From assembly GCF_014648275.1 (NCBI RefSeq), contig NZ_BMQU01000003.1, forward strand, positions 62,001 to 126,000: DNA of 64,000 nt, given 5' to 3'. The stretch comes from Pseudomonas laurentiana (GTDB lineage Bacteria; Pseudomonadota; Gammaproteobacteria; Pseudomonadales; Pseudomonadaceae). Positions 1-64,000 of the stretch are shown in pieces; within the stretch, counting starts at the first letter, position 1; each line of letters begins with the position of its first letter. A program made the position numbers and the translations under genes. The notes beneath the pieces are model-generated. The model made no database searches. It was not told where the DNA came from and worked only from the letters and a program-made list of their open reading frames with translations.

Positions 1-108
1 CGGGTCGCGGTAGTAGTACCCGACCCATACCTTGCCGTTCTTCCTGGTGCGCTTGCGCCGGTAAACTCCCGGCGGCAGGTCGCGATTCTCGGTACTTCTT
101 GGGCGCAT
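1..108 (-). CDS. int: Tyrosine-type phage integrase, N-terminal 36 residues only (cut by window edge)
   Basis: Reading leftward from the ATG at 108, the protein begins MRPRSTENRDLPPGVYRRK and continues through a Lys/Arg-rich stretch to GYYYRDP. This matches the arm-type DNA-binding N-terminus of lambda-family integrases. The catalytic domain lies beyond the window. The start is one base from the stop of the DUF4224 gene, so the two are probably translationally coupled. The enzyme would recombine attP with the tRNA-Cys site whose right copy is at 51535-51590. Confidence 0.85.
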   Translation of the reverse strand, partial: MRPRSTENRDLPPGVYRRKRTRKNGKVWVGYYYRDP

Positions 109-109
109 T

Positions 110-352
110 TCATTTCACTCGGGAAAAGTCAGGTGTCCATGCCGTGGTCGGCAAGGGTGGAGGTGTAACAGGCAGGACGCCTACCGTGACGCCCAGCTTC
201 ATGCGGGCGTACTGTCGACCCACCAGGGGGCGACCGCCGCGGCTCTCGACAAAGTGCCAGTGACGCTCATTGAGCCAGCGGCGCTGCCAGCCCCTGGCCT
301 TGTAGCCGGTCAGTTCGGCCAGTTCTGTGTCCGAAAGGATTTCGGTTTCCAT
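110..352 (-). CDS. DUF4224-type small protein next to the integrase (possible excisionase)
   Basis: 80 residues from METEILSDTELAELTGYKAR, followed by an RRWL...HWHFVESRGGRPLVGRQY segment. This is the winged-helix-like pattern of DUF4224 proteins that commonly sit beside phage integrases. Its place directly upstream of int suggests a recombination-directionality factor, which is inference. The start at 352 is preferred over an upstream in-frame extension because that extension is low-complexity Ala-rich and overlaps the next gene. Confidence 0.75.
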   Translation of the reverse strand: METEILSDTELAELTGYKARGWQRRWLNERHWHFVESRGGRPLVGRQYARMKLGVTVGVLPVTPPPLPTTAWTPDFSRVK

Positions 353-395
353 GGGATAGGCTCCACGCCGCGCATGGCGGCAGAGGTGGGGAGGG

Positions 396-725
396 TTAGT
401 AGTCGGTGCTGGAGCTTGAGCTGCTATCGCTCGAACTGGATGAGCTACAGCTGTCGCTCGGCGAGTAGCTGCTGCCGCTGTCATGTCCGCCAGAGCTGTG
501 GCTTGAGCAGCTGCTATGGGAGTGGGGTGGTTCGTAACTGTCGATCTGGTTGACCGGGTTCAGCGGACTGAACGGACTCAGGGGGGTGAGCGGGTCAAGC
601 ATCGGGCCTGGTCTTCCGGCAGCCGTGCTGCGGCCAGCGGCGTAACCGGTTGATGGTGGTGCAGAGGGCGCCGGGCGCTGCGGCTTTGCCTTTCGGCGAA
701 ACAGGCGGGTCAGAAAATTGGGCAT
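396..725 (-). CDS. Ser-rich low-complexity phage protein, unknown function
   Basis: 109 residues. The N-terminus is short and basic (MPNFLTRLFRRKAKPQ), the middle Pro/Ala-rich, and the last third almost entirely Ser with scattered His, Cys, Asp and Gly. Part of the Ser run comes from tandem agc/tcg-type codons and may be length-variable. Similar Ser-rich small proteins occur near Pseudomonas prophage integrases. No function can be read from the sequence. Confidence 0.6.
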   Translation of the reverse strand: MPNFLTRLFRRKAKPQRPAPSAPPSTGYAAGRSTAAGRPGPMLDPLTPLSPFSPLNPVNQIDSYEPPHSHSSCSSHSSGGHDSGSSYSPSDSCSSSSSSDSSSSSSTDY

Positions 726-777
726 GACTCATCCTCGCCCGCCTACCGGCAGGCTTGAGTTGTTGTAGGGGGAGGGG

Positions 778-1551
778 TTAGGCGCGGGCTTCGAACAGAT
801 CGATCTGCGGTGCGGGGGTATCGCGAATGGAGATGGCTTCGGCTATCCGCTGTTTTGCGGTACCGAAGTGCGCTTCGTCCTGTTCGATTCCGATAAAGCG
901 ACGACCGAGCTGGATGCAGGCCACGCCAGTGGTGCCGCTGCCCATGGTGTTGTCGAGAACCACCTGGCCTGAGTTGGTGTAGGTGGAGATCAGAAAGCGC
1001 ATCCATCCGACGGGCTTCTGGGTTGGGTGAAAGCTGCCGGACTGCTTATCGCTTGAGAAGAACTGCACTGATCGTGGGTACCGATCGGTTGAATCGTACT
1101 CGGTGAGCGACAGGGCTTTGCCGTAGCACTCCGAGTTGACCGTCTTGCGCTTCGCCGTCCTGCGTTCGTGTCCGCTGGTCATCTGCGGGTTGTATGTCGG
1201 TTGTCGTCGGTAGAAGACCTGGGCACTTTCGTGGGCTCGCAGCGGCTGCTTCTTGGCGTTTAGGAAGCCGGTGGCGTTCCCTTTCTCCCAGATCCATTCG
1301 TAGCGGTAGTCGGCTGGGTTGCTGGCAACGACCATCGATGCGAACGGCTGAGCAGCGCAAAGCACAATGGCCGCTTCCGGCTTTGCGATCCTCAAGTACT
1401 GCTCCCACAGCGGCGCGAAAGGAATGATCACATCCCAGGCGCACTGTGTCGTGCCGTAGGGCAGGTCGGCCAGCACCAGGTCAACGCTGGTGCTGGGTAT
1501 CGACTTCATTACCTCCAGGCAGTCGCCATGGTGAAGGTTGATTTCTGTCAT
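778..1551 (-). CDS. Site-specific DNA methyltransferase, beta-class (DPPY-type)
   Basis: 257 residues. The catalytic motif comes first (ADLPYGT at about 28-34, a DLPY variant of the amino-MTase D/S-P-P-Y motif). The SAM-binding motif is near the C-terminus (LDNTMGSGTTGVAC, then IGIEQDEAHF). That order defines the beta class, which methylates adenine N6 or cytosine N4; which of the two cannot be told. The start at 1551 overlaps the stop of a 17-codon ORF in an ATGA, so it is probably coupled to upstream translation. No partner restriction enzyme is adjacent, so it is probably an orphan protecting phage DNA. Confidence 0.88.
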   Translation of the reverse strand: MTEINLHHGDCLEVMKSIPSTSVDLVLADLPYGTTQCAWDVIIPFAPLWEQYLRIAKPEAAIVLCAAQPFASMVVASNPADYRYEWIWEKGNATGFLNAKKQPLRAHESAQVFYRRQPTYNPQMTSGHERRTAKRKTVNSECYGKALSLTEYDSTDRYPRSVQFFSSDKQSGSFHPTQKPVGWMRFLISTYTNSGQVVLDNTMGSGTTGVACIQLGRRFIGIEQDEAHFGTAKQRIAEAISIRDTPAPQIDLFEARA

Positions 1552-1601
1552 TGCCTTGGCCCCTTCCAAATCAGGTAGGCCATATAGGTGAGGGCGATCA
1601 T
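1548..1601 (-). CDS. 17-residue ORF linking two phage genes by ATGA overlaps
   Basis: The ORF encodes MIALTYMAYLIWKGPRQ. It has a strong Shine-Dalgarno (AAAGGAGGATCGAGC before the ATG at 1601). Its start overlaps the stop of the 131-codon gene and its stop overlaps the ATG of the methyltransferase. The peptide is mostly hydrophobic. It could be a real small membrane peptide or only a translational coupler; the SD strength and double overlap support that it is translated. Confidence 0.5.
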   Translation of the reverse strand: MIALTYMAYLIWKGPRQ

Positions 1602-1993
1602 GCTCGATCCTCCTTTCGGCGCTCCACGTCAATCTGGTCGTACAGGGCGTCCACTCGCTTCTGTTTGCGGTTGATCGCCTCTGAACGCTTCAAGTGTTCC
1701 GACATGGCCTTGCTGTACGGCTCGATCTTCTCAATGAGCCGTAGCCGCTCATGGTGGCAAGTCGATTCGTTGAACTTCCTGGCCAGACGGTCGCGCTCAC
1801 CGAAATCGAGGTGGTCGAGCGCCCGATTCTCCTTCTCCATCTCTGCCAGCACTTCCGCCGACTGCCGCTTCCAGCGCAGGTACAGAACTTCGCTTTTCTT
1901 CGGCTTGAGGAAGAAATGTTGGGACCTGATCCAGTCCAGCAGGTCATCCTTGGTCATCTCGTCGAGCACGTCTTTCCGGGCGGGCTTACTCAC
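1598..1993 (-). CDS. Hypothetical phage protein, helical and charged
   Basis: 131 residues beginning MSKPARKDVLDEMTKDDLLDWI. The body is strongly charged and helical, likely coiled-coil, and Arg/Lys-rich toward the C-terminus (RRKEDRA). No catalytic motif is visible. The start overlaps the stop of the 82-codon secreted-protein gene in an ATGA, so it belongs to the leftward operon starting at 2978. Function unknown. Confidence 0.7.
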   Translation of the reverse strand: MSKPARKDVLDEMTKDDLLDWIRSQHFFLKPKKSEVLYLRWKRQSAEVLAEMEKENRALDHLDFGERDRLARKFNESTCHHERLRLIEKIEPYSKAMSEHLKRSEAINRKQKRVDALYDQIDVERRKEDRA

Positions 1994-2238
1994 AGCGAAT
2001 ACCTCTCTTCATTCCAGCGCGCTGGCGCCTGTGTAGGGGTAGGGATGTCTTGTTCGTGCGGGGAGAGCTGGCGCTCGCTTCCGGCCTGGAGCTGGCTGTC
2101 GGGGATGCAGCTGATGCCGACCCCATTCAGCAGGTAGCAGGTGACGCCACGCTGACTGTCGTGCTGCACATCGATGACGTTCTCGGTTGCGCTGGCGCCG
2201 GTGGCCAGCAGCAGGAGGCAGAGGGTTAGGCGGGTCAT
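1990..2238 (-). CDS. Small exported phage protein, unknown
   Basis: 82 residues. A short basic start and hydrophobic core (MTRLTLCLLLLATGASA) look like a Sec signal peptide with cleavage after ASA. The mature part has two cysteines (VTCYLLNGVGISCIP) that could form one disulfide. ATGA overlaps on both sides place it in the 2978-to-778 operon. A periplasmic role is inferred from the signal only. Confidence 0.65.
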   Translation of the reverse strand: MTRLTLCLLLLATGASATENVIDVQHDSQRGVTCYLLNGVGISCIPDSQLQAGSERQLSPHEQDIPTPTQAPARWNEERYSL

Positions 2239-2978
2239 AGTAGCGCCCCGCTGGCCTTGGCCAGGCGCACGTCTTCCTCGGTTACGGTGTGCTGGGCCAT
2301 TTTCTCGATGGTGAAGAAGTTCGGCTGGCAGAACTTGCGGGCCCAGGCCTTCAGTGGCTCCAGTGCCTGCTCAAGAGCAGCTTTCGCCTCGTCGTCGACG
2401 TCCGGGTAGTTGTCGACCCATTCGCCCGCATCGCTTCCGGCGGCTTCTTCAAACATGTGGTCGAGCAACTCTTCGGCATCAGGCAGGAACCCGACAGGGT
2501 CTGCTTTGCAGACGATGCCGGTGTGCACGATGTCGCCTACCTTGAGGCCGCTACCAAGTCCCTCGCCGAAGCTTGTGTGGTCTTCCGCGCTGCCATAGTT
2601 GTCCCGGAGCAGTTCGGCAAGGCTCGGATAATCCCATGTCCCGTCGTCGCCACTCACCGACCAGGCTTCCTCTGCTTTTCGGCGCGCCCAGCTCACGCAC
2701 GGGCCATCTTCGGTGTCGAAGATCCCGAGCAGGAACCACTCGGGGCCTGGAGATTCTGGCTCCCACCCGAGGCAATGGCACGCGCCGTCGTCGTAGGGGT
2801 GGTGATCGGAGATGTCCGCTTCCATGTGCCACTGCTTCAGCTCCAGACCCTGCTGCACGAGCCAGGCTTTGAACGCGGCCAGATCCTCGTCGAAGTCCGG
2901 CTCATCGGGGTGGCTCCACCAGCCGTCCTGATCGCGCTCGACGGCTACACGTTGAATCAGCTTCATTTCTTCAGACAT
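2235..2978 (-). CDS. Hypothetical phage protein, acidic, 247 aa
   Basis: Begins MSEEMKLIQRVAVERDQDGWW. It is rich in Asp/Glu and Trp and contains a DDGACHCLGWEPESPGPEWFLLGIFDTEDGP segment. I recognise it only as a conserved protein of Pseudomonas phages. It is the first gene of a leftward run coupled by ATGA overlaps down to the methyltransferase at 778. A GAGTAC-type palindrome lies 64 bases upstream of its start and may regulate the operon. Confidence 0.75.
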   Translation of the reverse strand: MSEEMKLIQRVAVERDQDGWWSHPDEPDFDEDLAAFKAWLVQQGLELKQWHMEADISDHHPYDDGACHCLGWEPESPGPEWFLLGIFDTEDGPCVSWARRKAEEAWSVSGDDGTWDYPSLAELLRDNYGSAEDHTSFGEGLGSGLKVGDIVHTGIVCKADPVGFLPDAEELLDHMFEEAAGSDAGEWVDNYPDVDDEAKAALEQALEPLKAWARKFCQPNFFTIEKMAQHTVTEEDVRLAKASGALL

Positions 2979-3041
2979 GACTTCGTCCTTGCCGCCATAT
3001 CGCGGCTGTTCAATAGAGGGGGGAGGGGTTAAGGCGGGGTG

Positions 3042-3057
3042 GAGTACAAATGTACTC
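3042..3057. promoter_or_regulatory. GAGTAC-AAAT-GTACTC palindrome upstream of a leftward operon
   Basis: A 6-bp perfect inverted repeat with a 4-base centre, followed by TTT, lies between the stop of the 3665-3063 gene and the start at 2978. The same 16-base element occurs at 12663-12678 in the opposite orientation. Two copies about 9.6 kb apart, each near a leftward start, suggest an operator for one shared regulator. Confidence 0.5.
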
Positions 3058-3062
3058 TTTGG

Positions 3063-3665
3063 TCAATTTGGCTCTGTGTCGGCGTTCAGGGAGTCATGGA
3101 AAGCAACTACCGCTCGATTGTATGCAGCAGAACCCTGCACGCTCATGCCGATGATTCGCAGCAGCTCTCGCGCTGAGTGTTCCTGCTCGGCCAGCTGGGC
3201 GCGCAGGGTGGCGATCTGGTTGTTGCGCCCTTCGCAGAGGAGCGCCCACTTTTCCTCGCGCCGCTGAACACTACGCAGCATCTTGCGAGCAAGCTCCAGC
3301 TCGCCAGCATCGGCGTGGGTGTAGAGCGGGGTTTCAACCTTGCAGCAGATCTCGAAGGAATCGCCGCAGTCTGCCTTGGTCAGCACGGAACCATTTGCGT
3401 ACAGCACGGCAACCGGCTCGCCCTGGTGCTGCTCGGCTGGCTGGTACTGAGCTGTGACCTGTGCCGCACCGGCGCGGAGATGCTGGCGGGCCTTGGCGTG
3501 CGCCATTTCATGTTCGGTCGCCTTGCGCACTGAGTAGGGCCAGCCGCCCTCGATCTTGCGGAACACCCAGCCGTAGTGGCTGTAGTTCTCGTTGATCTGG
3601 ATAAGGTGAATGCCGTCGTCACACGACACCCAATTCTCTGTGTCGCTGGGTTTTTCTGTGGGCAT
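3063..3665 (-). CDS. Hypothetical phage protein, 200 aa
   Basis: The chosen start (3665, MPTEKPSDTENWVS) has a GAGG Shine-Dalgarno nine bases upstream. The middle carries a GEPVAVLYANGSVL...TPLYTHAD segment, a pattern common in phage proteins of unknown role. The C-terminal half is coiled-coil (RREEKWALLCEGRNNQIATLRAQLAEQ). It is transcribed leftward in the pL arm. No function assigned. Confidence 0.7.
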   Translation of the reverse strand: MPTEKPSDTENWVSCDDGIHLIQINENYSHYGWVFRKIEGGWPYSVRKATEHEMAHAKARQHLRAGAAQVTAQYQPAEQHQGEPVAVLYANGSVLTKADCGDSFEICCKVETPLYTHADAGELELARKMLRSVQRREEKWALLCEGRNNQIATLRAQLAEQEHSARELLRIIGMSVQGSAAYNRAVVAFHDSLNADTEPN

Positions 3666-3780
3666 GGGGATACCTCGGTGTAGTGGCAATGGGCTATTAA
3701 TTTCGGTAGCGTGGGAGGGCCGGGTAGGCATACCGACCCGGTTCAATTTGAAGGCACGTAAGACATGAGGTCTAAATCGA

Positions 3781-4110
3781 ATGGTTAAAGCTGTAGATGT
3801 AAAGACTCAGCGCCCGAATCAACCGGGTCAAACGCTTCTGATGTTCTGGAACAGCGTTATCAATCTCCAGCACGTCGCGGAGATTGACAGCATTACTGAG
3901 GAGAAATACGCCATCGTGTTTCGATTCGCCGATGGCCGAGAGCGAGTGTTTACTTACGGCTCACAATCTGAGCACTCACTCGGCGTGCAGACGCTGCACT
4001 ACTGTTTGGAAAACAATCTAATGTCAGTGGAGCTGACCGAAGACTGCTACATGAAATGGGCGGGATATCGGAGAGAAGAGGCTGACAGAGCCTATCGATA
4101 CAACAAGTGA
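3781..4110 (+). CDS. Hypothetical protein on the opposite strand to its operon (cargo-like)
   Basis: 109 residues from MVKAVDVKTQRPNQPG, rich in aromatic residues, with no known motif. A GAGG lies 11-14 bases before the start. It is convergent with the cytosine methyltransferase at 4138 and runs against the leftward arm, as moron-type insertions do. Its AT content looks somewhat higher than its neighbours'. Function unknown. Confidence 0.6.
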   Translation: MVKAVDVKTQRPNQPGQTLLMFWNSVINLQHVAEIDSITEEKYAIVFRFADGRERVFTYGSQSEHSLGVQTLHYCLENNLMSVELTEDCYMKWAGYRREEADRAYRYNK

Positions 4111-4137
4111 ATCAGGCGGCATCCTGCGAAGGAACTG

Positions 4138-5889
4138 CTATGCGGCGTTAGCTTGGAATTGGCTGATCCTCCAAGGATCGTTGGCCCTGGCTAGCGCAGC
4201 CATAGGCGGTGGGCTGACGCTGTTGCCGCACATATGCACCTGCTCGGTCTTCGTGAATGGCTTGCCGTCGGCGCCTTTGTCGATGATGTAGTCGGCCGGG
4301 AAACCCTGAGCTCGGTAGAGCTCATGCGGCTGTAGCATCCGCAGGCAGATGTCGACGATTACGTATGGCGTGCCTCTGACATGCACGGTCACTAGGCCGA
4401 GCCGGTCCTTGGTGGTAACTGTTGGTGCCGGTTGATTGGCCGCACTGGTGTTCTCAGTGCCGTAGTAGCTGATCAGAAATGCGGCCACGCGCAGCGCTCC
4501 AGCTTCCTGCTCAGGCGACAGTTTCAGCTCCACCAGTGAACTCTTGCCGCCGCCTCCAGCGGTGATGGTTGGGGCCGGCTCATCCAGTGCCTGGCCAACA
4601 CTCGCGCCAAACTGCCGCTCCATGAAGGCCGTCATCAATCCATGATGGGTACCGCCAGCACTGATGGTATGCAGCGGGTCTGTCGCGTCCCTCGCATCAC
4701 AGTTGCCGCGCAAGTGAACCAAGTTTGCCGTCACTAGCTGTTGCTGGCTGCCAGTGTTGGTCACCGTGGTCATTGGCTCGTCGATGCCCTTGGCGTCGGT
4801 GGTGTTGAAGCCGCCATTCATCTGGGCCATTAAGGCCGTGACTTTGTCGCTCGCCTGATGTGTGGCTGGCGCCATTACCGGGCTAGCCATGGCAAAGCTT
4901 CCGCCCCGCGGCCATGACGTGATGGTGCGCAACGGCTCCTGAGCAGACTGAGCAAGCTCACCAGACCAGTTCGCAATCGGCACAATGAATGGCTGCGGGT
5001 TGTCGATGACGAACTTCTTCAGCCCCTTGGCGACACGACGTAGGGTGGCTGGTGCCAAGTCTTTCTTGCGGCCGAAGATGCTCTTGCTCGGTACCGTCCA
5101 GTCGATGCAGTCGGCTGCGGTACGCCACTTCTGCTGGCCCTTGGCGGGCTTCTTGGCGTGGGTGGGCTCCGGCCAGACGATGGGCTGGCCATCGCAGCGA
5201 GCGATCATGAACAGCCGTTCCCGGCTGGTTGGAGCGCCGAAGTCGCAGGCCTTAATGATCTGCCACTCGACTACGTAGCCCATTCCCTCCAGAAGAGTGA
5301 CAAACCGGCGCCAGGTAATGCCCCGACGCTTAGGGTCTGGCACCAAGAACTGCTGCTGGACCGGCACGCGCTCACCTGGTGCAGCAATGCTGCCATCCAG
5401 CTTCATCACTCTACCGGTTGCCTTGTCGCGCTTCGCCATCAGCGGACCCCATTGCAGGATCTGCTTCACGTTCTCCAGGCTGATCACCCGGGGCTTCTTC
5501 TTGCCTGCCCACTTCAGGCCGATCCATGAAAGGTTGCGGATCTCGCGCTTGCGGGGCTGGCCGCCAGCGGCCTGGCTGTGGTGTGTGCAGTCCGGGCTCA
5601 TGTGGAACCAGCCCACAGCACGACCGCCGCATTCTTCGTCAGGATCACCCTCGAACACGTCGGTGGTGAAGTGCTTGGCGTGCGGGTGGTTGGCGGTGTG
5701 CATGCTGATCGCTGCCGGGTTGTGGTTCTTGGCCACGGTAACAGGCCGACCAAGACCCATCTCCAGCCCGGTACCGGCGCCGCCACCACCGCAGAAGAAG
5801 TCGACCACGATCTCATCATCTTGCGGATTGAGGCCCAGTCCGTACTGGGTTTTGAAGTCGAAGGCGGGCTTTTTCTGAAATGCAGACAT
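4138..5889 (-). CDS. C5-cytosine DNA methyltransferase with repeated target-recognition region
   Basis: 583 residues. Motif I is VVDFFCGGGGAGTG (29-41). The catalytic cysteine is in SPDCTHHS (C101), an unusual motif IV in place of PPCQ. Motif VI is SLENV (about 137-141) and motif VIII TSRERLF (about residue 217). The C-terminal half holds five imperfect units of the form (E/Q/D)P-x-x-T-(I/V)-(T/S), about 30-45 residues apart. It is followed by a PHELYRAQGFPADY...GNSVSPP ending, typical of motifs IX-X. It probably modifies phage DNA against host restriction; specificity is unknown. Confidence 0.9.
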   Translation of the reverse strand: MSAFQKKPAFDFKTQYGLGLNPQDDEIVVDFFCGGGGAGTGLEMGLGRPVTVAKNHNPAAISMHTANHPHAKHFTTDVFEGDPDEECGGRAVGWFHMSPDCTHHSQAAGGQPRKREIRNLSWIGLKWAGKKKPRVISLENVKQILQWGPLMAKRDKATGRVMKLDGSIAAPGERVPVQQQFLVPDPKRRGITWRRFVTLLEGMGYVVEWQIIKACDFGAPTSRERLFMIARCDGQPIVWPEPTHAKKPAKGQQKWRTAADCIDWTVPSKSIFGRKKDLAPATLRRVAKGLKKFVIDNPQPFIVPIANWSGELAQSAQEPLRTITSWPRGGSFAMASPVMAPATHQASDKVTALMAQMNGGFNTTDAKGIDEPMTTVTNTGSQQQLVTANLVHLRGNCDARDATDPLHTISAGGTHHGLMTAFMERQFGASVGQALDEPAPTITAGGGGKSSLVELKLSPEQEAGALRVAAFLISYYGTENTSAANQPAPTVTTKDRLGLVTVHVRGTPYVIVDICLRMLQPHELYRAQGFPADYIIDKGADGKPFTKTEQVHMCGNSVSPPPMAALARANDPWRISQFQANAA

Positions 5890-5933
5890 AGGCGTTCCTC
5901 GCCGCGGTGGCGTGAAGGTTGAAATGGAGAGGG

Positions 5934-6884
5934 TTATTCGCAGAGGCCGTAGGCCGAAGAGCAGCTGTTTTGGCTATCGGTGCGAGCGATCAGGTTGATC
6001 ATGTCGAACTGGCGCCCGCCGCGACTTGTGTTGGCCCAGTCCACCATGCGGTCTATGCCGTGGGTTTCGGCGCTGACCTTGTCGTCTGATCTGACGGTAG
6101 GGTCGGTGACGGTGGCGAAGAACGTGGCTGCGCCGCGCTTGCTGGCGATGCTGACCAGTCGCTCCCACTCGCGCACCCGAGAAACCTCCTCAGGCCACCT
6201 GGTGGCGATTTGGCGCAACTCATCCTTCGCGCACATGATGCAGGGCATGCATCCGACGCGATTGCAGCCCTGCAGATAGAGCGGGTTGGGCTTGATTCCC
6301 GCGGCCCGGTGCGCTTCGAACACTGCATCGACGGGCCACTTGAGGATGGGCCGGTAGTTGAACAGGCCGCCGCCGACTTCGTCGCACTCGGGCAGGTATC
6401 GCCTGCTCAGCGACTCATCAGCTCGCACACCCTGCCAAGACAACACCAGGTTCTCGCCAGTCATCAACGGCAGAAACACGTCCTCGATGATCGGGTTGCG
6501 CTTCAGCTCATCAGTGCAGAAGCGTGCTTTGGTGCTGGGAAATCGGCCTTTCCAGAGGCACATATCGAGGAAAGGGTTGCCGGTGGGGTGCAACACCCCC
6601 AGGGCGGCCAGCACCACTGCTTCGGGCACTCCCTTCTCGCGCCACTTCGTTTCAATGAACTTGCGCTTGCCGGCGATCTGCCGTGCAAAGTCGGCTTTTA
6701 CCCAGCGGATATCTATGCCCGTGGCGTCGGCCAGGTAATGCACGTAGTCATAGGTGGCTGGGTGTTCGTGCCCGGTGTCTGCAAAGACGGCGCTTAGGTT
6801 CGGCACCTCCAGCTCGCGGGCGAACAGTAGGGTGGCCGTGCTGTCTTTACCGCCGCTCATGCTGACGATGTTGTGTTCGGCCAT
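5934..6884 (-). CDS. PAPS reductase-family (PP-loop) phage enzyme
   Basis: 316 residues from MAEHNIVSMSGGKDSTATLL, with the ATP-pyrophosphatase P-loop SGGKDS at 10-15. Cysteines lie in FCTDELK and in a CMPCIMC cluster that may bind metal or an Fe-S cluster. The family includes PAPS reductase and DndC. Phage members are common but mostly uncharacterised. It lies just upstream of the C5 methyltransferase in the same direction, so a nucleotide or DNA-modification role is possible. No dndB/D/E partner is present. Confidence 0.82.
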   Translation of the reverse strand: MAEHNIVSMSGGKDSTATLLFARELEVPNLSAVFADTGHEHPATYDYVHYLADATGIDIRWVKADFARQIAGKRKFIETKWREKGVPEAVVLAALGVLHPTGNPFLDMCLWKGRFPSTKARFCTDELKRNPIIEDVFLPLMTGENLVLSWQGVRADESLSRRYLPECDEVGGGLFNYRPILKWPVDAVFEAHRAAGIKPNPLYLQGCNRVGCMPCIMCAKDELRQIATRWPEEVSRVREWERLVSIASKRGAATFFATVTDPTVRSDDKVSAETHGIDRMVDWANTSRGGRQFDMINLIARTDSQNSCSSAYGLCE

Positions 6885-7029
6885 TGTGTGGTCCTTGCGT
6901 GCATGCGCCGCCCTCGCCGGGGTGGCGTGATTCGTTGAGGTCGGGAGGTCTTTTTCGGGTGGCGCACGCGCCATTCGCTTCGCAGGACATATCGCCGGCA
7001 TAATTCGCGTTGTGATTGGAGAGCTGCTG

Positions 7030-7737
7030 ATGAAAATTGATTGGATAGTTTGGCTTGGGTGCGTTTTGCTGTTTGGAGCGGGAGTAATTTTGGGGCTAGC
7101 TCCAGCAGGCGATAGTTTCTACAAGGTGGAAAATATTCATGACTTTTTTGAAATAATTGCAGCTATCGCCACTGTTACGGCGGTTGTAGTCGCAGTTCTG
7201 AGCGTAAATGCCTGGAAGAGCCAAATGCGCGATACAGCGGATCATGACCTTGCCAGAAAAATTTTGGTGTCCGCATACGAGTATCGCGAAGCCATAAAGG
7301 CAATCCGAAGCCCGGTAATAATGTCCTATGAAGCTTCGCCTGAGGCCGGGGAAAAGGCCGTAGAGGATCCAAAACTCGAGAGTTTTAGAGGAGAGTGTCG
7401 TGCTTACCAGCGCCGGTTCAGTAGGGCTGAGCCAATCAGAGTTCGCCTGCTTACATACTCGCTTGAGGCGGAGGTGGTATGGGGGGAAGAACTGAAAGAC
7501 TATCTAATCCACTTGATGCGACTGGAGACCGAGATAAGTATTTTCCTGCGGTCGCACTTGATTGCTCAAGATCCAAGTTCGCCGGATGATTCCAAGAAGG
7601 CGCATAGCGAAATCCTCCTAAGCAAAAGAGACGCGCTGATGGACGATTTTTCTGAAGAGGGTGACGCATTCACTCAGGACATGAAAAAAAGACTTTCAAA
7701 AATTGAACAGTTCTTAAAGGAAAAGCTGATCCGATGA
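7030..7737 (+). CDS. Two-TM membrane protein with cytoplasmic helical domain (cargo-like)
   Basis: 235 residues. The ATG at 7030 is preferred over a GTG at 7012 because GGAGAG lies 8 bases before it. Two N-terminal hydrophobic segments (about 5-25 and 42-62) are followed by a charged, helical C-terminal domain (FSRAEPIRVRL...MKKRLSKIEQFLKEKL). It is AT-richer than its neighbours and on the opposite strand. A strong hairpin (7749-7773) follows the stop. The architecture resembles DUF4760-like proteins; membrane-anchored exclusion is a guess. Confidence 0.65.
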   Translation: MKIDWIVWLGCVLLFGAGVILGLAPAGDSFYKVENIHDFFEIIAAIATVTAVVVAVLSVNAWKSQMRDTADHDLARKILVSAYEYREAIKAIRSPVIMSYEASPEAGEKAVEDPKLESFRGECRAYQRRFSRAEPIRVRLLTYSLEAEVVWGEELKDYLIHLMRLETEISIFLRSHLIAQDPSSPDDSKKAHSEILLSKRDALMDDFSEEGDAFTQDMKKRLSKIEQFLKEKLIR

Positions 7738-7748
7738 ATCTTTAGATG

Positions 7749-7773
7749 GGTAGCCCTGACGATGAGGGCTACC
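7749..7773. terminator. Hairpin GGTAGCCCT/AGGGCTACC between convergent genes
   Basis: A 9-bp perfect stem with a 7-base loop sits between the stops of the genes ending at 7737 (+) and 7783 (-). The following T-run is weak, so bidirectional termination or 3'-end protection is likely rather than certain. Confidence 0.6.
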
Positions 7774-7782
7774 TTGTGGTGG

Positions 7783-8598
7783 TCACTTCGCGTCGAAAGT
7801 GCCAAGGGAAAGCGAAGCGGCCGCCCCTACTTTTTCATCGAGCACCGCCTTAAATTCTTGGGCGATCTCTTCGCGCTGGGCTTCTTCGCCGATCCAGCGC
7901 AGCTTCAGCACCGGCTGAGTGCCGCTGGTGATGACCGAAACGCGCAGTCGAATCACCTGTTCGCCCAGGCCCTCAAACGGGATGACCTTGAAGTCCAGCC
8001 AAGCCGGCAGGGTCTCTTTGCTACTGGCTTCGATCTGGTCCATGGTGCTGCGGCTGGCGCGGGTCTCGCCAACTGCGTGATCGCTTTCCGACGAGGCTTT
8101 CACGGTGATGGTGCGCACTGCAGCGATTGCCTTGGCGATCGACATGCCGGTGCCATCTTCGGCTGTGGCTACCAGGTGCTGGTGCCAGTCTTCAATCCAG
8201 TCGCTCATGGCCTTCTGGTTCATGGCTTGGCCGCCCACCGCCTGTACAGCGGCGAACGCTGCCGAGGCCTTCAGGCGCAGCACGGCTCGATCATCGGCGT
8301 GTCCTGGGTTCAGCGGGGTGCCGATGTTGAAGAGCACAACGCAGCTCATGGCGTCCTGGTCGATGAAGCCTTTGGCGTCAGGCGCTGCGCGCTCCACGAC
8401 GTACCCGCTGAAGTCAGCCAGCGAATGGGTGGAGTAGGTGCCACGGAAGCGGCTACGGCCGAGCTGGTAGCGCTCCAGGTCGACAACTGTGGCGCTGTCA
8501 GGAACCAGAACAGCAGGGGTGTTGGTCGGCAGGACTTTGCCAGCTGCGGCCAAGGCGTTATCGGTGATGAGCTGGACTGCTTCTTTGCTGAGAGACAT
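7783..8598 (-). CDS. DUF2303 (YfdQ-like) phage protein
   Basis: 271 residues beginning MSLSKEAVQLITDNALAAAG. It has the conserved DLERYQLGRSRFRGTYST and DWIEDWH segments of DUF2303/YfdQ proteins found in the early region of lambdoid phages. The biochemical role of the family is unknown. It forms a unit with the 115-codon gene upstream (start 8972). Confidence 0.82.
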   Translation of the reverse strand: MSLSKEAVQLITDNALAAAGKVLPTNTPAVLVPDSATVVDLERYQLGRSRFRGTYSTHSLADFSGYVVERAAPDAKGFIDQDAMSCVVLFNIGTPLNPGHADDRAVLRLKASAAFAAVQAVGGQAMNQKAMSDWIEDWHQHLVATAEDGTGMSIAKAIAAVRTITVKASSESDHAVGETRASRSTMDQIEASSKETLPAWLDFKVIPFEGLGEQVIRLRVSVITSGTQPVLKLRWIGEEAQREEIAQEFKAVLDEKVGAAASLSLGTFDAK

Positions 8599-8624
8599 TC
8601 GTGTTTTCCTTGCGAGCGATGAGG

Positions 8625-8972
8625 TTAGTTGCGGGGAATTACAGGCGCTTGTTCACGGCTGAACAGCTGGTCGTGCTTTTCGGGGAACAGGGAAAGCTTG
8701 CCGCCGACGCCGACGTGCATTGGTGTATCGAGGCTGGTGTTCTCGCTGCGGGTGCCGCGCTTGGTTGGCACCTTGTAGTCGAGCTTGTGCTTGATCTTGA
8801 CCTGGCTCGACTCACCGATCTGGCTGAAGTCGAGAGTGATGGTCAGCTTCCCGGCTTTGCCGTGATCGACGACGCCCGCAGCGACTTCGGAAAGAGCGTG
8901 GCCGATCTGGCTGGCGAAAGCGCCGCCGTTAAGCTCTTCGAGGAACTCGGCTGTATCGGTTGGGGTTGGCAT
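8625..8972 (-). CDS. Hypothetical phage protein paired with the DUF2303 gene
   Basis: 115 residues from MPTPTDTAEFLEELNGG, a small alpha/beta protein with a regular strand pattern (KLTITLDFSQIGESSQVKIKHKLDYKVP). The stop lies 26 bases before the DUF2303 start. The start at 8972 is chosen over a longer Pro/Arg-rich extension that has no family-like features. Pairing with DUF2303 genes is common in Pseudomonas prophages; function unknown. Confidence 0.7.
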   Translation of the reverse strand: MPTPTDTAEFLEELNGGAFASQIGHALSEVAAGVVDHGKAGKLTITLDFSQIGESSQVKIKHKLDYKVPTKRGTRSENTSLDTPMHVGVGGKLSLFPEKHDQLFSREQAPVIPRN

Positions 8973-9060
8973 GATTTCGTCTCCGTGGGCAGGATGCCGC
9001 TGGGTGGTAGGTCGATATGCTGCTGGCGCCGGCCATGCCGGACGCGGTTTGAAATTCGCT

Positions 9061-9522
9061 TCACGCTGCGGCCTTCTCCTGTCTCCAGGCGCCGACGGCT
9101 TCAAACACTGCGGCGGCCTGGGCCTCTTCAAGCGTCAGGTCTGCCGGAATCGCGATCCACCCGGCTGCCACGATATGCTGCGGGTTGCACTGGGCGCGTA
9201 GGTCCGTGTAGGTGACTTCGATCACGTCGGTGAGATGCGAGGCCAGGTAGTTGCCATGGGGCGCGACTTCGACGGATTTGCAGTACTGCTCGCCATTGGC
9301 CTTCTGGCACATCACGCTCAGGTAGATGGTCCAGCGATGCGGGATGTCGCACACCGCGTCGACGATCTGGCGACTCCGGATGCGGCTGCAGCTCTTCCAG
9401 TTGACCAGGCACTGCTGGCCGCTGGGGTCGATGTTCACCACGGCTACATGGTTGGTGCCCAACAGCGCCCGACAGGCACGCTCGATCCTGGCTCGCATGT
9501 TGTGCGGCTTGCGTTTGCTCAT
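9061..9522 (-). CDS. Hypothetical phage protein, 153 aa
   Basis: Begins MSKRKPHNMRARIERACRALL. The sequence alternates helices and strands (NHVAVVNIDPSGQQCLVNWK) and has several cysteines but no metal-binding pattern I can name. The start overlaps the stop of the next upstream gene (9519) by an ATGA, so it belongs to a small coupled set (10018 to 9061). Known only as a conserved phage hypothetical. Confidence 0.68.
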   Translation of the reverse strand: MSKRKPHNMRARIERACRALLGTNHVAVVNIDPSGQQCLVNWKSCSRIRSRQIVDAVCDIPHRWTIYLSVMCQKANGEQYCKSVEVAPHGNYLASHLTDVIEVTYTDLRAQCNPQHIVAAGWIAIPADLTLEEAQAAAVFEAVGAWRQEKAAA

Positions 9523-9752
9523 AGATCCTCCGCGAGCCTTCGCAGGACTGCGCGCTCTGCGGTGCTTGGCCGGCGCCGCCGACGCTTTAGGATTGTTTCG
9601 GGATCGACCGTCGTGGATCGTGCAGGCAGGGGAGTGTTTCGGAAGCCTTCCACTTCGGTGGCCTGGCCTCCAGCGGCGAAGAACTTGTCGATGCTCGCGT
9701 TCAGCTGCTCAAGTACCTGGAGGCGCGGATCTGGGATAGGTTCGCCGATCAT
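9519..9752 (-). CDS. Small hypothetical phage protein
   Basis: 77 residues from MIGEPIPDPRLQVLEQLNASIDKFF. It ends in a very basic segment (ETILKRRRRRPSTAERAVLRRL), suggesting nucleic-acid contact. The start at 9752 overlaps the stop of the upstream gene (9749) in the ATGA style of this cluster; an upstream in-frame ATG is less likely. Function unknown. Confidence 0.6.
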   Translation of the reverse strand: MIGEPIPDPRLQVLEQLNASIDKFFAAGGQATEVEGFRNTPLPARSTTVDPETILKRRRRRPSTAERAVLRRLAEDL

Positions 9753-10018
9753 TGCCGCGGCACCAGTTTCTGGTCTGCAGCAGTCTCCATGGCTTGCGCG
9801 AAGTACATCGCTACTTGGTAGCGAGGACATTGGCCGATGGGCTTACCAGTTGAGCGCTCAATCACACTCCAGATCTTCTTACCGGAAACCACTTGATAGC
9901 GCACAAGCTCTACCGGATCAGGCTGATCCATCATTGCGCAAAGGTCAGATGGCGTGAGTCGTTCGCGCAAATGAAAGGCGGCCACGCCCTTCACGCGCTC
10001 CTGCATGGCTGGATGCAT
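9749..10018 (-). CDS. Small hypothetical phage protein, 89 aa
   Basis: Begins MHPAMQERVKGVAAFHLRERL. The ATG is preceded by a GAGGAAACCAAC Shine-Dalgarno, itself a potential CsrA-type GGA site. It heads a three-gene coupled run leading to 9061. Upstream lies a 240-base interval with a 17-bp inverted repeat and then csrA. No recognised domain. Confidence 0.62.
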   Translation of the reverse strand: MHPAMQERVKGVAAFHLRERLTPSDLCAMMDQPDPVELVRYQVVSGKKIWSVIERSTGKPIGQCPRYQVAMYFAQAMETAADQKLVPRQ

Positions 10019-10077
10019 GTTGGTTTCCTCTAGGTTTTGATGCCCGTCGACCGGGCGGGGAAGGGCTAGCCGATGGC

Positions 10078-10188
10078 GGCTGCATCGGACTTGGATCGTG
10101 AAGGCTGGGCAATCGACCGGCTAATCCGCGTCGAGGTGGCCACCCCGCTGTTTGCTGGCAACTCATCCGAACCAAGTCCGATGCAGCC
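10078..10188. repeat. Perfect 17-bp inverted repeat in the csrA-downstream gap (possible structured RNA)
   Basis: GGCTGCATCGGACTTGG at 10078-10094 is exactly reverse-complemented at 10172-10188, with 77 bases between. RNA from either strand could form a long 17-bp stem. The leftward transcript of this interval holds several GGA triplets (CATCGGACTT, TTCGGATGAG, CGCGGATTAG). The interval (10019-10259) has no convincing gene. Confidence 0.6.
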
Positions 10189-10259
10189 TGGTGATGGGGA
10201 ACCAGGTGATCGGGCAGTTAACGTCAGGCTGACGTGGCGCTGGTTGTTCTTTGGCTGAG

Positions 10260-10445
10260 TCAGGCGGCTTCTGGGCTGCGCTTCTCAGCCTGGATGCGTT
10301 CGTAGATCTCTTCGCGATGCACGGCAACGTCTGCCGGCGCCGCGATTCCCAGCTTCACCTGCTGGCCATGGACGCTCAGCACGGTCACGCTGATGTCGTC
10401 ATTGATGCGGATGGTTTCGCCAATACGGCGGGTGAGTATCAACAT
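10260..10445 (-). CDS. csrA: CsrA/RsmA-family RNA-binding regulator, prophage-encoded
   Basis: 61 residues, full family length: [20 protein letters not shown] then [24 protein letters not shown]. The RNA-binding edges are intact: the N-terminal LTRR strand with R6/R7 and the VHREEIY segment with R44. CsrA homodimers bind GGA motifs, usually in hairpin loops, and repress or stabilise mRNAs. A prophage copy could retune the host Gac/Rsm network or phage mRNAs. GGA hairpins at 50765 and 50951 are candidate targets. Confidence 0.93.
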
Positions 10446-10504
10446 GGTCCTTCTCCTTGGTTGTCATCCCGCTGCCCACTCAGTGAATGGGCAGAAGTGA
10501 TGCT

Positions 10505-10708
10505 CTATTGCTCGGTGCGCATCTCGTGTCGCGGTGTCCAGCCTGTTGGCATCTTCACCATGCAGCCGACGCCAAACGCATAGCGGGTTGTGCGATCTGT
10601 TTGGTAGCCGTACCAGGCGCAGCCGGTCCAGTTGACCAGTGACATGGCCGTCATGAACAAAGCCAGTACTCCGACGCTGACGATCAATGCCGCCCGCGAC
10701 GCCTTCAT
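10505..10708 (-). CDS. Small single-TM phage protein
   Basis: 67 residues: MKASRAALIVSVGVLALFMTA makes one membrane segment or uncleaved signal. A small exported domain with two cysteines (TGCAWYGYQTDRTTRYAFGVGC) follows. The start overlaps the stop of the TerB gene in an ATGA. Function unknown; a periplasmic-facing protein is the simplest reading. Confidence 0.62.
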   Translation of the reverse strand: MKASRAALIVSVGVLALFMTAMSLVNWTGCAWYGYQTDRTTRYAFGVGCMVKMPTGWTPRHEMRTEQ

Positions 10709-11148
10709 ACTTCGATGCCGTAGTCTTGAGGGCGCAGACCGAAGTGCAGGCCGATTTCCTTCAGGACGACCAGCTCTGCCTGTTCGATCTCGCCGTCGGC
10801 CTGAGTGATGGCGATCATGTTCACAAAGGCTTCCTCGGCATCAGCTTGGACGTTCTTCACGTCGGCCAGCTCGCGTTTGATCGCCAGGCGGCCGACTTGG
10901 AAGTTGGCATTGAGTTGCGCGGTGAAGCGGTTGATGGTGTCGGTAATTTCGCTGCCGAAGTGCGTCAAGTTTGGGTTTGCGCGGATCAGCTCGTCGAGCT
11001 TGGCGACTTCGGCGGCTTCGATCTCGCCATCAGCTGCGGCGATCAGCAGGCCGCCACCCACAATGGCCTGCATCAGGTCACGGTTGACGACCTTCTTCAT
11101 CTCGGCCTGAGCGTTGCCTACTTTCTTGCCAAAAAATTTGCCGAACAT
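10705..11148 (-). CDS. TerB-domain protein
   Basis: 147 residues. Two TerB-type acidic helix pairs are visible (IAAADGEIEAAEVAKLDELI and IAITQADGEIEQAELVVLKEI), giving the conserved A-D-G-E-I repeats of the family. TerB proteins occur in tellurite-resistance operons and in phage-defence or stress contexts. No other ter genes are present, so tellurite resistance should not be inferred. It is the first leftward CDS after the pL leader, apart from the opposed gene at 11288. Confidence 0.85.
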   Translation of the reverse strand: MFGKFFGKKVGNAQAEMKKVVNRDLMQAIVGGGLLIAAADGEIEAAEVAKLDELIRANPNLTHFGSEITDTINRFTAQLNANFQVGRLAIKRELADVKNVQADAEEAFVNMIAITQADGEIEQAELVVLKEIGLHFGLRPQDYGIEV

Positions 11149-11287
11149 GGTGTTTCCTCTGGTTGGGTGATTTCCCGTCTGGCCCTGTCACCAAGGCCAA
11201 TCGGTGAAATTCGAGTGGAGCGTTGGCATGGCCTTTCGCTACTGGTAGCCTCGCGGTGTTGAAACCACTGTCAAAGCTACGGAGTGC

Positions 11288-11641
11288 ATGGAAGTGATGA
11301 TTAAAAAAGCGGTGAGCAGATGCCTGATTGCTGTTTCTATGTTCGGCATCTACTCGGCAGCAGCAAGTGCGGGCGATGAATCGGAGCAGTCAGTAAGCAA
11401 TGCTTTTACGTTGTGCAAGATGCTGGACAGCACTGGCCAACTCACTCAGCCTTGCGAGGTATCCGGCTGGGGTAGCCGGGTTGATATCTCATTGGATGCG
11501 ACTGCAGCGCAGGCAAGAACACTGTGCCCAGCTGTGAAAGGGATGCTCGCCAAAAATAAAATGGCGTTCGGCCCAGGCTGGACCATGAAGGTTTCCTCTC
11601 CATATAGCGGCGATAAAGCTATCGCTACCTGCCCGCTTTAA
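11288..11641 (+). CDS. Small exported protein, cargo gene in the pL leader
   Basis: 117 residues from the first ATG; a second ATG at 11297 (MIKKAVSRCLIAVSMFGIYS) is an equally good start. A Sec signal is clear (cleavage likely after AAASA). The mature part has four cysteines (FTLCKML, QPCEVSG, RTLCPAV, IATCPL), enough for two disulfides. It is AT-richer than its neighbours and opposes the pL transcript, so it is probably a lysogen-expressed moron. Function unknown. Confidence 0.7.
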   Translation: MEVMIKKAVSRCLIAVSMFGIYSAAASAGDESEQSVSNAFTLCKMLDSTGQLTQPCEVSGWGSRVDISLDATAAQARTLCPAVKGMLAKNKMAFGPGWTMKVSSPYSGDKAIATCPL

Positions 11642-11684
11642 GCAGACTTGCGCGATTCATCTATCGTCTCGTGTACCTCCTGTT

Positions 11685-11726
11685 GATTTCCCTGATGCCC
11701 CTCGCGAGAAGGGCATCGAGGAAATC
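11685..11726. other. Strong 42-base stem-loop in the pL leader
   Basis: GATTTCC-ct-GATGCCC pairs with GGGCATC-ga-GGAAATC around a 10-base loop (ctcgcgagaa): 14 of 16 stem positions pair. It lies 44 bases after the stop of the 11288-11641 gene. There is no U-tract on either strand, so a simple intrinsic terminator is unlikely. It may be a processing or attenuation structure. Confidence 0.5.
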
Positions 11727-12155
11727 TGAGTCCCGACCTCGCTACTGGCGACAGGCTGGGGTGTTGCGTCAGCGATGTTTGCCTTGCCCCACTACTGATT
11801 GCAGGTCCGGCGTCCTTGTGGCGTGGGCGTCGAGCTTCCTCCCCATGGCGTCAATCAGCATCTGTTCGCCATGGATCGCAGGTCCTTACAACATGCACGC
11901 TGCAGCTCTGTGTGCCCGGTTGAGTTGGGCAGGGTGCATGAGGTCCGGCGCCCCTCAGTGCCGAAGCTCGGGGCGCTAATTCTGATACTGGTATTCCTGG
12001 CCTCCGTTACTCGCCACGGTTGGCTGGGCGCATTTCTTTCCATACGTTTACGGTTTGGGCTGCCATCACTACTCAGATACGGCGCAGCAGGGTGGGAGTC
12101 GCCCACGCCCGGTGCGTCAGTCTTTTCGCTGGCTGGCAGCCTTTCTGCGATTTGG

Positions 12156-12168
12156 TTGTTAAAGAGCG
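12156..12168 (-). promoter_or_regulatory. boxA-like antitermination site in the pL transcript
   Basis: Read leftward the sequence is CGCTCTTTAACAA, matching the rRNA-operon boxA (GCTCTTTAACA) at its core. It starts about 60 bases downstream of the predicted pL start, the position of nut sites in lambdoid phages. It would recruit NusB/NusE to let RNA polymerase cross the long leader. No N-like protein was recognised. Confidence 0.6.
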
Positions 12169-12231
12169 GTCGGTCCTCTTGAGGTCCTGTCGCTGCCGGT
12201 CCCGATGTGGGGACTGGGTTGCGATGAAAAT

Positions 12232-12274
12232 AGTATTGCCGCCGGAGATAAGTTAAGTCAACTCCGGCGGCGAT
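12232..12274 (-). promoter_or_regulatory. Leftward promoter pL with repressor operator OL
   Basis: Leftward promoter TTGACT (12256-12261), 18-base spacer, AATACT (12232-12237). The -35 lies between operator arms ATTGCCGCCGGAG (12235-12247) and CTCCGGCGGCGAT (12262-12274), which pair at 12 of 13 positions. The same arms flank the -35 of the cro promoter (18249-18287). It is thus a second site for the prophage repressor and should drive the left arm on induction. Confidence 0.75.
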
Positions 12275-12292
12275 ATATTTTGTTGCGCTTAT

Positions 12293-12315
12293 AAAAAAGC
12301 CCGCACTAGGCGGGC
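12293..12315 (-). terminator. Leftward intrinsic terminator after the DUF1654 gene
   Basis: Read leftward, GCCCGC-cuagu-GCGGGC is followed by UUUUUU. It lies between the DUF1654 stop (12334) and pL, so it insulates pL from upstream SOS-controlled transcription. Confidence 0.85.
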
Positions 12316-12333
12316 AAAGAGGGATTCGATAAA

Positions 12334-12597
12334 TCAGTCTTCCTTGGGCACAGTCCAGAAGATCTGCACATTGCCATCGTCACGATGTGCCAGGGTCACG
12401 TTGTCGTTTTCGGAGATCTCGTCGATCAGCCTATCCCAGTCCTCAGGCAGGTCGCCGGGCCGTCGCTCCAGCAATGCTGACTTCGATGTCTGGGCACCGG
12501 TGCTGTTGATGATCTTTTGGATCCTCATGCCGAGCATCTCGTAAGAGCTGGGCAGGGCGGGTGTCTGAGGTTTCGACGCGGGCTTGGGTTTGGCCAT
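12334..12597 (-). CDS. DUF1654-family protein under a LexA box
   Basis: 87 residues from MAKPKPASKPQTPALPSSYE. The SYEMLGMRIQKIINS...LLERRPGDLPEDWDRLIDEI core is typical of DUF1654, a family largely confined to Pseudomonas and its phages. GGAG lies 8 bases before the ATG at 12597. A leftward promoter (TTGCCA, 17 bases, TACTGT) overlaps a LexA box at 12614-12629, so it should be induced by DNA damage. Its function is unknown. Confidence 0.85.
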   Translation of the reverse strand: MAKPKPASKPQTPALPSSYEMLGMRIQKIINSTGAQTSKSALLERRPGDLPEDWDRLIDEISENDNVTLAHRDDGNVQIFWTVPKED

Positions 12598-12613
12598 GAA
12601 GAGCACTCCATTA

Positions 12614-12629
12614 CTGTATGAATGAACAG
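12614..12629. promoter_or_regulatory. LexA (SOS) box upstream of the DUF1654 gene
   Basis: CTGTATGAATGAACAG fits CTG-N10-CAG, with flanking TA on both sides extending the symmetry. It overlaps the -10 of the promoter for the gene starting at 12597. Host LexA would repress the gene until DNA damage. Confidence 0.8.
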
Positions 12630-12659
12630 TATTTTATCTGGAGATGAATGGCAATACGT

Positions 12660-12681
12660 AAAGAGTACATTTGTACTCTTT
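12660..12681. promoter_or_regulatory. Second GAGTAC palindrome, AAAGAGTAC-ATTT-GTACTCTTT
   Basis: Nine-base perfect arms around a 4-base centre. The inner 16 bases match the element at 3042-3057 in the reverse orientation. It lies between the divergent DUF1654 and HigBA promoters. The spacing AGTAC-N4-GTACT resembles boxes described for the second LexA of some pseudomonads (GTAC-N4-GTGC); that link is inference. Confidence 0.55.
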
Positions 12682-12732
12682 GTGCCGGCCTATCAGTCAT
12701 GAACTCAGATAGGGCATGATCGCTTGTTCGTC

Positions 12733-12750
12733 TGTAGCTCAAGGGCTACA
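12733..12750. promoter_or_regulatory. HigBA promoter/operator, TGTAGC-N6-GCTACA
   Basis: A 6-bp inverted repeat overlaps a possible promoter (TTGTTC at 12724, 17 bases, TACACT at 12747) just upstream of the toxin ATG at 12759. Autoregulatory operators of TA modules sit like this. The predicted start is within a few bases of the ATG and there is no Shine-Dalgarno, so the toxin mRNA may be leaderless. Confidence 0.5.
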
Positions 12751-12758
12751 CTCTCGAC

Positions 12759-13064
12759 ATGACCGAGATCATCCGAAGCGAAACGTTCTCTACTTGGCTC
12801 TCCGGCCTTTCGGATAGTCGCGCCAAGATGCGCATCATCACCCGCATAGATCGCTTGGCCGATGGCAACCTCGGAGACGCCAAGCCCATTGGTGACGGCC
12901 TGAGTGAGGCGCGCATCGACTACGGCCCAGGCTACCGGGTGTATTTCATGCAGCAAGGTCGGCAACTGATCATCCTGCTATGTGGCGGCGACAAAAGCAG
13001 CCAGCCCCGTGACATCAAACAGGCTAAGCAGGTCGCAAAGGCCTGGAAGGAGCAAAATCTATGA
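12759..13064 (+). CDS. higB: HigB/RelE-family toxin (phage Gp49-like addiction killer)
   Basis: 101 residues, usual length: MTEIIRSETFSTWLSGLSDSRAKMRIITRIDRLADGNLGDAKPIGDGLSEARIDYGPGYRVYFMQQG then LLCGGDKSSQPRDI. The basic and aromatic residues of the RelE fold (K/R around 23-30, R52, Y59, R60, K79) are kept. Family members cleave mRNA on ribosomes. The gene precedes its antitoxin, as in HigBA modules, and overlaps it by 4 bases. It would stabilise the prophage. Confidence 0.9.
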   Translation: MTEIIRSETFSTWLSGLSDSRAKMRIITRIDRLADGNLGDAKPIGDGLSEARIDYGPGYRVYFMQQGRQLIILLCGGDKSSQPRDIKQAKQVAKAWKEQNL

Positions 13065-13357
13065 GCGAACAATTCTCCCGCTGGGATTCTGCCGAATACC
13101 TCAAGACAGAAGAGGATATCGCCAACTACCTGGATGCTTGTCTGGAAGAGGCGGGCGACGATCCAGCCTTCATTGCCAAGGCGCTCGGCACTATTGCTCG
13201 CGCTCGAGGCATGACCCAGGTGGCGCGTGACGCGGGATTGTCTCGGGAAAGTCTATACCGCGCCCTTTCTGGCGAGGGAAACCCAGAGTTCGGCACAATC
13301 CTCAAGGTGGTCAAGGCGCTTGGTCTGAAGCTGCACGCGCAGCCGGCGCACCCCTAG
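13061..13357 (+). CDS. higA: HigA-type antitoxin with helix-turn-helix
   Basis: 98 residues, start in an ATGA overlap with the toxin stop. The N-terminus (about 1-40) would wrap the toxin. The C-terminal half is a Cro/CI-type HTH (GMTQVARDAGLSRESLYRALSGEGNPEFGTILKVVKALGL), as in addiction-module antidote proteins. It should bind the TGTAGC/GCTACA operator upstream of the pair and repress it together with the toxin. Confidence 0.9.
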   Translation: MSEQFSRWDSAEYLKTEEDIANYLDACLEEAGDDPAFIAKALGTIARARGMTQVARDAGLSRESLYRALSGEGNPEFGTILKVVKALGLKLHAQPAHP

Positions 13358-13478
13358 CGGCAAGTAAGTCAGGAGAGTCTGATCTGATGAGCGCCATGCT
13401 GCTCTCTGAACGATCTGACCCGTAAGGCGCTGAGTGAGTACTTGGAGCACCACGCCTAATTTGGTGTGAGCGCTTTGC

Positions 13479-13715
13479 TCAGTCCTCCGGATCAGCCTCT
13501 TCCTCTGGCTTCCACCTGGCAATCAGGTCAGCCATCAGCTCAGTAATGGTGTCAGCATTGTCTGCCAGTACCTCAAGATGCTCACTGACTCGTTCATACG
13601 TTTCCGTAGAGCCGCGCTGATCGATCCAGATGCTTATTTCTTCCACGGCGCTGCCGAGAGCCATGATGTTCTGGTTGAGGCGGTAGAGAAGGGCGGGAGT
13701 TGGATCGTTTGGCAT
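13479..13715 (-). CDS. Small acidic helical protein, unknown
   Basis: 78 residues from MPNDPTPALLYRLNQNIMALG, predominantly helical and ending in an acidic tail (KPEEEADPED). The start at 13715 is preferred over a longer frame whose extra residues are Trp/Cys-rich and run across a terminator hairpin (13754-13779). It lies in the immunity cargo segment, read leftward and convergent with higBA. Function unknown. Confidence 0.6.
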   Translation of the reverse strand: MPNDPTPALLYRLNQNIMALGSAVEEISIWIDQRGSTETYERVSEHLEVLADNADTITELMADLIARWKPEEEADPED

Positions 13716-13753
13716 GGCGGTTCCTCCGTTGTGAAGGAAAGCGTAGCAGTCAC

Positions 13754-13779
13754 AAAAAAGCCCGGCGCTTGGCCAGGCT
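13754..13779 (-). terminator. Leftward terminator upstream of the 78-aa gene
   Basis: Read leftward, AGCCTGGC-(c)aagc-GCCGGGCT is followed by UUUUU; one stem mismatch. It separates the methyltransferase/nuclease unit from the gene starting at 13715. Confidence 0.7.
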
Positions 13780-13854
13780 CTCTGTAGACGGGGCCAAATC
13801 CATTTGGCTGAGCTCATCGTGTTCTGACGGTGTTACGAGCGGATGACAGGAATG

Positions 13855-13882
13855 AAAAAGCCCACAGAGGCAGACAGTGGGC
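13855..13882 (-). terminator. Leftward terminator after the Dam-type methyltransferase
   Basis: Read leftward, GCCCAC-N11-GTGGGC is followed by UUUUUC, 16 bases after the methyltransferase stop at 13898. Together with 13754-13779 it closes the nuclease-methyltransferase unit. Confidence 0.85.
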
Positions 13883-13897
13883 CCTGCCTTTCGAGCT

Positions 13898-14776
13898 TCA
13901 AGCTACAGTGGTGGCCTTTGGAATCTCGGCATCAGGAATCTGGAGGCTATTCTTGAAGAACATCACTTCGTCGCCGACGTACCTGGCCTGGGCAGTGTAG
14001 TGAAGGCCATATTTTAGGGCTTCGGTCTTACTGTACATTTCGCAGATTTGGGGAGCATTGTCGTAGGACACTACCCATTGCCTGTTGAATTCCGATAACT
14101 GGAGCAGTTGAGCGATTTGGAGATGGTCGTCGTGCTTGTAGAAGTTTCGATATAGATCGCGGCCCTTCACATAGTAGGGAGGATCTAAGTAGATCAACGA
14201 GCGGTCTGGGAGCAACTCCGACACCTTGCTCAAGAGGCTATACGCATCCTCTTGGTGGACCGTGATGCTGTTTGTATGCAGGCCGATGCGCTCAAGCCTC
14301 GCCGCGATCATTTCTTTATTGAATCGAGCATCGAGCTTGTAGGTACCAGTTTGAGCCTTACCTCCGATAACGCCCCCTTTGAGGATTCCAGAGCGGTTGG
14401 TCCGATTGATGAACAGGGTGGCGAATCCCTTCTCAGTAATGGACAGATCTGGATCTTGTGCAAGCATCACTTGGCGTAGGCGATACCATTCATCCATTGT
14501 GATAGGAGTGTCATAGAGGAGCCTTAACAAGCCCTCAGGATCCGACGTCGCAGCGGACCAAAAAGCATGCACCGCAGGGTCTAGGTCGTTGATGTGGATG
14601 TGGCTTGCATGGCCATCGAACAGAAGCTCAAGCGCTACACCTGCACCGCCAGCAAACGGCTCAAGGTAATGACCGCCATCCAAGCCATTGGCTCGCATCA
14701 CCTCGGCGATGAACGGCGCAAAACGCGCCTTGCCACCAGGGTAGCGTAACGGACTGTATAGCTTGTTGGAATACAT
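13898..14776 (-). CDS. Dam-type (alpha-class, D12) DNA adenine N6-methyltransferase
   Basis: 292 residues. The family signature YPGGK is at 12-16, the SAM motif YLEPFAGGAGVALE at 37-50, FINRTNRSGI at about 122-131, and the catalytic DPPY at 198-201 (YLDPPYY). Motif I before DPPY gives alpha class; many relatives methylate GATC-like sites. It lies 81 bases downstream of the OLD-like nuclease in the same direction. A possible own promoter (-10 TATACT, complement of 14823-14828) lies in the gap. It may mark self DNA for the nuclease or be an independent modification gene. Confidence 0.9.
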   Translation of the reverse strand: MYSNKLYSPLRYPGGKARFAPFIAEVMRANGLDGGHYLEPFAGGAGVALELLFDGHASHIHINDLDPAVHAFWSAATSDPEGLLRLLYDTPITMDEWYRLRQVMLAQDPDLSITEKGFATLFINRTNRSGILKGGVIGGKAQTGTYKLDARFNKEMIAARLERIGLHTNSITVHQEDAYSLLSKVSELLPDRSLIYLDPPYYVKGRDLYRNFYKHDDHLQIAQLLQLSEFNRQWVVSYDNAPQICEMYSKTEALKYGLHYTAQARYVGDEVMFFKNSLQIPDAEIPKATTVA

Positions 14777-14857
14777 CTGGTCTCTTCCTTTGAGGCTTTC
14801 AGACCTCAGTTTAACGGCGCGCAGTATACTTGGCCAGCCTCCGGTTGGCGTTGTGTA

Positions 14858-16612
14858 TCATGCTTTTTTTGCTTCGACCGGAGGATCAAGGGCCCTCAGC
14901 ATTGCGGGATCCACTCCGTGTCCGCCGCTCATCGTGTTTTGAAGGCTTGACCGCACACGTGAGCGGAAATCCTCGACCGCCTCAGTATTGTGTTTTACCC
15001 ACGCTCTGTATGGATTTTTTGCTGCGCCGCCGTTAACCATGCTCAAAAATGTAGTGTCATTCGCAAAGTTTTTGAAATGACTTCTCAATCTCTGGTCTTG
15101 TGGCGTAGATCTAGCTTTATGGCTTTCAATAAGTGCGAACAGGTCTATCTCGGTATTAGCAGGATCGATCTGAAGGGTCTCAGAAATTTTTTCGCAAAGA
15201 GTCATAAAGACAGGCTTGGTAAAGCCAATATTGTTTTTCCAATACGAGTCATTCGGAGGTAGGTTGAACAGGAATTCAAAAATTAACTGGTCTGGCGGCA
15301 GTCTCCCCGGTAGCTTCAAAATACTGTCCATTCCTTTTACGCCTTCTACATCGCCATCTAATACAATCAGACTTCGAGTGGAAAACTCGGGGATTTTCCT
15401 CTTGACGAGTTTTATGTATTCTGTGCAGCCTAATGCTACGTCTTTAAGGGGGTTGGTTACTTTTTTAATTGTTCTATCAGTTATTATTGCAGAGTAGAAA
15501 TCGAAAGCTTCTTTGTCTTCGAAATAAATATTAATTTGCGGAAGTAAGTTGGTGTCTACTGGAATTGTTTGTACATGTAAATCAGCAAATATTTGAGGCC
15601 AGGTCACGTTTTCCTGGATTCTTATGGGGCCAAAAGTGTCGCTTAAATAAATATTTTGATAATTTTTTTCGTCTGCTGCAGAGAGTTTTTGAATGTCCTC
15701 AATCATCGTTGGAGAGTGAGAGGTCATTATGACTTGCAGGTTCAGTTTTTTACATTCGTCTGTCAGTATCTTGATGAGTTGACGCTGTGCAGCAGGGAAG
15801 AGACCTGCGTCAGCCTCGTCAATCAACAGTAATCCGCCTTTATAATCCGGGTATTCTTCTGCAAGCTTACGGAACGAAAATAGAGCTAGTAATATTTGTC
15901 CTGCGTTATCTTCTCCTGCTGATACTGAGTCATGATCGTAATTCGTGCCGTGTGCAGCAGCAGATTTAATCGTGCCAGTGGTCGCGGTAACAGAAGTTGC
16001 GGACCTTTTACTTAAAAGTTTATTGCTGAGAGATACAAACTCGCGTTTATTTTTCGAGAGGAAATCAATGTCATGTTCAGAGTATTTAGCGCGTTGAGAT
16101 ATGGGTGTAAGCCTTTTTAAACTGAGGTATATCACCGGGTGCGTAGCGTTTCGGCTGGTATTTTCGCCGTCTGCTAGGGTGTTACCTCGAACGATAGGTC
16201 GCGGCTTGTTTCTGTCCTTTGAATCATAGAGCTTTAGGGTAAGGTCAACATCTTCAGCTGTATAGCCATCATGAATCGAGACCGATGTATTCATGGAGTC
16301 TGGCTGGTCGAATTTTTTCGACAATCGAAAATGCTCAGAAACTCGAGACTCAAACTTTGTTCCGGTTAGCGTTCGGAATTCTAGTGGTGTATCTTTCGTG
16401 TAATCTTTTTCGAAGCTGAATACTTGTGCGGCTATGCCAAGAATGGACGATTTCGATGTCCCGTTTTTCCCGCATAATAAGGTTATCCGCTTTCCTAAGG
16501 GTACTGTAAGGTCAGATAATCCTCGGAATCGGACGATATTTATTTTACTCAAGTATGTGGTGCTGTTATCGCCTTTGTTTGCGCCCAATTTCAGCTTCCC
16601 TGCATTTTTCAT
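14858..16612 (-). CDS. OLD-like AAA ATPase with C-terminal TOPRIM nuclease domain (candidate defence gene)
   Basis: 584 residues. Walker A is GKNGTSKSS (48-56), the ABC signature SAGEDNAGQ (about 231-239), Walker B LLLIDEA (261-267), and the switch histidine is in MTSHSP (about 299). After residue 360 a TOPRIM-like pattern follows: NIYFEDKEAFDFY (E365) and LIVLDGDVEG (D419, D421). This single-chain ATPase-TOPRIM layout is that of P2 OLD and class 1 OLD nucleases. The gene is conspicuously AT-rich for the prophage. It lies between OL and OR with a Dam-type gene downstream, in the place of lambda rexAB. Confidence 0.82.
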   Translation of the reverse strand: MKNAGKLKLGANKGDNSTTYLSKINIVRFRGLSDLTVPLGKRITLLCGKNGTSKSSILGIAAQVFSFEKDYTKDTPLEFRTLTGTKFESRVSEHFRLSKKFDQPDSMNTSVSIHDGYTAEDVDLTLKLYDSKDRNKPRPIVRGNTLADGENTSRNATHPVIYLSLKRLTPISQRAKYSEHDIDFLSKNKREFVSLSNKLLSKRSATSVTATTGTIKSAAAHGTNYDHDSVSAGEDNAGQILLALFSFRKLAEEYPDYKGGLLLIDEADAGLFPAAQRQLIKILTDECKKLNLQVIMTSHSPTMIEDIQKLSAADEKNYQNIYLSDTFGPIRIQENVTWPQIFADLHVQTIPVDTNLLPQINIYFEDKEAFDFYSAIITDRTIKKVTNPLKDVALGCTEYIKLVKRKIPEFSTRSLIVLDGDVEGVKGMDSILKLPGRLPPDQLIFEFLFNLPPNDSYWKNNIGFTKPVFMTLCEKISETLQIDPANTEIDLFALIESHKARSTPQDQRLRSHFKNFANDTTFLSMVNGGAAKNPYRAWVKHNTEAVEDFRSRVRSSLQNTMSGGHGVDPAMLRALDPPVEAKKA

Positions 16613-16760
16613 ATTTGTAGATTTACCAACAACACCGGAAACTAAATTTAGGTGTTGTCATTCAACAATCTAAACTTTGCTTTGCTATCAAATCAATTTT
16701 ACGCCTGCTTAGTATACTCCGCCAATCGATCCTCCCTAGCTATCATCACCTGAAAGATCC

Positions 16761-17015
16761 TCATTCCGGCACGGAGACAGGTGTCTTCGTACGAACAATC
16801 AGCCCCAGGTGCGCTTCCTCTGCATATCCAGTAAGCCTTTCCTCACCATCCTGAAAGATGCGGCACATCCTCAGCACGGCTTGGGCATCAGCATCATTCC
16901 CGGCCAAGCTTAGGCGCTCAGCGATTCGTAGCAGCTCAACCGCTGACCACTTCAGGTCAGATGCAAGGCCTTGGAGGTTGCGGCGTAGTTCTTGGCTCGA
17001 TTTATCCAGAGTCAT
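16761..17015 (-). CDS. Tandem small paralogue C (downstream of cI)
   Basis: 84 residues from MTLDKSSQELRRNLQGLASDLKWS. It shares with the next two upstream genes the pattern QEL(R/H)-x-x-L-x(5-7)-(K/E)W-x(4)-(E/D)L...A-x-x-L/I...AG...I-x-x-x-E-x-L-x-x-(Y/C)A-(E/D)-(E/D). The start overlaps the stop of paralogue B in an ATGA. Helical throughout; the C-terminal extension (TKTPVSVPE) is unique. Function unknown. Confidence 0.75.
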   Translation of the reverse strand: MTLDKSSQELRRNLQGLASDLKWSAVELLRIAERLSLAGNDADAQAVLRMCRIFQDGEERLTGYAEEAHLGLIVRTKTPVSVPE

Positions 17016-17245
17016 TCCTTTGTCCTCGTTACTCGGCCAGCCTTCACCTCTTCCGCATACCCCTCCAGCCTGTCCTCAATCTCCTGAAAGGCCAGAGCGA
17101 TTTTCATCAGCTCGTTCGCCCCATCTTCGTCTCCCGCTGCGAGTAGCTTTTTGGCGAAAGTGAAGAGGTCGACACCGGACCACTTGAGGACAGCCGCAGC
17201 ATCTCTCAGGTCGCGGCGTAGTTCTTGATTGGGCTTCGTGGTCAT
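17012..17245 (-). CDS. Tandem small paralogue B (downstream of cI)
   Basis: 77 residues from MTTKPNQELRRDLRDAAAVLKWS. It is closest to paralogue C (shared QELRR, LKWS and EGYAEE/TGYAEE segments) and has ATGA overlaps with both neighbours. Three small helical segments, no cysteines, no catalytic motif. The tandem arrangement implies local duplication within one mRNA that probably starts at cI. Confidence 0.75.
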   Translation of the reverse strand: MTTKPNQELRRDLRDAAAVLKWSGVDLFTFAKKLLAAGDEDGANELMKIALAFQEIEDRLEGYAEEVKAGRVTRTKE

Positions 17246-17478
17246 AGTTCTTTCCTGCAGATCAGTCCATCCAGAACGTCATCAGCGCAGGAGTAGAGCA
17301 CTTCTTGCTCAATCCGGAGTTCCTTGCTGATCCCCATCAGTTCCATAGCCTCGTCGGGCAGCCCCGCATTGTTGATGCGCTTGGCTATCTCTATCAGCTC
17401 AAGCGCCGCCCACTCCATGATGGATGCGGATCCTTCAAGTTCTGCGTGGAGCTCTTGGTCGGGTTTGGTGGGGCTCAT
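17242..17478 (-). CDS. Tandem small paralogue A (first gene after cI)
   Basis: 78 residues from MSPTKPDQELHAELEGSASIMEWAALELIEIAKRINNAG. It is the most divergent of the three, keeping QEL, EW, the AG turn and the C-terminal EVLYSCADDV. The start is 14 bases after the repressor stop (17493), so cI and the three paralogues read as one lysogenic operon. Candidates for superinfection exclusion or immunity modulation, by position only. Confidence 0.75.
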   Translation of the reverse strand: MSPTKPDQELHAELEGSASIMEWAALELIEIAKRINNAGLPDEAMELMGISKELRIEQEVLYSCADDVLDGLICRKEL

Positions 17479-17492
17479 GAGGCTTTCCTTGC

Positions 17493-18215
17493 TCAGAGGC
17501 GGCCAAGAACTTTGCTTGGGGCCAGGATGGTGCCGACGTAATGGATGGTCTCGATGTCGTCCCAGGCAACGGTCCTGCGCTCACCATAGGCTGCATTCAC
17601 TGACATTAGACTTACGCCGTCTTCGCTTTCAAACAGCAACTCTTTCACCATGCTCTGACCGTCAGTGGTCGTAACCATGACGTATTCGCCAGGCACAAGG
17701 CGGTGATTCGGCTCGCAGACCGCCACCCAGCCGCTACGAATTGCGGGTGCCATAGAGTCGCCCTTCAGGCGCAGAGCGTAAGCATCTTCGTCCCTTGACC
17801 AGGTCTCGACCCAGCCGGCGGAATTATCTAGCCCAACCCAGTAACCGTCGGTGCCAAGTTGCGCGGTACCCACGATTGCGATCCTTCGTGTAGGTGATGT
17901 GATTGGAGGACCTGGCTCAACGTTAGCCTCCAAACTAGAGCGAGCCATCTGGGCGATTTCTTTAGCTAAGCGAGGGCTGAAAGAATCCACGGGCCTCGAA
18001 ATCAGTCCCGCAATGACACTGGCAACCTTGGCATTCAGGGCGTTATAGCCGTTCAAGTAGGCGCTGACAGACCCTTGGTTGATCCCAAGCGCATCTGCAA
18101 TTTTTCCTTGAGTGAGGCTATCGCGACGAGGTTTACCTTCGTTGAAGGCGTCCACTGCCGCTTTTAGCGCTAAGCACTCGGCCTTTTCCCACTCTTCAAG
18201 TTCGCGTTTTTTCAT
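17493..18215 (-). CDS. cI: CI-type prophage repressor (HTH plus S24 LexA-like peptidase)
   Basis: 240 residues. An N-terminal HTH (about 33-60: SLTQGKIADALGINQGSVSAYLNG) is followed by a linker and an S24 domain with catalytic Ser154 (GDSMAP) and Lys191 (SMVKELL). A canonical Ala-Gly cleavage site is not obvious; IAIVGTAQ at 112-119 is in the right place. It is divergent from cro across 18232-18290 and should repress pL and pR until RecA-stimulated self-cleavage. The short gap to the start suggests a leaderless or near-leaderless mRNA from pRM. Confidence 0.93.
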   Translation of the reverse strand: MKKRELEEWEKAECLALKAAVDAFNEGKPRRDSLTQGKIADALGINQGSVSAYLNGYNALNAKVASVIAGLISRPVDSFSPRLAKEIAQMARSSLEANVEPGPPITSPTRRIAIVGTAQLGTDGYWVGLDNSAGWVETWSRDEDAYALRLKGDSMAPAIRSGWVAVCEPNHRLVPGEYVMVTTTDGQSMVKELLFESEDGVSLMSVNAAYGERRTVAWDDIETIHYVGTILAPSKVLGRL

Positions 18216-18231
18216 ACGCCGATTATTCCTT

Positions 18232-18290
18232 GCGGCGATATTTATTCAATCGCCGCCGGGGTTGATAAAAGAATCTCCGGCGGCGATACT
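18232..18290. promoter_or_regulatory. cI-cro operator region OR with rightward promoter pR
   Basis: pR is TTGATA (18262-18267), 17-base spacer, GATACT (18285-18290). The -35 sits between arms ATCGCCGCCGGGG (18249-18261) and CTCCGGCGGCGAT (18275-18287). A third half-site GCGGCGAT (18232-18239) pairs with 18249-18256 and lies toward cI, where a weak leftward TTGAAT (complement of 18245-18250) could be the -35 of pRM. The arms match those of OL at 12235-12274. Confidence 0.8.
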
Positions 18291-18321
18291 TGTGTCGTGT
18301 TTAGCAAAGGAGATCGGCGAC

Positions 18322-18528
18322 ATGAGCCGTACAACTCTTCATGAGTTTGCTCGCCAGTATGGGCAGACCAAAGCAGCAGCCCTTTTAGGTATGACCCAGA
18401 GCTCTTTGAACAAAGCCCTGCGGGTTGGTCGCGATATCTACGTAACCAAGCACATAGATGGCACATACAGCGCTGAAGAAATCAGGCCGTTTCCGTGCCA
18501 AGTGCAGTCCAAAAAATCTGCCGCCTAG
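18322..18528 (+). CDS. cro: Cro-like regulator
   Basis: 68 residues: MSRTTLHEFARQYGQTKAAALLGMTQSSLNKALRVGRDIYVTK, an HTH of Cro size. It is divergent from cI, with GGAG eight bases before the ATG, and is the first gene of the pR transcript. An AGCTCTTTGAACAA stretch inside the gene (18400-18413) is boxA-like with one extra base, a weak nutR candidate. It would repress pRM and allow lytic growth. Confidence 0.85.
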   Translation: MSRTTLHEFARQYGQTKAAALLGMTQSSLNKALRVGRDIYVTKHIDGTYSAEEIRPFPCQVQSKKSAA

Positions 18529-18561
18529 CCCAATCCTTCCCCTCCGGATACGGATACCACC

Positions 18562-18762
18562 ATGGCCTACGACGACAAGACGCACCGGCATGAGCACCAG
18601 GTGAAGTCGCGCTTCGATGACGAGGTCTTTCAAGAACTGAAAGACGTCGCCTGTGAGGTCAAGCGTCAACACAGCGTACTGGCTCGCGAAATCGTCGAAG
18701 CCGCCCTGAGGTTCAGGCGAGAGCACGGCGAGCTGCCATTCGGTTTGGAGAAACGCGCCTGA
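18562..18762 (+). CDS. Small ribbon-helix-helix-like phage protein
   Basis: 66 residues: KSRFDDEVFQELKDVACEVKRQHSVLAREIVEAALRF looks like a strand followed by two helices, the layout of Arc/MetJ-type DNA-binding proteins. It lies between cro and the replication genes in the pR transcript. Target unknown; the family call is tentative. Confidence 0.62.
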   Translation: MAYDDKTHRHEHQVKSRFDDEVFQELKDVACEVKRQHSVLAREIVEAALRFRREHGELPFGLEKRA

Positions 18763-18780
18763 TCAGGCCAAGGAGGCGTT

Positions 18781-18966
18781 ATGCCTGACGTAGTGGAAAG
18801 CGTGGTGAAAAGTCTTAGCAGGAGCGACCAAGCAGAGTTGGCGCAGTGGGGGGCGGAGAAGGGCATGACCTCCGAAGAGGTGGTAGTGGCGCTCATGCGA
18901 CTGATGGACTCCATCCCTAGCAAAAAGCCCAGCAGCAACGTCGTCCCGTTTCCCCTGAAGAGGTAA
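18781..18966 (+). CDS. Small hypothetical early protein
   Basis: 61 residues from MPDVVESVVKSLSRSDQAELAQWGAEKGM, helical, with a Ser/Lys-rich C-terminus. A strong AAGGAGG lies five bases before the ATG, so it is clearly translated. It is separated from the preceding gene by 18 bases. No recognised domain. Confidence 0.62.
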   Translation: MPDVVESVVKSLSRSDQAELAQWGAEKGMTSEEVVVALMRLMDSIPSKKPSSNVVPFPLKR

Positions 18967-19101
18967 CGGCCTCCCCTAATTAGGGACCGCCCGCAACGAA
19001 TGAACAGGGTCTCTATTGAGGGACGAGAAAAGTCGGTCATGGATGCGGCCTTGATCAGTAAGCAGATTTCTATGAGCCCAGATTACGAGCGAGAGAACCA
19101 C

Positions 19102-19719
19102 ATGGATACGTCCAGCTTCAGACACTCGATTCAAACCCGCGATCAGGTGTTGGTTGCTCACGCCCAGAACCAGATTGCGCGCACCAGCCTAAGCCAGGAC
19201 GACTTTGCTCAGGCCTTGAGTCGCGAGCTGCACCGATCCTGTCCGGGCAAGGCAAGCGCAAAGGACGTCCCGGATTTCAGCTCTACCGAAATCGGCGGCG
19301 ACGTCACTGAGTTTGTGAAGGCAACCGGCCGCTGGCTTAAGCGCGTTCAGCGCTGGCTCTCCGGTGATCAGGACCTGCCGTCCTGGCTGGAAGAGGCATG
19401 GGTGAGCGCGCTAGAGCCAGAGTTTCGCGACCACTGTGTGAATGAACTCGCTAGCCGGCACGGCCTGATCGGTGCTCGCCAAATGGAAAGCCAGCAGTGC
19501 GCTAACAAAAGCTTCGGCGCACTAGTTCGTGCGCTGGGCGATGTGATCGATACCGGCAGTGAAGTCTTTGATGACCAAGTGATGTGCGAGGAGGACCTGC
19601 CTCACCTGCCGGCGTTCGCAAAGCAATGCCGCCAAGTTGAAGCAAGGGCAGGGGAGTTAGGCCGTAGGGCTGAGGAGCTTCTGGCGAATGCTCGGCCGGC
19701 ACTGAAATCAATCGCCTGA
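19102..19719 (+). CDS. Hypothetical early-region phage protein
   Basis: 205 residues from MDTSSFRHSIQTRDQVLVAHAQ. In-frame ATGs at 19000 and 19039 would lengthen it but have no Shine-Dalgarno. The central part contains LSQDDFAQALSRELHRSC and WLKRVQRWLSGDQDLPSWLEEAWVSALE, and the C-terminus is coiled-coil. Its position, just before the antirepressor, is that of CII/YmfL-type regulators, but I cannot show a DNA-binding motif. A bidirectional hairpin follows. Confidence 0.68.
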   Translation: MDTSSFRHSIQTRDQVLVAHAQNQIARTSLSQDDFAQALSRELHRSCPGKASAKDVPDFSSTEIGGDVTEFVKATGRWLKRVQRWLSGDQDLPSWLEEAWVSALEPEFRDHCVNELASRHGLIGARQMESQQCANKSFGALVRALGDVIDTGSEVFDDQVMCEEDLPHLPAFAKQCRQVEARAGELGRRAEELLANARPALKSIA

Positions 19720-19730
19720 ATCGCAGGCAC

Positions 19731-19759
19731 AAAAAAGCCGGTGGCTAGACCGGCTTCTT
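19731..19759. terminator. Bidirectional terminator-like hairpin before the antirepressor gene
   Basis: AAGCCGGT-ggctag-ACCGGCTT, an 8-bp perfect stem preceded by AAAA and followed by CTTC. It is more efficient leftward than rightward judging by the tracts. It lies between 19719 and the start at 19782. Confidence 0.6.
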
Positions 19760-19781
19760 CAACAACATTGTGGAGTCGATT

Positions 19782-20537
19782 ATGCACACTGCAATCGATA
19801 CAGGCAATACCGCCACTGTCGCGTCAGGTTCTGGCATCACCGCGAATCTGTCGCGTCAGGTCATGTCATCCATTGAGATTGCCGAGCTGCTCGGGAAGAG
19901 GCATGACAACGTCAAACGCACGATCGAAGATCTTGCGGCCAAGCGCCTGGTCCATCCTCAGGCTGAGGATGAATGGTCTAAAGACAAGATGAACCGGCCT
20001 CGCGCCACTCGAATTTACAAGGTGGGTGAGCGTGACAGCTACGTCATTGTTGCGCAGCTTTCACCAGAGTTTACCTCCCGCCTAGTTGATCGCTGGCAAG
20101 AACTGGAGGGTCGGGTAGTCGCGCACCTTCAGGTGCCTACCACCTTCGCCGAGGCGCTGCGTCTTGCAGCCGAGCAGGTTGAGCAGAACCAGCAACTCCA
20201 GCAGGTCATCGAAAAGCAGGCCCCGAAGGTTGCTGCGATCCAGCGTCTCGCTGGCGCTGGTGGGGCGATCTGCATCACTGATGCGGCCAAGCATCTGCAA
20301 GTTCCGCCCTCGAAGCTGTTCGCCTGGCTTCAGCAGCATCGCTGGATCTTCCATCGCAACGGATCGACGCGTTGGATCGCCTATCAGCCCCGCATCAGCG
20401 CCGGTCTGATGGTCCACAAGGTCACCGCCCTGAAGCCGGATGCCGAAACCGGTGCCGATCGCGCTGCGTATCAACCCCTCGTCACCCCGAAAGGCCTTGC
20501 TCTGCTGGCCGAAAAGAATATTGGAGCCTCGCTGTGA
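19782..20537 (+). CDS. Rha/KilAC-domain antirepressor
   Basis: 251 residues. GGAG lies six bases before the ATG at 19782. The N-terminal pRha-type domain (SSIEIAELLGKRHDNVKRTIEDL) is followed by a coiled-coil. A C-terminal KilAC domain follows (ICITDAAKHLQVPPSKLFAWL...NGSTRWIAY...LVTPKGLALLAEK). Such proteins act as antirepressors or host-range regulators in lambdoid phages. The stop overlaps the GTG start of the replication gene. Confidence 0.87.
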   Translation: MHTAIDTGNTATVASGSGITANLSRQVMSSIEIAELLGKRHDNVKRTIEDLAAKRLVHPQAEDEWSKDKMNRPRATRIYKVGERDSYVIVAQLSPEFTSRLVDRWQELEGRVVAHLQVPTTFAEALRLAAEQVEQNQQLQQVIEKQAPKVAAIQRLAGAGGAICITDAAKHLQVPPSKLFAWLQQHRWIFHRNGSTRWIAYQPRISAGLMVHKVTALKPDAETGADRAAYQPLVTPKGLALLAEKNIGASL

Positions 20538-21316
20538 GTGTTCAAGCTATGACCTGGGCGCTCTCTCGTCGCGACCTCGGGAAAGACTCAAGCGCACGCC
20601 ACGTGCTGCTGTGCCTTGCCAACTATGCCGGTACCGATGGCCGTGGCGCCTTCCCATCGGCCAAGACCTTGACCGAAGACACGGGCCTCTCTGAGCGCAC
20701 TGTGCGGTCGAAGCTGGATCTACTGGAAGAGAAGGGTTTGATCGTTCGAGGTAACCAGGCACTGGCTGCTGTGTACATCGATCGTCACGACCGCCGCCCT
20801 GTGGTTTACGACCTCCAGATCAAGCGGGGTGCAGTGGCTGCACCTCGTAATGAACGGGGTGCAACTGACGACACGGGGTGCAACGTACAGCAGAACGGGG
20901 TGCAATCTACGACAGAACGGGGTGCAGCCATTGCACCCAATCCGTCACTTAACCATCAAGTAACCGAAGAGCAGCAGCCGCGCGAGTTGCAGGATGTGAT
21001 CGCCGATCAAGATCGCCAGGCGCTGGAGTCTCAGGACGACCTGCAGCGGTTCGCCATGTTCGCTGAATGGAATCCACCGGTCGACAAGGTGTCCGCCCAA
21101 CTGACCCTAGCCGGCCTCACCCTCGAAGCGCTCACCGAAGAGGCGCTGAAGGGCTTCCTGGGTTACTTCGTTGCTAGGCCCAAGGTGTTCGACAGCAATG
21201 GCGGCTGGTGCTTCCGCCTGGCCAAGTGGCTCAAGAGCGAGAAGGCCAAGGCTGCAGCCGAAGCAGAACTGGACGAGACCAAATCCAACTGGGCACAGAA
21301 GGGGGTGCGCCTGTGA
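20534..21316 (+). CDS. O-like replication initiator with winged helix and DnaT-like segment
   Basis: 260 residues from a GTG at 20534 (GGAG seven bases before, overlapping the previous stop). The N-terminal winged helix (LLCLANYAGTDGRGAFPSAKTLTEDTGLSERTVRSKLDLLEEKGLI) is of phage O/DnaD type. The C-terminal third contains WNPPVDKV, as in DnaT-like domains. Five CGGGGTGCA iterons lie inside the coding sequence, as lambda's ori lies inside O. It probably melts the origin and loads helicase with the P-like protein. Confidence 0.85.
   Translation: MSVQAMTWALSRRDLGKDSSARHVLLCLANYAGTDGRGAFPSAKTLTEDTGLSERTVRSKLDLLEEKGLIVRGNQALAAVYIDRHDRRPVVYDLQIKRGAVAAPRNERGATDDTGCNVQQNGVQSTTERGAAIAPNPSLNHQVTEEQQPRELQDVIADQDRQALESQDDLQRFAMFAEWNPPVDKVSAQLTLAGLTLEALTEEALKGFLGYFVARPKVFDSNGGWCFRLAKWLKSEKAKAAAEAELDETKSNWAQKGVRL
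20825..20926. repeat. Five CGGGGTGCA iterons inside the O-like gene (candidate phage ori)
   Basis: Exact copies begin at 20825, 20855, 20874, 20896 and 20918 (steps of 30, 19, 22 and 22). Partial inverted copies are TGCACC at about 20839 and TGCACCC at about 20932. The last three lie about two helical turns apart, as expected for initiator-binding iterons. Confidence 0.75.
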
Positions 21317-21981
21317 CCGCGACCAATGTTCGACAACTCCTCGCCAATCGCAAAACCGATCCGACCTACCAGCCACCGGCTGAGCCAGGCCATGTACCGA
21401 TTGACCCAGCAACCCAGCAGGTGATCGAGGATTTGTTCCTGCGGTTGCGCGGCGCCTGTGGTGCTTGGCGCCAATCCTGGCCAACACCTTCCGTGATGGA
21501 TGCGGCCAAGCTGGAATGGCTTGGCGAGTTCATGCGTTCCGGGATCACTCGCCTCGAGCAGATCGACCACGGCATGCGCGTGCTGAGCGCGAGCAAGTCC
21601 GCGTTCGTTCCGGCGCCGGGGGTGTTCGTCAGTTGGTGCTTCGCGCCGGAAGGCCTGGGCCTGCCCAGCGTCGAAAAGGCTTACGCCCAAGGCCTGCGCA
21701 ACTGCCATCCAGCTATGCGTGGATCGGCGAAGTGGATGCATCCAGCCGTTTACCACGCAACTGCTGCCGCCGGTTTCCATAGTCTGCCGCTGATGTCCCG
21801 TGAGCTCGGGCTGATCTGCTTCGAGAAGCACTACCTGGTGCAGTGCAGGAAGATTTGGAAAGGCGAGAGCCTGGGGCCGGTACCGGTTGCCGAGCTTGCT
21901 GCACCGCCCGCGCCACGCACTCTCGATGTGGGGCGTGCCGCGCTGCAGGCGCTGCGTGCGGGTCGAGGTGCACGCGCATGA
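21313..21981 (+). CDS. P-like replication protein (helicase loader)
   Basis: 222 residues from a GTG overlapping the previous stop (GTGA). The central part FLRLRGACGAWRQSWPTPSVMDAAKLEWLGEFMRSGI and CHPAMRGSAKWMHPAVYHATAAAGF match lambda P-type proteins, which recruit host DnaB. It is directly downstream of the O-like gene with translational coupling. Confidence in the family comes from both sequence pattern and position. Confidence 0.85.
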   Translation: MTATNVRQLLANRKTDPTYQPPAEPGHVPIDPATQQVIEDLFLRLRGACGAWRQSWPTPSVMDAAKLEWLGEFMRSGITRLEQIDHGMRVLSASKSAFVPAPGVFVSWCFAPEGLGLPSVEKAYAQGLRNCHPAMRGSAKWMHPAVYHATAAAGFHSLPLMSRELGLICFEKHYLVQCRKIWKGESLGPVPVAELAAPPAPRTLDVGRAALQALRAGRGARA

Positions 21982-22181
21982 CCGATCCGATGCTGGCTGC
22001 GCCCGACCTCACCGAGTACCGCTGGGCGCTGTATGCCTGCGGTCACCTGCTGGACCTCACCAATAAACCCCAGCCGCCTGTTGGTCTGTATCGCGACGAA
22101 GCATCGGCGCGAGCTCACGGCCTGCGTATGTGGCCATCCACTTTCACTGTCATCGATCTTCACGGAGACGACCGCCAATGA
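21978..22181 (+). CDS. Small phage protein after P
   Basis: 67 residues: MTDPMLAAPDLTEYRWALYACGHLLDLTNKP, then a RARAHGLRMWPSTFTVIDL-type ending. ATGA overlaps on both sides place it firmly in the replication operon. No domain recognised; conserved in Pseudomonas phages as a hypothetical. Confidence 0.68.
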   Translation: MTDPMLAAPDLTEYRWALYACGHLLDLTNKPQPPVGLYRDEASARAHGLRMWPSTFTVIDLHGDDRQ

Positions 22182-22474
22182 AGCAATCCAAGCTGACCAA
22201 AGCCGCGCGCGGCCGGGAGTGCCAGGTGCGCATTCCTGGTGTTTGTAACGGCAATCCCGAAACCACCGTGCTGGCCCATTACCGCATGTCCGGTACCTGC
22301 GGTGTCGGTATGAAGCCGAATGACCTGCAGGGTGCGCATGCTTGCAGCGCCTGCCATGACGCCTGTGACGGGCGCAGTCAGTTGATCAGTCGCGCCGAAG
22401 CCCGTCAGCACCACGCCGAGGGCGTAATGCGTACCCAGGCCCTGCTGATCCGTGAGGGGGTGATTGCCGCATGA
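22178..22474 (+). CDS. DUF1364 protein (YbcO-like putative nuclease)
   Basis: 98 residues: MKQSKLTKAARGRECQVRIPGVCNGNPETTVLAHYRMSGTCGVGMKP then GAHACSACHDACDGR. Two Cys pairs (C15/C23 and the HACSACH cluster) form a zinc-bound HNH-like core as in DLP12 YbcO. It lies in the position of nin-region nucleases and is coupled by ATGA overlaps. It is likely involved in processing recombination or replication intermediates. Confidence 0.85.
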   Translation: MKQSKLTKAARGRECQVRIPGVCNGNPETTVLAHYRMSGTCGVGMKPNDLQGAHACSACHDACDGRSQLISRAEARQHHAEGVMRTQALLIREGVIAA

Positions 22475-22899
22475 AGACCGCCCAGCCAGCGCTATTCGGC
22501 ACGAAGAAGCCCCGCGCCAAGCCCGTTGACCGCGAAGGTCTGGAGCAGGCCGCCCTGATGCGGGAGATCGAGCTGCGCTACCCGCAGGTCTTTGAACTGA
22601 TCTACCACGTCCCGAATGGTGGTCACCGGCACAAGCTGGTGGCGGCCAAGTTGAAGCAGCAGGGTGTGAAGGCCGGTATCCCTGACCTGGTGCTGACCAT
22701 GGCGCGCGGTGGTTACTTCGGCCTGTATATCGAGTTCAAGGCAACTATTGAGCCTGCCCCTGTGTCGGCCAGTCAGTCGGCCTGCTTGCGCCGGTTGAAC
22801 GAGCAGGGCTACCTGGCAGTCGTTTGCCGGGGGCACTTCGATGCGATGGAGCAGATCCGGGCCTACCTGCGCATGGCGCCGACCGTGGTGGCCGCATGA
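22471..22899 (+). CDS. VRR-NUC domain nuclease
   Basis: 142 residues. The PD-(D/E)XK core of the VRR-NUC family is visible: E24/E29 region (ALMREIELRYPQVFELIYHVPNGG), GIPDLVLTMARGGYFGLYIEFKA (D...E-x-K) and QSACLRRLNEQGYLAVVC. Phage relatives are thought to act like Holliday-junction or structure-specific nucleases. ATGA coupling on both sides. Confidence 0.88.
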   Translation: MKTAQPALFGTKKPRAKPVDREGLEQAALMREIELRYPQVFELIYHVPNGGHRHKLVAAKLKQQGVKAGIPDLVLTMARGGYFGLYIEFKATIEPAPVSASQSACLRRLNEQGYLAVVCRGHFDAMEQIRAYLRMAPTVVAA

Positions 22900-24188
22900 C
22901 GATGGCGGTCGCGTTCTCCGATGCCGAGATTCGTCGGCAGGCGGCTGACCCGTCGGCGGTGCTAATGCGTGATCCTCGTCACCCAGGCTTGTATTTCCGG
23001 TTCACCGAAGCACGCCCGCGTGGTACCTGGTATCTGGTGGTGCGCAAGCGCTGGAACCGGATCGGCGCCTATCCTGACCTGCCGACCAAGACCGTGCTGG
23101 CTGCGCTGCCGGACCTGCGTCAGCGTCTGGCGAGCGACACCCAGGCCAGTGCTGCCGTTTCGGCATGGAGCACGCTGGGGGAACTGCTGGCCTGGTACAG
23201 CGACCGCATGAGCCGAGATCGCAGCCTGTCGGCCAAGCGCAAGGCCACGGCCAAGTCGGCGATTGCTTGCCACCTGATTCCACGTGTAGGCGGCTTGGCC
23301 TTTTCCGACGTGCGCCACGGCACCCTCGACGCCCAGCTGATGTGGCCGCTGCAGGCCACCCTGTCACTGGAGTTCGTCCGACTGATCTTCGGTTTGCTGG
23401 TGGTGGCCTGTCGTCGGGCACACACGCTGGGTCTGATCCCGAGCAACCCGATGGCCGGGATCAAGTTCAGCGACTTCTCGAAGGCCAAGATCAAGGCGAA
23501 GGCTGCACGGCTGCGTGGTGTGCAGATTGAGCCGCTGCTTGCTCAACTGGAGGGTGTATGGGCGGAGGAACCAGCCGACGCGATGCTGGCCTTGTTGATG
23601 CTGTGCCACGGTACCCGCGTCGGTGAGACCCGAATGGCTCAATGGCCACACTTCAGCCTGGCCGAGCGCAAGTGGCACATCCCGGCTGAGCACACCAAGA
23701 CGCGTGTTGAGCATTCGCTGCCGCTGACCGACCAGGCGTGCGTCCTGCTGACCCAATACAGAGACACCCAGCTCGCCAGTGGCTACACCGGCCAGTACCT
23801 GTTCCCGGCCCGTAACGGCAAGGGCATGAGCGAGGGCCAGGCCAGCGCCGTGTTCGCCCGACTGGGGAAGGGCGAGTGGACCAGCCATGACCTGCGCAAG
23901 TTGGCCCGCACCGGCTGGGCTGACCTGGGTATCGACTTCCTGATCGGCGAGATGCTGATCAATCACGCGATGGGCCACAACGTGCAGGCCTATATCCACA
24001 CCACGGTCGAGGAGCGTAAGCGCATTGCCCTGGAGCAGTGGCACGCCCATTTAGACGGCAAGGGTTTGATCCTCATTCACGGGTTGAAGGAGGGTAGAAA
24101 CGAAGATTCGCGCAATGCGCTGGAAGCCGCGCAGAACAAGGGCTGCGGCACCATCAACAAAACAACCATAGGCGAGGATTCGAAATGA
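22896..24188 (+). CDS. Second tyrosine recombinase inside the replication operon
   Basis: 430 residues, ATGA-coupled to the VRR-NUC gene. The C-terminal catalytic set is complete: Arg in CHGTRVGETRMAQW, Lys region HIPAEHTKTRVEHSLPL, H-x-x-R in SHDLRKLARTGW, then LINHAMGHNVQAYIHTT with the nucleophilic Tyr. The N-terminus holds a SAM-like core-binding domain (LGELLAWYSDRMSRDRSLSAKRKATAKS). It is not the phage integrase, which is at the left edge, so it probably resolves phage multimers or acts on another site. Confidence 0.88.
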   Translation: MTMAVAFSDAEIRRQAADPSAVLMRDPRHPGLYFRFTEARPRGTWYLVVRKRWNRIGAYPDLPTKTVLAALPDLRQRLASDTQASAAVSAWSTLGELLAWYSDRMSRDRSLSAKRKATAKSAIACHLIPRVGGLAFSDVRHGTLDAQLMWPLQATLSLEFVRLIFGLLVVACRRAHTLGLIPSNPMAGIKFSDFSKAKIKAKAARLRGVQIEPLLAQLEGVWAEEPADAMLALLMLCHGTRVGETRMAQWPHFSLAERKWHIPAEHTKTRVEHSLPLTDQACVLLTQYRDTQLASGYTGQYLFPARNGKGMSEGQASAVFARLGKGEWTSHDLRKLARTGWADLGIDFLIGEMLINHAMGHNVQAYIHTTVEERKRIALEQWHAHLDGKGLILIHGLKEGRNEDSRNALEAAQNKGCGTINKTTIGEDSK

Positions 24189-24388
24189 TGATTTTGCTCG
24201 ATCCGGGTAGCGGCCTGGCGGTGAATCCGCAGGACATCAGCACCATGCGCATCGACCAAGTGCAGAGCTACGAAGGCGTCGTCCTGTTGCTTCAGATTCG
24301 GATGCGCACTGGCGAGCAGTTGACCATCAGCGGGCACCGGGACCGGCCAGTGTCTCTGCTCCATAAGCAGCTGCTGGAGGCGAAGTGA
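24185..24388 (+). CDS. Small hypothetical phage protein
   Basis: 67 residues from MMILLDPGSGLAVNPQDISTMRI, alternating strands ending in a short helix (HKQLLEAK). It resembles a small beta-barrel but has no named domain. ATGA overlaps with both neighbours keep it in the early operon. Confidence 0.65.
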   Translation: MMILLDPGSGLAVNPQDISTMRIDQVQSYEGVVLLLQIRMRTGEQLTISGHRDRPVSLLHKQLLEAK

Positions 24389-24702
24389 ATAAAACTCACG
24401 GACCCGCCTTCAAGAAGGCCGTGATCGAGCTGGATCGGTGCCCAGCATGCCGGGGGATGGCAGTCATCAAAGGGGTGTTTCACGAGATGGCCTGCGTGCA
24501 GTGCAATGCCTCTGGCTGGGTGGTGGCAGCGACTGGCGAGGCGTTGCCGGTTGATGAGTTGGTTACCCAGTTGAGTCTGCGGTTGCAGGCCGCTCAGCGA
24601 CAGATCGAACAGTTGAACAAGCCAGCGCTCATGGGGCCGGCTGCGCAGTACCAACAGAACAACCGTCGCGGTGCCGGCGGAACGAATTACACCGGGGATT
24701 GA
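24385..24702 (+). CDS. Zinc-ribbon-like small phage protein
   Basis: 105 residues (GTG start in a GTGA overlap). Two Cys pairs CPAC and CVQC, 17 residues apart, would bind one zinc ion (DRCPACRGMAVIKGVFHEMACVQC is split by a short beta hairpin). The rest is helical with a disordered C-terminus. Probably a nucleic-acid-binding accessory protein; function unknown. Confidence 0.72.
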   Translation: MNKTHGPAFKKAVIELDRCPACRGMAVIKGVFHEMACVQCNASGWVVAATGEALPVDELVTQLSLRLQAAQRQIEQLNKPALMGPAAQYQQNNRRGAGGTNYTGD

Positions 24703-24712
24703 GGGGAAGGAC

Positions 24713-25291
24713 ATGATCTACAGCAGCGTACTCGCGGCGGTCGTCTCTGCCCTGGCTGCAGAAGCGATCGACAACACCAGTAAGCAGGCCTGGCAGAAGC
24801 TATACGAGCCCGGCAGCGAAGACGGCCACGACATGGCCACCTTGAGCAGATCGCTCGAGCGGGGCGAGATCAGCCGTATGGACGCTGATTGCTGGGTGTT
24901 CGCCCGGTTGCATAGCCAGCTGAAGCCGCGCCACTGGGATGTGTTGGTGGCTAGGTTCAGCACGCATAAGGGCCGAAAGGTTCAGTCGATCAGCCGCCTG
25001 ATCCCAATGGTTGCGTCTCATGCGCCGAAGCTGTTCATCACCAGCGCCGTGACGGCCTGGGCGATTCCGAAGATGAAGGGCGTCGATGGAAAGCGGTCGA
25101 GCGACATCATCGTGTTGCCTGCCCAGTTCTACGACATCAACCGCTGGGACCCGGATGCGAGACCAGAGCGGACCCGTCGGCGCTGGAAGAAAGGTATCGA
25201 AGATGTGCTGGAGGAGATGGTCGGGGAGGCTTTGGAGGCGGCAGGAGGTATTCTGAACCACGAAGGCTTGTCGCTGGAAAATGCCGCTTGA
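24713..25291 (+). CDS. Candidate late-gene activator (Q-like position)
   Basis: 192 residues from MIYSSVLAAVVSALAAEAID; GGGGAAGG lies before the ATG at 24713. The protein is helical with WVFARLHSQLKPRHWDVLVARFSTHKGRK, which resembles phage antiterminators and sigma-like HTH proteins. It is the last gene of the early operon and precedes a terminator and the lysis and packaging genes. That is where Q-type regulators lie. Function inferred mainly from place. Confidence 0.6.
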   Translation: MIYSSVLAAVVSALAAEAIDNTSKQAWQKLYEPGSEDGHDMATLSRSLERGEISRMDADCWVFARLHSQLKPRHWDVLVARFSTHKGRKVQSISRLIPMVASHAPKLFITSAVTAWAIPKMKGVDGKRSSDIIVLPAQFYDINRWDPDARPERTRRRWKKGIEDVLEEMVGEALEAAGGILNHEGLSLENAA

Positions 25292-25362
25292 CATCAAATG
25301 GCCGCATGGCCGATTATTTCTTCATCCTGTCATTCCTATGCGTTGCTGAGGAGTGACCCCAA

Positions 25363-25387
25363 AGCCCGGCAATTGTGTCGGGCTTTT
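25363..25387 (+). terminator. Intrinsic terminator at the end of the early operon
   Basis: AGCCCG-gcaattgtgt-CGGGCT is followed by TTTT. It lies 71 bases after the Q-position gene and would need antitermination for late expression. Confidence 0.8.
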
Positions 25388-25442
25388 GCGTTTCTGGTGC
25401 CTTTGAATCATCCTTGTCGTTCTTACGCTAGGAGTGACTCTT

Positions 25443-25979
25443 GTGGATAAGGAAATGATGGGGATGCTCAAGCCGGAAGTCAGCAGGCTTTTCGGGGAGA
25501 TTGTGGACACCGCGATAGCGCATGGCGGCGCGGAAAGGCACCTAGAATTCTCAACCCCGTTAAACTCTGAGTACTTTGCATATGGCGGCGAGATTGCGGT
25601 GTTGCTCGAGGAGCATTTCCCCAACGCGGAAATCTTTGCAACTCTAGATGTTGAAGCCTTGCCCGAGATGCTTAACGTGAAGGTTGTCTATCCTCCACGG
25701 TACGAAGTTGATGCGCGTGATGGGCGATGGTTCGTTGATTCCCCCTTTGAAGACTGTTGGTACTTCGAGGTGGCAAATGGCGAGAGCGCTAGGTCTTTGG
25801 CAAAACTTCTAAACGGCTCTCCGTACGCGAGGAATCTCCGTCGGCTTAGACCTAGCGTTGGCACTGACGAAGCATCGTTGAGGCTTTTGTTGCTCGGCTT
25901 CCGTGGTCAAGGAATCGAAGTGACCACCTTCGCCCACAAGGGTACTGGGATATTCGATAGAGACAATCTCCTTAAGTAG
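25443..25979 (+). CDS. Hypothetical cargo gene between two terminators
   Basis: 178 residues from a GTG at 25443 with AGGAG eight bases upstream; an in-frame GTG at 25434 is less well placed. It begins MDKEMMGMLKPEVSRLFGEIVDTAIAHGG and holds aromatic-rich segments (DGRWFVDSPFEDCWYFEV). It is AT-richer than its neighbours and bracketed by terminators at 25363-25387 and 26010-26038, the classic moron layout. Function unknown. Confidence 0.7.
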   Translation: MDKEMMGMLKPEVSRLFGEIVDTAIAHGGAERHLEFSTPLNSEYFAYGGEIAVLLEEHFPNAEIFATLDVEALPEMLNVKVVYPPRYEVDARDGRWFVDSPFEDCWYFEVANGESARSLAKLLNGSPYARNLRRLRPSVGTDEASLRLLLLGFRGQGIEVTTFAHKGTGIFDRDNLLK

Positions 25980-26009
25980 ATGCTGCTGTTGACTGTATGC
26001 GCCTTTTTG

Positions 26010-26038
26010 AGCCTCGGCATTAGCCGGGGCTTTTTCTT
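26010..26038 (+). terminator. Intrinsic terminator before the holin gene
   Basis: AGCCTCGGC-atta-GCCGGGGCT (one G-T pair), then TTTTTCTTTT. It closes the cargo gene ending at 25979. Confidence 0.88.
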
Positions 26039-26067
26039 TTGTGCTCCCCGAAAAGGGAGGAATTGAG

Positions 26068-26391
26068 ATGCCAAACATGCCCGAGAAGGATCCTGGCCTG
26101 TGGGCCGCTGTGCTCGCCTGGGTGCTGGCCCACCAGCCTCAGCTTTATGCCGCCGGCTTGTCCGTCGCAATCGCCGTCCTTCGGGTGGTATACGGCGGTG
26201 GTACCCGTCGGCAAATGCTTTTGGAGGGCGCGCTGTGCGGCCTAATCACCCTGGCCTTGGTACCGCTGCTCGAGTGGATGGGGCTGCCGCAGGGTATGGC
26301 TACATTCGCCGGTGGCGCTGTCGGCTTCATGGGTGTGGAGAAGCTGCGTGGATACTCCGATCTGTTTCTGTCCCGCAAAGCACAGGGGTGA
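26068..26391 (+). CDS. Lambda-family holin
   Basis: 107 residues; GGAGG precedes the ATG at 26068. It has three hydrophobic segments (about 27-40, 55-70 and 74-90) and a charged tail: VLAHQPQLYAAGLSVAIAVLRVVYGGGTRRQMLLEGALCGLITLAL. The pattern fits holins of the lambda/phage_holin_3 family that control timing of lysis. It is placed before packaging and separated from the endolysin (47414), as in several Pseudomonas phages. Confidence 0.82.
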   Translation: MPNMPEKDPGLWAAVLAWVLAHQPQLYAAGLSVAIAVLRVVYGGGTRRQMLLEGALCGLITLALVPLLEWMGLPQGMATFAGGAVGFMGVEKLRGYSDLFLSRKAQG

Positions 26392-26394
26392 AGC

Positions 26395-26715
26395 ATGTCT
26401 CTACCTGATGCACGCAAAAAGCCGAGTCTATACGGCCATCGCTGGCAGCAGGCCCGCGAAGGCTGGCTGCGTAAGAACCCGTTGTGCGTTCGTTGCGAGA
26501 AGTCAGGCATAAACAAGCCGGCCACCGTCGTCGACCACATCAAACCACACCGCGGCGAAATGTCCTTGTTCTGGGATCGGACCAACTGGCAGTCGCTGTG
26601 CACCAACTGTCACAGTTCCTACAAGCAACGCCTGGAGAAGTCAGGACGCGAGGTTGGGTGCGACGTTAGCGGCAGGCCGCTGGATCCACGGCACCACTGG
26701 AATCGGCCCTCCTGA
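26395..26715 (+). CDS. HNH endonuclease beside the terminase
   Basis: 106 residues: the HNH core is complete (LCVRCEK...VVDHIKPHRGEMSLFWDRTNWQSLCTNCHSSY), with two Cys pairs for zinc. HNH proteins next to HK97-type terminases are needed for specific DNA cleavage during packaging in several phages. It starts four bases after the holin stop. Confidence 0.93.
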   Translation: MSLPDARKKPSLYGHRWQQAREGWLRKNPLCVRCEKSGINKPATVVDHIKPHRGEMSLFWDRTNWQSLCTNCHSSYKQRLEKSGREVGCDVSGRPLDPRHHWNRPS

Positions 26716-26851
26716 AAGCCTCCGGGCGCTGCGGGGCCCCATGACCCAGGGTAGGGGGGGTGAAAATGTTTTTCTTGAAACCTTTCCTGACCGTTCGCCC
26801 CCCTTCGTGCGCAAAGCCGCGAAATGAAATGATTTTTTTTGGGATCAAAAA

Positions 26852-27319
26852 ATGGCTGGGAGACGACCGACCCCGACAGAGCTGAAGCTGGTCAGGGGGA
26901 ATCCCGGCAAGCGCCCGATCAACAAGAAAGAGCCACTGCCAGCCAAGCGCATCCCCAGCACTCCGGCTCATCTCACGGATGAAGGTCAAGTGGCCTGGGG
27001 GCGACTTACTGTCCTGCTCGATCGCATGGGCGTGCTCACTGAAGCAGACGGCTTTGCGCTTGAGCGACTCTGTGATTGTTACTCCGAGATTCTCGCTTTG
27101 CGCGAACTTGTTGACGCCAATGGGCGAACCTACGAGACCACCAGCACCCAAGGTGAGTTGGTGATTAAAGCGAACCCGGCTGTTGCCATGCTTGCTGACG
27201 CCGACCGACGCTTTAAAAGTTACCTGGTCGAATTCGGCCTCACCCCAGCCGCCCGATCTAAAGTCCAGATAAAAGCCGATGACGACCAAGAAGACCAGTT
27301 CGCGGAGTTCTTCGGTTGA
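26852..27319 (+). CDS. terS: Terminase small subunit, P27 family
   Basis: 155 residues: MAGRRPTPTELKLVRGNPGKRPINKKEPLP, then LTDEGQVAWGRLTVLLDRMGVLTEADGFALERLCDCYSEI. This is the typical P27/terS start and helical core. It recognises the packaging site and overlaps the large subunit by 41 bases. The 136-base gap before it is T/A-rich (AAAATGATTTTTTTTGGG) and may include the cos or pac region. Confidence 0.9.
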   Translation: MAGRRPTPTELKLVRGNPGKRPINKKEPLPAKRIPSTPAHLTDEGQVAWGRLTVLLDRMGVLTEADGFALERLCDCYSEILALRELVDANGRTYETTSTQGELVIKANPAVAMLADADRRFKSYLVEFGLTPAARSKVQIKADDDQEDQFAEFFG

Positions 27320-29087
27320 GGATCCTGCTACCCAGTATGCGCGTGAAGTGCATTCCGGTGAGCGAGTCGCCGGGCCGGACATACGAAACGCATGCGCCCG
27401 TCATCTGAAGGACTTAAAGGAAGGGCATAAGCGTGGGTTGGTTTGGGATCTGGAGGAGGCCAATAAGGCCATTCGGTTTTACCGCACGGTCCTAAAACTT
27501 AACGGCGGTGAGTTCGAAGGCCTGCCATTTGAGCTGTTGCCTTGGCAGAAATTTATCGTCGGCAGCATTTTTGGTTGGAAGACCAATGATGGCTACCGGC
27601 GCTTTCGCGTGGTTTACGTCGAGAGCGGGAAGGGCTCAGGAAAGTCACCGTTAGCCGCCGGAGTGGGGCTGAAAGGCTTGGTCGCAGACAATGAGGCACG
27701 GGCCGAAATCTACGCAGCGGCGACGAAAAAAGACCAGGCGATGATCCTGTTTCGAGATGCCGTTGCCATGGTGCAGCAGTCGCCGGAGCTGACGAAGCGC
27801 CTGGCCTGCAGTGGCACCGGCCAAAACATCTGGAACCTGGCTTACCTCAAGGCCGGGTCGTTTTTCCGTCCGATCAGCTCCGACGATGGTCAGTCTGGCC
27901 CCAGGCCGCACATGGCGCTGATTGACGAGGTGCATGAGCACAAGACCAACCTTGTCGTGGAGATGATGCGAGCCGGCACCAAGAGCCGTAAACAGGCACT
28001 GATTTTCATGATCACCAACAGCGGCTCAAACAAGCGCGGACCGTGCTGGGAGTATCACGAGTACGGGGCCAGGGTTGCTTCCGGCGCGCTGATCGACGAC
28101 GGTTTTTTCGCCTACATCTGTTCGCTGGATGAGGGTGATGATCCGATCAAGGATGAAAGCTGCTGGTTCAAGTCGAACCCGTCACTGCAGGACGCCGACC
28201 TACCAGGCATGAAGTACCTGCGTGAACAGGTGACGGAGGCGCGAGGGATGCCGAGCAAAGAGGCGATGGTTAGGCGGCTGAACTTCTGCGAGTGGACGGG
28301 CGCCGAATCGCCCTGGATCTCATGGGATGTTTGGAGCCAGGCCGAAGAGCGCGTACCGATGTCGGTCCTGCGAAATCGCCCGTGTGTGGGTGGACTGGAC
28401 CTGTCCAGCACCACCGACCTGACATCCTTCGTGTTGCTGTTTTATCCAACCTATGAGGATCCGCACTGGCGGCTGCTTCCGTATTTCTGGATTCCCGATT
28501 TCGAGCTGGATAAACGTGAAGCGAGGGACAAGGTGCCTTATGCGGCCTGGATCAAGTCGCGGGATCTTGAAACAACGCCGGGTCGAGCCATCAGCAAGCT
28601 GCACGTACTTCGCAGGATGCAGACCATTTGTGACTTCTTCCAGGTGGACAAGATTGCTTTTGACCGGTGGCGTATTGAAGACATGCGTCAATTGATGACT
28701 GAGTACGATATCTCGCTGCCGCCGCTGGTTGAATTCGGGCAGGGCTTCAAGGATATGGGGCCAGCGGTAGACGAGTTCGAACGCCGTTTGCTTGGGATGG
28801 CAGAACTCAGGCCTGAGGGTGGCGATTCATCAGATGAACTCTTTGATGATGCACCCCCAGTCGAAACGGTGGAGTCCTTGCGTCATGACGGTAACCCAGT
28901 CATGACCTGGTGTGCGGGTAACGCGGTGATCGTTTCTGATCCGGCAAACAACCGCAAAGCAGACAAGGCCAAGGCTACCGGGCGAATCGACGGGATTATC
29001 GCGGCCATCATGGCGACCGGTATCAGCGGGGCAGTCTCATCCGGTAGCAGTGGTACATCCATCTATGACGAAGGAGTCGGGGTTTGA
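27279..29087 (+). CDS. terL: Terminase large subunit, HK97-type
   Basis: 602 residues. Walker A-like YVESGKGSGKSPLAAG lies at about 111-127 and Walker B MALIDEVHEH at about 213. The nuclease domain begins near GGLDLSSTTDLTSFVLLF, with a conserved Asp, and continues to FDRWRIEDM. The ATPase motor translocates DNA and the nuclease cuts it. The start overlaps terS; the long overlap suggests the true start could be slightly downstream. Confidence 0.95.
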   Translation: MTTKKTSSRSSSVEDPATQYAREVHSGERVAGPDIRNACARHLKDLKEGHKRGLVWDLEEANKAIRFYRTVLKLNGGEFEGLPFELLPWQKFIVGSIFGWKTNDGYRRFRVVYVESGKGSGKSPLAAGVGLKGLVADNEARAEIYAAATKKDQAMILFRDAVAMVQQSPELTKRLACSGTGQNIWNLAYLKAGSFFRPISSDDGQSGPRPHMALIDEVHEHKTNLVVEMMRAGTKSRKQALIFMITNSGSNKRGPCWEYHEYGARVASGALIDDGFFAYICSLDEGDDPIKDESCWFKSNPSLQDADLPGMKYLREQVTEARGMPSKEAMVRRLNFCEWTGAESPWISWDVWSQAEERVPMSVLRNRPCVGGLDLSSTTDLTSFVLLFYPTYEDPHWRLLPYFWIPDFELDKREARDKVPYAAWIKSRDLETTPGRAISKLHVLRRMQTICDFFQVDKIAFDRWRIEDMRQLMTEYDISLPPLVEFGQGFKDMGPAVDEFERRLLGMAELRPEGGDSSDELFDDAPPVETVESLRHDGNPVMTWCAGNAVIVSDPANNRKADKAKATGRIDGIIAAIMATGISGAVSSGSSGTSIYDEGVGV

Positions 29088-29272
29088 ACATCATCGCAAT
29101 TGCAGCGTGGCTGGCTGGTCTGGTCGGCTTCGGCCTGCTGGTCGGCGGGGTCGCTCTGATTCATGTGCCCACTGCTTTTATCATTGCGGGGCTTGGCCTG
29201 ATTGGCTGGGCCTGGCTGGCTGACAAGGCTGCCGCCCGCGCTCAATTCAAACGCAATCCCGAAGGGGGCTGA
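29084..29272 (+). CDS. Small two-TM protein between terL and portal
   Basis: 62 residues from a TTG at 29084 overlapping the terL stop (AAGGAG 8 bases upstream). Two hydrophobic helices (about 5-22 and 27-45) fill most of the protein, with a basic tail. Small membrane proteins at this position occur in other HK97-module phages; role unknown. Confidence 0.65.
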   Translation: MNIIAIAAWLAGLVGFGLLVGGVALIHVPTAFIIAGLGLIGWAWLADKAAARAQFKRNPEGG

Positions 29273-29274
29273 GC

Positions 29275-30546
29275 ATGTTCTTCAGCAATCTGCTCGGTGC
29301 CAATGAGGGTGTAGTTTCCGACGGGAGTAGCGGCTTCTGGCGCGGCCTGATTGGCTCTGGTCGATCGGCAGCAGGGGTGACTGTCACGCCTGACACCGCC
29401 TTGGCAATCACGGTTCTCCAGAATTGCGTCACGCTGTTGGCAGAGAGCATTGGCCAGTTACCGCTTGAGATGTACCGCCGGCTCGGGGATGGCAAGCGTG
29501 AAGTCGCTTCAGGTCACCCGCTTTACGATGTGCTGCGCTACCAACCCAACCCGTGGCAGACACCCTATGAGTACCGGGAAGCAGGGCAGCTGGCATTGGG
29601 TTTGAGAGGCAATTGCTACAGCTACATTGAGCGGGGTGATGACGGCGCAGTGAAAGCGCTTTATCCACTTCACAACGATAAGGTGCTGGTCCTCAAGGGC
29701 GGAGATCTTCGGCCTGTGTATCGCATTGGCGGACATGAGCCGTTGCCTATGCGCTTGATACACCATGTGCGTTGGCACACGAAAAACCATTACACGGGCC
29801 TGTCGCCCATTGAGCTGCATGCAGATGCGGTCGGCTTGGCCCAGGCGGTTAGGCAGTACGCGGGAAAATCATTCGCCAACGGTACCGCCGTCAGCGGTGT
29901 AATTGAGCGACCGCGGGAGGCGCCGCCAATTAAGGAGCAGGTCAGTATTGATCGCATCCTTGATCAGTGGGGGGCCAAGTTCTCCGGTATCGACAACGCC
30001 AAGAAGGTCGCGATGCTGCAGGAGGGTATGACCTTCAAGCCGGTATCGATGAATAACGTTGATGCCGAACTACTGGGCATCCTCAAGGCTACCGGCCTCG
30101 ATCTGGCGCGGATCTACAAGATCCCCCCTCACATGGTTAACGACCTGGAAAAGGCCAGCTACAACAGTCTTGAACAACTGCTGATTCAGTACGTGATCTT
30201 TGCCTTGATGCCATGGGTCAAGCGGCATGAGCAGGCGATGATGCGCGACTTTTTACTGCCGGCCGAGCGGCGGGAGTACTTCATTGAGTTCAACCTTTCC
30301 GGCTTGCTGCGAGGCGACCAGAAGAGCCGCTACGACGCATATGCGATCGGTCGCCAATGGGGATGGCTGTCGATCAATGACATTCGCCGCCTGGAAAACA
30401 TGCCGCCGGTGGCCAACGGTGATAGCTACCTGCAGCCGCTGAACATGACTGATGTGGCGCATGGCCTACCCAACATGAACAACCCTGACGTCCGCGCTCA
30501 GCTCGAGCAGCAGCGCGACGACATCTTGAGGATGCTTGCCGCATGA
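29275..30546 (+). CDS. Phage portal protein, HK97 family
   Basis: 423 residues: ITVLQNCVTLLAESIGQLPLEMYRR, LRYQPNPWQTPYEYREAG and IYKIPPHMVNDLEKASYNSLEQLLIQYVI are the hallmark segments of the HK97/lambda-type portal family. It forms the dodecameric DNA channel and connector. It is followed by the protease gene with an ATGA overlap. Confidence 0.95.
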   Translation: MFFSNLLGANEGVVSDGSSGFWRGLIGSGRSAAGVTVTPDTALAITVLQNCVTLLAESIGQLPLEMYRRLGDGKREVASGHPLYDVLRYQPNPWQTPYEYREAGQLALGLRGNCYSYIERGDDGAVKALYPLHNDKVLVLKGGDLRPVYRIGGHEPLPMRLIHHVRWHTKNHYTGLSPIELHADAVGLAQAVRQYAGKSFANGTAVSGVIERPREAPPIKEQVSIDRILDQWGAKFSGIDNAKKVAMLQEGMTFKPVSMNNVDAELLGILKATGLDLARIYKIPPHMVNDLEKASYNSLEQLLIQYVIFALMPWVKRHEQAMMRDFLLPAERREYFIEFNLSGLLRGDQKSRYDAYAIGRQWGWLSINDIRRLENMPPVANGDSYLQPLNMTDVAHGLPNMNNPDVRAQLEQQRDDILRMLAA

Positions 30547-31517
30547 AACGACATCTGCGCGCTGCCAGTCTGCTGTTCAATCAGCCGCTGTTGACCACCC
30601 CCGATATGCTGGATATGGCTGTGCGCTGGGCCAACCAGACGATGAGCCTGAATATCGTCAATTTGAACATGGGAGGAGCGGCAGCCAATCCCAAGCTGTT
30701 TTATGACGATGAGGATTACCAGGCGCAGCAAGATCGCCGTGAAGAGCAGCGACGTGCGGCGATCGCCCAAACGGGTGTTGAGGTGATTCCGGTGCACGGG
30801 GTGCTAGTGAGTCGCGGCAGCCATCTGAATGCTTGCGAAACGATGACCAGCTACGAAGGGTTACGTGCTGCGCTGAATCAAGCGGTGGCCGACCCCATGG
30901 TCGAACATATTGTGCTCGATATTGACAGCCCAGGTGGCAGCGCAGTCGGCGCCTTTGAGCTGGCAGCGGATATTCGCGCAGCAACCAAGATCAAGCCCAT
31001 CACCGGCTTGGTCAACTTCATGGCGTACTCTGGTGGCTACCTGATTGCGGCCGCATGTACAGACGTAGTGGTCAGTCTGACCTCTGGCGTGGGGTCCATT
31101 GGCGTGATTGCCAGCCACATGGACCGGTCCAAGATGATCGAGGGTATGGGCGTCAAGGTCACCACGGTGTTTGCAGGGGCGCACAAGAATGACCTGAGCC
31201 CAAACGAGCCAATCACCGAGCAGTCGCTTCAGGTGCTCAACGAGATCGTGCAGGAGAGTTACCAGCTCTTCACAACCCATGTTGCCGAATATCGTAATCG
31301 TGACGTGGCCGACATCATTGCCACCGAGGCCGGATGTTATCGCGGCGCGACTGCCATTGCTGTTGGCCTCGCAGATCGCCTGGAGTCACCGCAGCTCGCG
31401 GTAGATAACTTATCTAAAGCAGTCACCCTCAGTCGCGCGCAACGGCAGGGCGGCGTTCAAGCACGACAGCGAATCAGTGTGCAGGCCTCAGCCTTCGCCA
31501 TTCAGTCTCAACTCTGA
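30543..31517 (+). CDS. Head maturation protease, S49 (SppA-like) family
   Basis: 324 residues. The serine-protease core is visible: IVLDIDSPGGSAVGAFELAADI, then VNFMAYSGGYLIAAACTDVVVSLTSGVGSIGVI with the catalytic Ser in AYSGGY. S49 phage proteases remove the delta/scaffold part of the capsid protein. It lies directly before the capsid gene, as usual. Confidence 0.92.
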   Translation: MKRHLRAASLLFNQPLLTTPDMLDMAVRWANQTMSLNIVNLNMGGAAANPKLFYDDEDYQAQQDRREEQRRAAIAQTGVEVIPVHGVLVSRGSHLNACETMTSYEGLRAALNQAVADPMVEHIVLDIDSPGGSAVGAFELAADIRAATKIKPITGLVNFMAYSGGYLIAAACTDVVVSLTSGVGSIGVIASHMDRSKMIEGMGVKVTTVFAGAHKNDLSPNEPITEQSLQVLNEIVQESYQLFTTHVAEYRNRDVADIIATEAGCYRGATAIAVGLADRLESPQLAVDNLSKAVTLSRAQRQGGVQARQRISVQASAFAIQSQL

Positions 31518-31539
31518 CCGCGTTCGCGGCAGTGATCTC

Positions 31540-31562
31540 AACCGCCTGTTGGCGGTTTTTTT
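31540..31562 (+). terminator. Terminator-like hairpin before the capsid gene
   Basis: AACCGCC-tgtt-GGCGGTT followed by TTTTT, in the 61 bases between protease and capsid genes. It probably adjusts relative expression rather than fully stopping transcription. Confidence 0.75.
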
Positions 31563-31578
31563 ATGCCCAGGAGGCAGT

Positions 31579-32892
31579 ATGTCCCTCGTAACTCAATTGC
31601 GTAGCGAACGCGCCACTATTAATGGCCAGATCCAGGCGCTGGCCCAACTTGAAGCTGCGGGCACCTCGCTCAGTGCAGAGCAGTTGGCCCAGTTCGAGCA
31701 ACTCAGCGTTCAGTTCAACAGCCTGACCGACAAACTTTCTCGAGCTGAAGCCGCCGAGCGAATGGCCGCGACCAATGCGGTGCCTGTCGAAGAGAGCGCT
31801 CAAGGCTTGAATGGTCCGCCCAGCAACATCAGTGGCCCATTTACTGCCAAGCCTGTGCCAGGTGCCAACATGGCGCAGATGGTTCGCGTGCTCGCTGCCG
31901 CGCGCGGCGATCAGCATGCCGCCGCCAAGATGGCGAAGGATTCAGGCTACAGCCCTGAAATCGCCATGGCTCTGAGCACCGTTACTCCGGGTGCTGGCGG
32001 GGTTCTGGTACCGCAAAGCTTCTCCAGCGAAGTAATCGAACTGTTGCGGCCGAAGTCGGTGGTGCGCAAGCTCGGCGCTGTCTCCTTGCCGCTGCAAAAC
32101 GGGAACCTCACAGTACCGCGCATTAAAGGCGGCGCAGTCGTCGGCTATATCGGCACCGAGGAGGATATGCCGGCTACCGATATGCAGTTCGACGATCTGA
32201 AACTGTCGTCGAAAAAGCTGGCGGCTCTGGTTCCGATCAGCAACGACCTGCTGGCGTACTCGGGCACCAACCCGAGCGTTGATCGTCTTGTCGTCAACGA
32301 TCTGACTGCCTCTGTAGCAACGGCAGAGGACCTGTCCTTCCTGCGTGGTGCAGGTACCGGCAACCTGCCCAAAGGGCTGCGTTTCTGGGCGCCGGCTTTC
32401 AACGTGTTCGCGGCACCGGCAGCAGTCACGCTTGAGGCTGTCGATTTTGCCTTGTCTGCCTTGATCCTGCGCCTTGAGAATGCCAACTCCAATATGACGG
32501 CTCCCGGCTTTGCCATGGCGCCGCGTACCAAGCGCTGGCTCTCGGCGCTACGTGATGGCAATGGCAACAAGGCTTATCCAGAGCTGGACCAGAACATGCT
32601 GAAGGGCTTCCCGGTAGGCTCCTCTACCCAGATCCCGATCAACCTGGGGGCCGATGGCGATGCCTCGGAAATCCATTTCGCAGACTTCGCGGACTGCTTC
32701 ATTGGTGAAGACGACGCGATGGTTATCGACTTCAGCAAGGAGGCTACCTACAAGGACGGCAGCGGCAACGTCATCAGCGCCTTCCAGCGTGATCAGACGT
32801 TGGTGCGCGTGATTGCCAAGCATGACTTCGGCCCACGGCACGTTGAGTCGGTGGCAGTGATGACCGACGTCAAATGGGGCAGCACCCTCTAA
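31579..32892 (+). CDS. Major capsid protein, HK97 family
   Basis: 437 residues from the ATG at 31579 (CAGGAGG six bases upstream). The N-terminal about 120 residues are a coiled-coil delta domain (QLRSERATINGQIQALAQLEAAG...FNSLTDKLSRAEAAER), which the protease would remove. The core has VTPGAGGVLVPQSFSSEVIELLRPKSVVRKLGA and VPISNDLLAYSG...LSFLRGAGTGNLPKGL. An in-frame extension upstream crosses the terminator and is not real. Confidence 0.95.
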   Translation: MSLVTQLRSERATINGQIQALAQLEAAGTSLSAEQLAQFEQLSVQFNSLTDKLSRAEAAERMAATNAVPVEESAQGLNGPPSNISGPFTAKPVPGANMAQMVRVLAAARGDQHAAAKMAKDSGYSPEIAMALSTVTPGAGGVLVPQSFSSEVIELLRPKSVVRKLGAVSLPLQNGNLTVPRIKGGAVVGYIGTEEDMPATDMQFDDLKLSSKKLAALVPISNDLLAYSGTNPSVDRLVVNDLTASVATAEDLSFLRGAGTGNLPKGLRFWAPAFNVFAAPAAVTLEAVDFALSALILRLENANSNMTAPGFAMAPRTKRWLSALRDGNGNKAYPELDQNMLKGFPVGSSTQIPINLGADGDASEIHFADFADCFIGEDDAMVIDFSKEATYKDGSGNVISAFQRDQTLVRVIAKHDFGPRHVESVAVMTDVKWGSTL

Positions 32893-32899
32893 CACACCC

Positions 32900-32917
32900 G
32901 GCCCGGAGCTCCGGGCC
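32900..32917. terminator. Perfect palindrome GGCCCGGAGCTCCGGGCC after the capsid gene
   Basis: An 18-base perfect palindrome directly after the capsid stop, followed by only two T residues. As RNA it forms a very stable hairpin that may attenuate transcription or protect the capsid mRNA 3' end. Confidence 0.55.
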
Positions 32918-32946
32918 TTCCATGACTCAGTTTAGGGGAGCATCCC

Positions 32947-33204
32947 ATGTCCAAAGTTATCGTTACCTTTGAAAAAAACTGGCGCGGTTATGCTGCCGGA
33001 GAAACTGCAGGCTTTGATTCAAGCGTTGCAGATAGCTTGATTGAGGCAGGCTATGCCATTGAGGCTGACAAGAAGGCTTCAAAAAAGGGCAAGACTGGTG
33101 CGAATAGCAATGCACCCAGTGCGGCACAGAGTAGTGCCGGAGCAGATGAGTCCGATACCGGTGACAAGCCAGGTGCGAAATCGGATGCTGATGGGAAGCC
33201 CTGA
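32947..33204 (+). CDS. Small head-module protein with disordered tail
   Basis: 85 residues: MSKVIVTFEKNWRGYAAGETAGFDSSVADSLIEAGYA is a small folded domain typical of proteins between capsid and connector genes. The rest is Lys/Ser/Asp-rich and disordered. GGGGAG precedes the start. Possibly a decoration or assembly factor; not proven. Confidence 0.7.
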   Translation: MSKVIVTFEKNWRGYAAGETAGFDSSVADSLIEAGYAIEADKKASKKGKTGANSNAPSAAQSSAGADESDTGDKPGAKSDADGKP

Positions 33205-33206
33205 TC

Positions 33207-33758
33207 ATGGCGCGCCGTATCGCCTACACGGGGCCGCCTGTGCTGACGTTGGAGCAGGTTGCGTATCAATGTCGGGCTGAGCCGGAAGATCTGCAACCAG
33301 AGTTGATCGAGCAGATCATCATTCCCGGTGTTACCGCGCAATGCGAGTCGAAAACCGGCGCCGCGATTAGGGCTGCCCTGTATGAAGAGGACTGGCCTGA
33401 GCACTACGCGTCGGGGCACTCGTTGGATGTTGGGCAGGTAATACAGGTCGAATCAGTTCACCTGCTGGACGACGGCGCAAGTCCCGAACTGTTTTCCGGT
33501 GCGGTTGAGGTTCGTTCCAGTGGGCGGGAAAGCTACCTGCATTTCCCTGGTGGCCGGCCATCAGGTGCGTTGCGTATTCGATACCGCGCGGGCGTGAACA
33601 TTGAGGCCTACCCCGGTGTGTTGAGCTGGTTGCTGATGGCGGCGGAAACGGTCTTCACCCACCGGGGGCTTTTGGTCGTCGGGCAATCCCTGACAGAAGT
33701 CCCGGCGAGTTTCGTCGACCACCTGTTGGCAGATATCACCGTGCCGCCGAGGTTCTAG
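33207..33758 (+). CDS. Head-tail connector, gp6-like
   Basis: 183 residues. The helical start (LTLEQVAYQCRAEPEDLQPELIEQIIIPGVTAQCESKTGAAIRAALYEEDWPE) and the GALRIRYRAGVN...LLMAAETVFTHRG part match the gp6-like adaptor family that forms the first ring below the portal. Position after the capsid supports it. Confidence 0.85.
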   Translation: MARRIAYTGPPVLTLEQVAYQCRAEPEDLQPELIEQIIIPGVTAQCESKTGAAIRAALYEEDWPEHYASGHSLDVGQVIQVESVHLLDDGASPELFSGAVEVRSSGRESYLHFPGGRPSGALRIRYRAGVNIEAYPGVLSWLLMAAETVFTHRGLLVVGQSLTEVPASFVDHLLADITVPPRF

Positions 33759-33760
33759 CC

Positions 33761-34144
33761 ATGGCGATCAGAGAGCCTTCCTCGGGCGAGCTTCGCGCTC
33801 GCATGGCTGTTCGAGTTCGTGTCGACAAGCCAGCAGGTGCCGGCCTGGCGCCTGAGTTCACCCACGTTTGCAACCGCTGGGTAAAGGTTGAGCCGCTGGG
33901 AACGGCGACCTATGCCAATGCTCAGCAAACCGGCAACAAGATCACTCACCGCCTTTACTGCCGTCACATTCCTGGCTTGGACTCGGCGCATGAACTCGTT
34001 TGGCATGATCGGGTGTTTCGCGTCCGCCGGCCAACCGATCTGGCAGGGCGCATGGTGTGGTCGGTGATCGAAGTTGAGGAGCTGGGGCCAGATGGTCCGC
34101 CTGCCAACGAAGGGGGAAGCGATGAGCAATTCGGTTTCCGTTGA
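33761..34144 (+). CDS. Head closure (head-tail joining) protein
   Basis: 127 residues of beta-rich sequence: FTHVCNRWVKVEPLGTATYANAQQTGNKITHRLYCRHIPGLDSAHELVWHDRVFRVRRP. The W-x-K-x-E-x-L...T-H-x-x-x-x-R pattern is that of SPP1 gp16/phage_H_T_join proteins that plug the head after packaging. It overlaps the next gene by 23 bases. Confidence 0.85.
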   Translation: MAIREPSSGELRARMAVRVRVDKPAGAGLAPEFTHVCNRWVKVEPLGTATYANAQQTGNKITHRLYCRHIPGLDSAHELVWHDRVFRVRRPTDLAGRMVWSVIEVEELGPDGPPANEGGSDEQFGFR

Positions 34145-34646
34145 CGGCTACCTTCATATCGAAGGCTTTGAAAAGTTCGACTTTGAGGCCTTCAACAAGC
34201 GCAAGGTTCGGGCAGGCATGCGCAAGGTTGGTGCCTTGGTCACTGGCCGCGCGCAGATGAACCTGGCGCTTGGCGGTGGGCAGGCGGGCTACCCAGAAAG
34301 TCGAACCGGCGCGACGATCGATTCGATCAGCTACAAGGTGTCGCGCTCTGGCTTTCTGGTGCGTATTGCACCGACCAAGACCGAAAGCATGGAAGAGTTC
34401 TATCCCGCGTATCTGCACTATGGGGTGCGGCTTGGGTCCAGGCCTCGGGCGTTAGCCCCGGGCAAGGGGCGTGGAAAGAGTAATCGCCGTGCCAGTGGCC
34501 AGCGGCAGGCGTTGGTGGCTGCCCGGCAGGGAAACGGGTGGCGCATCACGCCGCGAGACAACTACATGACCGATGCCTTGGCGGACACCAAAGCGGACGT
34601 CCAGCGCATCTTGCGGCAGACCTTTGCCGATGCGCTGTTGAACTGA
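34122..34646 (+). CDS. HK97 gp10-like neck/tail protein
   Basis: 174 residues from the ATG at 34122 (GGGGGAAG upstream). FDFEAFNKRKVRAGMRKVGALVTGRAQMNLA, YPESRTGATIDSISYKV and a HYGVRLGSR segment fit the HK97 gp10 family. These proteins contribute to neck or tail completion. A weak terminator follows. Confidence 0.8.
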   Translation: MSNSVSVDGYLHIEGFEKFDFEAFNKRKVRAGMRKVGALVTGRAQMNLALGGGQAGYPESRTGATIDSISYKVSRSGFLVRIAPTKTESMEEFYPAYLHYGVRLGSRPRALAPGKGRGKSNRRASGQRQALVAARQGNGWRITPRDNYMTDALADTKADVQRILRQTFADALLN

Positions 34647-34667
34647 CGGCCCAGGCGCCGCCCAAGC

Positions 34668-34688
34668 CCCGTAATGGGTTTTTTTTGT
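34668..34688 (+). terminator. Weak terminator before the tail-completion gene
   Basis: AAGCCC-cgtaat-GGGTTT with a run of eight T. One G-T pair in a 6-bp stem. It lies in the 57 bases between genes ending at 34646 and starting at 34704. Confidence 0.65.
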
Positions 34689-34703
34689 GCCCGAGAGGAA
34701 AGC

Positions 34704-35303
34704 ATGCGAATCACCCCAGTGATTGAGCAACTGAAACAGCGCTGCCCGGATTTTGAAAGTCGGGTGGCGGGTGGTCTGGATTGGGACCCGGTAAAGGGCA
34801 GTGCGCTGATGAAGCTGCCTGCAGCGTATGTGATCCCCACGGGTGACGGGGCCGATGAACCGGAGCAGCAGAACGTCATTGTTCAGCAGGTCAGGGACGC
34901 CATTGATGTGTGCGTCGTACTGAAGAACTACGACGAGCGCGGGCAGCAGGTTGCCGACCAGTTGCATTTGGTTCGGGCCAGTCTCTGGCGCGCTCTGGTT
35001 GGGTTTGAGCCTGATAAGGATTACGGGCAGCTGCTGTATGACGGCGGGTCTTTGCTGCTGATCGACCGTGATCGAGTGGTTTACCGGTTCCGGTTCTTCG
35101 CTGACTTCCAGCTGGGCAACTTCACCATTGGGTCTGGTACCAGCCCGGAAACATGGCAGGAATGCACGCTGCTGGGCCTTCCTGCGCTGGAGGGGGTCGA
35201 CACGTCGTTCGACTTTATCGACCCCGTGGTCGACCGGAATGTCGCCCCCGAGGGGCCTGACGGGCGTATCGAAATCAAAACCCGAGAGGACTTATCTCAA
35301 TGA
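34704..35303 (+). CDS. Tail terminator/completion protein, gp37-like
   Basis: 199 residues from the ATG at 34704 (GAGAGGAAA upstream): MRITPVIEQLKQRCPDFESRVAGGLDWD, then AYVIPTGD...QQVRDAIDVCVVLKNYDERGQQVADQLHLVRASLWRALVGFEP. It matches the Mu-type gp37/tail-terminator protein that caps the tail tube. It overlaps the next small gene in an ATGA. Confidence 0.82.
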   Translation: MRITPVIEQLKQRCPDFESRVAGGLDWDPVKGSALMKLPAAYVIPTGDGADEPEQQNVIVQQVRDAIDVCVVLKNYDERGQQVADQLHLVRASLWRALVGFEPDKDYGQLLYDGGSLLLIDRDRVVYRFRFFADFQLGNFTIGSGTSPETWQECTLLGLPALEGVDTSFDFIDPVVDRNVAPEGPDGRIEIKTREDLSQ

Positions 35304-35473
35304 CTCAGATTTACCTGAAGCCGGTAGCGGGGCGTGACAACCCGATGCCGGAGAAGGGCGGCGAACTGCTGCCCGAAGAGGGCGCCTATGTGCCCCGTAA
35401 TGCGTACTGGGTGCGCCGCCTGAATGCGGGTGACGTGGTAGAAGCCAAGCCCAAGAAAGAGGCCAAGGTATGA
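35300..35473 (+). CDS. DUF2635 protein (Mu gp38-like)
   Basis: 57 residues: MTQIYLKPVAGRDNPMPEKG, then ELLPEEGAYVPRNAYWVRRLNAGDVVEA and a Lys-rich end. The L-K-P...G...V-P...Y-W-x-R-R-L-x-x-G-D-V signature is that of DUF2635. This small protein lies before the sheath gene in Mu-type tails. ATGA overlaps at both ends. Function unknown. Confidence 0.85.
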   Translation: MTQIYLKPVAGRDNPMPEKGGELLPEEGAYVPRNAYWVRRLNAGDVVEAKPKKEAKV

Positions 35474-36969
35474 GCGTCGGTTTCAGCAACATTCCGTCTG
35501 ATATTCGTGTCCCGCTGTTCTATGCCGAGGTTGATAACTCGATGGCGAACAGCGGCGCCGGTGCTGGTCTTCGCCGCCTGATCATTGGCCAGGTCAACGA
35601 CAATGCCGATGCCGCCGAAATCGGTAGCCTGGTGCTGGTGTCGCGCACCTCTGAAGCCATTGCCATCGGCGGCGCCGGCTCGATGCTGGCCGCAATGCAC
35701 CAAAAGCACCGCGCTATCGACATTGCCGGTGAGGTCTGGTGTCTGCCGTTGAAGGTCGACACCGGCGTGGCAGCGACCTGCAGCGTTACCGTAACGGGCA
35801 ACGTGACAGCGGCGGGCCTGATCAACCTGTACGTGGCTGGCCAGCGTGTGCGCTCTGCCGTGGTTGCCTCGGCGTCGGCTGAGGCGGTTGCCACAGGCAT
35901 GGCGGCCAGCATCAACGCAGCCACTGACTTGCCAGTGACCGCTCAGGCTGCAGGCGCTGTCGTGACGCTGACGGCAAAGTTCAAGGGTGACCTCGGCAAC
36001 GACATTCAGGTCGAGCTGAATCGCCTGGGGCGCGTCAATGGCGAGGTGACACCGGCAGGCCTGGTGCTGGCAGTCACGGCCATGACTGGCGGTGCCGGTT
36101 CGCCTGACATGGCTATGGCACTGGCGGCGCTGGGCGATGAAGAGTTTGAGTTCATCACCCAGCCCTGGACCGACAGCGCTACGCTCGATGACTGGAAAGA
36201 AGTCATGGATGACAGCGCCGGTCGCTGGTCGTGGGCCAAGCAGCTCTATGGCCATGTGTACAGCGCCAAGCGCGGTACGCTTGGCCAACTGGTGGCGGCG
36301 GGGCGCTTGCGCAATGACCCGCACATGACGATTCACGGCTTTGAGCCCGGCGTGCCCCAGCCCGTCTGGGAGGTCGCGGCGCAGTGGGGGGCACGCACGG
36401 CGGTGTTCATCAGCGCGGACCCGGCTCGGCCCACGCAGACCGGTGTGTTGGGGGCTATTGCTCCCGCTGCTGCGAGCGACCGTTTCATGCTATCCGAGGC
36501 GGATTCCCTGCTGAAAAGCGGCATCGCTACGGCATCGAGCAGTGGCGGCGAGTACCGCATTCAGCGCGCCGTGACGACCTACCAGCGTAACGCCTTCGGC
36601 CAGCCGGATGATTCCTATCTGGACAGCGAAACGCTGCACCAGTCGGCGCACGTTATCCGCTACCTGCGCAGCCGGATTACCAGCAAGTACGGGCGCTGCA
36701 AGCTGGCCAACGATGGCACCAACTTCGGCGCTGGCCAGGCAATCGTCACGCCGCTGGTGATCCGTGGCGAACTGATCGCGGCGTACCGTGAGCTGGAGCG
36801 CGCCGGGATCGTTGAGAACACCGAGCTGTTCAAGGCGCAGCTGATTGTCGAGCGCGACGCGAGCAACCCGAACCGCCTGAACGTGTTGTTCCCGCCGGAT
36901 CTGGTCAATCAGTTGCGCGTGTTTGCGCTGCTCTATCAGTTCCGCCTGCAGTACGAAGACGCGGCGTAA
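35470..36969 (+). CDS. Contractile tail sheath protein (Mu gpL-like)
   Basis: 499 residues: MSVGFSNIPSDIRVPLFYAEVDNSMA is the usual start of Mu-type sheaths. The core has ITQPWTDSATLDDWKEVMDD...RWSWAKQLYGHVYSAKRGTLGQLV and a C-terminal part ending in LRVFALLYQFRLQYEDAA. It shows that the virion is a myovirus. The adjacent tube, chaperone and baseplate genes complete a Mu-type tail. Confidence 0.95.
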   Translation: MSVGFSNIPSDIRVPLFYAEVDNSMANSGAGAGLRRLIIGQVNDNADAAEIGSLVLVSRTSEAIAIGGAGSMLAAMHQKHRAIDIAGEVWCLPLKVDTGVAATCSVTVTGNVTAAGLINLYVAGQRVRSAVVASASAEAVATGMAASINAATDLPVTAQAAGAVVTLTAKFKGDLGNDIQVELNRLGRVNGEVTPAGLVLAVTAMTGGAGSPDMAMALAALGDEEFEFITQPWTDSATLDDWKEVMDDSAGRWSWAKQLYGHVYSAKRGTLGQLVAAGRLRNDPHMTIHGFEPGVPQPVWEVAAQWGARTAVFISADPARPTQTGVLGAIAPAAASDRFMLSEADSLLKSGIATASSSGGEYRIQRAVTTYQRNAFGQPDDSYLDSETLHQSAHVIRYLRSRITSKYGRCKLANDGTNFGAGQAIVTPLVIRGELIAAYRELERAGIVENTELFKAQLIVERDASNPNRLNVLFPPDLVNQLRVFALLYQFRLQYEDAA

Positions 36970-36988
36970 CCCTTCCACATCCACCCCG

Positions 36989-37011
36989 GCCCGCCTTGCG
37001 CGGGCTTTTTT
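36989..37011 (+). terminator. Terminator-like hairpin between sheath and tube genes
   Basis: GCCCGC-cttgc-GCGGGC followed by TTTTTT. It probably sets the sheath-to-tube expression ratio. Confidence 0.85.
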
Positions 37012-37026
37012 ATGGGAGATCCCTTT

Positions 37027-37374
37027 ATGGGTCAGAAAGTCGCGGGCACCTGTTACATCAAGGTCGACGGCGAGCAGTTGACGATTACCGGCGGTGTTGA
37101 GGTGCCGTTGTCCAAGTTCAAGCGCGAGACGATTACCACGGGGGTGTTCAAGGAAGAAGACCTGACGCCCTATGTGTCGGTCGATGCGGTCAAAACCCCG
37201 GGTTTCCCTCAGGCGAAGCTGGAAAACGGCACCAACATGACGGTCACCGCTGAGTTCAAGGACGGCAGTTGTTACGTGCTGTCCGGTGCGTATGTGGTGG
37301 ACGAAATGAAAATGTCTGCCGATGACGCAAAGGTTGCGATCAAGTTCGATGGTATTTCTGGAGACTGGCAGTAA
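37027..37374 (+). CDS. Tail tube protein (Mu gpM-like)
   Basis: 115 residues from the ATG at 37027 (GGGAG upstream). GTCYIKVDGEQLTITGGVEVPLSKFKRETI...VSVDAVKTPGFPQAKLENGTNMTVTAEFKDGSCYVLSGAYV matches tube proteins of Mu-like phages. It forms the inner tube inside the sheath. The stop shares a base with the next ATG. Confidence 0.9.
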   Translation: MGQKVAGTCYIKVDGEQLTITGGVEVPLSKFKRETITTGVFKEEDLTPYVSVDAVKTPGFPQAKLENGTNMTVTAEFKDGSCYVLSGAYVVDEMKMSADDAKVAIKFDGISGDWQ

Positions 37375-37688
37375 TGAGCACTACTACCCATAAGTTGGCC
37401 GTACCGATTCAGGCTCACGGTGGTCAACTGACCGAACTGACTCTGCGTCGCCCAACCCCTCAGGAAGTTCGCAACATCAAAGTGTTTCCCTACGTCTTGG
37501 GCGAAGACAGTCGCCCAGTCGCGGAGACTGAAGCCGCGTCGAAGTACATCGCGGTGTGTGCCGGTATCCCGCCCAGCTCGGTTAACCAGTTGGACCTGTT
37601 CGACCTGAACACGCTGGCGTGGATGGTCATTGGTTTTTTCCTTACACCGGCGACGAAAGCCCCCGATTCCGAAGCCCCGAGCAGCTGA
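37374..37688 (+). CDS. Tail assembly chaperone, short form (gp41-like)
   Basis: 104 residues: LAVPIQAHGGQLTELTLRRPTPQEVRNIKVFP is the gp41/PF10109-type start. It helps load the tape measure during tail assembly. A UUUUUUC slippery heptamer at 37634-37640 gives access to the longer frame ending at 37828. Confidence 0.9.
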   Translation: MSTTTHKLAVPIQAHGGQLTELTLRRPTPQEVRNIKVFPYVLGEDSRPVAETEAASKYIAVCAGIPPSSVNQLDLFDLNTLAWMVIGFFLTPATKAPDSEAPSS

Positions 37689-37828
37689 CCGAGTTGGTCT
37701 ATGACCTCGCCTGGTTCTGGAAGGTGAACCCGAACGAGGTCATGAACTGGCCGTTAGACCAGTTGTTTGAGAGTGAAGAAAACGCGTGGCGAATCCAGGC
37801 GATGTTAGGGGGCGGCAATGGCGGATAA
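37374..37828 (+). CDS. Tail assembly chaperone, -1 frameshift long form
   Basis: The zero frame is read to 37640, then in the -1 frame to 37828. The added segment is PYTGDESPRFRSPEQ, then LTELVYDLAWFWKVNPNEVM and NWPLDQLFESEENAWRIQAM. It is conserved-looking, lacks its own Shine-Dalgarno and overlaps the tape measure start. A short/long chaperone pair made by frameshifting before the tape measure is the rule in contractile and siphovirus tails (P2 E/E+E', lambda G/GT). Confidence 0.82.
37634..37640 (+). promoter_or_regulatory. -1 ribosomal frameshift site U UUU UUC
   Basis: The zero-frame codons are GGT TTT TTC, so the heptamer fits X XXY YYZ exactly. After slipping, the next codon is CCT (Pro) of the -1 frame. 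P2 uses the nearly identical T TTT TTG. A C-run at 37659-37665 is a weaker alternative site. Confidence 0.82.
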
Positions 37829-40028
37829 GTTCCAGCTAAAGGCGCTCATCACTGGCGTCGACAAGTTGTCGCCGGTGTTGAGTGGAGTGCGCAAGAACGC
37901 AGCCGTTCTGCGCAAGCAGTTGAATAGCTCAGGCCTCGGCAAAATCACCTTCATGGATGCGATTCAAGGGGGGGCCATTGCGACCCCTTTTGTCATGGGG
38001 GTTCAGGCTGCCATCGGCTTTGAAAGCGCGATGGCCGACGTCAAGAAGGTCGTCAACTTTGAGACGCCGGCCCAGTTCAAGGAAATGAGTGAGGACGTGC
38101 TGAGCATGTCCGAGCGGTTGCCGATGGCTGCCGAAGGCATCGCGCAGATTGTCGCGGCGGGTGGTCAGTCGGGCATCGCCCGGGAAGACCTGAAGCAGTT
38201 TGCTGAAGACGCGGTGAAAATGGGTGTCGCCTTCGACCAGACGGCTGACGAATCCGGCAAGATGATGGCAACGTGGCGTACGGCGTTCCGCTTGACCCAA
38301 GATGGCGTGGTAGAGCTGGCAGACCAGATCAACTACCTGGGGAACTCTGGGCCAGTCAATACCAAGCAGCTGTCCTCGATCGTGACCGAAGTGGGGGCGC
38401 TGGGTGAGGTAGCGGGCTTTTCCTCGGCGCAGATCGCAGCGATTGGCGCCACGATGGTCGGCGTGAAGCAGGATGTTGCGGCTACGGGCATCAAGAATTT
38501 CATGCTGGCCATGACAAAGGGGACGGCTGCGACCAAGTCACAAGCCGAGGCCTTCAAGTCGTTGCGCCTGGACTCCAAGAAAGTCGCGGAGGGCATGCAG
38601 AAGGATTCGCAGGGCACCATGCTAGACCTGCTCAAGCGGATTTCCGAAGTGGACGCGGCCAAGCGTCCGGCGCTGCTGACCAACCTGTTCGGTAGTGAGT
38701 CAGTGGCGGCAATTACCCCGCTCTTGACCAACTTGCAGCTGTTGAAAAGCAATCTGGCCAGTGTTGGGGATTCGACGAAATACGCAGGTTCCATGCAGGG
38801 AGAGTACACGTCTCGGGCGGCCACGACGGCAAACGCTCTGCAGCAGTTGAAGAACCGCGTGACCCGGCTGGGCATTACGGTCGGTTCTGTACTACTGCCG
38901 CCGCTTAACGACTTCATGGCGACGGTCGGGCCGATCATCACCGGCGTGACCCAGTTGGCCGGCGCGCACCCGTGGCTGATCAAGGGCATCATCGGGGCGG
39001 CGGTCGGCTTCACCGTGTTGCGCTTGGCCACGGCGGGGGCTACTGCAGCACTCGTGCTGATGGATGGCGTGGCAAAAATGAGCGTTATCGGCCTAGTTGT
39101 GCGTGGTGTTGCGATTGCAGCGGGTGTGCTGATTGCGAACTGGTCGAGCGTCGCGCCTTACTTCGCTTGGGTATGGGAGAGGATCAAAGACCCGGCTATG
39201 ACGGTCTGGTCGTGGATGAAAGAGGCCTTCAACTGGAGCCCGCTCGGCCTGGCCATTGCCAACTGGGGGCCGCTGACTGAGTTCTTTAGCGCGCTGTGGG
39301 ATCTGGTCAAGGCGTTGTCGGTACCGTTTGCGGAGTTCATGGGGACATTGTTCGATTGGTCGCCGCTGGGTTTGATCATCAAGCACTGGGAGCCCATCAG
39401 CGGCTTCTTCAAGGGGCTTTGGGATGAGTTGCGGCCCATCGTTGAGCCGATGATGAAGTTCCTTGGCATCGAGACGGACGGCGCCGGGGTGATTGGTGCT
39501 GCGACGGATAAGGTCAAGCAGTGGACTGCCGAGCAGGAAGCGCGCAACGCGCAGACCGGCATGGCGCCGGGGCAACTGGTCAAGCCGATTGCTCAAGCCC
39601 CTGAGTTGATGCCAGAGGCCACGAAGGTGGCCAGCCTGATGCGCAACCCCGCCAATCAGCCGTTGCCCGGCATGGCGCCTTTGGCGCTGGTCAGTCCGGT
39701 GGTAGATGCGCAAACGGTAGCCAAGTTGTCTGCACCTGGTGATTTGATGAAGGGAACCCAGGCGGCGATGAGGGCCGCGAGCGAAGGGCGCCCGCCGAGC
39801 CTGGCAGCTTCGGGAGCGCCTGCAGGTAGCCTGCCGCAAAGCCGTGGCTCGTTGGTTCAGGCTGCTGCTGCGACAGCCGCGGCGCGCACCGAACTGGAGG
39901 GGTCAATGGTGGTGCGCTTTGAAAATGCACCGCCGGGCATGCGTGTTGATCCTGCGAAGACCAATCAACCCGGACTGTCGGTAAGCCCGTCAGTCGGTTA
40001 TCGCTCATTGGGTAGGGAGGCAGGATGA
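37818..40028 (+). CDS. Tail tape measure protein (TP901 type)
   Basis: 736 residues: N-terminal coiled-coil, then FESAMADVKKVVNFETPAQFKEMSEDVLSMSERLPM, the core of TP901-family tape measures. Hydrophobic segments lie at about 370-450. WERIKDPAMTVWSWMKEAFNWSPLGLAIANWGPL and SPLGLIIKHWEPISGFFKGLW repeats lie in the C-terminal half. Length sets the tail length. Followed by gp43 with an ATGA overlap. Confidence 0.95.
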   Translation: MADKFQLKALITGVDKLSPVLSGVRKNAAVLRKQLNSSGLGKITFMDAIQGGAIATPFVMGVQAAIGFESAMADVKKVVNFETPAQFKEMSEDVLSMSERLPMAAEGIAQIVAAGGQSGIAREDLKQFAEDAVKMGVAFDQTADESGKMMATWRTAFRLTQDGVVELADQINYLGNSGPVNTKQLSSIVTEVGALGEVAGFSSAQIAAIGATMVGVKQDVAATGIKNFMLAMTKGTAATKSQAEAFKSLRLDSKKVAEGMQKDSQGTMLDLLKRISEVDAAKRPALLTNLFGSESVAAITPLLTNLQLLKSNLASVGDSTKYAGSMQGEYTSRAATTANALQQLKNRVTRLGITVGSVLLPPLNDFMATVGPIITGVTQLAGAHPWLIKGIIGAAVGFTVLRLATAGATAALVLMDGVAKMSVIGLVVRGVAIAAGVLIANWSSVAPYFAWVWERIKDPAMTVWSWMKEAFNWSPLGLAIANWGPLTEFFSALWDLVKALSVPFAEFMGTLFDWSPLGLIIKHWEPISGFFKGLWDELRPIVEPMMKFLGIETDGAGVIGAATDKVKQWTAEQEARNAQTGMAPGQLVKPIAQAPELMPEATKVASLMRNPANQPLPGMAPLALVSPVVDAQTVAKLSAPGDLMKGTQAAMRAASEGRPPSLAASGAPAGSLPQSRGSLVQAAAATAAARTELEGSMVVRFENAPPGMRVDPAKTNQPGLSVSPSVGYRSLGREAG

Positions 40029-41395
40029 CGACGTGGCGCGATCAACTGCACCCGGCTTCGTTTCGCGGCGTGGCGTTTCTGGTCGACAGTGACGCTACGC
40101 CAGTCGGGCGGCGGGTGCAGGTCCACGAATACCCCCAGCGGGACAAGCCGCTGGTGGAGGATATGGGCAGCAAGACCCGCGAAATCAAACTGACGGCGTT
40201 TATCGGCGGTGACGATTGCCTGGATCGGCGAGACGATCTGCTCAATGCCTTGGATAAACCCGGGGCGGGCGAGCTGGTACATCCGTGGTTCGGGCGCTTG
40301 CTGGTCACCGCCGGGGATGGCTGCCAAGTTTCGCATGAGCGCCGCGAGGGCGGCATCGTGCGGTTTGAGCTGGTGTTTGTCGAAGCCGGGGAAAAGGGCT
40401 ACCCGGTCGGGGTGCCGAAGGCATCGCGGCAGGTAGAGGCATCCAGCGAGAGCTTTTTGGAGTCCGCGCTGGCCCGCTACAAAGCTGCAATGGCGGTGGT
40501 CAACCGGGCACGCATGGCGGTAACGGCGCTGCAGAACAGTATCGCCGGGATTCAGATGGCGATTCAGCGGGAGTTTAGCCAGGTGCTTGGCCTTGTCAGT
40601 TCGGCTGAGGCGCTGGCTGACATGCTGATCAATGCCCCGGGTAATTTCTCGGCCATGATCCGGGCGCAGTTTTCCAGCGTGGGCGGCAGCACTCGGTCGT
40701 CGGGTTACAGCTGGTCGCCGTCGTCCAGCAGCTCGGCCACGGTGGCGGCTGACCCAGAGTTTGCCAATACCGTGGCGCGCCTGGCGAGCACCGAAGAGGT
40801 CTTTTCGGGGTTCGTGGACTCAGGTCGTGGCATCACGTCACAGCTTGAACTGGCCCGGCAGTTGATGGCCGAACAGCAGTTCGATGACCTGATGACCAAT
40901 CCGCCGGGCGGGCTGGCGACAGCCGCTGCCGTCAAGGCGGCACGGGAGTTGATGCGTGATGCCTTGATCGTCAAGGCCGTGCGGGCAGCGGCACTGATGC
41001 CGGTGGTGTCGGCGCCTGCCGTACTGCCCGGTGTTCCAGCCTTGGCGCAGCAGGTGGCGTCACCCCTGGAGCGGCCAGAAGTCCCGGCAGCAGATGACGT
41101 GATTAGCCTGCGTGATGGGCTTAGCGCGGCGCTGTGGGAAGCCGGGCTGTCGGCATCGCATGAACACTTTGAGGTGATCGAGGCGGTGCGCAAGCACGTT
41201 AAAGGGCACCTCTCCGAGGTGGCCCGTTCGGGCGTTCGCCTGGTTGAGATTGAGCCGAAGGAAAGCCTGCCCGCGTTGGTGCTGGCCTATCAGTGCTTTG
41301 GCGACGCATCCCGCGCCGCTGAAATCGTTACGCGTAACAAAGTATCGCACCCGGGTTTCTTGCCTGTTGGGGTGCTGCACATCGCCCAGGAGTAA
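40025..41395 (+). CDS. DNA circularisation/gp43-type tail protein (Mu gpN-like)
   Basis: 456 residues. The N-terminal domain (MTTWRDQLHPASFRGVAFLVDSDATPVGRRVQVHEYPQRDKPLVEDMG) is the DNA_circ_N family of Mu gpN-type baseplate proteins. The rest is helical and less conserved. Despite the family name, it is a structural component of the tail hub. Confidence 0.9.
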   Translation: MTTWRDQLHPASFRGVAFLVDSDATPVGRRVQVHEYPQRDKPLVEDMGSKTREIKLTAFIGGDDCLDRRDDLLNALDKPGAGELVHPWFGRLLVTAGDGCQVSHERREGGIVRFELVFVEAGEKGYPVGVPKASRQVEASSESFLESALARYKAAMAVVNRARMAVTALQNSIAGIQMAIQREFSQVLGLVSSAEALADMLINAPGNFSAMIRAQFSSVGGSTRSSGYSWSPSSSSSATVAADPEFANTVARLASTEEVFSGFVDSGRGITSQLELARQLMAEQQFDDLMTNPPGGLATAAAVKAARELMRDALIVKAVRAAALMPVVSAPAVLPGVPALAQQVASPLERPEVPAADDVISLRDGLSAALWEAGLSASHEHFEVIEAVRKHVKGHLSEVARSGVRLVEIEPKESLPALVLAYQCFGDASRAAEIVTRNKVSHPGFLPVGVLHIAQE

Positions 41396-41398
41396 CCC

Positions 41399-42511
41399 AT
41401 GGACCCGTTAAACGCTGTCACGCTGCGCGTGAACGGCCTGGATTATCGCGGCTGGAAGAAAGCCAGCATCAGTGCCGGCATTGAGCGACAGACCCGAGAT
41501 TTTTCGCTGGATGTGACATGGCGCTGGCCGGATCAGGCCGAGGAAATTCCGGTAAGGCAGGGCGACTTCTGCGAGGTGTTGATTGGTGATGACCTGGTGC
41601 TGACTGGCTGGGTCTTCGCTACCCCGGTCAACTACGACAGCAAGACGGTGAACCGGGCGATTAGCGGGCGTTCGCTGACGGCCGATCTGGTCGACTGCTC
41701 GGCGATCAATCAGCCCGGGCAGTGGCGCGGCCAGAGTGTGCAGCAGATCGTTCAGAGCTTGGCCGAGCCCTACGGGGTCAAGGTGCTGAGCCAGGTGGCC
41801 GAGACAACCAAATTGGCCGAGCACAGCATCGAGCCCGGGGAGACGGTGTTTGAGTCGATAGACCGGCTGCTGACGCTGTCGCGGCTGCTGTCTACCGACG
41901 ACTCCCGAGGGCGCCTGGTGATCATCAACCCGGGCAGCGCGGGGCGGGCGGTTGACCGGCTGGAACTGGGTCAGAACATCCTGACCGGCTCGGCGTCGCT
42001 CGACTTTTCCGGGGTGTTCTCCGACTACAAGGTCGTTGGCCAGCGTTCGGGCACGGATGACGAACACGGCGCCAAGGCCTCCGAGGTACAGGCTGAAGTC
42101 ACAGACCCACGCGCGGCGCGTAAGCGGGTGCTGATGATTCACGAAAGCGGCCAGATGACCCCCAGCCTTGCCGAGGCGCGGGCGAACTGGGAGCGCGGCA
42201 GCCGCATGGGTAAGGCACTGACCCTGCAGTACAAGGTGCAGGGCTGGCGGCAGTCGAACGGGGCGCTGTGGCTGCACAACATGATTGTGCGGGTGGTCGA
42301 CCCTTGGGTCGGTATCGATCGCGACATGCTCATCAGTGAAATCCAGTACAGCCTGGATGAGAGCGGCACCGTGGCCAATATCACCGTAGCCCCACCAGAC
42401 AGCTTCGACCCTGAACCGAAAGACCCGCACAAGAGCCGCAAGCTCAAGAAAGGCGGCAAGGCGGACAACTTTGAATACTTGATCCCAGCAGATTGGAAGC
42501 CCGAGCAATGA
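41399..42511 (+). CDS. Baseplate hub protein (Mu gpP/gp44-like)
   Basis: 370 residues: TLRVNGLDYRGWKKASISAGIERQTRDFSLDVTWRWPDQAEEIPVRQGDFCEVLIGDDLVLTGWV marks the gp44/VgrG-gp27-like fold of contractile-tail hubs. It bridges tube and spike. ATGA overlap with the next gene. Confidence 0.92.
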   Translation: MDPLNAVTLRVNGLDYRGWKKASISAGIERQTRDFSLDVTWRWPDQAEEIPVRQGDFCEVLIGDDLVLTGWVFATPVNYDSKTVNRAISGRSLTADLVDCSAINQPGQWRGQSVQQIVQSLAEPYGVKVLSQVAETTKLAEHSIEPGETVFESIDRLLTLSRLLSTDDSRGRLVIINPGSAGRAVDRLELGQNILTGSASLDFSGVFSDYKVVGQRSGTDDEHGAKASEVQAEVTDPRAARKRVLMIHESGQMTPSLAEARANWERGSRMGKALTLQYKVQGWRQSNGALWLHNMIVRVVDPWVGIDRDMLISEIQYSLDESGTVANITVAPPDSFDPEPKDPHKSRKLKKGGKADNFEYLIPADWKPEQ

Positions 42512-42999
42512 GCGGACTAAAACAGATTTTGGCCCGGGGCGTGGTCACGCTGGTCAAGGCCACGAGCAAGCTGCAAAGCCTGCAGATGACCCTGTTGGCC
42601 GGTGAAGTGAAAAGCGGCATGGAGCACTTCGAGCCGTATGGCTTCACCTCAAACGCGCACCCGGGCGCCGAGGGGATCGCGCTCTTTGTGGGGGGCGACC
42701 GTTCGCACGGCGTGGTGGTGTGTGTCGCTGATCGAAAGTTTCGCCTGCAGGGGCTGAAAAGTGGCGAGGTAGCGTTGTACACCGACGAGGGCGACCGCCT
42801 GCACTTCAAGCGCGGGCGGGTGATCGAGGTCGAGACGCTGACGCTCAAGGTCAAGGCCGACGACGCCGTGGAGTTTGACACGCCTGTGATTCGCACCACG
42901 GGCCGTATCGAGTCAGCGGGCGATCAGGTTGCCGGTGGTGTGAGCCAGATGCAGCACGTTCATGAAGGCTCGGACAAAAAGCCAGTGGCAGGAGGGTGA
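42508..42999 (+). CDS. Baseplate spike protein V (Mu gp45-like)
   Basis: 163 residues: LQMTLLAGEVKSGMEHFEPYGFTSNAHPGAEGIALFVGGDRSHGVVVCVADR fits the gpV/gp45 OB-fold family, with a beta-helical needle part (YTDEGDRLHFKRGRVIEVETLTLKVKADDAVEFDTP). The C-terminal MQHVHEG resembles the H-x-H metal-binding tip of spike proteins. Confidence 0.92.
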   Translation: MSGLKQILARGVVTLVKATSKLQSLQMTLLAGEVKSGMEHFEPYGFTSNAHPGAEGIALFVGGDRSHGVVVCVADRKFRLQGLKSGEVALYTDEGDRLHFKRGRVIEVETLTLKVKADDAVEFDTPVIRTTGRIESAGDQVAGGVSQMQHVHEGSDKKPVAGG

Positions 43000-43000
43000 T

Positions 43001-43402
43001 ATGCCGCTGATTGAAAGCGACGACACCGACCGGGCTTGGCGTCGGGCGACAGAGATCAGTCTTTTGACCTGGCGCCGTGCAAGCCCTGATGACCCGCTCG
43101 ATGACGCCCAGCGCTTTGGCTGGTGGGGCGACAGTTTCCCCACGCAGGCCAACGACTGCATTGGCTCACGCCTGTGGCTGTTGCGTCGGCGGACGCTGAC
43201 GGCGGACACCGAGCGTGATGCTCAAGCCTTCGCCCGCGAGGCCTTGGCCTGGATGCTGGAAGACGGGCGCGTTACGGCCGTGGGCGTAACGACGACACGC
43301 GGCGTTGACCGGCTGGCAATGCGGGTGGTGTTGACCTTGCGCGATGGCCGAACCATCGACGTTCCATTTGAGAATTTATGGGTGGTGATCAATGCCGTTT
43401 GA
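43001..43402 (+). CDS. Baseplate protein gp46 (W/gp25-like)
   Basis: 133 residues from the ATG at 43001 (GGAGGG before it). DPLDDAQRFGWWGDSFP, SRLWLLRRRTLT and AREALAWMLEDGRV are characteristic of the Mu gp46 family, which forms part of the baseplate wedge. Overlaps gp47 by 11 bases. Confidence 0.92.
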   Translation: MPLIESDDTDRAWRRATEISLLTWRRASPDDPLDDAQRFGWWGDSFPTQANDCIGSRLWLLRRRTLTADTERDAQAFAREALAWMLEDGRVTAVGVTTTRGVDRLAMRVVLTLRDGRTIDVPFENLWVVINAV

Positions 43403-44429
43403 AACCCCAAGTTTGCCCGCGCTGATCAGCCGGGCGCAGTCTGACCTGGGCGGCTCGGCCCTGCTGCGATCCGACGCCGAGGTTCTTGCTCGGGTGCAGG
43501 CGGCGGCTTCATTCGGTCGCTACGGCCATCAGGAATACATCGCCGCGCAGATCCTGCCGGACACAGCGGATGAAGACACCTTGCGGCGAATGGCCCGGGT
43601 TCGGCTAAAGCGTGACCGCTTGGAGGCGGTGGTTTCCAGTGGTGCCGCGACCTTTACCGGGGCTGCCTCGGCGCTGCTCGATGCAGGCGTGCTGCTGCAG
43701 CGTGATGACGGTGTGCGCTTTCGCGTGACGGCCAGCGTTGCCTTGGCTGGTCAGAGCGGCACGGTCAAGCTGGAGGCCTTGGAGGCCGGCCAGTTGGGTA
43801 ATACCCCAGCCGGTACGGTCCTGCGCTTGATCTCCCCGGTGCTGGGAATCAATGACACGGTGACTGTCGATGCGCCTGGCCTGCAGGGCGGTACCGAACA
43901 AGAGAGCATTGAGGCGCTGCGCGCCCGGGTGATTCGCTCGTATCAGGTGATCCCTCACGGCGGCAACCAAGATGACTATGTGACCTGGGCGTTGGAAGTC
44001 CCAGGCGTCACCCGCGCCTGGGTTGTGCGGCACTGGATGGGACCGGGCACGGTTGGTTTGTTCTTCGTCCGTGACGGCGATCTAGACCCCATCCCCAGCG
44101 CAGCAGCCTGCGAAGAGGTGCGGGCGTACATCGAGAAACAGCGCCCGGTCACCGCTGAGCTTTATGTACTGCCGCCGCTGGAAAAGCCGGTTCAGTACGA
44201 ACTGAAGATTGTCCCCGACAGCGGGGTAGTGCGCCGGGCGGTGGAGAGCGCCCTGGTCGACCTGCACAACCGCGAGTCGGACCTTGGTGCCGGTCTGCTC
44301 TGGACGCACATCGGCGAGGCCCTCAGTGGTGCGCTAGGTGAGCGTGATCACCAGTTGATCAGCCCGGCTGCCGATGTGGTAGCGGCGCGCAACGAGATGC
44401 TGACCTATGGGGGTGTGCTGTGGCGATAA
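43392..44429 (+). CDS. Baseplate protein J (Mu gp47-like)
   Basis: 345 residues. LPDTADEDTLRRMARVRLKRDRLEAVVSSGAATFTG, LEAGQLGNTPAGTVLRLISPVLGIN and ALRARVIRSYQVIPHGGNQDDYVTWALEVPGVTRAWV are the family hallmarks. It is the main wedge component linking sheath to fibres. The next gene starts inside it with a GTG. Confidence 0.95.
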   Translation: MPFETPSLPALISRAQSDLGGSALLRSDAEVLARVQAAASFGRYGHQEYIAAQILPDTADEDTLRRMARVRLKRDRLEAVVSSGAATFTGAASALLDAGVLLQRDDGVRFRVTASVALAGQSGTVKLEALEAGQLGNTPAGTVLRLISPVLGINDTVTVDAPGLQGGTEQESIEALRARVIRSYQVIPHGGNQDDYVTWALEVPGVTRAWVVRHWMGPGTVGLFFVRDGDLDPIPSAAACEEVRAYIEKQRPVTAELYVLPPLEKPVQYELKIVPDSGVVRRAVESALVDLHNRESDLGAGLLWTHIGEALSGALGERDHQLISPAADVVAARNEMLTYGGVLWR

Positions 44430-45022
44430 GGACCGCCTCCGACTACTACGCGCAGTTACGGGCGCTGCTGCCACCCGGTCCCGCATGGGACAAAGAGCTG
44501 AACCCCGAAGTGGACCAACTGCTGCGGACAGCCGCCCAAGAGCTGGCCCGGGAGGATCTGCGCGCCGCCGACCTGCTGGAGGAAAGTTTTCCCGAAACCG
44601 TTCGGGAGCTGGTCCCCGACTGGGAACGGGTTATGCGTCTGCCCGATCCCTGCCTTGGGGATTCGCCCAAGTTTGAGGACCGTCAGTTGGCTGTGCGCCG
44701 TCGTCTGGTCGAGGTTGGCGGTCAGTCACCGGCGTATTTCGTTGAACTGGCCATCAGTCATGGCTACCCCGAGGCCCGCGTAATTGAGCACCGAGCCCCG
44801 CGCTTCGGGCGCTCACGCTTCGGTGCGGCGCACTTCGGTACGTGGGTCGCGCAATTCATGTGGACGCTTGAAACCTGGCCTCGGCGCCGCCTTGGTCGCC
44901 GGTTCGGCGTGAGCTACTTCGGCGAGCAATTCGGCGGCAACCCAAGCGGCGCCCTGGAGTGTGTGCTGCGCCGTAGCGCGCCGGCGCATGCGGTTGAATT
45001 TATTAAGTATGGTGAGGACTGA
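44420..45022 (+). CDS. Baseplate/tail protein gp48 (DUF2313, YmfQ-like)
   Basis: 200 residues from a GTG (YYAQLRALLPPGPAWDKELNPEVDQLLRTAAQELAREDLRAADLLEE). The L-L-P-P-G-x-A-W motif is diagnostic for Mu gp48/DUF2313. It is adjacent to the fibre gene and is probably the fibre attachment point. Confidence 0.92.
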   Translation: MAIRTASDYYAQLRALLPPGPAWDKELNPEVDQLLRTAAQELAREDLRAADLLEESFPETVRELVPDWERVMRLPDPCLGDSPKFEDRQLAVRRRLVEVGGQSPAYFVELAISHGYPEARVIEHRAPRFGRSRFGAAHFGTWVAQFMWTLETWPRRRLGRRFGVSYFGEQFGGNPSGALECVLRRSAPAHAVEFIKYGED

Positions 45023-46978
45023 ATGGATTATCCAAAGAGCGTGCCTAATGTCGGCCTGGTGGATGGCCAGTTTGCCGACGAGAACCCCGCAACCGGTCAG
45101 GTGGGTTCCCTGATCCCATCTGCCTGGGGTAACGCGGTCACCCAGGAACTGCTGAACGTGATCAAGGCGGCAGGCTTTGTGCCTGCCGAGGGTCAGACCA
45201 ACCAGTTGCTCAAGGCCATTCAGGGGCTGGTGTCTCAGGGCATTAAAAACTCTGTCCGGGTTGCTACCACGGGCGCCATTGCACTGAGTGGCATCCAGAC
45301 AATCGACGCCATTGTGCTGGTGGCCGGTGACCGGGTGCTGGTGAAGAATCAGGCCAGCGGTGCACAGAATGGCATCTACGTCGTGGCCGCTGGAGCATGG
45401 GTGCGTGCGCTCGATGCTGACGAAAGCGTCGAGGTGAAGCCGGGCATGCTGGTCGGTGTGGATGCGGGGACGGCCAACGGCGGTTCTGTTTGGCGCTTGT
45501 CCAATGCTACGCCGCCAACGCTGGGTACCACAGCGCTGACCTTTGAGCAGGTCTTTGGCAAGACCGGGGTAGTTGCGGGTAGTTATAAAAGTGTCACGGT
45601 GGGTCCTGATGGTCGTGTTACGGGAGGCACTAACCCGACGACCTTGGCTGGATTTGGCATCACCGACGCCTTTACCAAGGCTGAAAGCAATGCGGCCATG
45701 CAGGCGGCCATTGCGGCCTTGGTGGGTTCTGCTCCGTCGTCATTGGACGTCCTTAGCGAGCTGGCAGCAGCGCTGGGCAATGATGCAAACTTTGCCACCA
45801 CGATGACCAACGCCTTAGCAGGCAAGGCGGCCACCGTGGATGTGGTGCGCAACAAGACCGATGGCACTGTGGATGTGGGAGTGGACTGGAACACGATCGT
45901 TTCTGCCGGACGACACCCGAAGCTTGCGCCGGGCGACTCCCCGAGCGGCCCTGGCTCTGCTGGCTCCTATTTTTATCCAGAGGTGATGTATCACTCCACG
46001 CTGGCATTTACCCAGATGGCATATCCGTATGCGACGTCTTTTGAGGGCGCGGACTCAATCTGCTTCCGCTCCCGTTACAACGCGACGTGGCACCCATGGC
46101 GTGCGCTGCAGCACTCCGGTCACTATGCATCGAAGACCGAGGCGGAGGGAGGTACCGCGAGCAACCGCCTTATGAGTCCGCTGGCGGTTTCCCAGGCCAT
46201 TGCCAGCCATGCCCCGCCGGGTTTCATCAGCGGCCTGTCGCTGGCCGTCAACACGACCACGCCGAACACCGATATCGATATCGAGGTGGGTCGGGCACGA
46301 GATTCGACCGATACCGTTGACCTGATCCTGGCTGCCCCAATGACCAAGCGCCTGCAGGCGTCGGGCGCTTGGTCCGCCGGTGCTGGTGGTAATGCTTTGT
46401 TCGCCGGGGCAAAGGCGGCTAACACGTGGTATCACGCGTTCATGATCCGAAAGGACAGCGATGGCACTATCGACTTCGGGCTTGACACGTCTCTGGTCGC
46501 GGCCAACAGGCCGGTGGGCTATAGCAAGTTCGTGCGCCTTAAGGGGCGGGCGGTCAAGACCGATGCCTCGGGCAACATCATCCCGTTCATCAACATCGGC
46601 AACAGCACCGAGTTCAAGGCGCTGCAGCAAGACATGTTTGTGACGAACGTCGCCACAACGACCAGCTACACCTTGACGGCTAGCGTTCCGCCTGGTGTGC
46701 GGGTACGAGCCCGGTTCTATGCGCGTACTCAGGGTGAGTCGAGCGTGATCTTTGTGCGCTCGCCCGATGCCGTTGCCGCCGCGTTGGTCAATACCGGTGC
46801 CGACGGGTTCGCGGGCGGTATCGGCATCAGCTGCGACTCGATCTCGAATGAGAACGTGTCGGGCTACTGCGAGTCACTGACGAGCCAGAGCGGCCAGGTG
46901 GTGGTCCAGGTGCTTACGTACCCCGGATACAGTGTGTTTCGCGCCTCGCTGCATACTCAAGGCTTTACGGAGGAATAA
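45023..46978 (+). CDS. Tail fibre protein
   Basis: 651 residues. The N-terminal virion-binding part (MDYPKSVPNVGLVDGQFADENPATGQVGSLIPSAWGNAVTQELLNVI) is typical of Pseudomonas phage fibres. A repeat-like shaft with SVRVATTGAIALSGIQTIDAIVLVAGDRVLVKNQ and YKSVTVGPDGRVTGGTNPTTLAGFGITDAF follows. The distal part is Thr/Ser-rich and likely sets host range. It is followed by its assembly chaperone. Confidence 0.93.
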   Translation: MDYPKSVPNVGLVDGQFADENPATGQVGSLIPSAWGNAVTQELLNVIKAAGFVPAEGQTNQLLKAIQGLVSQGIKNSVRVATTGAIALSGIQTIDAIVLVAGDRVLVKNQASGAQNGIYVVAAGAWVRALDADESVEVKPGMLVGVDAGTANGGSVWRLSNATPPTLGTTALTFEQVFGKTGVVAGSYKSVTVGPDGRVTGGTNPTTLAGFGITDAFTKAESNAAMQAAIAALVGSAPSSLDVLSELAAALGNDANFATTMTNALAGKAATVDVVRNKTDGTVDVGVDWNTIVSAGRHPKLAPGDSPSGPGSAGSYFYPEVMYHSTLAFTQMAYPYATSFEGADSICFRSRYNATWHPWRALQHSGHYASKTEAEGGTASNRLMSPLAVSQAIASHAPPGFISGLSLAVNTTTPNTDIDIEVGRARDSTDTVDLILAAPMTKRLQASGAWSAGAGGNALFAGAKAANTWYHAFMIRKDSDGTIDFGLDTSLVAANRPVGYSKFVRLKGRAVKTDASGNIIPFINIGNSTEFKALQQDMFVTNVATTTSYTLTASVPPGVRVRARFYARTQGESSVIFVRSPDAVAAALVNTGADGFAGGIGISCDSISNENVSGYCESLTSQSGQVVVQVLTYPGYSVFRASLHTQGFTEE

Positions 46979-46981
46979 GCA

Positions 46982-47341
46982 ATGCCATTTGTTCAGCGCG
47001 ACGAATCGGGTCGCATCTGCGGCCGGTTCGCAAATAAGCAGCTCGGCTATGCCGAAGAGTTTTTGCCTGACGATGATCCTGAACTGCAGCCCACCGCAGT
47101 GGATCAGAACACTGTGACTGAGCGCGCATGGCGCGACGCTGAGCTGGCGTCGCTGGTCTGGTTGCGTGATCGCCACCGCGATCAGCTGGAAATCGGCGGT
47201 GAAACGACGCTGACCGCCGAGCAGTTCCAGGAGCTGCTGGTTTACATGCAGGCGCTACGCGACTGGCCCCAGTCGGAACTGTTCCCTGTGATCGAGCACC
47301 GACCCGTGGCGCCGCCCTGGATTGCCGAACAACACCAATAG
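46982..47341 (+). CDS. Tail fibre assembly chaperone
   Basis: 119 residues: a short N-terminal domain, then RAWRDAELASLVWLRDRHRDQLEIGGETTLTAEQFQELLVYMQALRDWPQSELFP. The E-L-x-x-x-x-W-L-R-D-R-H-R-D...L-R-D-W-P motif is diagnostic for phage tail fibre assembly proteins. It starts three bases after the fibre stop. Confidence 0.92.
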   Translation: MPFVQRDESGRICGRFANKQLGYAEEFLPDDDPELQPTAVDQNTVTERAWRDAELASLVWLRDRHRDQLEIGGETTLTAEQFQELLVYMQALRDWPQSELFPVIEHRPVAPPWIAEQHQ

Positions 47342-47391
47342 AGCCCCGCACTGTCGGGGCTTTTTCTTTTCTGCGCCCGCCTTGAGCGGGC
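47342..47391 (+). terminator. Tandem terminators after the tail genes
   Basis: AGCCCCG-cactgt-CGGGGCT with TTTTTCTTTT (47342-47370), then GCCCGC-cttga-GCGGGC with TCTTT ending about 47396. They separate the tail module from the lysis genes. Confidence 0.88.
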
Positions 47392-47413
47392 TCTTTATTG
47401 CCTGGAGAAAATC

Positions 47414-47953
47414 ATGGCCAAGATTTCTGACTCTCTGGCGGGTAGCAAGAATGCGCTCGCCTTCCTCGACATGCTGGCGTGGTCGGAGGGTACCTCTACG
47501 ATCAAGTCCAGTGATGACGGGTACAACGTCCTTGTGGGCGGCACATTGTTCGTGGGTTATGCAGACCATCCGCGCAAGCTGGTTCGCCTTCCGCGCTACA
47601 ACATCAGCAGTACGGCTGCTGGGCGCTATCAGTTCCTGTCGCGCACCTGGGATGCGATTGTGAAGAACTACGGGTTCAAGGGGCGTTTCATCCCTGAAGC
47701 CCAAGACCTCGCCGCTATCAAGATCCTGATCGAGTGCAGGGCGCTGCCGCACATTCATGCCGGCCGGATTCAGGAGGCTATAGCAGCGGCCGCCCCGATC
47801 TGGGCGAGCTTGCCGGGTGCGGGTTATGGCCAGCGTGAGCACAAGCTGGCGCGACTGCTTGAGGTCTACTCCGAGGAGCGTAAGCAGGAGGAGGTGCCAG
47901 AGCACGACCTGCTGGCGATGTTCACAGCTTGTGGTGGGGAGATGGCGGCATGA
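47414..47953 (+). CDS. Endolysin, lambda R-like muramidase/transglycosylase
   Basis: 179 residues. NALAFLDMLAWSEGTSTIKSSDDGYNVLVGGTLFVGYADHPRKLVRL, AAGRYQFLSRTWD and WASLPGAGYGQREHK align by eye with lambda endolysin R, including the catalytic Glu in WSEGT. There is no signal peptide, so it needs the holin. The stop overlaps the spanin gene. Confidence 0.93.
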   Translation: MAKISDSLAGSKNALAFLDMLAWSEGTSTIKSSDDGYNVLVGGTLFVGYADHPRKLVRLPRYNISSTAAGRYQFLSRTWDAIVKNYGFKGRFIPEAQDLAAIKILIECRALPHIHAGRIQEAIAAAAPIWASLPGAGYGQREHKLARLLEVYSEERKQEEVPEHDLLAMFTACGGEMAA

Positions 47954-48306
47954 CCTGGTCGAGTGTGCTTGGTGCGCTGCTGCTGATCTGTATGGGGGCT
48001 GCCGGGGCGGTGTGGCAAGCGGAGCGGTACTACCGTCCGCTGCTTGATGGCACAAACGGGCAGTTGACCAGTTGCAATGCGGCTCGAGGAAACCTTGAGG
48101 AACTGACAAATGAGCAGGGGCTGAAATTGGGCGAACTGGTGCAGGCTGGCCAGCGTCGGCAGGACCAGGCCGAGCAAGCCCTGAAGCAAGCTGCGATCCT
48201 GGCTAAGGATGAATTTGCAGCGGCCAACCGACTGCAGCGGGAGCTTACCGGCGGAAATGAGTGCGCGGCAGCCACGGAAGTCATCGATCAGGAGCTTGGC
48301 CTATGA
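47950..48306 (+). CDS. i-spanin (Rz-like)
   Basis: 118 residues: MTWSSVLGALLLICMGAAGAVWQAERYYRP is a single N-terminal membrane anchor. A periplasmic coiled-coil (ELTNEQGLKLGELVQAGQRRQDQAEQALKQAAILAKDEFAAANRLQREL) follows. The type II inner-membrane topology and overlap with an Rz1-type lipoprotein identify it as an i-spanin. Confidence 0.87.
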   Translation: MTWSSVLGALLLICMGAAGAVWQAERYYRPLLDGTNGQLTSCNAARGNLEELTNEQGLKLGELVQAGQRRQDQAEQALKQAAILAKDEFAAANRLQRELTGGNECAAATEVIDQELGL

Positions 48307-48563
48307 GGTTCGCTCTTTTAGTAGCGGCTGCGGTGCTGTCTGGATGTGCTGGAAAGGTCGAGCCAGAGATCCGCACCGTGCGCATCGAAGTGCCAGTGCA
48401 GGTGCGATGCCGGGCCCCGGATGTTGTGTTGCCACTGTGGGCTGCCGCTGGATTGAAGAAGGGTGACAACTTGGAGGTGAAGGTGAGGGCGCTGCTTGCT
48501 GAGCGTAGGCAGAGAATTGGCTATGAGAAGCAGTTGATCGCAGCAGCGAGCGCCTGTCGTTGA
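48303..48563 (+). CDS. o-spanin lipoprotein (Rz1-like)
   Basis: 86 residues: MRFALLVAAAVLSGCAGKVEPE has a lipobox (LSGC, Cys15). The mature part holds charged and helical segments (LKKGDNLEVKVRALLAERRQRIGYEKQLIA). It overlaps the i-spanin stop by four bases. Together the two fuse inner and outer membranes at the last step of lysis. Confidence 0.87.
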   Translation: MRFALLVAAAVLSGCAGKVEPEIRTVRIEVPVQVRCRAPDVVLPLWAAAGLKKGDNLEVKVRALLAERRQRIGYEKQLIAAASACR

Positions 48564-48745
48564 AATTAAAATCTATCCTCCGGCTAGACAGATGGTCACT
48601 GATGGCGTAATGCTATCCTTGGTTGAGCGCCAGAGTTTCCTAATGTCCACGATGGATGCTGATACCCCTGTGCGCTACCCCTCAAGCGGCTGTACCGCAG
48701 TGTCCAGCCTGTAGTGATTGTTGTCTCTAGCAAAGGAAGACTGAT

Positions 48746-48994
48746 ATGGCGATTCACAAAGTAGTTGGAATTGGGTTGGCTGGCAATGAAATCTCGAAAC
48801 AGATCACTGGATCAGATGAGGTGAGTGCTGGCAGGACCGTTGTTGCCGCTGGATCAGGCGCCGCAATTGGAGCCGTTGCAGCCGGAACACTGGCTATTGG
48901 GGCTACCGCTGTGGGTATCGCAACAGCGCCAATCACTGTGCCGCTTGCAGTGGGTGGCGCAATCATAGCGGGCATCGCAAGCTTGTTTGATTGA
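48746..48994 (+). CDS. Ala/Gly-rich small membrane-active protein, unknown
   Basis: 82 residues; GGAAG precedes the ATG. After a charged N-terminus (MAIHKVVGIGLAGNEISKQITGSDEVSAG) the protein is a 50-residue Gly/Ala/Thr/Val stretch with G-x-x-x-G spacings (AAGSGAAIGAVAAGTLAIGATAVG). This is a glycine-zipper pattern that forms membrane oligomers or pores. It lies in the accessory right end. A toxin, colicin-like immunity or exclusion protein are all possible. Confidence 0.55.
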   Translation: MAIHKVVGIGLAGNEISKQITGSDEVSAGRTVVAAGSGAAIGAVAAGTLAIGATAVGIATAPITVPLAVGGAIIAGIASLFD

Positions 48995-49203
48995 TCAGGC
49001 TGATGAGGGCCGCCGGTAAGCTGGTGCGCCTTCATCCTTGAGCATATCGGGCGCCATAATCGCCCGCTCTAGCACTCGAGCGGGAGAGCTGGCGAAAGCG
49101 TATGACCGAGTCCGAATAGCCGGACTGACCTGCGAGGCGTCCTATAACGCCCTAGCCAACTGACTGGGGCAGGGCTTTGAAGCGTACGATTGACGGAATG
49201 ATC

Positions 49204-49365
49204 ATGGTCGGCGAACCACTGATGCAGCAGGCCATTGATGCCATACCGCAGTATCACAAGGCCGAGGAGGTAGAGCGTCTCTGCCTGCTGGCTGAGTCAT
49301 TGTTCCAGGCAGTTACCGATTACCAGTTGCAGGCGCTTGGCCGCCAGAAGCTCCCGCTGCACTGA
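49204..49365 (+). CDS. Small helical protein, paralogue 1 (right-end accessory)
   Basis: 53 residues from the ATG at 49204; alternative in-frame starts lie at 49198 and a TTG at 49177. LMQQAIDAIPQYHKAEEVERLCLLAESLFQAVTDYQLQALGRQ shares (M/W)-x-Q-A-(I/M)-D-A...EVERL-x-L-x-AESL-x-QAV-x-x-YQ-x-x-x-LG with the gene at 50546. Its 3' end overlaps the SRAP gene on the other strand by 53 bases. Function unknown. Confidence 0.6.
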   Translation: MVGEPLMQQAIDAIPQYHKAEEVERLCLLAESLFQAVTDYQLQALGRQKLPLH

Positions 49366-50023
49366 TAGGCAGGATGATATCTGGACCCTGATTCCGGGTG
49401 TTGCCCACGGCAGTACCGACCCTGTACCACTCGAATGCCTCGGCGGGCTCGCCTAGGTTCAGCACAAGTTGTTCGGCATGTTCCCTGGATGTTGCCGGGT
49501 CAATCCATTCCCGTGCCAGCGCGGGCGCCAGGACCGCCGGGCGGCGATCGTGCACGTCGACCATGCCGCCCTGGGCGTCGGCGGTGATAATCACGAAGCC
49601 GTCATGATCGCTTCCAGCGAACTGGCCGATGCTGGCGCACAGTGCTGGACGCCTGTCCCGTCGGCGGATGTAGTATGGCTGCTTCTTCGGTCCGCCTTCA
49701 TCCACCCACTCGAACCACCCGTCCACCGGGGTGATGGCGCGGTTGGGCCAGATAGCTCGGAAGAATGGGCCATGCGCAACCTTCTCGGCCCGGGCATTGA
49801 TTGGTGGCGCGCGATCGGTTGCCCAGTGCGGTCGCCACCCCCATTTCACCAGATCGGCGCGTAGGCCGGCATCATCCACCCGCATAACGGCCACAGGCGT
49901 GGACGGGGCGATGTTGTACCGCATAAGGGGCTGGCTGCCGACGTTGTTCCGCCAAGCGCCATCCATGTTCAGCGTGTCGGCGAACTCGTGGAGCCCGCGG
50001 TACTGTGAAATTCGTCCGCACAT
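49313..50023 (-). CDS. SRAP (YedK/HMCES-like) abasic-site protein, SOS-controlled
   Basis: 236 residues with the catalytic set intact: Cys2 (MCGR, N-terminal after Met removal), Asn76 (PPINARAE), Glu105 (VDGWFEWV) and His158 (DVHDRRPAVL). These match the YedK residues C2, N75, E105 and H160. SRAP proteins form a thiazolidine crosslink to abasic sites in single-stranded DNA and shield it. It lies 28 bases downstream of a coiled-coil protein gene with a LexA box upstream, so it should be damage-induced. The start at 50023 is fixed by the obligatory MCGR. Confidence 0.93.
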   Translation of the reverse strand: MCGRISQYRGLHEFADTLNMDGAWRNNVGSQPLMRYNIAPSTPVAVMRVDDAGLRADLVKWGWRPHWATDRAPPINARAEKVAHGPFFRAIWPNRAITPVDGWFEWVDEGGPKKQPYYIRRRDRRPALCASIGQFAGSDHDGFVIITADAQGGMVDVHDRRPAVLAPALAREWIDPATSREHAEQLVLNLGEPAEAFEWYRVGTAVGNTRNQGPDIILPISAAGASGGQAPATGNR

Positions 50024-50051
50024 AATGCTCACCTCCGAGCCATGAGCATAG

Positions 50052-50372
50052 TCAGGCTCTTGCTGGCCCGGTGAGTTTCCGGCGCAGCCCTCGGATTTCC
50101 CTATGCAGCTCCTCGACGCGTTCCTCCAGCCTGGCGTTTTCGGCTCGGAAGTCGGTGAGGATGTACTCGGCTTGCGCCCAGCCCGCCTTCTGGCGCGCGA
50201 CTTGTTCAATGGCAGAGTCAAGCAGCCGCACCAGGTGCTCAATGTCCTTCCGTGCTTTCGTCAATGCCTCTACTGCATTCTCATACTCAGCCTGCAGCAG
50301 GGTCACTTGGTGCTCCAGCATTTCTTCGCGCGATGGTATGCCAAGCTCGAAGCCGGTCGTGTCGATTTCCAT
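50052..50372 (-). CDS. Coiled-coil protein upstream of SRAP, SOS-controlled
   Basis: 106 residues: HQVTLLQAEYENAVEALTKARKDIEHLVRLLDSAIEQVARQKAGWAQAEYILTDFRAENARLEERVEELHREIRGLRRKL is a nearly continuous heptad coiled-coil. It starts 20 bases after a LexA box (50392-50407). The stop is 28 bases before the SRAP start, so the two are co-induced by DNA damage. Possibly a scaffold or partner; unknown. Confidence 0.75.
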   Translation of the reverse strand: MEIDTTGFELGIPSREEMLEHQVTLLQAEYENAVEALTKARKDIEHLVRLLDSAIEQVARQKAGWAQAEYILTDFRAENARLEERVEELHREIRGLRRKLTGPARA

Positions 50373-50391
50373 GGTGGCATCTAATAATTAA

Positions 50392-50407
50392 CTGTGTGCA
50401 TATACAG
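50392..50407. promoter_or_regulatory. LexA (SOS) box of the coiled-coil/SRAP operon
   Basis: CTGTGTGCATATACAG fits CTG-N10-CAG with AA/TA flanks. It lies 20 bases before the leftward start at 50372, so LexA would block the promoter. Confidence 0.82.
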
Positions 50408-50474
50408 TATTTCGATCAGCGCCAGTCGACCAGTGTCAGCCGACGAGGTGTCGATTGAGGGAGGGTTTTGCGGT

Positions 50475-50963
50475 CGGCAGAACGCTGGAGGAGGGGGCAT
50501 GCGAGCAGGCCTATACTGCTCTGATCGAATGATCGGGGCGCAGTCATGGACGACCTGGAAGAGAAGATGAAAGCCTGTGAGCCGTTATGGCTGCAGGCAA
50601 TGGATGCAGTGCGCCGATACAACGAAGCCAAAGGCGTTCTCCCTCGGGAAGAGGTCGAGCGCCTTAACCTGGAGGCCGAGTCGCTGATGCAGGCCGTGAT
50701 TGAGTATCAGCAGCGGGTACTGGGTGGTTTGGTGAGTACGTTGCACTGAGGTGGTGTGTGCGGTCGGCAGGATGCCGAACTGGTAGCCGCTGAAGTCTCG
50801 GCCTGCGCTATCCATTGAATCGAAAGAATAGTTTCGTTTTTTCTTCGGCGGGATAGCTTCCGTACCAAAACGAAAGTTTGTTTTCGTTTGGTGGCTCACG
50901 GCCCTGAGGCTGAGTGGGCCTGATAAAACTCGGGTGGCGATGTGTTGGTTCGGCAGGACGCCG
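50475..50963. repeat. Three CGGCAGGAYGCCG-type hairpin repeats
   Basis: CGGCAGAACGCTG (50475-50487, degenerate), CGGCAGGATGCCG (50765-50777) and CGGCAGGACGCCG (50951-50963), each within a longer similar context (GGTCGGCAG...GGTAGC). The last two fold as CGGC/GCCG stems with AGGA in the loop, the preferred shape of CsrA/RsmA sites. Confidence 0.5.
50546..50749 (+). CDS. Small helical protein, paralogue 2 (right-end accessory)
   Basis: 67 residues: MDDLEEKMKACEPLWLQAMDAVRRYNEAKGVLPREEVERLNLEAESLMQAVIEYQQRVLGG. It is similar to the gene at 49204 over most of its length, with a longer charged N-terminus. GATCGGGGCG precedes the ATG. Two copies in one arm suggest duplication. Function unknown. 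Confidence 0.65.
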   Translation: MDDLEEKMKACEPLWLQAMDAVRRYNEAKGVLPREEVERLNLEAESLMQAVIEYQQRVLGGLVSTLH

Positions 50964-51201
50964 GAGAGGTAGCGTGAACAGATCGTGAATCACGCTGGTT
51001 ACCAGCGTGTACTTCTATTCATCTTTTGAGACAACGTGAACGGCTGCGGGCGGCTCAACGTGTTGATTTTACTGGCTTTGCCAGTGGCTATTATGATTTA
51101 GGTTCCAGCGGCGCAAGCTGAAAGGTGAACTCGGAATAGCCTTGGCTGGCACCCTTCGGGGTAGAATTGAAGGCCATTTGCCATCAGCAAGGAGTAGCCC
51201 T
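50750..51201. other. 452-base non-coding stretch near attR
   Basis: No gene is seen. It holds two CGGCAGGAYGCCG hairpins, a CGAAA/TTTCG hairpin followed by TTTTTTC (50821-50843) and an imperfect CCAAAACGAAA/TTTCGTTTGG repeat (about 50865-50892). A segment near 51059-51090 recurs, with changes, near 54939-54971 in the second element. It is thus a shared phage right-end sequence. Confidence 0.5.
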
Positions 51202-51429
51202 GTGAAATCGCTTTATGTTGTCTATCTGATGTTAGCGCTTGGTGTTGGAGCTATCGCGTGGAATCTCGTGGGCGCAATGAACGACGCCAACGAGGGAGCT
51301 GTGGCATGTGCCGCCCTGGAGGCGACCGAACAAGATCAGTGCTTCAAGGACGTGGAGAAGAAGCTGAAAGCAGCTGCAGCTGTGGCAAAGGCGCTGACTG
51401 ATCCGGCCAAGCAAGACGCAGAAAAATAG
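51202..51429 (+). CDS. Small membrane-anchored protein, last prophage gene
   Basis: 75 residues from a GTG at 51202 with AAGGAG seven bases upstream. MKSLYVVYLMLALGVGAIAWNLVGAM is an N-terminal membrane segment. A small domain with two cysteines (AVACAALEATEQDQCFKDV) and an Ala/Lys-rich helix follow. It lies next to attR, where lysogenic-conversion genes are common. Function unknown. Confidence 0.65.
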   Translation: MKSLYVVYLMLALGVGAIAWNLVGAMNDANEGAVACAALEATEQDQCFKDVEKKLKAAAAVAKALTDPAKQDAEK

Positions 51430-51501
51430 TTCCAAAACTGAAAGGCCGACCCCTTTAGAATGCGGCCTGCAGCGCGGTCATGTCTGATTTGTTTTGGAAC
51501 T
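51428..51501. repeat. Nested inverted repeat beside attR
   Basis: AGTTCCAAAA (51428-51437) and TTTTGGAACT (51492-51501) are perfect 10-bp inverted arms; inside are AGGCCG and CGGCCT. The position next to the core site suggests part of the attP arm or a transcript end for the gene stopping at 51429. Confidence 0.5.
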
Positions 51502-51534
51502 GAAACCATCGCCAAAGCCGCATTCGACGGGCAT

Positions 51535-51632
51535 TCTTCTATCGGATTGCAAATCCGTCTACGCCGGTTCGATTCCGACCTCGGCCTCCATATTTGAAAG
51601 CCCCGCAGATTAACGTCTGCGGGGCTTTTTCG
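51535..51632 (+). repeat. attR: 3' half of tRNA-Cys plus its terminator
   Basis: It holds an anticodon arm CGGATTGCAAATCCG (anticodon GCA), a T-arm GCCGGTTCGATTCCGAC and the acceptor CTCGGCCTCCA ending at 51590. A CCCCGCAGATTAACGTCTGCGGGG terminator, split by its loop, follows with TTTTT. No matching 5' half lies upstream, so this is an att copy and not a complete tRNA gene. The intact tRNA-Cys is expected at attL, left of the window. Confidence 0.85.
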
Positions 51633-51683
51633 TTGTGGTCTGGAAAGCAAAGTGTTCCGCGACTTTGCCATGTGTTCCGCAAC

Positions 51684-51830
51684 TCAGCCCTGCCGAGTAG
51701 GGCTGACGATCTCTCCGACGCGCCTGTAAACGTCCTTTGTGATCTTCTCTTTTGAGTGCCCCAGCAGCCTGCGGGTAGCTCCTTTCACCGAGGCCGGGGC
51801 GGTGGATATTTTGTAGTGGCCTAATGCCTT
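51684..51830 (-). pseudogene. C-terminal remnant of a tyrosine integrase
   Basis: Reading leftward, the open frame contains VKGATRRLLGHSKEKITKD then VYRRVGEIVSPTRQG and a stop at 51684-51686. LLGHS-x(6)-K-D-V-Y-R-R is the final catalytic His and Tyr block of phage integrases. The frame runs back to a stop near 51867 without the earlier catalytic residues, so the gene is truncated. Its 3' end faces the att site, as in the intact prophage. Confidence 0.82.
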
Positions 51831-52175
51831 CATTCCGTATGTGAAGAGAGTGAGCAAATCAAAGCTTTAGGTCTCCGCTGGTCGTGAAGCGTGTGAGGTC
51901 TTGAGCCACAGTCCCGCCGATTCCGGTTGTTCGGCCTTACGCACCCGACTAAGTCCGTCTAACAAGTGACCGGGCTTTTAGTATTCGTCGGTATATTGAA
52001 TGGCTGGTCAATAATAATGCCGCAATGTCATAATGACATGATTGCATTAGGAAATGCTCTGAGGGGAAGGATCACAAGCTAACACCGCCGCGCTTCGAGA
52101 CTGGGACCATTCAGGTAGCCCCACCCAGCAGCCCATGTTCTTGACGCCAGCATTCACACATCAAGGAGCAATCCA
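51831..52175. other. 345-base gap, no gene seen
   Basis: Between the integrase remnant and the chemoreceptor there is no convincing ORF. It contains AT-rich DNA with an ATGTCATAATGACAT palindrome (near 52024-52038). The latter could be a regulator site for the chemoreceptor. Confidence 0.4.
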
Positions 52176-53801
52176 GTGCGGTTAAGGAATATGAAAATCG
52201 GCAAACGGGCAGCGACCGTGTTTGCGCTGTTAGGTGTCCTAGTGCTAACCATGGGGCTGCTCTCGCTGTACGAGACCAAGCAGATGGACTCGGCCATGGA
52301 CGAGGTCCGCGTCAACTGGATGCCAGCGGTTGTCTCGCTAGGTGATGTCAGCCGCAACCTCGGCAGAGCCCGGGCACTGACGCTGCGCAGCGTTCTCGAG
52401 GAGCAGGCCGAAGCACGGCAGGCTACGCTGGTGAAGATCGTCAAGATCAACGAGGAACTGCAAAGCAGTATTAAGGCCTATGAAGGCACCATAATCGACA
52501 AGGACAGCCGTGCGCTGTTCGATGCCTTCATCGCACTGAGCAATCGCTACCACGGTCTGCAGAAGTCAATCCGCGAAGCCGTCGCCGCCAATCAGATTGA
52601 AGAAGCCCGACGCTTGGTCAACGGCCCCTTGGCTGAATACGCTGACAGCATGATGAAGGCCCTCTCTGCGCTGATCGAATACAACGCCCAAGGCGCCGAG
52701 CAGGCCTCACAGCGTACCAGCGATGTATTTGATCAGGCGTTCTCGCTCATTATTGTCTTGCTGGTTGTGATCATGCTCGCCCTGGTCGTGATCGCGACCC
52801 TGCTGACGCGCAGCATCATCGTGCCCTTGGCCGACGCTGTGGCCGTGGCCGAGCGAGTAGCTGTCGGCGATCTGACCTGCGAGATCGCGGTCACCGGTCG
52901 CGACGAGCCAGCCTTGCTGTTACGTGCCCTGCGCCAAATGCAGGAAAGCCTGCGCACTACAATCCGCCAGATTGCCGCGACCTCCGATCAGTTGGCCTCG
53001 GCCTCGGAAGAACTGCACTCCGTCACCGAGGATACCGGTCGTGGTCTTCACCAGCAAAGCGCCGAGATTGAGCAGGCAGCTACTGCAGTCAACCAGATGA
53101 CCGCTGCCGTGGAGGAAGTGGCCAATAATGCGGTAAGCACCGCCGATGCGTCCAAGGGCGCCGACCAGACGACCCAGGATGGCCGAAGCCAGGTCAACCA
53201 AGCCTTGGCCTCAATCCAGCATCTGGTCAATGATGTCACTGGTACCTCTCAGGAAATCGAACAGTTGGCCAACAGCGCCAATGAAATCAGTCACGTGCTC
53301 GACGTGATCGGTGCCATCGCTGGGCAGACCAATCTGCTGGCCCTCAACGCTGCCATCGAAGCGGCTCGCGCCGGAGAAGCCGGTCGTGGCTTCGCCGTGG
53401 TCGCCGATGAGGTCCGTGCCCTCGCTCATCGCACTCAACAATCAATCGAAGAAATCGAGCAGATGATCGGCAGCATACAATCCGGTACCGAACGTGCGGT
53501 TAGCTCGATACACGCCAGTAAGGGCCGTGTCAACGGCACCCTGGAGGTGGCCCAAGCCGCTGGGCAAGCTCTGGAGGTGATCGCCGAAGCCATCACATCG
53601 ATAAACCAGCGCAACCTGGTGATCGCCAGCGCCTCGGAACAACAGGCTCAGGTGGCCCGTGAGGTGGACCGCAATCTGGTCAACATTCGTGACCTGGCCA
53701 CTCAGACCTCCGCCGGCGCCAACCAGACCAGCGCTGCAGCCCAGGATCTGTCGCGCTTGGCCGTGGAGTTGAACGGTATGGTCGCCAAGTTCAAGGCCTG
53801 A
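52176..53801 (+). CDS. Methyl-accepting chemotaxis protein, 4HB-type sensor
   Basis: 541 residues from a GTG with AAGGAG seven bases upstream. TM1 is at about 12-32, a helical periplasmic 4HB_MCP-type domain (TKQMDSAMDEVRVNWMPAVVSLGDVSRNLGRARALTLRSVLEEQ) follows, then TM2 (about 190-212), HAMP and the MA signalling domain. The hairpin tip ISHVLDVIGAIAGQTNLLALNAAIEAARAGEAGRGFAVVADEVRALA is intact. The protein would signal to CheA/CheW; ligand unknown. A terminator follows. A chemoreceptor as cargo of an integrative element is unusual. Confidence 0.95.
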   Translation: MRLRNMKIGKRAATVFALLGVLVLTMGLLSLYETKQMDSAMDEVRVNWMPAVVSLGDVSRNLGRARALTLRSVLEEQAEARQATLVKIVKINEELQSSIKAYEGTIIDKDSRALFDAFIALSNRYHGLQKSIREAVAANQIEEARRLVNGPLAEYADSMMKALSALIEYNAQGAEQASQRTSDVFDQAFSLIIVLLVVIMLALVVIATLLTRSIIVPLADAVAVAERVAVGDLTCEIAVTGRDEPALLLRALRQMQESLRTTIRQIAATSDQLASASEELHSVTEDTGRGLHQQSAEIEQAATAVNQMTAAVEEVANNAVSTADASKGADQTTQDGRSQVNQALASIQHLVNDVTGTSQEIEQLANSANEISHVLDVIGAIAGQTNLLALNAAIEAARAGEAGRGFAVVADEVRALAHRTQQSIEEIEQMIGSIQSGTERAVSSIHASKGRVNGTLEVAQAAGQALEVIAEAITSINQRNLVIASASEQQAQVAREVDRNLVNIRDLATQTSAGANQTSAAAQDLSRLAVELNGMVAKFKA

Positions 53802-53813
53802 CTTTCACCGCTA

Positions 53814-53847
53814 CCAAAACGGCAGGCGCGTCAGCCGTTTTGGTTTC
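53814..53847. terminator. Terminator hairpin after the chemoreceptor
   Basis: CCAAAACGGC-aggcgcgtca-GCCGTTTTGG: 10-bp perfect stem between the convergent chemoreceptor and cyclase genes, T-rich on both strands in the stem. Confidence 0.75.
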
Positions 53848-53913
53848 CATATTCGCTCCAGCAGCGTACCAAGGCTGTTGTTGACCTCATCCACTGATCA
53901 GCAGCAGATGGTG

Positions 53914-54831
53914 TCATGCAGAAACCACCCTGTTTTTGCCCATGCCCTTGGCCTCGTACAATGCGCGATCGGCACGTTTGAGCGTGTCTTCGTATGAGCG
54001 ATCATCCGGCGCTATCGTGGTGACACCAATGCTCGCCGTGACGGCGATGCCATCCACCGAAAACCGGCTCAGTTGCTCTCTAAAACACGCCTGTAAGCGC
54101 TTGGCGAACTGCACTGCTTGCTCATGGCCCGTATTGGGCAGGGCAAGCACAAACTCATCACCACCTAAGCGGCAGGCGGTATCCGTTTTTCGTAGCACTG
54201 ACCGACAAATGTTGGCAGCGGCCACGATCATCTCATCCCCTGCATGGTGGCCTTTTGTGTCGTTGATTTTCTTCAGCCCATCCAGATCCAGCATCAAAAT
54301 GGACGTCGGCACGGCGTACCGCACGGATGATTCGTAGTGAAGAGCGAGGTCCTGCTCCAGTTTTCTTCGATTGAAAAGGCCGGTTAGCTGATCGGTATCA
54401 CTTAGCTCCCTCAGCCTGACCTCCAGGTTGTGTCTCTCTGAGATATTACTCGCGACCCAGAGCACAACCGCTTCCTCGTCAGCCAGGAAATTCAGGGCCT
54501 GGATACGACCTTCAAACCAGATCGCTTCTTTGGGGCCTTCATCGGATAGGCCTTTCACATCCTTATTGCTCAGTTCGTACTCTTCGACCAATAACGTTCG
54601 CGACGCGAGCGCCCTGTTGATCTGTTCGAGAAACCAGCTTGCCTTCTCAGGCTTGACCAGGTCTGAAATGTACTGGCCGACAAGGCCGCTGCCATCGTGG
54701 TAATAGCGATTATCACGGCCGCCGAACACGGCGACATACTTGCCGCTGCGGGACAGGATGAAAGCCGGGTCCGGCAAAGCGTCAAGAATCAAGGCCATTT
54801 GCTCAACATTGATCATGAAGCGTTTCTTCAT
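53914..54831 (-). CDS. PAS-GGDEF diguanylate cyclase
   Basis: 305 residues from MKKRFMINVEQMALILDALPDPAFILSRSGKYVAVFGG, a PAS-like sensor domain (about 10-130). A GGDEF domain with intact signature (RLGGDEFVLALP) follows. A complete inhibitory I-site RxxD (RKTD) lies five residues before GGDEF. It should make cyclic di-GMP with product inhibition. The start is AT-rich with a weak Shine-Dalgarno; alternatives lie at 54852 and 54816. Convergent with the chemoreceptor. Confidence 0.93.
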   Translation of the reverse strand: MKKRFMINVEQMALILDALPDPAFILSRSGKYVAVFGGRDNRYYHDGSGLVGQYISDLVKPEKASWFLEQINRALASRTLLVEEYELSNKDVKGLSDEGPKEAIWFEGRIQALNFLADEEAVVLWVASNISERHNLEVRLRELSDTDQLTGLFNRRKLEQDLALHYESSVRYAVPTSILMLDLDGLKKINDTKGHHAGDEMIVAAANICRSVLRKTDTACRLGGDEFVLALPNTGHEQAVQFAKRLQACFREQLSRFSVDGIAVTASIGVTTIAPDDRSYEDTLKRADRALYEAKGMGKNRVVSA

Positions 54832-55370
54832 AATTATTAGGTAATGGCACATTAATATGATTGGAGGAAATTGGCACGTGTTTGCGCTTGGTCTGTTGGG
54901 CAGATTACAGTCCAGGCCGCGAGCATCAACATACCTCGCGTCTTGATTTTACGGGCCTTTCCAAGGGCTATTCATTCAGTCCTCATGCGCGTGCTGTGGG
55001 TTTTTTCTGGGGCGCGCGTCTCGCAACGGCCATCTGGACCACATCGTGTCGACTGCAATAGTTGGTTTCAAAGCTAAATCGATGGTCCTTGTAGCGTGCA
55101 GCTTTCAGGGCAGCGGCAGTCTAAAAGTTATGGTACTGAACAGCGGCTGAAGGCCGCAGCGGGCGGGTATCTTCCTGTCGAATTGCACATCCGTCTATGC
55201 CGGTTCGACCTCGGCCTCCATATTTGAAATCCCCGCAGATTAACGTCTGCGGGGCTTTGCGTTGCGGGCTGAAAAACCGATAGTCCCAACGCTATCTCAT
55301 GTTGAGGGCCTGGCTTCGGTTAAGCATGGGGTTGTCAGGCTCCAGGCTATGCCCAAGAAACATAAAAGGG
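54832..55370. other. 539-base gap with a decayed phage right end and att copy
   Basis: No gene is seen. TTGATTTTACGGGCC at about 54940 resembles TTGATTTTACTGGCT at about 51061 in the intact prophage, so this is probably the right end of the older element. The att copy at 55171-55258 follows. Confidence 0.5.
55171..55258 (+). repeat. Decayed second att copy (tRNA-Cys 3' end)
   Basis: GAATTGCACATCCGTCTATG, then CCGGTTCGACCTCGGCCTCCA split here from the previous run, then TATTTGAAAT and the CCCCGCAGATT/GTCTGCGGGG terminator. Compared with 51535-51632 it lacks six bases (TTCCGA) and has several substitutions, so it is an older, inactive copy marking the right edge of the remnant. Confidence 0.75.
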
Positions 55371-56222
55371 TTATGCATCGGTCGGCTTTTGCTGATTATA
55401 GAGAGCTGCAAGTTTAGACAAAAAATCCAACGAAGCGTCAGTTGCTCCGCGAAGCCCGATTTTTGGATTTAGCAAGAAGGGTATGAAATCACTACCCAAA
55501 CCAAGATCACCTTGAATCTTGCTTTTTATTTCATCCGCCTTGCTGGTGATAGCCTCCGGCAACTGATTTTTTGCCGCCGCAATTTTATCAGGGTCAGTCT
55601 CGCTATAATCCCAGTCGTACGGGTATATATCACCCGCTTGCAGCGTGCTTCCATAATGATTTTGAATACCTTTTCGTAGCGCTAGACCCGCTACCTCGTC
55701 GAGACTTAGTCCATTTTCCTTGGCGGTAATGTAAATGTCAGTCAAGCTGTCTAGATCGGACGTAGACAAATCAGCGTACATGTTGTTGGGTCCAAGCTTG
55801 GACGTTCGATCTTGATCGTCCAGTGTGATGCTGGCGATGTCAGCATGATCACTTTTCAGTTGAGCCAAAACATCAGCTTTATCTAGCATGATCCCATTGT
55901 CTTTCGCCGCTGCAACCATGGCTGTAGCGGCTTTATCGAATACATAGTCATTGTATTTTCCGACATTTATATAGGCGCCGACTGTGACATTGCCATTGAC
56001 CGAGCCTGAATAAGCTTGCAAGTGCTCACTTTTTACGTAATCGCTCGCAGATGCATACAGCGTTGAAAGCATCTTTGCCTGGCCGGAGACTTGCGGTTCG
56101 CTCTCAATCGTAGCGGTCGTTGTCGTGTTATCGACCCTGTCTGCGTTGCCCGGGGCTTCGCCCACCTTGTGAGTGATGAGGGTAGCGGGCTGATGGGTAT
56201 TTGAGGTATGTATAGTTACCAT
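55371..56222 (-). CDS. Hypothetical Pseudomonas protein, 283 aa
   Basis: Start at 56222 (MVTIHTSNTHQPATLITHK) has AAGGAGAG before it; an in-frame ATG 15 codons earlier is unlikely. The N-terminal 60 residues are Thr/Ser-rich. The body alternates helices and loops (ADVLAQLKSDHADIASITLDDQD, LTDIYITAKENGLSLDEVAGLALRKGIQNHYG). No signal peptide, no known domain. It could be a secreted effector-like protein, but nothing proves it. AT-richer than the flanks. Confidence 0.65.
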   Translation of the reverse strand: MVTIHTSNTHQPATLITHKVGEAPGNADRVDNTTTTATIESEPQVSGQAKMLSTLYASASDYVKSEHLQAYSGSVNGNVTVGAYINVGKYNDYVFDKAATAMVAAAKDNGIMLDKADVLAQLKSDHADIASITLDDQDRTSKLGPNNMYADLSTSDLDSLTDIYITAKENGLSLDEVAGLALRKGIQNHYGSTLQAGDIYPYDWDYSETDPDKIAAAKNQLPEAITSKADEIKSKIQGDLGLGSDFIPFLLNPKIGLRGATDASLDFLSKLAALYNQQKPTDA

Positions 56223-56282
56223 GTTGCTCTCCTTGAGCATAAAACTGCCAAACGATTTAACCGGCATTCCTTGTTTGTTAAG

Positions 56283-56620
56283 TTATTGCTGATAATTTAC
56301 AGTGATGGTGGTGTAGTGAGTTGGATAGGTCGGATAAATTACGCCGGTCAAAATGCCTGTGATTTTGAATTTACCCTTTGCATCTAATCCTTTGAAAAAA
56401 TCAGATGAAGCGACCCGGTTCGAGGATACGTCGATGCCGACGTTATCAAGGCTCCTGCGGGAACCGTGGTCGGGGTCGTGAAAAAATTGGAATTCTCTAT
56501 GCCAGCACCGTAAACGTTGGGCGCCAAACTTGTTTGCGTCCAGTTGGACGTAGTCGCGAACGCTGCGTGAGCCAAGATCAGTGCAGTAATACCGATAGGC
56601 AGTGTGATGATTTTCTTCAC
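56283..56620 (-). pseudogene. Frameshifted small exported protein
   Basis: The first frame gives a Sec signal (MKKIITLPIGITALILAHAAFA) and ATTSNWTQTSLAPNVYGAGI up to VPAGALI, then an unlikely tail ending at 56384. A different frame from about 56450 reads DNVGIDVSSNRVASSDFFKG, then KFKITGILTGVIYPTY and TTITVNYQQ to a stop at 56283-56285. The two halves fit one beta-rich, fimbrial- or adhesin-like protein of about 110 residues. Either a one-base indel inactivated it or the sequence has an error. Confidence 0.65.
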
Positions 56621-56985
56621 GTGTTTTAGCCTCTTGCTAAAATCAATGTGCCTCCATGGCGCTTAAACCTCTAAATGATTGCGTATGCTGTAACACAATC
56701 GCTCATTAATCGTTGAATCAGATCATGCCTAGAGTATGTCGGCGGTTCAGCGCGCAGCTTTAAGCATCCACAGCGTCGCGGCCCAACTGCATCCTGAAAA
56801 TGATCAGATCAAGGCGGGTTCTGCCGTTTTAGGTCAATGAATGCTGGCTATGATTTAGTGTAATAAAATATGTAAATTTGCGCGGAACGTGCTCTTATGG
56901 CGGTCAGCATAGCCGAGTTTAAATAGCCTTCTGCCGTGCTGAGTACGGCGTTACAGCGTCGGCTGCGCGCCTTGCCAGGCAACGC
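56621..56985. other. 365-base gap, no gene seen
   Basis: AT-rich intergenic DNA with no credible ORF or RNA. It contains the promoter region of the exported-protein gene at its left end and the 3' flank of the methyltransferase gene at its right end. Confidence 0.4.
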
Positions 56986-57816
56986 TTACTTTTTCGCGAC
57001 GACCTGTGCAAGAACAATCCGCCCCTCTTGCAGGTTTCGACCTTGATTCAACGCCATCGCTTTGAAGTCAGCGCCAAGCAGCAAATGGAATCCAAGGGAT
57101 GGAAAGCCTTCTTTCTGGATTTTCTCGGCCAGGGTCACAAACCATGCACGCGCCGCTTCCGTTGTGTCAGACCAGTCGATAACCGTGAATGCTGTTTCTT
57201 CGAGAAGTGTGCGCAGCTCATGTGGCGACACGAGGAAGCTCGTATCCGGTGTGCGCGCCCACGGGACGGGAAACAGGACCGGGCCAGACGGACCAGCAAG
57301 TACATCGTAGATCGCCAGCGTGCCTCCCGGCTTTAGAACGCGGTGCATCTCCTTGTACAGCCGAGTCTTGTCCGGGATGTTCATGGCCACATGTTCCGTC
57401 CATACGACATCGAATGCCTGGTCATCAAATGGCAGCTTGGTGGCGTCGCCTTGGCGATAGTCGACGAGGTGTGAGAGACCGGTCTTGGCCGAGAGCATCG
57501 CAGCAGCTCTGCAGTATTCGTCTGTGAGGTCAATGCCGGTGACGCGGCAACCGAACTCCTTCGCAAGACAACGCGAGGTTCCGCCTACGCCGCTACCAAC
57601 ATCGAGTACGTGCTGTGTCGCATCGAGCCCTGCAGCCTGGGCAAGCTCAAGGGTCGCCGCCCGCCCGCGGATATGAAACTGGTCGATGGGCGCCAAGTCT
57701 TCGGGCGTTAGCCGGTTTACATCCTTGCCCGCTTTCTCCAGCGCCGAGAGTATGACGTCTCCTAACTCCGAACGGGTGTAGTGCGTCTGGATCGCTTCAT
57801 TGATAGGCGTCTGCAT
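56986..57816 (-). CDS. Class I SAM-dependent methyltransferase
   Basis: 276 residues from MQTPINEAIQTHYTRSELGDVILSALEKAGKD (GAGAGGGA before 57816). The SAM motif is HVLDVGSGVGGTSRCLAKEFGCRVTGIDLTDEY, followed by GDATKLPFDDQAFDVVWTEHVAMNIPDK and VLKPGGTLAIYDV. It resembles ubiquinone/sterol-type or small-molecule C/O-methyltransferases (UbiE/SmtA-like). Substrate unknown. It stands alone, 283 bases from the oxidoreductase gene, and may or may not belong to the operon upstream. Confidence 0.9.
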   Translation of the reverse strand: MQTPINEAIQTHYTRSELGDVILSALEKAGKDVNRLTPEDLAPIDQFHIRGRAATLELAQAAGLDATQHVLDVGSGVGGTSRCLAKEFGCRVTGIDLTDEYCRAAAMLSAKTGLSHLVDYRQGDATKLPFDDQAFDVVWTEHVAMNIPDKTRLYKEMHRVLKPGGTLAIYDVLAGPSGPVLFPVPWARTPDTSFLVSPHELRTLLEETAFTVIDWSDTTEAARAWFVTLAEKIQKEGFPSLGFHLLLGADFKAMALNQGRNLQEGRIVLAQVVAKK

Positions 57817-58099
57817 AGTCACGATCCCTCTCATATTGGCGCTGCACGTAGGTGTCATGGGCGCACCGGTTCGTTGATCCACAGCACCTGCCGCAGTGAA
57901 TCCCGGTGTGGGCGTTGCTGCACTCTCGCCGCGTTCTCAAATGCCAGCTACTGGCGATGAGCTCTATTGATGATCACGTTAGGTTGGCCAACCTGTCATC
58001 TCAAGTGCCACCCGTCACGTGATAGGTGCGCCTGTACTAGGCCAAAAACCTGAAGTGTTCAACAGCGTCGGCCACTAGCTGCCGGTCATGACTGACCGA

Positions 58100-59554
58100 T
58101 CAGAGCGACGCCGCCCGTGGGGATGACGTGGAATGCGCAGCCAGTTGTATGGCCAGGTCCTCCGCAAGGTGTTGCGCGTGCAGACGAAGTTCAGGCGCAG
58201 CGATGGCTTCCCAGTAACGGGCTTTGAGCATTGGCCCTATGTACCAAAGGCCTTGCACGGCACTTCCCTGAGCGCTGGTGACCTGATGCCGATCATTGAC
58301 TTGCAAGCCCAGGCCACTCGGATCAGGCACCAACAGTCCGTCCTGAGCCAATTGTTGAAGCAAGGGTTGGGAATCCGGGCCGACGGTCATGTTGGGGCCG
58401 GTGCAATTGATGATGGCTGCCACGTTCAGGGTTTGCGTCGTCTTTTGTCCGCGAGGTTTGAACTCAAGCGCCAGGCTGTCATTGCTTGCTTTGTGAACCG
58501 CCAACAGCCTTCCTGCCAGCACCTGTACCGTTCCAGCCGCAAGCAGTGACTGCAGTCGCTCGGCCGCCTGCGGAGCGAGTCGGTGGCGGTGAATATCCCA
58601 GAAGGCTACTGCATGACGCAAAAAGCGCTGGCGCTCGGTCAACGACAGTGCTTGCCAGAGTTGCGGTGTGTGGGCGCGAAGCTGGTTGAGCACGTCGCGC
58701 CAATCTAGGCCCCGGTGCGCCTGGCGTGCCACTTCTTCTTGCAGTCGTTGCATCAGCTCGCGCGTGCGTAGTGGGGGGGCGCCCAAATAGGCGGGGCTCA
58801 GGCGGGTCGGTGGTGGATTGGTACTGAGCCTATGCGCCTGCGGCAATAGCCCGCGACGTGAAGCCATCCACACCGAGCACGGTCGGATCCGTTTCGTCAG
58901 GTGAAAGAGCACATCGACGGCGGTGTGACCTGTACCCAAAATCAGAATCGGTAGACCGCTTGGCAGGCGATTCAACCGATCGAAATCCCAGGCATCTATT
59001 ATCCAATCGCGCTCCACCGGCTCGAGCGGCAATGGAAAGCGCGGTGGTTGATGCCCCAAGGCCAACACCACATGTTGCGTCGCTAGGCAGTGGCCAGACA
59101 AGAGTTTGACCGTAAAACCGCCGTTCTCTGATAGCGCCTGTACTTCACAGGCTTCGCCCACGATCGTATGCAGCCGCCCGGGGTGCGCCATCTTCGCTTC
59201 TGTCAGGCAATGTTCCAAATACTGCCCGTAAAGACGTCGCGACATGAAGCTACCCTCATTGACCGAGGGGTCGATGCATTGGCAAAACTCCATGAAATGC
59301 GAGGGTGCATTGGCAAACGCGCTCATGTTGCCGGCGGGCACATTAAGGAGTAGATCGTTATCGTTGTTGCGGTAAGCCAAACCACGGCCAAGCGTGGCTG
59401 TGGGGTTGAGCAATGTTATAGAGACACCTTGCTTCGCTGTGTAATGCAACAGATGAATCGCCGTAAGCGTGCCACTGAGCCCGCCCCCCACAATGATCAC
59501 TGACGTCGAATTGCTGGCCATCCTGAGTCGCGCTCCTGCTGTTGTCTTTTCCAT
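58100..59554 (-). CDS. FAD/NAD(P)-binding oxidoreductase
   Basis: 484 residues; a second start at 59521 (MASNSTSVIIVGGG) is possible. The N-terminal Rossmann motif is SVIIVGGGLSGTLTAIHLL and the second dinucleotide site PILILGTGHTAVDVLFHL. The C-terminal INCTGPNMTVGPDSQPLL and IGPMLKARYWEAIAAPELRLHAQ parts fit the FAD_NAD_bind (PF13454-type) family. Members of this family hydroxylate or oxidise siderophore or amino-acid-type substrates, but the substrate here is unknown. Last gene of the leftward cluster, 76 bases after the SnoaL-like gene. Confidence 0.87.
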   Translation of the reverse strand: MEKTTAGARLRMASNSTSVIIVGGGLSGTLTAIHLLHYTAKQGVSITLLNPTATLGRGLAYRNNDNDLLLNVPAGNMSAFANAPSHFMEFCQCIDPSVNEGSFMSRRLYGQYLEHCLTEAKMAHPGRLHTIVGEACEVQALSENGGFTVKLLSGHCLATQHVVLALGHQPPRFPLPLEPVERDWIIDAWDFDRLNRLPSGLPILILGTGHTAVDVLFHLTKRIRPCSVWMASRRGLLPQAHRLSTNPPPTRLSPAYLGAPPLRTRELMQRLQEEVARQAHRGLDWRDVLNQLRAHTPQLWQALSLTERQRFLRHAVAFWDIHRHRLAPQAAERLQSLLAAGTVQVLAGRLLAVHKASNDSLALEFKPRGQKTTQTLNVAAIINCTGPNMTVGPDSQPLLQQLAQDGLLVPDPSGLGLQVNDRHQVTSAQGSAVQGLWYIGPMLKARYWEAIAAPELRLHAQHLAEDLAIQLAAHSTSSPRAASL

Positions 59555-59630
59555 AGACCCTGCGGTGTCGCAACCTTGATGCTCAGGTTGCGCACGAGAC
59601 AGGCTATTTGCTTTGAGTTGAAAGGCGCAG

Positions 59631-60086
59631 TCAGTTGATCGGTTTGGACGTGATCCGCCACTCGGGATCCAGCGGGCTGATGATTTCCAGCAACCGCTTG
59701 TAACCGGTCCGGGAGATGAGCCACTCGCCCTTCACCTTGACGTAGTGGTCTTCGTAGATTGCGCTGCCGTTAAGCAGGGTTTGTTGATCAAGGTTGATGA
59801 ACACGTCATTGAGGTACCAGAGGCCAGTGGCTTCATCGCCGTTGACGGTGATTTCCGGCGTATGGCCATTGTGCATGCCGAAACGACGGTGAGTGAAGCT
59901 GGTGCGGTAGAATGCCAAGGCCTCGTCCAGACCGTTGAGTTCGAGCTGATAGGTCGGGCTGTCGAAGCGGATCTTCACTTCAGGGGCGAGTAGGGTGCGC
60001 AGCAGTTCGAGGTTGCAGGTGTCGATACCACGAAAATAGCGGGCCTTGAGTTGTTTGATGTGCTCGATGGCAATGAGGTCTAGCAT
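59631..60086 (-). CDS. SnoaL-like (NTF2 fold) protein, copy 1
   Basis: 151 residues: MLDLIAIEHIKQLKARYFRGIDTCNLELLRTLLAPEVKIRFDSP, MHNGHTPEITVNGDEATGLWYLNDVF and GSAIYEDHYVKVKGEWLISRTGY. This is the SnoaL_4/NTF2-like fold of small cyclases, isomerases and dehydratases. It is paralogous to the gene at 61481 (same length; MLDL-x-AIE-x-IKQLKARYFR-x-IDTCN start, S-x-PIN end). Acid/base residues such as Asp22 and His74 are kept. Confidence 0.9.
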   Translation of the reverse strand: MLDLIAIEHIKQLKARYFRGIDTCNLELLRTLLAPEVKIRFDSPTYQLELNGLDEALAFYRTSFTHRRFGMHNGHTPEITVNGDEATGLWYLNDVFINLDQQTLLNGSAIYEDHYVKVKGEWLISRTGYKRLLEIISPLDPEWRITSKPIN

Positions 60087-60160
60087 GTCAGTAATCTCCA
60101 GGGCGGGGCAGGGCCATCGGTGAATAGCTGAAAGAGGGACATCCCTGTCGCCAGTGCTAT

Positions 60161-60952
60161 TCAGTAGGGCAGGAAGTGACCGCCGTTGACGTCCAGTTGC
60201 GCGCCAGTAATGACCTTGGCGTAGTCGCTGGCGAGGTACAGGGCGGCCATGGCGCAGTCGCCGTCATCGGGTATCTTGCGCAACGCGATCTGCTGGGCGA
60301 CCTGGTCGACCAGCGACGCCATTGGGACCCCCAGGCGCTTGGCTTCACCTTCGAAGTAGCTGATGACCGGTGCGCCCCACATCCAGCCCATGAAGGTGGA
60401 GTTGACGCGGATGCCGAACGGACCGAGATCCTGGGCCAGGTACTGCACGGCGGTTTTCAACGCGCCCTTGGAGACGGCATAGCCGGACTCCAACTGGTTG
60501 GGGGTGCGGGTGGCCATGGTGTTAATCATGACGATGCTGCCCGACTTCTGTTTCTTCATCTGCGTCAAGACGGCTTGAGTCATCTGCAGGGTGCCGAACA
60601 GGTTGACGTCCATCGCCTTGCGCCAGTCGTCCATTGACGACTCGGAGGCGCTGCCCCAGGCGCCATGGGCGTAGGCCGAGTTGATCAATACGTCGATCTG
60701 GCCGAAGTGCTCGATCGTCAGGTCGGCGAGCGTCTGGCACTGTTCGGCGTGGGCAATGTCGGTGGGTACCTTCAGCACCGGGGTGCTGTAGCCGGCGTCG
60801 CGGATGGCCTTTTCAGCCTGATCCAGTTTGGCGGGGGTGCGGGTGGCCAACACCACGGCCTTGGCCTGGTACTCCGCAGCACGTACGGCCAGCTTGATGC
60901 CAAGGCCTGGGCCGATACCGGAAATGATGACGACTTTATCTTTCAGCAACAT
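60161..60952 (-). CDS. Short-chain dehydrogenase/reductase with Thr in the catalytic Ser position
   Basis: 263 residues. The NAD(P) motif is VVIISGIGPGLGIKLAVRAA; NSA (LINSAYAHG) and Y-x-x-x-K (GYAVSKGAL) are present. Thirteen residues before the Tyr, where SDRs have Ser, this protein has Thr (INTMATRTPNQLESGY). Coenzyme choice is unclear. It probably oxidises or reduces a hydroxyl or keto group of the pathway intermediate. Mid-operon. Confidence 0.9.
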   Translation of the reverse strand: MLLKDKVVIISGIGPGLGIKLAVRAAEYQAKAVVLATRTPAKLDQAEKAIRDAGYSTPVLKVPTDIAHAEQCQTLADLTIEHFGQIDVLINSAYAHGAWGSASESSMDDWRKAMDVNLFGTLQMTQAVLTQMKKQKSGSIVMINTMATRTPNQLESGYAVSKGALKTAVQYLAQDLGPFGIRVNSTFMGWMWGAPVISYFEGEAKRLGVPMASLVDQVAQQIALRKIPDDGDCAMAALYLASDYAKVITGAQLDVNGGHFLPY

Positions 60953-60992
60953 GGCAACTACCTTCTTATTGTTTTGGCAGGGAATGAGGCGT

Positions 60993-61460
60993 TCAGGTGC
61001 GACTGGCGTGCAGTGCTTCAGCCCGTCGTTTCAGATCCAGGGCCATCTGGTCGAAGCCGATTTTTACCCAGGCACCGTGTTCGCGCATGATCGTGTCCTG
61101 GTTCAGGCCCAGGAAAATATCAGTGGTGAAGTAGCTGCAACGGTTGTCATCGATGGCCGTGATGTACTGATCGCGGCGGGCGGCGTCCATGTTTTCCGGG
61201 ACGGGGCGTTGCTCCCAGGACAACAGTCGCTCGGGGTCGCAGGCCACGAGGTATTCGAACACCGGGACGGTTTCGCCGGTCTCGGGGGTGCGTACCAGCA
61301 TATGCACCGGGTCGCCTATCTGCAGGCCGCACTGAATGTTCGGACAGAAGCTGTTCCACTGGTGGTAATTGTCCAGATCAATGAGCACTTCCCAGACCAC
61401 TCGGGCGGGGGCGTTAATTTCCACCGTGTGGGAGGTCACTATGTTTTCTGCTCTGGCCAT
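60993..61460 (-). CDS. SRPBCC-family (START-like) protein
   Basis: 155 residues from MARAENIVTSHTVEINAPARVVWEVLIDLDNYHQWNSFCPNI. The start, A-P-x-x-V-W-x-V-L-x-D...Y-x-x-W-N-x-F and GLQIGDPVHMLVR segments are typical of SRPBCC proteins (polyketide cyclases/lipid carriers). It has a hydrophobic ligand-binding helix at the end. It may act as an aromatase/cyclase or carrier. Confidence 0.88.
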   Translation of the reverse strand: MARAENIVTSHTVEINAPARVVWEVLIDLDNYHQWNSFCPNIQCGLQIGDPVHMLVRTPETGETVPVFEYLVACDPERLLSWEQRPVPENMDAARRDQYITAIDDNRCSYFTTDIFLGLNQDTIMREHGAWVKIGFDQMALDLKRRAEALHASRT

Positions 61461-61480
61461 GACGGTCTCCTGTCGTGCAT

Positions 61481-61936
61481 TCAGTTGATGGGTCTGGAGG
61501 TGATCTGCAGGTGTTCGCTCAACGGCTGGACAGTTTCGAGCAAGGTTTCGTAGCCCGTTTCGGCGATCATCCAGCGTTCGCCGCGCTTGATGTAGCGATC
61601 CTGGTAGATCGCGCTGCCGTGCAGGTGGGTGTTGTCCTCGAGGTTGATGAACACGTAGCTCAGGTACCACAGGGCCTTGGCCTGGTTGCCATTGACTTCG
61701 ATTTCCGGGGTGTGGCCGTTGTGGGTGGCCAAGCGGGTCTTGGTGAACGAGGTGCGGTAGAAGTCCAGCGCATTGTCCAGACCGTTGACGTTGAACGCGT
61801 AGGCAGGGCTCTTGAATGACAGGACGATGTCCTCGATGAGCATGCCTTCGAGCATCTCTATGTTGCAGGTGTCGATGGCGCGGAAGTAGCGCGCCTTGAG
61901 CTGTTTGATCAGCTCGATTGCTTCTAGATCCAACAT
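61481..61936 (-). CDS. SnoaL-like (NTF2 fold) protein, copy 2
   Basis: 151 residues: MLDLEAIELIKQLKARYFRAIDTCNIEMLEGMLIEDIVLSFKSP. It aligns end to end without gaps with copy 1 (59631-60086), including THNGHTPEI, LWYL and GSAIY-x-D-x-Y. A tandem-type duplication in one operon implies two related steps or a heteromer. Confidence 0.9.
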   Translation of the reverse strand: MLDLEAIELIKQLKARYFRAIDTCNIEMLEGMLIEDIVLSFKSPAYAFNVNGLDNALDFYRTSFTKTRLATHNGHTPEIEVNGNQAKALWYLSYVFINLEDNTHLHGSAIYQDRYIKRGERWMIAETGYETLLETVQPLSEHLQITSRPIN

Positions 61937-61958
61937 GGAAAGCCTCCTTGTGGGCCAC

Positions 61959-62675
61959 TCACGCGCTGAGTTGGTACTCGCTGGTTTGGATGCAGTCGAT
62001 CTTTTCGAAGTCGATAAACCTGCAGGTCGATTCGTACATGGCCTGTTGGCGCTGTGCGCATTTGTCCGGGTCGCCCAAGGCGGCGAAGAAACCTTGCGGA
62101 TTGCCGATGGCCTCGGGCGGGAAATTTTCTTCGACGATGGCGTGCAACACCGGCGCACCGAACGAAAGCGCCCGCACTACCGTGTTCTGCCGGTAGCCGA
62201 AGATCGATTGCAGTGGATAGGCATTCGGTCCGTGGCCGTCGCGCCAGGTGTCGTGCCAGTGCTCGTAGCTCAATCGGTGCGGCTTGTGCAGTAACGCCAC
62301 CTGATTCATGCCGGGCGTGCGCTGGCCGACCGGCACCCGGTATTGGGCTGCGCGGACCTCGCGCTCCTCGGGGTAGGGCTCGGACTCCACCACCAGGTAA
62401 GCCTCCAGGCGGCTGGTCAACGGTGCCACGAGCGCCTTGATGGAGGGCCATTGCGAGGCACTGTCCAGCCACAACGAAAGCAACCCATCCAGGGGCACGG
62501 CGCTGTTGGTGATGCGCTGTGCGTGCGCGGCGGCCACCGCCGCATCGACCACCATGACGCGGATGTGTTTAGCACCGGCGCCAATCAGTTCGTCGCGCAG
62601 GCCGAGCAAGTCCGCTCGCCATTGCTCGGCGTCGGGTTGCGTCGGCTTCCACAAGGTCAACATGATTTTTTCCAT
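61959..62675 (-). CDS. EthD-domain protein, two-part
   Basis: 238 residues: a C-terminal EthD/dimeric alpha-beta barrel (ALLHKPHRLSYEHWHDTWRDGHGPNAYPLQSIFGYRQNTVVRALSFGAP) preceded by a related-looking barrel half (LTLWKPTQPDAEQWRADLLG). EthD-type proteins degrade or cyclise ring compounds in catabolic and polyketide pathways. It lies between the sulfotransferase and SnoaL copy 2. Confidence 0.85.
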   Translation of the reverse strand: MEKIMLTLWKPTQPDAEQWRADLLGLRDELIGAGAKHIRVMVVDAAVAAAHAQRITNSAVPLDGLLSLWLDSASQWPSIKALVAPLTSRLEAYLVVESEPYPEEREVRAAQYRVPVGQRTPGMNQVALLHKPHRLSYEHWHDTWRDGHGPNAYPLQSIFGYRQNTVVRALSFGAPVLHAIVEENFPPEAIGNPQGFFAALGDPDKCAQRQQAMYESTCRFIDFEKIDCIQTSEYQLSA

Positions 62676-62693
62676 GATTGCTTCACTCCGTGT

Positions 62694-63881
62694 TCAGTGC
62701 GTGACGCTCAGGTGACGGGCGCGATATTCGCTGTAGTCCTGGACCATCTGCGCCTCGCTCAGACCGAAGCGCTCCAGGCTGTAGTCGTGGCTGGCGCGCT
62801 TTTCCCGGCTGTTTTGCGACAGCCAGACTTGCGCGTCGGCGCGGGCCTTTTCGGTAAACGGCAGATGGGCAAAGGCGTAGACCTTCTCCAGCACGTGCAG
62901 CGGCTGAGTCACGGTGTCGGCGAAGTGGATATCAAGGAAACGCTCGGGCGCGTGCTGTTCGCGGACCTGCATGGTGTGACGGATACCTCGCGCCATGCGG
63001 TTGTTCCACTGCTCGCCGGCGGCTTTCGGGTCTGGGTTGTCGCTGTACATCTGCCACAGGGTATGGGCCATGCTGGCCATCGACGGGATGGTCTGAGCCG
63101 GCTCGCGATGGGTCAAAATGACCTGCGCGTCAGGGAAAACATCCAGCAAGATATCCAGGGTGTGCAGGTGTTGCGGGGCCTTGAGCAGCCAGCGTTGACC
63201 GGCTGGCTCGCCGCGCTGGATTTTCTGCCATTGCAGGAACTGCAGCATTTTCTTCAGTTGGGTGTAGACCGGCCGCTGATCTTGCCGGTCCAGCCAGCGG
63301 GTGTAGCTGGGTACGTTGACGTAGGCGTCCATGGCGCACATGAACGAGTGCTCCATCAGCATGAACTCTTCGTCGCAGAGCATGGCATCCAGCGGGTGGA
63401 TGGCCAGGATCTGCGGAATGACCTGGGCCATCAGCTCGACTTCGGCCTTGGCCTGGGCGATGCGCTTGGCCGGTAAGGCCAGGGTTTCGTCTGCCAGTGG
63501 TGCCGGGAAACGGGTCTCCCACCAGGCCGCTGAATAGAAGCGGGGATCAACCGCCAGTGTGCGTTGCAGCATGGTGGTGCCGGTGCGCGGCAGGCCGACG
63601 ATGACCAGCGGATCGTCGATCGGTATTTGGGTGATTTGCGGATAGCGGCTCAGGTAATCCTCGATTACCAAACGGTTGACCAGTTGTCCCACCAGCCTTT
63701 CCTGGAGCAAATACTGGCCGCTCTGAGACAGCTTGGCTTCGCTGGCCAGGGCATCGAGCAGCGAGTGCAACGACTCGCGATAGTTGTCCTCGCCAAAATT
63801 GCTCAGGCCATTGGTGCGGGCGATTGCGCTGGTCAGCAGGTTGTCGACGCTCAGCTCTTCAATCAGGGAATGCGCATTCAT
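62694..63881 (-). CDS. Sulfotransferase-family protein (PAPS-dependent)
   Basis: 395 residues from MNAHSLIEELSVDNLLTSAIA. The 5'-phosphosulfate loop is PLVIVGLPRTGTTMLQRTLAVDP and the 3'-phosphate region is VILTHREPAQTIPSMASMAHTL. This is the Sulfotransfer_3 pattern. It would sulfate an acceptor hydroxyl. Its start overlaps the stop of the partial gene at the right edge in an ATGA, so they are coupled. Confidence 0.9.
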   Translation of the reverse strand: MNAHSLIEELSVDNLLTSAIARTNGLSNFGEDNYRESLHSLLDALASEAKLSQSGQYLLQERLVGQLVNRLVIEDYLSRYPQITQIPIDDPLVIVGLPRTGTTMLQRTLAVDPRFYSAAWWETRFPAPLADETLALPAKRIAQAKAEVELMAQVIPQILAIHPLDAMLCDEEFMLMEHSFMCAMDAYVNVPSYTRWLDRQDQRPVYTQLKKMLQFLQWQKIQRGEPAGQRWLLKAPQHLHTLDILLDVFPDAQVILTHREPAQTIPSMASMAHTLWQMYSDNPDPKAAGEQWNNRMARGIRHTMQVREQHAPERFLDIHFADTVTQPLHVLEKVYAFAHLPFTEKARADAQVWLSQNSREKRASHDYSLERFGLSEAQMVQDYSEYRARHLSVTH

Positions 63882-64000
63882 AGGATGGCCTCCGCGACGG
63901 CAGATACGTTGATGACTCGAGTGGTTGGGTGGCATTGCTCCTTGGCACCGACCCAGCGCAGGCACATGGTGCCCTGGCGGATGCCGGCAGTTTGCAGCCA
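63878..64000 (-). CDS. C-terminal 40 codons of an upstream operon gene (cut by window edge)
   Basis: The frame reads WLQTAGIRQGTMCLRWVGAK, then EQCHPTTRVINVSAVAEAIL and a stop at 63880-63878, inside the ATGA of the sulfotransferase start. Too little is present to assign a family. It shows that the operon continues to the right. Confidence 0.7.
   Translation of the reverse strand, partial: WLQTAGIRQGTMCLRWVGAKEQCHPTTRVINVSAVAEAIL

Follow-up and report, generated by a model that had tools for sequence, protein, structure and literature searches.

An OLD-like ATPase linked to a PD-lambda-5-type adenine methyltransferase in a Pseudomonas laurentiana prophage: a candidate immunity unit with an exchangeable effector

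The analysed stretch of the Pseudomonas laurentiana genome (64 kb, hereafter the window) carries a prophage gene pair encoding an OLD-like ABC ATPase and a D12-class N6-adenine DNA methyltransferase, and these two genes form a genuine conserved unit found far beyond the source genome. Our preferred reading, to which we assign a probability of about 0.5, is that the pair is a PD-lambda-5-type prophage immunity unit whose usual effector, PD-lambda-5_A, has been replaced by an OLD-like ATPase-TOPRIM effector gated by a methyl mark. The gene pair, its conservation, the methylase linkage, the partner exchange, and the conserved ATPase and acidic motifs were computed directly. The unit probably guards the host bacterium against other viruses. 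New here is the OLD-like effector in a PD-lambda-5-like unit, the methylase half being already known from PD-lambda-5.

Both genes were recovered on the minus strand in an open reading frame check at the coordinates given by the first-pass annotation. The ATPase gene (14858..16612, 584 aa), the effector candidate with a TOPRIM-like C-terminal half, is defined by its reading frame, Pfam AAA_15, phrog_3940, and methylase-linked relatives, while the methylase gene (13898..14776, 292 aa) is defined by matches to MethyltransfD12 and PD-Lambda-5_B; according to the ORF coordinates, a gap of 81 bp (14777..14857, minus strand) separates them. The surrounding prophage is contractile-tailed, with terminase, portal, tail sheath, tape measure, and integrase genes around the pair. 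The pair is located in the lysogeny region, after the prophage repressor, an S24/HTH protein identified by Pfam and PHROG profile matches (17493-18215, minus strand), and three tandem small paralogous ORFs (phrog_6388) also precede it on the same strand, so that its description as occupying the rexAB place is a fair one. A site scan located a promoter-like match (9/12) before the ATPase gene (16696..16725, minus strand) and a terminator-like hairpin with a T run 3' of the methylase gene (13855..13884, minus strand). The hairpin said to close the unit is thus present, but terminator-like sites are not in excess in the region (8 versus 5.6, sd 2.4, in shuffled sequences); nor are promoter-like sites (5 versus 4.0, sd 2.0). 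The host genome comprises 5.2 Mb in 223 contigs; searches of 193 further host relatives, with E limits of 1e-10 and 1e-30, found neither gene.

The assignment of the first protein to the ABC-type ATPases was borne out. All quoted motifs are exact, namely GKNGTSKSS (residues 48-56), SAGEDNAGQ (231-239), LLLIDEA (261-267), E365, and D419/D421 in LDGDVEG, and they go beyond chance resemblance: Pfam AAA_15 (6.4e-19) and AAA_21 both match over their curated cut-offs. In an alignment of 37 sequences, including the window protein, the invariant positions are G48, N50, G51, T52, K54, and S55 of the Walker A motif GKNGTSKS (residues 48-55; 16448..16471, minus strand), S231, G233, D235, and N236 of the ABC signature-like motif (15896..15922, minus strand), and I264, D265, and E266 of Walker B (15812..15832, minus strand). 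The ABC ATPase feature set of the OLD family (Walker A, signature, Walker B, and H-loop) is complete. Nearly the full length of the protein, residues 19-562, is covered by phrog_3940, a family of unknown function (1.2e-160), while a PADLOC search returned 136 partial matches, mostly to the ATPase core, the best being AriA, HEC-04, PDC-M38A, and GajA.

The C-terminal half is best described as TOPRIM-like. Its putative core spans residues 358-441 (E365-D366-x-E368, D419-x-D421, and LPG...D441; 15290..15541, minus strand), as delimited by invariance and by alignment with L111, a remote relative belonging to the ATPase-Toprim_I-B model (7e-42). Residues E365, D366, D419, and D421 are kept in all 37 close sequences and in 26 of 26 further aligned relatives; the ED pair and DxD stand in each of the 27 rows listed there, a Streptococcus phage protein among them. 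The OLD TOPRIMs fetched for comparison have VEGxxE followed by DxD about 50 residues on, a spacing similar to that of the ATPase family. An HMM of the family ran in register with L111 over model positions 248-472, placing ED on ED and LDGD on LDGD; the i-Evalue of 1.2e-13 comes from a small pre-selected protein set, and the Walker B part adds to the score. Against this, the window ATPase itself matches the ATPase-Toprim_I-B model only as far as residue 309, short of the acidic residues. Searches of PDB sequences and Pfam with the C-terminal half found nothing; hhalign comparison with OLD TOPRIM profiles was equally negative, also when repeated on a wider range of OLD TOPRIMs alongside three control segments, and profile comparison with L111 alone gave no result. 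The TOPRIM end claimed in the first-pass annotation, and the family search that it had proposed around E365, D419, and D421, thus come out divided: the acidic residues and the L111 match speak for it, the negative PDB, Pfam, and profile comparisons against it, and it is because of this balance that we write TOPRIM-like.

The resemblance to L111 raises the question of retrons. The ATPase-Toprim effector of type I-B, a class 3 OLD protein, combines an ABC ATPase with a TOPRIM domain in one chain, a layout that the window protein may share, and L111 aligns with the window family through the ED and DGD columns. Besides the early end of the model match, the two differ in that the neighbours of the window pair are without PADLOC matches: the ten neighbouring ORFs gave no match of any kind at 1e-3. 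Membership of retron type I-B was rejected, no reverse transcriptase match being present among these ten ORFs. The same ten ORFs also tell against two further systems sharing ATPase similarity with the window protein, Gabija GajA (1.1e-16) and PARIS AriA (8.8e-20). These matches are partial, and the window pair has a methylase in place of a helicase or separate nuclease gene in the ten neighbours. Gabija was rejected since no GajB helicase was found among them (PADLOC, 1e-3), and PARIS since the matches to the AriA and fused AriAB models stay within the ATPase part and no AriB was found there. The single-gene P2 Old protein (class 1 OLD), also a prophage-borne ATPase of the OLD kind, aligns with the window ATPase around Walker B (hhalign probability 47%), but over 50 columns of the ATPase part only, and it has no methylase. 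Two further ATPase matches are weak to moderate: that to the PADLOC candidate HEC-04 (3.2e-19) has its best stretch at residues 259-307 only, and that to MAD3 of MADS (0.00015) scores 21.1 bits where the cut-off is 420.

The second protein carries the quoted methylase motifs exactly, YPGGK at residues 12-16 and DPPY at 198-201, and matches Pfam MethyltransfD12 over the curated cut-off (2.8e-17). Its description as a Dam-type adenine methyltransferase holds as regards the D12 class but not as regards Dam proper, which was rejected: TIGR00571 (Dam) gives 45.9 bits, below its cut-off of 114.85, and the aligned identity to E. coli Dam is 17%. Instead, the PADLOC model PD-Lambda-5_B matches residues 5-285 at 1.7e-112, with a second strong match to a generic Type II MTase model (7.1e-100). 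One of the two components therefore belongs to a defence system that has been tested before, which qualifies the label of an uncharacterised unit; what sets the unit apart is the ATPase partner in place of PD-lambda-5_A. In the portions of Vassallo et al. 2022 (PMC9519451) that were available, PD-lambda-5 defends against phages in a host without the mrr region and is called a compacted RM+Abi system, its mechanism being only suggested. The use of such a host would be in keeping, in our view, with a methylase mark that is open to attack by Mrr.

Motif IV, DPPY (14174..14185, minus strand), and YPGGK are invariant in 33 aligned methylases. This bears on an alternative modelled on PARIS, according to which the effector responds to a phage protein, such as one that inhibits methylases or nucleases, and the methylase serves as a bait or guarded component and not as the maker of a mark. 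PARIS is indeed triggered by an anti-restriction protein in the account given in PMC9122126, and AriA is the best PADLOC match of the ATPase. However, this match is limited to the ATPase part (residues 183-304), as is the case for many such ATPases in the PADLOC listing, and a bait would need no catalytic motifs; such a trigger appears unlikely.

The first-pass annotation had named as evidence against its proposal that the two genes might never co-occur in other genomes; they do so widely. The methylase lies nearby in 62 of the 70 viral loci fetched with the ATPase; seven of the remainder end at or inside the ATPase gene at a contig edge and one (L101) is a weak match, and these eight were set aside from the linkage count. 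The methylase is placed downstream on the same strand in 56 of the 62 loci, convergent in three, and upstream in three, and the set contains 57 distinct pairs. The E. coli version occurs in 85 of 5,426 genomes, where a two-gene query taken from an E. coli relative is covered to 80% or more at each of the 85 places; among the places listed, 60 of 60 are annotated with both genes. The pair was also found in bacterial relatives (L007-L009), Citrobacter phage phiNP, an Acinetobacter record, and E. coli prophages, and as far as a Streptococcus phage. In comparison, a methylase of the PD-lambda-5_B family is absent from eight loci of remote ATPase kin (L111-L118) and from a control set of 30 OLD-TOPRIM loci of about 3.2 kb each. 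The claim that an OLD-like ATPase and an adenine methylase are linked as a unit is thus well founded. The identities of the two proteins correlate across loci (r 0.79, 2016 pairs of 64 loci, after removal of identical pairs had reduced 76 loci to 64), and in L016 and L017 the ATPases are only about 24% identical to the rest while the methylases keep 58-71%. A broken ATPase gene beside an intact methylase gene was seen in two of the 62 loci (L087 and L097) and the reverse in none, numbers too small to support any argument.

Linkage by itself does not tell gating apart from joint carriage in a hotspot, and it also accommodates an addiction module, in which the methylase or its mark would neutralise a toxic nuclease and the pair would mainly prevent loss of the prophage. 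The effector was not seen without a methylase where there was room for one (62 loci), and the annotated ATPase loci adjoin integrase or repressor genes, as such a module would have it. Nevertheless, a protective role would give the same linkage, and the related PD-lambda-5 protects against phages (PMC9519451, in the portions available); we regard addiction as the main role as very unlikely, while noting that addiction and protection are not exclusive.

The identity of the effector, in contrast to that of the methylase, varies between loci. Among the best 42 viral methylase loci, 13 carry the ATPase, 27 carry PD-lambda-5_A, one carries both, and one neither (L161, with the methylase at the contig start). 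These 42 are the best of 80 methylase loci, themselves the best 80 of 571 relatives; they also served to grow the PD-lambda-5_A profile, starting from three seeds named by PADLOC. The other 38 loci, mostly with different D12 methylases, served as a control in which neither partner was found; among them is L197, a fragment of a member of the methylase family at a contig end with 4.5 kb upstream and no partner, which is a possible exception to the rule. In a phage collection, eight loci were examined: PD-lambda-5_A, as named by PADLOC, is present in L104, L105, and L106, the ATPase in L001 and L103, and both in L004, while the methylases of L107 and L108 are without either known partner.

PD-lambda-5_A has no detectable relationship to the ATPase, and three examples gave no Pfam match. 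It was not detected in the window with a profile built from relatives, or in the source genome with two of the 25 PADLOC models, searches that were positive in no control genome either. PD-lambda-5 in the strict sense was rejected on these grounds, since its A partner was found in neither place. Wide genome searches with the PD-lambda-5_A and I-B models had little yield.

These controls also bear on the possibility that the two genes are independent cargo, with an OLD-like gene for exclusion acting alone and a methylase serving epigenetic or anti-restriction purposes. Both kinds of gene do occur alone elsewhere, as the partnerless methylases of L107 and L108 illustrate, but pairing in 62 of 62 loci with a neighbourhood and in 85 of 85 E. 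coli places, versus 0/38 and 0/30 in the controls, makes independent carriage highly improbable.

A phylogenetic tree of the methylases was constructed from 83 sequences, obtained from 124 by dereplication at 90%, using a quick search; it contains some long branches. On 77 labelled rows, at least eight partner changes are required, compared with 23.9 in shuffles, and six of the eight are forced by branches with at least 95% SH-aLRT support; loci with both effectors (L004, L071, L083, and L092) and L174 were left out of this count. The methylases of L156, with the ATPase, and L160, with PD-lambda-5_A, are 81% identical. Both effectors surround one family methylase in six loci, two of them near-duplicates, and in L083 the methylase adjoins PD-lambda-5_A, which bears on the contrast between L049 and L083. 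Locus counts are not equal to counts of independent events, because L157 and L159 lie on the contigs of L066 and L058, and L153/L154 and L092/L093 look like near-duplicates. The methylase is the steady component of these loci, and the effector is the exchanged one.

This exchange weighs upon what would otherwise be the simplest alternative, ordinary restriction-modification, in which the ATPase-nuclease itself reads the methylase site and cuts unmethylated copies without an abortive step. The linkage in 62 of 70 fetched loci, with the rest being contig ends or weak, and the correlated identities of the two proteins are in its favour. On the other hand, the unrelated PD-lambda-5_A sits beside methylases up to 81% identical, so that site reading would need to have arisen in both effectors, and most OLD nucleases tested so far, with the exception of GajA, cut without sequence specificity according to the available text of a review (PMC10568477). 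We consider simple restriction-modification rather doubtful.

In the methylase, a segment of residues 118-152 (NRTNRSGILKGGVIGG..Q.G.YKLDARF; 14321..14425, minus strand), a putative DNA-recognition hairpin proposed from its invariant columns and alignment with E. coli Dam, has nine columns that are identical in 51/51 rows first labelled ATPase and 30/30 PD-lambda-5_A rows; the rows first labelled ATPase-only on the tree include L004, L071, L083, and L092, which also hold PD-lambda-5_A. In the ATPase-labelled rows, this is the best conserved stretch, with a mean of 0.82 versus 0.49-0.62 outside motif IV. It lines up with the corresponding part of E. coli Dam, which we take to be the part contacting GATC, and the residues differ. 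The methylases of the family thus probably have a common target site, and one that is probably not GATC, although the strong conservation of the segment could instead be structural. A broader proposal, which we advance tentatively, is that one methylase family writes one conserved self mark into which unrelated effectors (PD-lambda-5_A, the ATPase-TOPRIM family, or both) plug; a licence readable by any effector would allow phages to swap killers without changing the mark.

Both genes are maintained by selection. Between the window and L032, L034, and L011, synonymous differences are near saturation (pS 0.72-0.88) while pN is 0.07-0.18, which indicates purifying selection on both genes, and dN/dS is 0.04-0.16 for closer pairs. 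The AT-richness of the nuclease gene was confirmed: its G+C content is 43.0%, versus 52.3% for the methylase gene and 58.4% for the whole window. The recent acquisition read from it was rejected, since the ATPase genes of five relatives (L007, L010, L011, L032, and L034) have a G+C content of 42-46% inside loci of 55-56%; with synonymous sites near saturation, low G+C content is a lasting trait and not a sign of recent arrival.

Under the preferred reading of a PD-lambda-5-type unit with an ATPase-TOPRIM effector, the DNA of host and prophage would be marked by the methylase with N6-methyladenine, at a position that may be common across the family, and the ATPase would stay quiet on marked DNA. 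Unmarked invading DNA, or loss of marking during infection, would switch the ATPase on; its TOPRIM-like centre could then cut nucleic acid, and the phage would be blocked or the infected cell killed. The partner pattern is best explained, in our view, by methylation that serves as a self mark and is read by an exchangeable effector: because the methylase is steady while effectors of different descent are exchanged, the mark would be the signal distinguishing self from non-self, with effectors acting on its absence. In favour of this reading we counted the linkage, the partner exchange, the negative control loci, the invariant columns of the putative recognition segment, the defence by PD-lambda-5, and the position in the lysogeny region; against it, the failed TOPRIM comparisons with profiles, PDB, and Pfam, the partnerless L107, L108, L161, and L197, and the absence from 193 host relatives.

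Compared with PD-lambda-5, the window unit has the same methylase family (1.7e-112), two-gene organisation, and prophage setting, and its relatives swap the two effectors; it differs in the ATPase, to which the PD-lambda-5 A protein, not found in the window, is not detectably related. WonAB resembles it as a prophage OLD-ABC ATPase needing a second gene, but that second gene encodes a PD-(D/E)xK nuclease, and a methylase is not mentioned in the text of PMC12137116 that was searched. The classes described in the OLD review either lack a partner or are paired with a helicase or a retron, and the words methyltransferase and methylase are absent from its available text (PMC10568477). In P. aeruginosa, the OLD protein PA1939 is independent of the methylase PA2735, according to the part of PMC6945700 that was available. 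No report of a pair of an OLD-like ATPase and a PD-lambda-5_B-type methylase was found in the open-access literature searched, to the extent that its texts were available.

The finding extends the OLD-like nucleases by a branch that is linked to a methylase; for these nucleases, the known partners, in the review text available, are a helicase or a retron (PMC10568477). Tools of the PADLOC type would recognise one half of such a unit, and might overlook the unit or list it as a methylase without a partner. That two unrelated effectors share a methylase family, frequently replacing one another and in some loci co-occurring, suggests that the methyl mark is their common interface, an idea that can be tested by asking whether the same site is marked with different partners and whether one methylase makes either effector tolerable.

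Immediately past the methylase gene of the pair, genes encoding Gp49-like and HI1420-type antidote proteins, recognised by domain matches, occupy positions 12759-13357 of the plus strand in opposed orientation, pointing toward the methylase, and probably constitute a toxin-antitoxin pair. On the other side, three tandem phrog_6388 paralogs (16761-17478, minus strand) lie between the repressor and ATPase genes. The left arm of the prophage carries a second DNA methyltransferase of 583 aa (phrog_116, 6.9e-103), adjoined by a phosphoadenosine phosphosulfate reductase-like protein (phrog_424), the two together spanning 4138-7001. Judging by eye from its sequence, we take a 61-aa minus-strand ORF (10260-10445) to resemble phage-borne CsrA. 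Elsewhere in the window, a 541-aa protein (52176-53801, plus strand) matches phrog_8572 at 1.2e-123.

Among the related loci holding both effectors, L174 (1238-5388) carries the ATPase, PD-lambda-5_A, and methylase genes in a row on one strand; in L004 (Vibrio phage ValB1MD-2, 4001-8028) the ATPase and methylase genes are convergent, and the methylase is followed by two overlapping ORFs, both with a PD-lambda-5_A match, which make up a split or two-part A protein.

In another Vibrio phage (L107, 4866-6245), the family methylase is convergent with a 459-aa ORF that matched no PADLOC model and neither of the effector profiles (ATPase and PD-lambda-5_A); this ORF is a possible third partner of the methylase family. 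The remote ATPase kin of L112 matches HEC-04 at 2.1e-44. Near the remote ATPase kin of L112 (4814-9156) and L114 (4341-9198), long ORFs of 999 and 723 aa with DPPY or NPPF motifs are found, and these loci could perhaps represent other ATPase-methylase pairings.
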